Of a stretch of DNA of 14,030 nt, positions 1-14,030 are shown one piece after another. The stretch covers positions 1-14,030 of the forward strand of contig JABFXT010000385.1 in NCBI GenBank assembly GCA_013361595.1, written 5' to 3'. The first letter of the stretch is position 1, and each line of letters opens with the position of its first letter. The stretch comes from Nocardia sp. GTDB lineage: Bacteria > Actinomycetota > Actinomycetes > Mycobacteriales > Mycobacteriaceae. The position numbers and the translations under genes were made by a program. The notes under the pieces were generated by a model. The model did not search any database. It saw only the letters and a program-made list of their open reading frames with translations, and was not told the DNA's origin.

Positions 1-385
1 GAGCGGGGCTCGGCAACGGCTGCGATTGCGGAGGCGGCACCTGCGCCTGGGGGCGCGAGGGCTGCTGGGGAGCACCGGCGGGCACGAGCCAGATCAGCGG
101 GCCGCTGATCGCGTCACCGAGCCGTACCTGGGTGGGCCGGTCGATGGGGACGGGCCCACCGAGCCGGCGCGCGTCGACGAACACTCCGTTGGTGCTGCCG
201 TTGTCGGTGAGTACCCAGGCCCCCGACTGCCAGGCCAGTATCGCGTGTACCCGAGATACCAGCGGACTGTCGACGAACAGCGTCACCTCGGGCGCGCGCC
301 CCAGCGTGATCTGCTGATTCGAATCGAAGACTCGTTCGGTTCCATCATGGCGCACCGTTATGGTGCGCACCCCCGGTGCAGACAT
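1..385 (-). CDS. FHA-domain protein, N-terminal part (possible Rv1747-like ABC transporter)
   Basis: Read on the minus strand from ATG at 385, an open frame runs off the left edge after 128 codons. Residues about 5-100 form a clear FHA phosphothreonine-binding domain: G29-R30 after the second strand, S44-R45-x-H47, and the N62-G-S-T-N66-G loop. After residue about 105 the chain becomes rich in Pro and Gln, as in a linker. FHA domains bind phosphothreonine made by Ser/Thr kinases such as the Pkn family. An N-terminal FHA followed by a linker is how Rv1747-type ABC transporters begin, but the ATPase and membrane parts lie outside the window, so that assignment is inference. ATG 385 is the first start after an in-frame stop; its ribosome-binding site is weak. 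It is divergent from the zinc-peptidase lipoprotein gene. Confidence 0.85.
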   Translation of the reverse strand, partial: MSAPGVRTITVRHDGTERVFDSNQQITLGRAPEVTLFVDSPLVSRVHAILAWQSGAWVLTDNGSTNGVFVDARRLGGPVPIDRPTQVRLGDAISGPLIWLVPAGAPQQPSRPQAQVPPPQSQPLPSPA

Positions 386-498
386 GCAGCGGATACTATT
401 CCATTACCCGGGCATCGGAGGTGCCCCCGAGCGGGGGCTATGTCTCCGCTCCGGAGGCAACGATCAGCACTCGAACCGGCCGAAATGGGGGAGGATCC
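386..498. promoter_or_regulatory. Divergent intergenic region with candidate -10
   Basis: This gap separates the minus-strand FHA gene from the plus-strand metallopeptidase gene and must hold promoter signals for both. A TACTAT hexamer at 394-399 fits the actinobacterial TAnnnT -10 pattern, and its complement fits it on the other strand too. No convincing -35 was found. A purine-rich GGGGGAGG stretch ends about 5 nt before the ATG at 499 and serves as the ribosome-binding site. Confidence 0.3.
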
Positions 499-1932
499 AT
501 GCCGAAACTCTCGACCTCTGCTGTCGTCGTCTCGGCGCTGTGCGCACTACTGCTGGTCACCGGGTGTACCCGATCCGTGGACGGCCACGCGGTATCGATC
601 TACGACAACCCCTTCCAGGTGGCCGGTCTGCCGACCACGAGCGGCCCCAGCGGTCCGCGGGAGAACGCCCCCACCTCCGACCTGGTCGCCGAGCACAGTG
701 ACGGCGGCGATATCGATACGCTGGCGCTCAATGCCGTCACCGATGTGCAGGCGTACTGGGACGAGCACTACGCCGCCGAGTTCGACGGTGATTTCGTACC
801 GGTGGACAAGCTGATCTCCTGGAGCGCCCGCGATTCGCGACGTGATTCGGTGGAGTTCTGCACCGAATCGACCTATCGCATGGTGAACGCGGCCTACTGC
901 CGCCTGGACAACTCCATCGGCTGGGACCGAGCACTACTGCTGCCCACCATGACCGAGACCTTCGGGCAGATGTCGGTGGTGATGGTGATCGCCCACGAGT
1001 ACGGGCACGCCATCCAGAACAATGCGAAGATCGTCGACCGCGACGATCCGGTCATCGTGAAGGAACAGCAGGCCGACTGCTTCGCCGGTGCGTATATGCG
1101 CTGGGTGGCCGAGGGGAAATCGGACTACTTCACCATCAACACCTCCGACGGCCTGAACTCGGTGCTGGCCGCGACGGTGGCGATCCGCGATTCCGATCCC
1201 GACGACCCCGAGAGTGTGCACGGTTCGGCCTTCGAACGGGTCTCGGCCGTGCAGATCGGTTTCACCGACGGCGCCAAGGGCTGCAAGGGGATCGATATGG
1301 ACGAGATCGAGCAGCGCCGCGGTGATCTGCCGCAGAGTTTCGGCGGTGCGTCCGGGGAGTTCGAGATCACCGAGAAGAGCCTCGTCGAATTGAGCAAGGC
1401 GCTGTCGGTGATCCTGCCGACCCCGAAGGAACCGACCTATCGTTACGACGGGGCGGAAATCGAGTGCAGCGACGGGGTCGCCACCGAACCCGTCACGTAC
1501 TGCCCGGCGAGCAATACGATCGCCACCAATATCGACGGGCTCGCCGAGCGCGGCACGGCCACCGATGATGCGGAGGTCCCGCTACCGGTGAAGGTCACCG
1601 GCGATTTCAACGGGTACGTGGTGTTCATCTCGCGCTACACATTGGCTGTACAGCAGAGCCGGGACCAGGATCTGGTGGGCGCGAAGACCGGGCTGCGGGC
1701 GGCCTGTCTGTCCGGAGTGGCCACCGGGAAGCTGGCGGAATCCGGTCGGGCGCAGGGCGATATCACGCTGGCGGCCGGCGACCTGGACGAGGCGGTATCG
1801 GGGCTGCTGGCCGACGGCCTGGCCGCCAGTGATGTCGAGGGGAAGACGGTCCCGAGCGGCTTCTCCCGGGTGGACGCGTTCCGTGCCGGGGTTCTCGGCG
1901 GGGAGGAAACCTGTAGCGCCCGGTACGAATAG
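499..1932 (+). CDS. Neutral zinc metallopeptidase lipoprotein
   Basis: The 477-residue product starts with a lipoprotein signal peptide: a short basic N-terminus, a hydrophobic stretch at residues 8-20 and a lipobox V-T-G-C23, so it should be acylated and held on the outer face of the membrane. The zinc site is H166-E-Y-G-H170-A-I-Q, followed by E189-Q-Q-A-D193-C-F-A-G, the glutamate being the likely third ligand. This combination matches the putative neutral zinc metallopeptidase family (YpfJ-like, PF04228); the substrate is unknown. I chose ATG 499 over an upstream in-frame start at 376 because it has a strong GGGGGAGG ribosome-binding site and exposes the signal peptide at the N-terminus. 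The gene converges on the downstream FHA gene with a 10-nt gap. The C-terminal 150 residues contain several cysteines that could form disulfides outside the cell. Confidence 0.9.
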   Translation: MPKLSTSAVVVSALCALLLVTGCTRSVDGHAVSIYDNPFQVAGLPTTSGPSGPRENAPTSDLVAEHSDGGDIDTLALNAVTDVQAYWDEHYAAEFDGDFVPVDKLISWSARDSRRDSVEFCTESTYRMVNAAYCRLDNSIGWDRALLLPTMTETFGQMSVVMVIAHEYGHAIQNNAKIVDRDDPVIVKEQQADCFAGAYMRWVAEGKSDYFTINTSDGLNSVLAATVAIRDSDPDDPESVHGSAFERVSAVQIGFTDGAKGCKGIDMDEIEQRRGDLPQSFGGASGEFEITEKSLVELSKALSVILPTPKEPTYRYDGAEIECSDGVATEPVTYCPASNTIATNIDGLAERGTATDDAEVPLPVKVTGDFNGYVVFISRYTLAVQQSRDQDLVGAKTGLRAACLSGVATGKLAESGRAQGDITLAAGDLDEAVSGLLADGLAASDVEGKTVPSGFSRVDAFRAGVLGGEETCSARYE

Positions 1933-1942
1933 CCGAGGCGTC

Positions 1943-3481
1943 TCACAGCCCGAACGGTGGCGGTGCGGCCGGTTCGTACCGCATCATGCGGTGGCCGATC
2001 AGGATCTCGCTTCCCGGGATCAGCACCACGGGCTGGTGCGGTGGAATACGCACCCAGTCGCGGTAGCCGGCGGCCCGGGTCCGCGTGCCGTTGGTGGACC
2101 CGCGGTCGACCAGTGTAACATCCCAGTTCACCAGCCGTAGTTCGGCGTGCGCGCGTGACATTCCGCCGGAATTGTCCACCACCTGGAGTGGAGTGAGCCC
2201 GCGCCGGGCCGGTTCGGAGTTCTCCGGGTCGCGGCCCAGTACGGAATCCCCCTCCAGCAGGTAGGTCGCGCCGTCGTCGAGGACCAGGATGCCCAGCGGC
2301 GGCCGGACCACTTCGATCAGCGGCTGGGTCTGGTCCACCGGCATACCGCAGACACTGCAGAAGGCCGCACGCGGGTCGGTGGGATGAGCGCGCGCGCATT
2401 TGAACCCCATCACCTTGACGGTGCGCGCGTTGCCCTTGGCGGTGGCCTCGGTCCGGCGGCGCAGTTCCGGGTCCAGTGGCGGAGTACCGCGTTCGGCCGG
2501 TCCGTGCGCGGCGTAGGGCAGGTCCCGGCGCGGGGTGGGATGCGCGGGCGGGCCGGGCGGTGGCGCGGAATCCCCCGGCCGGGCGCCCGGGGTGGCATCG
2601 GCCGCGGTACTCCGGTGCGGCTGCCGGTCACTGATCTCGGTCTCCGCCCGGTGTGGGTCGGTTTCGCCGAGCCCGCGCGACCCGTCGGTGGGTACGGATT
2701 CGCCCGGCCCGGTACCGGATGCGCTGCCGCGCTCGGAGAGTTCGACGGTGTCCATCAGCGGTGTCGAGATCGCGGTGACCACGGCGTCCGGGTCCGCTGC
2801 CGGATCCGGCCGCCGATCCGGCGATTCCCGGGGCGGCCGGACGGTGTCCGCGGTCTCCCCCGATTCCGGGCCCTCCGGGTGCGTGCGGCTCGAGATCCTG
2901 GCCGCCGGCGATGCCGTGTTCCCGTCCGGGCCCGCGGGCGATGTCCAGACGATCACCCCGGCGGCCTCGGCGATCCCCTCCACCAGCCGGCCGATTCCGC
3001 GGACCGCCGGGGGCGCGGGCCGATCCAGGTCCGTGTCGACGGCGATATCGTCGACGAACAGCGCGACCGCGCGAGCCGGGGTGGCCGCCGTGCGATCGAC
3101 GGTGAACGCCGCGTCCCGGCCGTAGAAATATTCGCGGTCCGCGCCGTCGAGCACCGCCGTGACTGCGCCGTGCAGGAAGATCGCGATACGGCCGGGGCCC
3201 GCGGCGGAGAGAATACCGAAGTCCGTCGAGTTCGCCGGTCCGGTCCGGTCCCCCTGTGTCATGAGCCATCTGGTGGCTTCCCGGGCGATCAGCGCGCCCG
3301 GTCCGTCGGGCCGCCGCGCGGCCGCTTCGTGCACCAGTTCGGCCAGGGCGACCAGGGCGCGCATCGCGGGAGCGTCCGCGGTGGGCCGTTCCGGACCGCG
3401 ATGGGCGACCAGGACCACCGAACCCGCGACCCGGGCCGCCGCATGCGGTCCGGCGACAACCTCGACCTGCTGATCCCGCAT
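1943..3481 (-). CDS. Zinc-ribbon and FHA-domain protein with unknown N-terminal domain
   Basis: The minus-strand product is 512 residues from ATG 3481. Three parts are visible. Residues 1 to about 185 form a compact domain I do not recognise, with motifs such as REYFYGRDAAFTVDR and IAIFLHGAVTAVLDG. Residues about 190-350 are Pro/Arg/Asp-rich and probably disordered. The C-terminus has a short zinc-ribbon-like segment (C-x13-C-x2-C, residues about 363-381) and then an FHA domain to the end (G-R-D, M-S-R-A-H, G-S-T-N-G-T). It is likely a cytoplasmic phosphothreonine-reading scaffold in Ser/Thr-kinase signalling; the partner is unknown. The open frame continues upstream to 3745, but that part overlaps the divergent lipoprotein gene and reads as low-complexity sequence, so the internal ATG is preferred. 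Its ribosome-binding site is weak, so the start is the least certain point. Confidence 0.82.
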   Translation of the reverse strand: MRDQQVEVVAGPHAAARVAGSVVLVAHRGPERPTADAPAMRALVALAELVHEAAARRPDGPGALIAREATRWLMTQGDRTGPANSTDFGILSAAGPGRIAIFLHGAVTAVLDGADREYFYGRDAAFTVDRTAATPARAVALFVDDIAVDTDLDRPAPPAVRGIGRLVEGIAEAAGVIVWTSPAGPDGNTASPAARISSRTHPEGPESGETADTVRPPRESPDRRPDPAADPDAVVTAISTPLMDTVELSERGSASGTGPGESVPTDGSRGLGETDPHRAETEISDRQPHRSTAADATPGARPGDSAPPPGPPAHPTPRRDLPYAAHGPAERGTPPLDPELRRRTEATAKGNARTVKVMGFKCARAHPTDPRAAFCSVCGMPVDQTQPLIEVVRPPLGILVLDDGATYLLEGDSVLGRDPENSEPARRGLTPLQVVDNSGGMSRAHAELRLVNWDVTLVDRGSTNGTRTRAAGYRDWVRIPPHQPVVLIPGSEILIGHRMMRYEPAAPPPFGL

Positions 3482-3626
3482 CGGGATCAGCCGCCGTCGG
3501 AGTCGCGCTGCGGTTCGCCTGCCACTGCTCCAGGGTATGGCACCGGGCCTCGGCCGCCCTCCCCGAGATCGCCCTCGGTCGGGTAACTTCGACACCGCAG
3601 TTTCGATCGGAACGAGGGGCCGGCCC
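3482..3626. promoter_or_regulatory. Divergent intergenic region with candidate -10 for the lipoprotein gene
   Basis: The 145-nt gap lies between the zinc-ribbon/FHA gene and the DUF7373-like lipoprotein gene. TAACTT at 3584-3589 fits a TAnnnT -10 on the plus strand, about 38 nt before the start codon, but no clear -35 is visible 16-18 nt upstream of it. GAGGGG at about 3614-3619 is the ribosome-binding site of the lipoprotein gene. Confidence 0.3.
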
Positions 3627-4835
3627 ATGGTTCGGATATCGCGTGTCAGCACCGTCGCCGCGGTCGTCGCTCTCGTGGCGGCCGGTTTGTCCGGCTGCGG
3701 CGCGCTGGCGGGGACGGCGGTCCCGGGGGAAATCGACGTACGCACCTTGGCGGTCGGTGATTTCCCGGTCGACAGGTTCGACTACCCGGGCGACGCCGGC
3801 GACAACGGACCGGTGCTGGAGGGCATCCGCATGGCGGAGGCGGTCGTCACCAGTGACCGGATCGACCCCTCGCTGCGATACGGACGCGGTTCCAAGGTGC
3901 TGCCCGATCCGGCCACCGCGATCGACTTCCTGGCCAATGTGTCCGAGCCGGTGCTGAAGAACCGCAAGATGGTGGTCGGTTACGCGGCCAGCGGGGCCGA
4001 CCGCGACGATCCGGAGGGTCAGACCCGGCCGGACTCCGGCGCCACCGCCGTCACCGTGGTGGCATTGCGTTTCCCCGACACCGCGGCGGCCGGCAGGGCG
4101 GCGAAGGAGCTGGAGGACGCCGATATCGGTGTCTCCCCCGACAACCGGCGGCTGAAGTCGGTGGAACATCCGGACGCGCTGGTGCACTGGCGGCCCGGTA
4201 TCGCCAATATCGGTGCCTTCCTGGCGCAGGACGAATTCGTGATATCCCTGTTCGTCCAGCGGCCGAACGCCGACAGCAAGGATCTGGTGTACTGGGTCGA
4301 CAAGACGCTCACCGCCCAGCTCGCTCAGCTCGGCCGATTCCGGCCCACTCCCACCGCGGATATCGCGGATCTGCAGGTCGATCCCGAGAACATGCTGTCC
4401 CGCGTTGTCGTCGCCGATCGTTCGGGGCAGGTCCCCGATCCCGACAAGTTCGCCGTCTACGGCCGGAACTATCTGATCGCTTCGGCCGACGACCAGCCCG
4501 AACGCGCCCGCCTGCTCGATGATTCCGGTTTCGAGAGCGCCGCGTACGCCGACGGTAGCTCGGTGGCCCGGGTGCGCGATCCGGCCGGGGCGCCGATCCT
4601 GGTGGACGGGTTCGCCGCGTCGACGGGCGAAGCCTACGATCCACATCCCGCGGTGGCCGATGTCCCCGGTGCCAAATGCCTGCAGCTCAACTCGAAGGGC
4701 GATCCGCAGCACCAGTACCGTTTCCGCTGCTTCGTCCCGTACAAGCGGTATGTGGGTGTCGTGTCCAGCGATAGCGAGACCGAGGTCGAGCAGAAGACCG
4801 CGGCTCAGTACGCGTTGCTCGCGAACAGCCTCTGA
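3627..4835 (+). CDS. DUF7373-like lipoprotein
   Basis: The 402-residue product begins with a signal peptide (MVRISR, hydrophobic residues 9-21) and a lipobox L-S-G-C24, so it should be exported and lipid-anchored. The mature protein has the layout I associate with the DUF7373 family of Nocardia and Rhodococcus lipoproteins: an opening segment about a pair of parameters (D-V-R-T-L-x-V-G-D-F-P), a central two-layer region with V-V-A-L-R-F-P-D-T, a second half containing Y-L-I-A-S-A, and late cysteines (in A-K-C-L-Q and F-R-C-F) that could pair. The function of the family is not known to me. ATG 3627 is preferred to the open frame from 3537 because it places the signal peptide first and has an A-GGGG ribosome-binding site. 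It ends about 300 nt before the metabolic operon and is probably a separate unit. Confidence 0.83.
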   Translation: MVRISRVSTVAAVVALVAAGLSGCGALAGTAVPGEIDVRTLAVGDFPVDRFDYPGDAGDNGPVLEGIRMAEAVVTSDRIDPSLRYGRGSKVLPDPATAIDFLANVSEPVLKNRKMVVGYAASGADRDDPEGQTRPDSGATAVTVVALRFPDTAAAGRAAKELEDADIGVSPDNRRLKSVEHPDALVHWRPGIANIGAFLAQDEFVISLFVQRPNADSKDLVYWVDKTLTAQLAQLGRFRPTPTADIADLQVDPENMLSRVVVADRSGQVPDPDKFAVYGRNYLIASADDQPERARLLDDSGFESAAYADGSSVARVRDPAGAPILVDGFAASTGEAYDPHPAVADVPGAKCLQLNSKGDPQHQYRFRCFVPYKRYVGVVSSDSETEVEQKTAAQYALLANSL

Positions 4836-4842
4836 TCGCCGC

Positions 4843-4863
4843 GCCGGCCGGCCGGTGGCCGGT
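4843..4863 (+). terminator. Candidate GC-rich hairpin terminator
   Basis: Just after the stop of the lipoprotein gene, GCCGGCC (4843-4849) and GGCCGGT (4857-4863) can pair with a 7-nt loop (one G-U pair). There is no T-run. The block is a simple repeat of CCGG so chance pairing is possible, but position and stem suit a U-less actinobacterial terminator. Confidence 0.28.
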
Positions 4864-4916
4864 CCGGAATTCGTTGTGGCGCGGACACTCTCGCCGTGCG
4901 GCGCGTCGCGCCGATT

Positions 4917-4945
4917 TTGCTCCAAGGGCAGGCTAGCCTTACCGT
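4917..4945 (+). promoter_or_regulatory. Candidate promoter with embedded IdeR/DmdR-like iron box
   Basis: A 19-bp site at 4923-4941 matches the mycobacterial IdeR consensus TTAGGTTAGGCTAACCTAA at 13 of 19 positions by my hand alignment. Its core AGGCTAGCCT (4930-4939) is a perfect palindrome that extends to GG and CC at 4926-4927 and 4942-4943. It lies between TTGCTC (4917-4922) and TACCGT (4940-4945), which make a -35/-10 pair with 17-nt spacing, exactly where an iron-dependent repressor would block RNA polymerase. The first gene of the oxygenase/PLP operon starts 190 nt downstream. Repression by Fe(II)-IdeR/DmdR when iron is plentiful is inferred from the site, not shown. Confidence 0.6.
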
Positions 4946-5003
4946 GTTCTGCGTCTCATCGCGGCACGAACGTCCGGCGCCCGTATACCCGCCCACCTGT
5001 ACT

Positions 5004-5060
5004 TTGAGTCCGCCATAACAATTTGCTATCACACGCGGTAGTTAGGTAACCCTTGCCACG
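5004..5060 (+). promoter_or_regulatory. Candidate second promoter and weaker iron-box-like site
   Basis: TTGAGT (5004-5009) and TATCAC (5027-5032) have the 17-nt spacing of a sigma-A-type promoter, which would start RNA near 5039. Immediately after, TTAGGT (5042-5047) begins a 19-bp stretch to 5060 that matches the IdeR consensus at 11 of 19 positions, good on the left arm and poor on the right. A repressor here would sit over the start of transcription. This is weaker than the upstream site and could be chance. GAGAAGGGA at 5122-5130 is the ribosome-binding site of the first gene. Confidence 0.35.
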
Positions 5061-5137
5061 GCTGCGCGAACGCACTAATTTCGCACCGACTCCACACTCC
5101 GGTACTCCGAACCACAATTCCGAGAAGGGAAACATTG

Positions 5138-6298
5138 GTGAAAAGCGTTCTCTCCGAACGTAAGACGCTTCACCCACCTAGCATCGAAGATATCGAGCAC
5201 CGTGAGTTACCCGAAACCGCCGGACGGGCGGTGCGTGACCTGGCCGCTGAGATCGCGTTCACACTGGCCCCCGCGCCGGACGATACCGCGCGGGCACTGG
5301 CCGACCCCGCGCTGATCGCGCAGATCACCGCCCGCGTACCCGAACTCCCCGCGGCGGTACGCCACGCGGTACGCCCGCCGACCGGAGCCGCCGGGGCATG
5401 CGTACTGCGGCGGCTGCCCCTGCGCGACGACGAGATCGGTCCCACCCCGCCGGATTGGCAGACAGCGACCGCCTGGACCGCCGAGCCGGATCGGCCGGGC
5501 TGTTCGGCCGAGCTGGACATCGCCATGCTCCTGCTCGCCGCGGCCGCCGGGGAGCCGTTCGGCTGGGCCGGTCAGCAGGACGGCCGCCTGGTCAACAACA
5601 TCGTGCCCGCGGCCGGGCACGAACTCGAGCAGTCCGGTGCCAGCAGCACCGTTCTGCTCAGCCCGCACACCGAGGACGCCTTCCATCCGATGCGCGCGAA
5701 CCTGCTGCTGCTCGGCTGTCTGCGCAACCCCGACCGCGTCGGCACCACGGTCTCCTCGGTCCGCCGGGTGGAGCTCACCGCCGCGGAACAGGAGACACTG
5801 CGCACACCCACGCTGCCGATCCTGCCGGACGTCTCCTACGGGTCCGGATTCGATCGCGCTACCGCCGTACCCGTTCCGACGCTGTGGTGCGAACCCGGAC
5901 ACGAAGGCGAAGCCGAAGCACTCACCGTACGATTCGACCCCGCCTACACACCGCACGACGACGCCGGTCCGGCCTACCGGGCGGCGTACCGGCGGCTGAC
6001 GGACGAACTCGAACGAGTCTGTGTACCGGCCTGTCTCGAACCCGGCGAGTTGCTCCTCGTCGACAACGATGTCGCAGTTCACGGCCGGGTTCCGTTCGTC
6101 GCCCGCTACGACGGCACCGACCGCTGGCTCAAACGGGTGAACATCCGGCTACCCGAACGCCCGCGCCGCGCAGCCGAATCCGGGGAGAATGGATACGGTC
6201 AGCGAATCATCGCGCCCTTCGCGCCGCTACCGGCGCAACGGGCGCGGGCAGAGCGGAACGGTGCAGTAGATGATCGAGGATCCGTTGAGCACACGTGA
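5138..6298 (+). CDS. VioC/AsnO-type Fe(II)/2-oxoglutarate amino-acid oxygenase
   Basis: The 386-residue product belongs to the clavaminate-synthase-like group of TauD/TfdA dioxygenases. The iron triad is H177-T-E179 in S-P-H-T-E-D-A-F-H-P and distal H315 in D-N-D-V-A-V-H-G-R; R333 in R-W-L-K-R-V should hold 2-oxoglutarate. The H-x-E form with the following M-R-A-N and C-L-R-N-P-D segments resembles arginine 3-hydroxylase VioC and asparagine hydroxylase AsnO, which hydroxylate the beta carbon of free amino acids. The exact substrate cannot be read from sequence. GTG 5138 is preferred because AAGGGA lies 7 nt before it; TTG 5135 is also possible. It is the first gene of the operon and its end overlaps the next gene by 29 nt. 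The last 35 residues are Arg-rich and look like an unstructured tail. Confidence 0.85.
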   Translation: MKSVLSERKTLHPPSIEDIEHRELPETAGRAVRDLAAEIAFTLAPAPDDTARALADPALIAQITARVPELPAAVRHAVRPPTGAAGACVLRRLPLRDDEIGPTPPDWQTATAWTAEPDRPGCSAELDIAMLLLAAAAGEPFGWAGQQDGRLVNNIVPAAGHELEQSGASSTVLLSPHTEDAFHPMRANLLLLGCLRNPDRVGTTVSSVRRVELTAAEQETLRTPTLPILPDVSYGSGFDRATAVPVPTLWCEPGHEGEAEALTVRFDPAYTPHDDAGPAYRAAYRRLTDELERVCVPACLEPGELLLVDNDVAVHGRVPFVARYDGTDRWLKRVNIRLPERPRRAAESGENGYGQRIIAPFAPLPAQRARAERNGAVDDRGSVEHT

Positions 6299-7280
6299 CC
6301 GAGCGACCCCCCTGCGTGTCCTGAGCCGCGGCGATCTCGCCGACGTGCCGGTGGCTCCGGCCGAGGTCGTCCGCGCGGTGGAGGAAGCGTATATCGCACT
6401 GGCGGCCGGGGATTCCGATAATCCACGCAAGCTCAGCGTCGCCAATCCGGACGGCTGGTCGGTCGCCTACGCGATGCTGGGCCGCGACGGCCGGCGCCGG
6501 GTGGTCGCGATGAAGACGTCGTACAAATTCGATCCCGGGCACGATCGCACCACCAAGCGGTACTACACGACCATCACGCTGTACGACGACACCACCGGCG
6601 CGCCCATCGCCATGATGGACTGCTCCCGGGTCGGCGCCCTGCGCACCCCGGCGGTATCCGCGCTGCTGGTTCGCGAAACACTGCACCGGGACGCGGATAC
6701 CGTGCTGCTCGTCGGCACCGGTACCCAGGGCCGCAACGCCCTACCGCATCTGCTGGCCGCCAATCCGCAACTGCGCAAGCTGATGCTGTACGGCACCCAC
6801 CCCGAAGGCATCGAGGCAGTGCACCGGCAGCTGGCCGATTACGCACCGCACGCGCTGCTGGAGAACGTCGCCGACCCCTACGCCGCGGCGGGAACGGCGG
6901 ATGTGGTGCTGGCGACCGCCGGCCCGGGTACCGAGGTCGCCATCGAATCCGAGCATCTGAAATCGGGGTCGGTGGTGGTGCTGGTGGGTTACGGACTGGC
7001 CCCGTCGACCCTGCGCGACGCCGACCGGGTCGTCGCCACCAGTGCCGAGCAGATGGCCCTGACCGGCACCGATATGGCCGACGACAACGGCGAATTGCGC
7101 CGGGTGGACGCGGAACTGCCGCAGATCCTGAGCCGGCGTGCCGTGGGCCGGCAGCGCGCGGCGGACAAGATCTTCGTCTACAACAGCGGTCTGGTGCTCA
7201 CCGATGTCGCAGTAGCCCACGCCCTGGCCGAACGCGCCATCGCCGAAGGCCGCGGCACGGAGGTGGCGTTATGGGATTGA
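6270..7280 (+). CDS. Ornithine cyclodeaminase / SbnB-like NAD-dependent enzyme
   Basis: The 336-residue product has the ornithine cyclodeaminase/mu-crystallin fold. The dinucleotide-binding loop is G149-T-G151-T-Q-G154 after a hydrophobic strand; K82 (V-A-M-K-T-S) and R125 (G-A-L-R-T-P-A-V-S) fit the conserved substrate-binding positions. Relatives convert ornithine to proline, reduce cyclic imines, or, as SbnB, oxidatively split N-(1-amino-1-carboxyl-2-ethyl)glutamate to 2,3-diaminopropionate and 2-oxoglutarate. An SbnA-like gene two places downstream favours the SbnB role, but the K-T-S-Y-K-F and M-M-D-C-S segments are not the textbook SbnB forms, so the substrate is open. ATG 6270 lies inside the upstream gene with a poor ribosome-binding site; TTG 6285, preceded by GAGGA, is an alternative. 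It overlaps the next start by 10 nt, implying coupled translation. Confidence 0.82.
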   Translation: MIEDPLSTRDRATPLRVLSRGDLADVPVAPAEVVRAVEEAYIALAAGDSDNPRKLSVANPDGWSVAYAMLGRDGRRRVVAMKTSYKFDPGHDRTTKRYYTTITLYDDTTGAPIAMMDCSRVGALRTPAVSALLVRETLHRDADTVLLVGTGTQGRNALPHLLAANPQLRKLMLYGTHPEGIEAVHRQLADYAPHALLENVADPYAAAGTADVVLATAGPGTEVAIESEHLKSGSVVVLVGYGLAPSTLRDADRVVATSAEQMALTGTDMADDNGELRRVDAELPQILSRRAVGRQRAADKIFVYNSGLVLTDVAVAHALAERAIAEGRGTEVALWD

Positions 7281-8653
7281 CCGGAGCCGATGCCCCCGCC
7301 GGGGCCGAACCCGGCCCCGGCGGCCTGTCCGAAGGGACCGTGGCGGCGCCGTTGCCCGCGTACCGCGACCGCTGGGAAGAACACATTCTGAGCGATCCGC
7401 AGTTGCTCGGCGATATCGCCTTCGCGATCGGCGGACCGTTCCACCTGATGTATCCGGCCCGCGTGGTCGACAATATCCGCGCTTTCCAGCGGGTTTTCAC
7501 CGATTCCCGGACGCCGGGCACCGTCTATTACGGCAAAAAGGCCAACAAAGCGGCCTGTGTGGCACGAGCATGTGCCACCGCCGGGGCGGGTATCGATGTT
7601 TCGAGCACCGGCGAACTGACCGTGGCGTTGGGCCAGGGAATTCGGGGTGCGGATCTGCTCGTCACCGGACCCGAGAAATCCGACGAGCTGCACTGGCTGG
7701 CCGCCCGGCACGGCTGCCTGATCGCCGTGGACAGTATCGGCGAGCTGAAACGTCTGGCAGCATTGGATATTCCGATGAATGTGCTGCTGCGGATGCTACC
7801 CGCAGCCTCGGCCAGCCGGTTCGGAATGTCGGCCGAGGAACTCGATCAGGCGGTCTCCGAAGCCGCCGACTATCCCACGATCTCGCTACAGGGATTCAGC
7901 TTCCACCTTTCCGGCTACGACCCGGAACCGCGCGCCGAGATGGCCGGGCAACTGATCGACCGGTGCCGGGCCGCCCGTACACTGGGGCATCCGGCCGGAA
8001 TCATCTCCATCGGTGGCGGCTTCGGTGTCGACTACATTCCCGCTGCCGACTGGTCTGCTTTCCGGCAGCAGGAAACCCGCCGCTGGTTCCATTCCGGCAA
8101 GGCATTCGAGTCGTACTATCCGTATTCCTTTCCCGAGCCCGGGCCGGCCATGCTGGCCGCGATTCTTCGACGCGACGATCTGGCCGGCCGCCTGCGCCGC
8201 ACGGAGACGACGCTGGCGATCGAACCGGGCCGCGCTCTACTGGACCGGGCGGGCAGCACGGTTTTCCGGGTGCAGGGCGGGAAGACCCGCCACGAACACG
8301 GGCAGCCCTACCGGCTCCTGACCGTGGACGGATCCAGCCTGAGCCTCTCCGAACAATGGTTCGACAGCGAATACCTCCCCGATCCGGTGCTCTGGCCGGA
8401 CGGGCCCGGAACGCCGACCGCCACGGTCGTCGGGGCGGCCACCTGCCTCGAATCGGACATGCTGAGCTGGCGCCGCATTCCGTTGCCCCGCGCCGCCGTC
8501 ACCGGCGATCTGCTGATCTACCCGAATACCGCCGGATATCAGATGGATTCCAACGAATCGCCCTTTCACGAATTACCCCTTCCGCCGAAAGTGGTGCTCT
8601 CCGAAGCACCGGGCGGCCGGTATCGCTGGGCCCTCGATCAACCCTGTCAGTGA
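7271..8653 (+). CDS. Fold-type III PLP decarboxylase-like enzyme (Y4yA/SbnH-like)
   Basis: The 460-residue product is an alanine-racemase/ornithine-decarboxylase-fold PLP enzyme. K90 in Y-Y-G-K-K-A-N is the expected Schiff-base lysine; F-H-L-S-G, G-G-G-F-G and E318-P-G-R321 bind the PLP phosphate and ring; C392-L-E-S-D396 is the loop given to the partner subunit of the dimer. The closing N-T-A-G-Y-Q-M-D-x-N-E-S and the insertion before E-P-G-R resemble the Y4yA family rather than classical diaminopimelate or ornithine decarboxylases (which have C-E/D-S-x-D). SbnH, a related enzyme, decarboxylates a citryl-diaminopropionate intermediate of staphyloferrin B. The likely role is decarboxylation of a diamino acid or its N-substituted form. 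ATG 7271 has GGAGG 7 nt upstream and overlaps the previous gene. The first 20 residues are a Gly/Pro-rich extension. Confidence 0.82.
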   Translation: MGLTGADAPAGAEPGPGGLSEGTVAAPLPAYRDRWEEHILSDPQLLGDIAFAIGGPFHLMYPARVVDNIRAFQRVFTDSRTPGTVYYGKKANKAACVARACATAGAGIDVSSTGELTVALGQGIRGADLLVTGPEKSDELHWLAARHGCLIAVDSIGELKRLAALDIPMNVLLRMLPAASASRFGMSAEELDQAVSEAADYPTISLQGFSFHLSGYDPEPRAEMAGQLIDRCRAARTLGHPAGIISIGGGFGVDYIPAADWSAFRQQETRRWFHSGKAFESYYPYSFPEPGPAMLAAILRRDDLAGRLRRTETTLAIEPGRALLDRAGSTVFRVQGGKTRHEHGQPYRLLTVDGSSLSLSEQWFDSEYLPDPVLWPDGPGTPTATVVGAATCLESDMLSWRRIPLPRAAVTGDLLIYPNTAGYQMDSNESPFHELPLPPKVVLSEAPGGRYRWALDQPCQ

Positions 8654-8672
8654 GACCGCAGCCCCGGTCTCA
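8651..8672 (+). other. Perfect inverted repeat over the decarboxylase stop codon
   Basis: TGAGACC (8651-8657) and GGTCTCA (8666-8672) form a perfect 7-bp stem with an 8-nt loop. The stop codon of the decarboxylase gene is the first arm. It occupies the only real gap within the five-gene operon. No T-run follows, so it may be a weak attenuator, an RNA-processing or stability element, or chance. Confidence 0.45.
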
Positions 8673-8708
8673 TCGCACCGCCCGATTTCGACGCCCAGGA
8701 GATCCGCC

Positions 8709-9845
8709 ATGTCCCTCGTCACCCGTGTCACGGACCTGATCGGCCGCACCCCGCTCTTCGAATTGGCCGCGACCTCGTCCGGCACCCGATTACTGCTCAA
8801 GCTCGAACAGTTCAACCCGACCGGCGCCGCCAAGATCCGGATGGCGCGGGAAATGGTCCTCGACGCGGAGCGTCGGGGTTTGCTGCGCGACGGCGGACAT
8901 ATCATCGAATCCACATCCGGAAATACCGGGCTCGGTCTCGCGGTGGTCGCCGCCGAACGCGGCTATCGTTTCACCGCGGTGGTCGATCATCACGCGAGTA
9001 AGGACAAACTGCGGGCGATGCGGGCAATGGGCGCGGAGCTGGTTTTCGTCGCCGACGACGGTGACGACGATCTGGCGACCTCGGCGCGGGAAGATCACGC
9101 GGCCGCGATGGCGGCGGCGCAACCGGACGCTTTCTTCACCGAACAGCACAACAACGACGCCAATGCCGTCGGCTATTACGCGGTCGCCGAGGAATTACTG
9201 GCCGAGGTGGATCGCGTGGATATCCTGCTGTCCGCGGTCGGCACCGGCGGTTCGCTTTTCGGCACCGCGACCCGGTTGCGGCAGCTCGGCTGTGTACCGC
9301 GGGTCATCGGAGTGGAACCGGTCGGTTCCATCGCCTTCGGCGGGCCGGGTGGACCGTACTGGCAGTCCGGGACCGGCACCCCGCCCGGCGCCACCATCGG
9401 TACCGCCGTGGACTACGACCTGCTCGACGAGGGAATGAAGGTGACGGACCGGGCCGCATTCGCCACCTGCCGCGCGATATCGCGCCGGCTGGGCCTGATG
9501 CTCGGCGGTTCCGCGGGCGGTTCGGTCCATGCCGCGCTGACCCGGCTCGAAGAATTCCCGGCCGGATCCACCGTGGTCACCATCGTCTGCGACGGCGGCG
9601 AGAAGTATCTCGACACCGTGTTCGACGACGACTGGATGGCCGCCCGAGAGCTGCTCGATCCCGATACCGAGCGCGATGTCCACGCCATGCTCACCCGGTA
9701 TGCCCCCGGGAGCCGGGGCAATCATCCGGTGGGGGCGGCCGTTTTGAACGACGCTGCCGCCGGGAATACCCACGCCGTCCGCGCCGCCCGGCCGGACGAC
9801 CACGAACATACGGAGGAATCGGACACTATGGTGCGGGCCCGGTGA
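8709..9845 (+). CDS. Cysteine-synthase-like / SbnA-like PLP enzyme
   Basis: The 378-residue product is a fold-type II beta-replacement enzyme of the CysK/SbnA group. K42 in N-P-T-G-A-A-K-I-R is the PLP lysine, S68-T-S-G-N-T-G74 is the substrate-carboxylate loop, and G-T-G-G-S and G-G-S-A-G-G hold the PLP phosphate and ring nitrogen. Cysteine synthases make cysteine; SbnA joins O-phosphoserine to the amino group of glutamate as the first step to 2,3-diaminopropionate. The neighbouring SbnB-like gene favours the latter kind of reaction, though a different amine acceptor is possible. ATG 8709 has AGGAG 7 nt upstream. The family core ends near residue 330; about 45 further residues form a low-complexity tail rich in Ala, Asp, Glu and His. 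It overlaps the MATE gene by 4 nt (GTGA). Confidence 0.84.
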   Translation: MSLVTRVTDLIGRTPLFELAATSSGTRLLLKLEQFNPTGAAKIRMAREMVLDAERRGLLRDGGHIIESTSGNTGLGLAVVAAERGYRFTAVVDHHASKDKLRAMRAMGAELVFVADDGDDDLATSAREDHAAAMAAAQPDAFFTEQHNNDANAVGYYAVAEELLAEVDRVDILLSAVGTGGSLFGTATRLRQLGCVPRVIGVEPVGSIAFGGPGGPYWQSGTGTPPGATIGTAVDYDLLDEGMKVTDRAAFATCRAISRRLGLMLGGSAGGSVHAALTRLEEFPAGSTVVTIVCDGGEKYLDTVFDDDWMAARELLDPDTERDVHAMLTRYAPGSRGNHPVGAAVLNDAAAGNTHAVRAARPDDHEHTEESDTMVRAR

Positions 9846-11245
9846 TCGGCACACCTCTCTCGCGACTTCGTCCCGACGGGCGGCGGCTGGCCGCCCTGGC
9901 CACCCCCATCGCGCTGACCCAGCTCGCGCAGGTGGCCGTATCCACTACCAATATCGCGCTGATGGGCGGCCTCGGTGTACGCGCGGTCGCCGCGGGCGGC
10001 CTCGCGCTCGTGCTGTTCAACCAGATCCGCACCATGTGCGTCGGATTGATCACCGGTAGCGGCAACCAGATCGCCGCCGCGGTGGGCGCCGCCGGAAGAC
10101 GCGGCGACGATCCCGACCCCGAGGTCCGCGATGTGGTCCGGTCGAGTTTTCTGATCGCCACCGTCGCCGGCCTGTTGGGCGGCGCGATACTGATCGGCCT
10201 CGGCTGGTCGCTGCAGTGGCTCGGTCAGGACGCCGGCGTCCTGGCCGATGCCCGGCCGTTGATGGTGGCACTGGCTCCGGGTCTGCTGCCCTGTCTCTGG
10301 TTCCAGGTGTTACGCCAGTACACCGTGGGAATGCAGCGGCCGCAGGCACTGCTCGCGGTCACCCTGGGCTCGATCGCGGTCAACCTGGTGCTCGCCATGG
10401 CCCTGATCCACGGCTGGGCCGGGCTGCCGGCGCTCGGACTCACCGGTGTGGGGGTGGCGACCTCGCTGGTCTTCCTGCTCATGTTCGCCGGGTTCTGGAC
10501 GATGGTGCGCCGCGATCCGGAACTGGGTCCCACCCTGCCGGTCCGCCCGTGGCCGGTGCGGATGGCGACCGTCCGCGGCGAACTACGGCTGGGCACACCC
10601 ATCGCCCTCACCTACGGTTCCGAGGCGGGGATGTTCTCGGTACTCGCATTGGTGATGGGGGCGCTGGGCCCGGCGGCGCTGGCCGCCCACAATGTGGTCT
10701 ACCAGGTGATCTATATCGTGTTCCAGATCGCCATCGGCATATCGCACGGCGCCTCGATCCTGGTCAGCCACAGTGTCGCCCGCGACGAGACCTCGCACGC
10801 GCGGGGCCTGGCCCGGCTGGCACTGCAATTCGCCGGGGCGGTCGCCCTGGTCACCGGGCTCGCCTATGCCTTCGTCCCCGATCTGGTGCTGCGTCCTTTC
10901 CTGGATCCCGCCGATCAGGCGACCGTGGAGGTGGCGCGGTCACTGCTGCTGATCGGTATCGTGCTCCAGTTCTTCGACGCGGCGCAGAACATCGGGACCG
11001 GGCTGCTGCGCGGGTTGCAGGCCACCGATGCCGGTTTCCGGCTGTCGGTGGTCGGCTACTGGATCGTCGGCCTGCCGACGGCACTCGTACTGGCCTATCC
11101 GGCCGGTATGGGAGCGGCCGGGGTCTGGTGGGGGCTGACCGCGGGTCTGGCCGCCACCGCCGCCCTCATGCTGCGTAAGTACTTCAGTCTGCTGGACCAG
11201 CGGGACGCCGTGCTGACTCCCCGCCCGCGGCAGGTCGTAAGTTAG
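9842..11245 (+). CDS. MATE-family efflux transporter
   Basis: The 467-residue product has about 12 hydrophobic segments in two similar halves, the layout of multidrug and toxic-compound extrusion proteins, with the familiar opening R-R-L-A-A-L-A-T-P-I-A-L-T-Q and second-half A-A-H-N-V-V-Y-Q. MATE proteins export small, often cationic molecules using a Na+ or H+ gradient. As last gene of the operon it is the likely exporter of whatever the four enzymes make. GTG 9842 overlaps the upstream stop. No ribosome-binding site lies at normal distance; a strong GGAGG at 9812-9816 is 25 nt away, so translation is probably coupled. The stop codon lies within the iron-box-like site at 11242-11260. Confidence 0.88.
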   Translation: MIGTPLSRLRPDGRRLAALATPIALTQLAQVAVSTTNIALMGGLGVRAVAAGGLALVLFNQIRTMCVGLITGSGNQIAAAVGAAGRRGDDPDPEVRDVVRSSFLIATVAGLLGGAILIGLGWSLQWLGQDAGVLADARPLMVALAPGLLPCLWFQVLRQYTVGMQRPQALLAVTLGSIAVNLVLAMALIHGWAGLPALGLTGVGVATSLVFLLMFAGFWTMVRRDPELGPTLPVRPWPVRMATVRGELRLGTPIALTYGSEAGMFSVLALVMGALGPAALAAHNVVYQVIYIVFQIAIGISHGASILVSHSVARDETSHARGLARLALQFAGAVALVTGLAYAFVPDLVLRPFLDPADQATVEVARSLLLIGIVLQFFDAAQNIGTGLLRGLQATDAGFRLSVVGYWIVGLPTALVLAYPAGMGAAGVWWGLTAGLAATAALMLRKYFSLLDQRDAVLTPRPRQVVS

Positions 11246-11260
11246 GATTGCCTCTCCAAA
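11242..11260 (+). promoter_or_regulatory. IdeR/DmdR-like iron box before the flavodoxin gene
   Basis: TTAGGATTGCCTCTCCAAA matches the IdeR consensus TTAGGTTAGGCTAACCTAA at 13 of 19 positions by hand alignment, with six of nine symmetric pairs intact. It overlaps a possible -10, TAGGAT (11243-11248), and the stop codon of the MATE gene. The flavodoxin start is 24 nt after it. I found no clear -35 at normal distance, so the promoter itself is uncertain. Confidence 0.5.
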
Positions 11261-11283
11261 CTTTGAGCGGAGGGAGTCGGGCG

Positions 11284-11844
11284 GTGCGTATCGTCGTCCT
11301 GTTCGGTTCGGAAATGGGCACAGCGGAGAAAGTGGCCGAGAACATCGCCGCGGAGATGTCCGGACACGAGGTCACGGTCGCGGATATGAGCGAGTTCGAT
11401 ATCACCGGCCTCGATACCGCGAGCTTCCACATCATCGTGTGCTCCACCTACGGTGCGGGTGACCTGCCCACCGGTGCCGAACCGTTCTTCGAAACACTCG
11501 AGGCGCACCGCCCGGATCTGCACGGCCTGCGCTTCGCCGTGTTCGGCCTCGGCGATTCGGTCTACGACAACACCTTCAACCGGGGCGGCGAGATCGCCGC
11601 CGCGAAGCTCACCGCACTCGGTGGCATTCAGATCGGCGAACACGCCCGCCACGACGCGTCCACCGATATCGCGCCCGCCGCGATGGGCCGCGAATGGGCC
11701 CGGACCCTCGAGATCGCCGCCGAACAGCACTACCGGGCCACCACTGAACGCACCCGCGAGGCCCAGGACCGGATGGTGCAGCAGGTCACCGAGGGCCTCG
11801 ACGAATCGGTCCGCGAGCAGCTCTACGCCGATATCCGGAAATGA
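11284..11844 (+). CDS. Flavodoxin-domain protein
   Basis: The 186-residue product is a flavodoxin. The FMN phosphate loop is G8-S-E-M-G-T-A14; S-T-Y-G-A-G-D-L-P-T-G (54-64) and F-G-L-G-D-S-V-Y-D-N-T-F (87-98) are the loops that sandwich the isoalloxazine ring. These resemble the MioC/CysJ-type flavodoxin domains more than short electron-transfer flavodoxins; about 40 C-terminal residues form an added, probably helical, acidic and polar tail. Flavodoxins carry one or two electrons and often replace ferredoxin when iron is short. GTG 11284 is preferred over an upstream in-frame start at 11248 because GGAGG (11269-11273) lies 10 nt before it. It follows the MATE gene by 38 nt and an iron-box-like site, so it may be in the operon, independently iron-controlled, or both. 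Confidence 0.87.
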   Translation: MRIVVLFGSEMGTAEKVAENIAAEMSGHEVTVADMSEFDITGLDTASFHIIVCSTYGAGDLPTGAEPFFETLEAHRPDLHGLRFAVFGLGDSVYDNTFNRGGEIAAAKLTALGGIQIGEHARHDASTDIAPAAMGREWARTLEIAAEQHYRATTERTREAQDRMVQQVTEGLDESVREQLYADIRK

Positions 11845-12060
11845 GCGAGCCCTGGCCGGCGCCCGAGCCCGGGCAATACGGCGCTCACCTCCGGTTCTGA
11901 GGTCCGCCTTTCCCGGAATCTCACCGATTGTGGCCGATACCAGCGCGTTCCGACGCAGGTCGGGGCCGGTACTTCCCCCGCGCGTGTCCGCGCCGACCTC
12001 TAGACTGGTGCGTGGTACCGCATACCCCTGCTGTACCACGTCGATCCAGGAGGGGACGAT

Positions 12061-12543
12061 ATGGCAGCCGGAATCAGTCCTGCGGAAAATCCCGCAACCG
12101 ACCATCCCGAGCTGGAAGCGCTGCCGGAGTGGCCGCGGGAGACGATCGCGGTTCTGGTCACCACCGATCCCGCGCCGCATGCCATTCCGGTCTCGTGGCC
12201 GGTGCGGGCGGGCGACCGGCGAATCCTGCTGAGCCTCAAATTCGATCGTGGATCGCTGGCCCGGCTCCGCGAGCGGCCGCAGGTCGCGTTGCTCATTCTG
12301 GGTGGCGGCAATGTGGCGCTGTGCGCGCGTGGCGCGGCCAAGGTCATCGCCGAGGAGATGCCCGGCGCCGACGACTATGTGGCCGTACGTCTCGATGTGG
12401 ATGTGATCGATGATCACCGGCAGTCGGCTTTCGCGGTGGCCCAGGGTATTCAGCGCACCGTGCTCGACGACACCGAGTTACACGCTCTGGAACACCGGGT
12501 GGCGACATTGAAATCCTGGGCGGAGAACGAAGAGAAGTTCTGA
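12061..12543 (+). CDS. Pyridoxamine-phosphate-oxidase-like FMN split-barrel protein
   Basis: The 160-residue product resembles small proteins of the PPOX/FMN-binding split-barrel superfamily: after a polar N-terminus, P-E-W-P-R-E-T-I-A-V-L-V-T-T leads into a barrel with P-H-A-I-P-V-S-W-P-V, R-R-I-L-L-S-L-K-F-D-R-G-S-L-A-R-L and A-L-L-I-L-G. Members bind FMN or F420, or act as flavin or haem-handling proteins; which applies here cannot be told. ATG 12061 has an excellent AGGAGGGG ribosome-binding site. A TAGACT hexamer at 12001-12006 in the 216-nt upstream gap could be its -10, so it is probably transcribed separately from the flavodoxin gene. The stop is followed by a gap of about 200 nt before the TerD gene. 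Confidence 0.75.
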   Translation: MAAGISPAENPATDHPELEALPEWPRETIAVLVTTDPAPHAIPVSWPVRAGDRRILLSLKFDRGSLARLRERPQVALLILGGGNVALCARGAAKVIAEEMPGADDYVAVRLDVDVIDDHRQSAFAVAQGIQRTVLDDTELHALEHRVATLKSWAENEEKF

Positions 12544-12684
12544 ATCCGGCCGGCCAGGGCTCGTCCGGTAGAGCGGTCCCCATCGGGTTTCCGCCGAGCG
12601 CACCGGCGCTCGCGGATATCGGGCGTATTCGACGCGTCACGAGCCGGGCTTTTCGACGCCGTCACAAGGGCGCTTCGGGCGCTG

Positions 12685-12734
12685 TGGAAATCGGGCGCTG
12701 TCGGCGCCATGGAAATCAGGCGCTGTCGGCGTCG
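12685..12734 (+). repeat. Two-copy 25-bp tandem repeat upstream of the TerD gene
   Basis: Two adjacent 25-bp units begin at 12685 and 12710. Their first 22 bases differ at one position only (TGGAAATCGGGCGCTG versus TGGAAATCAGGCGCTG, then TCGGCG in both); the last three differ. A partial echo, GGGCGCTGTGG, lies just before the first unit. The block ends 13 nt before the TerD start codon, within its probable leader. Confidence 0.8.
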
Positions 12735-12747
12735 CGGGAAGGAGAAC

Positions 12748-13323
12748 ATGAGCGTCACACTGGCCAAGGGCGGCAATGTCTCGCTGTCCAAGCAGGCCCC
12801 CAACCTGACCAAGATCGCTGTCGGACTCGGCTGGGATGTGCGCACAACCGTGGGCGCCGACTACGACCTGGATGCCAGCGCCCTGGCCACCGGGCCGAGC
12901 CTGAAAGTCCTGTCGGACGGGCATTTCGTGTTCTACAACAACCTCCGGTCACCGGAGGGCTCCATCGAGCACACCGGTGACAATCTGACCGGCGAAGGCG
13001 ACGGTGACGACGAGGTGATCAATGTCGATCTGGCCAATACGCCGGAGACGATCACCAATATCTTCTTCCCGGTCTCCATCCACGACGCCGATCAGCGCGG
13101 TCAGTCCTTCGGTCAGATCCGCAATGCCTATATCCGGGTGGTCGATCTGAGCACCGGTGCCGAACTGGCCCGTTACGACCTGTCCGAGGACGCCTCCTCC
13201 GAAACCGCCATGGTCTTCGGTGAACTCTATCGCCGGCAGGGCGAATGGAAGTTCCGGGCGATCGGCCAGGGCTACGCATCGGGTCTGGCCGGTATCGCGC
13301 GCGACTACGGGGTCAACGTCTAG
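12748..13323 (+). CDS. TerD-family protein
   Basis: The 191-residue product is a full-length TerD-domain protein, close to the usual 190 residues. It opens with M-S-V-T-L-A-K-G-G-N-V-S-L-S-K, has the acidic calcium-binding segments D38-Y-D-L-D42 and G84-D-G-D-D-E, and ends with W-K-F-R-A-I-G-Q-G-Y-x-x-G-L. TerD proteins bind Ca2+ and belong to tellurite-resistance and stress-response systems; in actinomycetes several stand-alone copies are common and influence development and stress tolerance. No other ter genes are in the window, so it is probably a solitary copy. ATG 12748 has GGAAGGAG just upstream. A strong hairpin follows directly after the stop codon. Confidence 0.93.
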   Translation: MSVTLAKGGNVSLSKQAPNLTKIAVGLGWDVRTTVGADYDLDASALATGPSLKVLSDGHFVFYNNLRSPEGSIEHTGDNLTGEGDGDDEVINVDLANTPETITNIFFPVSIHDADQRGQSFGQIRNAYIRVVDLSTGAELARYDLSEDASSETAMVFGELYRRQGEWKFRAIGQGYASGLAGIARDYGVNV

Positions 13324-13357
13324 AGCCGTGCTGCGCGCCGATCGTGCAGCACGGCTC
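13323..13357 (+). terminator. Strong hairpin terminator after the TerD gene
   Basis: GAGCCGTGCTGC (13323-13334) and GCAGCACGGCTC (13346-13357) form a perfect 12-bp stem with an 11-nt loop, starting at the last base of the TerD stop codon. There is no T-run after it, as is usual for actinobacterial hairpin terminators. Confidence 0.75.
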
Positions 13358-13595
13358 GGCAGCATCCCCGGCTCGCTCCATACGCAAGGGCGGCAATGCA
13401 GGGCGCCGTGGCATCAGCGTCTCCGGCGCACGCTCGGTACGACGACAAGCGAGGGCCCGGCGGCGGTCATACGACGCACGTCCACCGTAGGCTCTCCGAG
13501 CCTCCCATCGACTCGCTTGAGGTGGGCGTTCACCCTTTCCATACTTGTCGTATGACACCTGTAAGACAAAGGTCGGGCCGTCGGGGGGACCGAGG
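13358..13595 (+). promoter_or_regulatory. Intergenic region with candidate toxin-antitoxin promoter and operator
   Basis: I see no gene in the first 150 nt of this stretch. Near its end, TTGAGG (13517-13522) and CATACT (13540-13545) are spaced by 17 nt like a sigma-A promoter, giving a start near 13552. Around that point TTGTC (13546-13550) and GACAA (13565-13569) form an inverted repeat with an extra GACA at 13554-13557 between them, a layout suited to an autoregulating ribbon-helix-helix antitoxin. Base composition is less extreme here than in the neighbouring genes. Confidence 0.4.
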
Positions 13596-13684
13596 GTGAA
13601 AGTGCGGCGAAAACGCCCCGGAAACGGACGACGAAGAAGGCGATACCGGGCAGCCGAGAGGCACTGACCCTCGGGCGCAGCCGA
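13596..13684 (+). other. Possible frame-disrupted N-terminal extension of the antitoxin
   Basis: The antitoxin reading frame stays open upstream of its TTG start and reads like protein there: A-A-K-T-P-R-K-R-T-T-K-K-A with G or C at most third codon positions. No ATG, GTG or TTG begins it in that frame. A GTG at 13596 with a GGGGGA ribosome-binding site is one frame off; its own frame stops at 13665-13667. One extra A in the AAAA run at 13610-13613 would join the two as MKVRRKTPRKRTTKKA followed by the antitoxin. Confidence 0.4.
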
Positions 13685-13903
13685 TTGGCCCAGGTCCGGC
13701 TACGTGACGACGAGATGCGAGCACTCGAACGGGTTATGCGGACTCTCGATCTCGCATCGACCTCGGATGCCCTGCGCGAAGGGCTGCAGCTCTTGGCGAA
13801 AGAGGCAGCGGAGGTAGGTGCGGCCGAAGAGATCAGGTCTTTCTATCGAGAGCACCCGGCACCGCTACCCACCGGTGTCGTCGACGATGACATTCAGTGG
13901 TGA
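13685..13903 (+). CDS. Ribbon-helix-helix antitoxin (MazE-like)
   Basis: The 72-residue product fits a CopG/RHH DNA-binding antitoxin: a short beta strand A-Q-V-R-L-R, a first helix D-D-E-M-R-A-L-E-R-V-M-R-T-L, a turn D-L-A-S-T-S, a second helix D-A-L-R-E-G-L-Q-L-L-A-K-E-A, and an acidic tail ending D-D-D-I-Q-W that would wrap the toxin. Such proteins repress their own promoter as dimers and neutralise the toxin encoded next. The start is uncertain: TTG 13685 has no clear ribosome-binding site, and the frame looks coding further upstream (see 13596-13684). Its stop overlaps the toxin start by 4 nt (GTGA), the typical antitoxin-toxin arrangement. Confidence 0.7.
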   Translation: MAQVRLRDDEMRALERVMRTLDLASTSDALREGLQLLAKEAAEVGAAEEIRSFYREHPAPLPTGVVDDDIQW

Positions 13904-14030
13904 GTGTCGGCACACCACTGGGAGGCGAGGTCTGGAGCTGCGCACTGCCGCAGCCGACGGGGGCCCACCCGGTAATCGTTCTCACGGGGAACCGAATAGC
14001 CGAACCGCTGGCTGCGGTAACCGTTGCGGT
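13900..14030 (+). CDS. MazF/PemK-like toxin, N-terminal part
   Basis: From GTG 13900 an open frame runs off the right edge after 43 codons. Its start, G-T-P-L-G-G-E-V-W-S-C-A-L-P, followed by A-H-P-V-I-V-L-T-G-N, matches the opening of MazF-type endoribonuclease toxins (G-E-V-W then R/H-P-V-L-V-L-S). These cleave RNA at short sequence motifs and arrest growth. The residues that define cleavage lie outside the window apart from the first strand. The arginine usually found before P-V in MazF is a histidine here. Overlap with the upstream antitoxin implies coupled translation. Confidence 0.68.
   Translation, partial: MSVGTPLGGEVWSCALPQPTGAHPVIVLTGNRIAEPLAAVTVA

Follow-up and report, generated by a model that had tools for sequence, protein, structure and literature searches.

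A ligase-free five-gene operon in Nocardia sp., very probably of the known EDHA siderophore type

Introduction

What product should be expected from five genes that follow iron-box-like palindromes and have no ligase gene nearby? The question is raised by a 14,030-base stretch of Nocardia sp. DNA, hereafter the window, which an initial annotation read as encoding a candidate new metallophore or an unusual amino-acid pathway. We compared this locus with its homologues and with known systems, considering gene order, upstream sites, the oxygenase and the transport genes in turn.

Results

Five open reading frames, all on the + strand, were found in an ORF scan of the window, and ORFs, families and sites of 15/19 and 14/19 upstream all agree with the run initially described (oxygenase, SbnB-like enzyme, decarboxylase, SbnA-like enzyme and MATE exporter). 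The first gene, OXY (5135-6298), is predicted to encode an amino-acid beta-hydroxylase that depends on Fe(II) and 2-oxoglutarate and is of arginine-hydroxylase type (TauD / VioC-GntD type in Pfam and NCBIfam); its start is more likely GTG 5138 than TTG 5135, because several homologues align from residue 2 on. Then come SBNB (6270-7280), an NAD(P)-dependent OCD/SbnB-like enzyme of the OCD/mu-crystallin family, DEC (7271-8653), a fold-III PLP amino-acid decarboxylase of the LysA/SbnH/ODC superfamily (Orn_Arg_deC_N), SBNA (8709-9845), a PLP beta-replacement enzyme resembling cysteine synthase and SbnA (PALP), and MATE (9842-11245), an exporter of the MatE family that probably serves siderophore efflux. 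The genes had been described as one overlapping run, which is true of three of the four junctions; DEC and SBNA are separated by a 55-base gap.

The absence of a nearby ligase was borne out among the scanned ORFs: ten window ORFs or ORF pieces searched against Pfam, and ten against NCBIfam, gave 0 matches to NRPS, NIS-synthetase or ATP-grasp families (short ORFs and the left-end ORF fell outside the scan). The same scans gave no match to IucA/IucC-type synthetases, the mark of staphyloferrin B, nor to a nicotianamine-synthase-like enzyme or an opine dehydrogenase, the pair that marks opine metallophores of the staphylopine type.

Streptomyces scabiei 87.22 and Streptomyces sp. MA5143a both carry these five genes in an identical order, facing Opp/Nik-type ABC importer genes. 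Identity to the window proteins is 55% for OXY (over 304 aligned positions), 59-60% for SBNB, 48-51% for DEC, 69-70% for SBNA and 53% for MATE. The set measures 10.96 kb in S. scabiei, and an 11-kb cluster for the aminopolycarboxylic-acid siderophore EDHA (ethylenediaminesuccinic acid hydroxyarginine) was published by Spohn et al. 2018, as cited in excerpts of PMC8914351 and PMC10702961. As far as these excerpts go, scab_5231-5311 matches the published cluster by strain, length and gene kinds, and not by annotation. The EDHA reference strain in PMC10702961 is MA5143a, and the operon is given there as four genes (AesA-D); BGC0002567 is named as the EDHA cluster in PMC11888242. Such a cluster has already been recorded in Nocardia (PMC11888242, PMC10702961). 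Moreover, cluster 7.2 of N. mangyaensis NH1 is described as an Fe-regulated aminopolycarboxylic acid metallophore cluster whose sole listed transporter is a MATE protein (PMC10920908), in line with the exporter proposed for the window.

A search for the conserved order across genomes, as the initial annotation had suggested, found it exactly in 68 of the 80 retained named loci, and all 80 have an importer binding-protein match on the opposite strand. We conclude that the window operon is very probably an EDHA-type aminopolycarboxylic-acid siderophore operon, presumably silenced by an IdeR/DmdR-type repressor when iron is plentiful. A new metallophore class is rejected because the locus is syntenic with those of S. 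scabiei 87.22 and MA5143a: the EDHA-type system is already known, including in Nocardia, and is not an undescribed pathway. The ethylenediamine core that the initial annotation foresaw, as in rhizobactin or EDDS, was a sound guess for a cluster probably of EDHA type. An NRPS or NIS context is likewise rejected; no such family is seen in the scanned ORFs, and many homologous loci have as conserved neighbour an ABC importer and not a synthetase.

The best solved relatives of OXY are L-arginine beta-hydroxylases (E 1.3e-46). The H-T/S-E-D and R-F/Y-D-P motifs are present in the window protein and in 34/34 aligned relatives (35 sequences, matches below 100 bits having been dropped). These motifs suggest a beta-hydroxylase of arginine type, and because they are kept OXY would suit a hydroxyarginine arm. 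A hydroxylation step had been anticipated, without arginine being named. It is unlikely that the genus version makes another aminopolycarboxylate, for instance one bearing some other basic amino acid in hydroxylated form or a different oxo-acid arm, a reading that overlaps the EDHA one at class level. It could draw on the Ala that OXY carries at the position of the second Asp in CmnC chain 7vgl, on the moderate identity (just 48-60%) of the Streptomyces OXY, SBNB and DEC proteins, and on the importer, which in some members of the genus is unlinked or did not turn up, but the conservation of the arginine-hydroxylase motifs, the conserved synteny and iron boxes and the lack of any extra enzyme in the operon speak against it.

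We then considered regulation. A strict IdeR search with one fixed 19-mer and up to 3 mismatches gave no match in the window, and a graded score over 19 positions was therefore used, against an IdeR/DtxR consensus. Two putative IdeR/DmdR-like iron boxes (no strand assigned) precede OXY: a distal one at 4923-4941 (15/19), and a proximal one at 5042-5060 (14/19) that is degenerate here. Four sites of at least 14/19 lie in the window, three of them (two overlapping) in the operon promoter region, compared with an average of 0.03 over 40 windows simulated by a Markov model; this null alone kept neighbour frequencies, the scans of relatives' promoters and those for Zur and importer sites being set against single-base shuffles. 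Such sites recur among 20 genus relatives hand-picked from 150, all of which have a site of at least 15/19 upstream (at least 16/19 in 18). The proximal box has a counterpart of 16-17/19 at -81 to -97 in 18/20 of them, the exceptions, L049 and L050, being the closest two of the 20; the distal box has one in L051, directly before the divergent importer gene. Most relatives have stronger boxes than the window. Similar sites occur in both Streptomyces references, and two importer promoters (L187 and L188) have a box of 15/19 each. Judged by these DNA sites, the operon would be under IdeR/DmdR-type iron-responsive control.

No importer gene lies beside the operon on the window contig, and the importer was missed by the initial annotation because it lies outside the window. 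In the same genome, relatives of the binding protein (SBP), permease and ATPase are found on another contig, with an iron-box-like site of their own; this SBP is 55-56% identical to those of the two Streptomyces references. Among the 20 genus regions, a binding-protein gene is near the operon in 9 and absent in 11. Of six relatives searched for the protein, G115 has only a 35%-identical one, and G117 none at E 1e-60. This importer, unlinked in the window genome, may take up the iron complex.

These data also bear on whether the SbnA and SbnB homologues supply free 2,3-diaminopropionate for a siderophore of NRPS or NIS type whose genes lie elsewhere. Their homology is what speaks for such a supply, but the two are conserved together with a decarboxylase, an exporter and a hydroxylase of arginine type, and the conserved neighbour is an importer. 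In addition, both stay below the curated NCBIfam equivalog cut-offs, SBNA scoring 241.4 of the 349.95 bits for SbnA (TIGR03945) and SBNB 100.9 of the 326.9 bits for SbnB (TIGR03944). We therefore hold this supply role to be highly improbable. Against the EDHA-type reading itself stand the failure of OXY, SBNB, DEC and SBNA alike to reach any curated equivalog cut-off, the four-gene operon of PMC10702961, the unlinked importer, the weak window boxes and the six promoters described next.

Some homologous loci lack OXY and share the SBNB-DEC-SBNA-MATE core with the window operon; this four-gene sister type may be EDDS-like. Six of 35 relatives have promoters without any site above 13/19 (L069, L074, L079, L080, L081 and L084), all being loci without a clear oxygenase match. 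L069, which has a weak 37% match, is classed as OXY-less because matches below 150 bits were dropped for the trees; L069 and L074 are absent from the SBNA tree. In that midpoint-rooted tree, six OXY-less loci group by their SBNA proteins into a clade of their own (6 tips). The OXY-less grouping takes in 2 OXY-plus tips in the midpoint-rooted SBNB tree, and spans the whole DEC tree, rooted likewise.

The shared core raises the question of an EDDS-type zinc chelator. EDDS of Amycolatopsis is Zur-controlled according to excerpts of PMC4993170 and PMC6103462, and its route is described in the former as unlike NRPS and NIS routes. Against this stand the separate SBNA clade, the presence of OXY here and in 149/150 genomes of the genus, and sites that are iron-box-like and not Zur-like: the best Zur-like score is 11/15, within the coding start, and about 3% of single-base shuffles score as high. 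There is hardly any chance that the window operon is of EDDS type.

Discussion

In the EDHA-type route that we propose, OXY would convert L-arginine to 3-hydroxyarginine, and SBNA would attach the amino group of an amino acid, either hydroxyarginine or aspartate, to an activated serine at its beta-carbon. The serine-derived carboxyl would then be removed by DEC, leaving an N-(2-aminoethyl) amino acid, i.e. the ethylenediamine bridge, and SBNB, working in the reductive direction, would link a 2-oxo acid to the amine that is still free, oxaloacetate giving the succinyl arm. Such a route would require no ATP-dependent ligase. The chelator would leave through MATE, and its iron complex would return through the Opp/Nik-type ABC importer.

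On a bolder and less likely reading, EDHA-class chelation may serve the genus as a core and near-universal iron system, and the class may follow an amino-acid code, the nucleophile of the SbnA-like enzyme (hydroxyarginine vs aspartate) tracking the presence or absence of OXY and setting iron (EDHA-like) vs zinc (EDDS-like) use, sometimes with both in one genome; the window clade would have moved to an unlinked importer and perhaps changed its ligand. Should the split of the SbnA clade indeed decide which arm is used, the class would be an easy setting in which to predict the structure of a chelator from sequence. The promising look of a ligase-free metallophore turns out to be that of an established class, and effort therefore belongs on the order of the steps, the ligand that the genus really makes, the reason for retention in nearly every sampled species, and the unlinking of the importer.

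Among known systems, the genes for tuberactinomycins of the viomycin/capreomycin type, which are NRPS antibiotics, also combine a VioC-type arginine hydroxylase with an SbnA/SbnB-like pair, whereas the scanned window ORFs have no NRPS match. The sbn genes of staphyloferrin B resemble the operon by their SbnA-, SbnB- and SbnH-type enzymes and iron response. Staphyloferrin B assembly, however, requires NIS synthetases, of which none is seen in the scanned ORFs, and the window enzymes score under the SbnA and SbnB cut-offs. The [S,S]-EDDS zincophore of Amycolatopsis japonicum is likewise an aminopolycarboxylate made outside NRPS and NIS routes (excerpts of PMC4993170), probably with the same SbnB/decarboxylase/SbnA/exporter core, but is Zur-controlled (excerpts of PMC4993170 and PMC6103462) and has no hydroxyarginine arm. 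The EDHA cluster (S. scabiei 87-22, MA5143a) differs from the window by its adjoining ABC importer and by protein identities of 48-70%, and shares with it the five genes, their order and strand, the iron-box-like sites, an OXY of arginine-hydroxylase type, the MATE exporter and a ligase-free gene set.

The five-gene operon

Five open reading frames lie on a single strand, the forward one, at the positions proposed in the initial annotation: an oxygenase (5135-6298), an OCD/SbnB-like protein (6270-7280), a PLP decarboxylase (7271-8653), an SbnA-like protein (8709-9845) and a MATE exporter (9842-11245). The genes overlap at three of the four junctions, and a 55-base gap is found at the remaining one. 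Pfam and NCBIfam concur with the families first proposed. Scores of the four enzymes are all below the curated equivalog cut-offs, so that by sequence they rank as relatives of VioC/GntD, SbnB, LysA and SbnA, same-enzyme status not being demonstrable. The lack of a ligase in the window is borne out for the ORFs scanned (ten per library, short and left-end ORFs excluded), among which no match to NRPS, NIS or ATP-grasp families was found. As the window spans an entire 14,030-base contig, no further gene context can be read from it; completeness of the assembly is 78.2%.

The window contains other ORFs. A TerD-domain protein (12709-13323, forward strand) has counterparts, at 83-96% identity, close to the operon in 15 of the 20 genus regions; it has no evident siderophore connection. 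A 391-aa ORF (11242-12417, reverse strand), whose end overlaps the MATE stop, has no Pfam or NCBIfam match, and pieces 34-78% identical to it occur in relatives. Another pair of long ORFs overlap in opposite orientations, one (1943-3745, reverse) with an FHA domain, the other (2384-3586, forward) with no domain and 50-59% identical pieces in two relatives.

Relation to described EDHA clusters

Searching named genomes with an alignment of the oxygenase turned up at least 564 relatives, of which the best 80 were used; 73 of these loci are titled Streptomyces, because a Streptomyces-type sequence headed the query alignment. The conserved gene order that the initial annotation proposed to look for was intact in each of the 20 genus regions retrieved with the decarboxylase as anchor, and exact (oxygenase-SbnB-decarboxylase-SbnA-MATE) in 68 of these best 80 of at least 564 named loci. 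Among the 12 that deviate, six are cut by contig ends (L112, L140, L158, L166, L173, L174) and four have duplicate or split matches (L108, L122, L138, L155); a MATE match is absent from the other two (L136, L184). Nearby uptake genes were found as well, an importer binding-protein match lying on the strand opposite the operon in 80/80.

The same best 80 include S. scabiei 87.22 (L163) and Streptomyces sp. MA5143a (L182). In tblastn blocks, which are not gene calls, both have the identical five genes in identical order. Opposite these lie genes for an ABC importer, namely an ATPase, two permeases and a solute-binding protein. The L163 blocks span 2891 to 13847 of the locus, i.e. 10.96 kb, and read as nine genes. 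The S. scabiei cluster for ethylenediaminesuccinic acid hydroxyarginine (EDHA), an aminopolycarboxylic-acid siderophore, is given as 11 kb, scab_5231 to scab_5311, credited to Spohn et al. 2018, Metallomics, and as missed by antiSMASH (PMC8914351). L163 is matched to scab_5231-5311 by its strain, its length and the kinds of gene it holds, not by the NC_013929 annotation. MA5143a serves as EDHA reference, the EDHA operon is given as four genes, AesA-D, and the siderophore is stated to be reported in Nocardia brasiliensis, among others (PMC10702961). In a preprint, Nocardia accounts for 328 of the 1,450 windows in EDHA family BGC0002567 (PMC11888242), and N. mangyaensis NH1 has an iron-controlled aminopolycarboxylic acid metallophore cluster with MATE as listed transporter (PMC10920908). 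The operon is real and well conserved, and by these sources and the synteny with S. scabiei and MA5143a it is already described in kind and in Nocardia, so that the proposal of a new metallophore does not stand.

Putative iron boxes

Sites were graded out of 19 against a 19-base IdeR consensus. Four sites of at least 14/19 were found in the window, versus a mean of 0.03 over 40 Markov-simulated windows, and three of them (two overlapping) fall in the operon promoter region. The distal site (4923-4941) scores 15/19 and the proximal one (5042-5060) 14/19.

All 20 hand-picked genus relatives have an upstream site of at least 15/19; in 18 of them this site scores 16-17/19, with positions between -81 and -97. 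The two closest to the window, L049 and L050, have their best match at the distal site instead (15/19; -128 and -213, respectively). The proximal box is thus weakened in the window and its nearest relatives. A second site of at least 14/19 is found at -192 to -267 in eight of the nine genus regions where the importer adjoins (the exception is L053), and also in L061, which has no adjoining importer; in L051 the second site is immediately ahead of the importer gene. The window's distal box, at the corresponding place but without importer, is perhaps a relic. No site above 13/19 was found in six promoters beyond the 20 (L069, L074, L079, L080, L081, L084), each belonging to a locus that lacks a clear oxygenase match.

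Distribution and a sister type lacking the oxygenase

At E ≤ 1e-60 the oxygenase was detected in 149 of 150 genus-sample genomes; tightening the threshold to E ≤ 1e-95 leaves 147 (G040 and G141 are weaker). In the sole genome without a match, G045, the decarboxylase begins at position 531 of a contig 4280 bases long, so an assembly gap may account for the missing oxygenase. Beyond the genus, the decarboxylase marker picked up 9 more genomes among the 301 searched in the family sample (threshold 1e-100). Among the 394 searched in the class sample (threshold 1e-70) it picked up 7, all from one genus of another family. L072, outside the 80 named loci, has the first four genes and no MATE match. 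One genus genome carries the decarboxylase gene in tandem duplicate (L068:9352-11744), the second ORF (10860-11744) being short, with matches limited to residues 16-156 and 291-460.

Of 47 loci compared other than the window, nine have no oxygenase match above 150 bits. Six keep SbnB-decarboxylase-SbnA-MATE (L075, L076, L079, L080, L081, L084); L069 has a weak oxygenase match, in L074 the SbnA-like gene leads (35% identical), and L083 has the decarboxylase alone (9431-10756, 56% identical to the window's, the other four genes unmatched in the 20-kb region). SbnA-like proteins of the six four-gene loci form one clade (support 1.0, midpoint-rooted tree), a split of the oxygenase-less loci that is less clean in the SbnB and decarboxylase trees. 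L075 has a Zur-like site (14/15) plus an IdeR-like site (16/19), and four genomes (G115, G095, G143, G145) harbour a four-gene locus alongside an oxygenase-bearing one. These four-gene loci are candidate EDDS-type zinc clusters.

Proposed chemistry

The top structural relatives of the oxygenase are L-arginine beta-hydroxylases (4m23, E 1.3e-46). It retains the metal-binding H-T-E and the Asp that follows, a residue not shared by the 4ne0 chain. Also retained are R-x-D-P and, within V-H-G-R ... G-T-D-R-W-L-K-R, the second His and the Arg. This likeness and the retained motifs support 3-hydroxyarginine as one arm of the predicted product. Family chemistry and the product name, not experiment, suggest the remaining steps. 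An activated serine would undergo beta-replacement by the SbnA-like enzyme, which would form the C-N bond; the ethylenediamine bridge would arise through the decarboxylase; and reductive amination of oxaloacetate by the SbnB-like enzyme would supply the succinyl arm.

The importer

Nine of the 20 genus regions (L051-L059) have the importer binding-protein gene, as do all 7 of a further set of regions. On a separate contig of the window's genome, an unlinked Opp/Nik-type ABC importer relative lies behind an iron-box-like site (G000:C4:787-5102, L185). Relatives of solute-binding protein, permease and ATPase are found there, with SBP_bac_5 and BPD_transp_1 domains; a 16/19 box begins 38 bases upstream, and the contig terminates within the ATPase gene. 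The binding protein shows 81% identity with its counterpart in L082, the closest among those compared and a second EDHA-type locus of another genus genome, and 55-56% with those of both Streptomyces references. Six hand-picked relatives were searched: in four, a close binding protein (54-56% to the query) is encoded at another place in the genome, G115 has one 35% identical at best, and G117 has none at E 1e-60.

In the window the importer does not adjoin the operon, whereas it does in the EDHA-type loci of S. scabiei 87.22 and MA5143a, with which the window shares its five-gene content and order.
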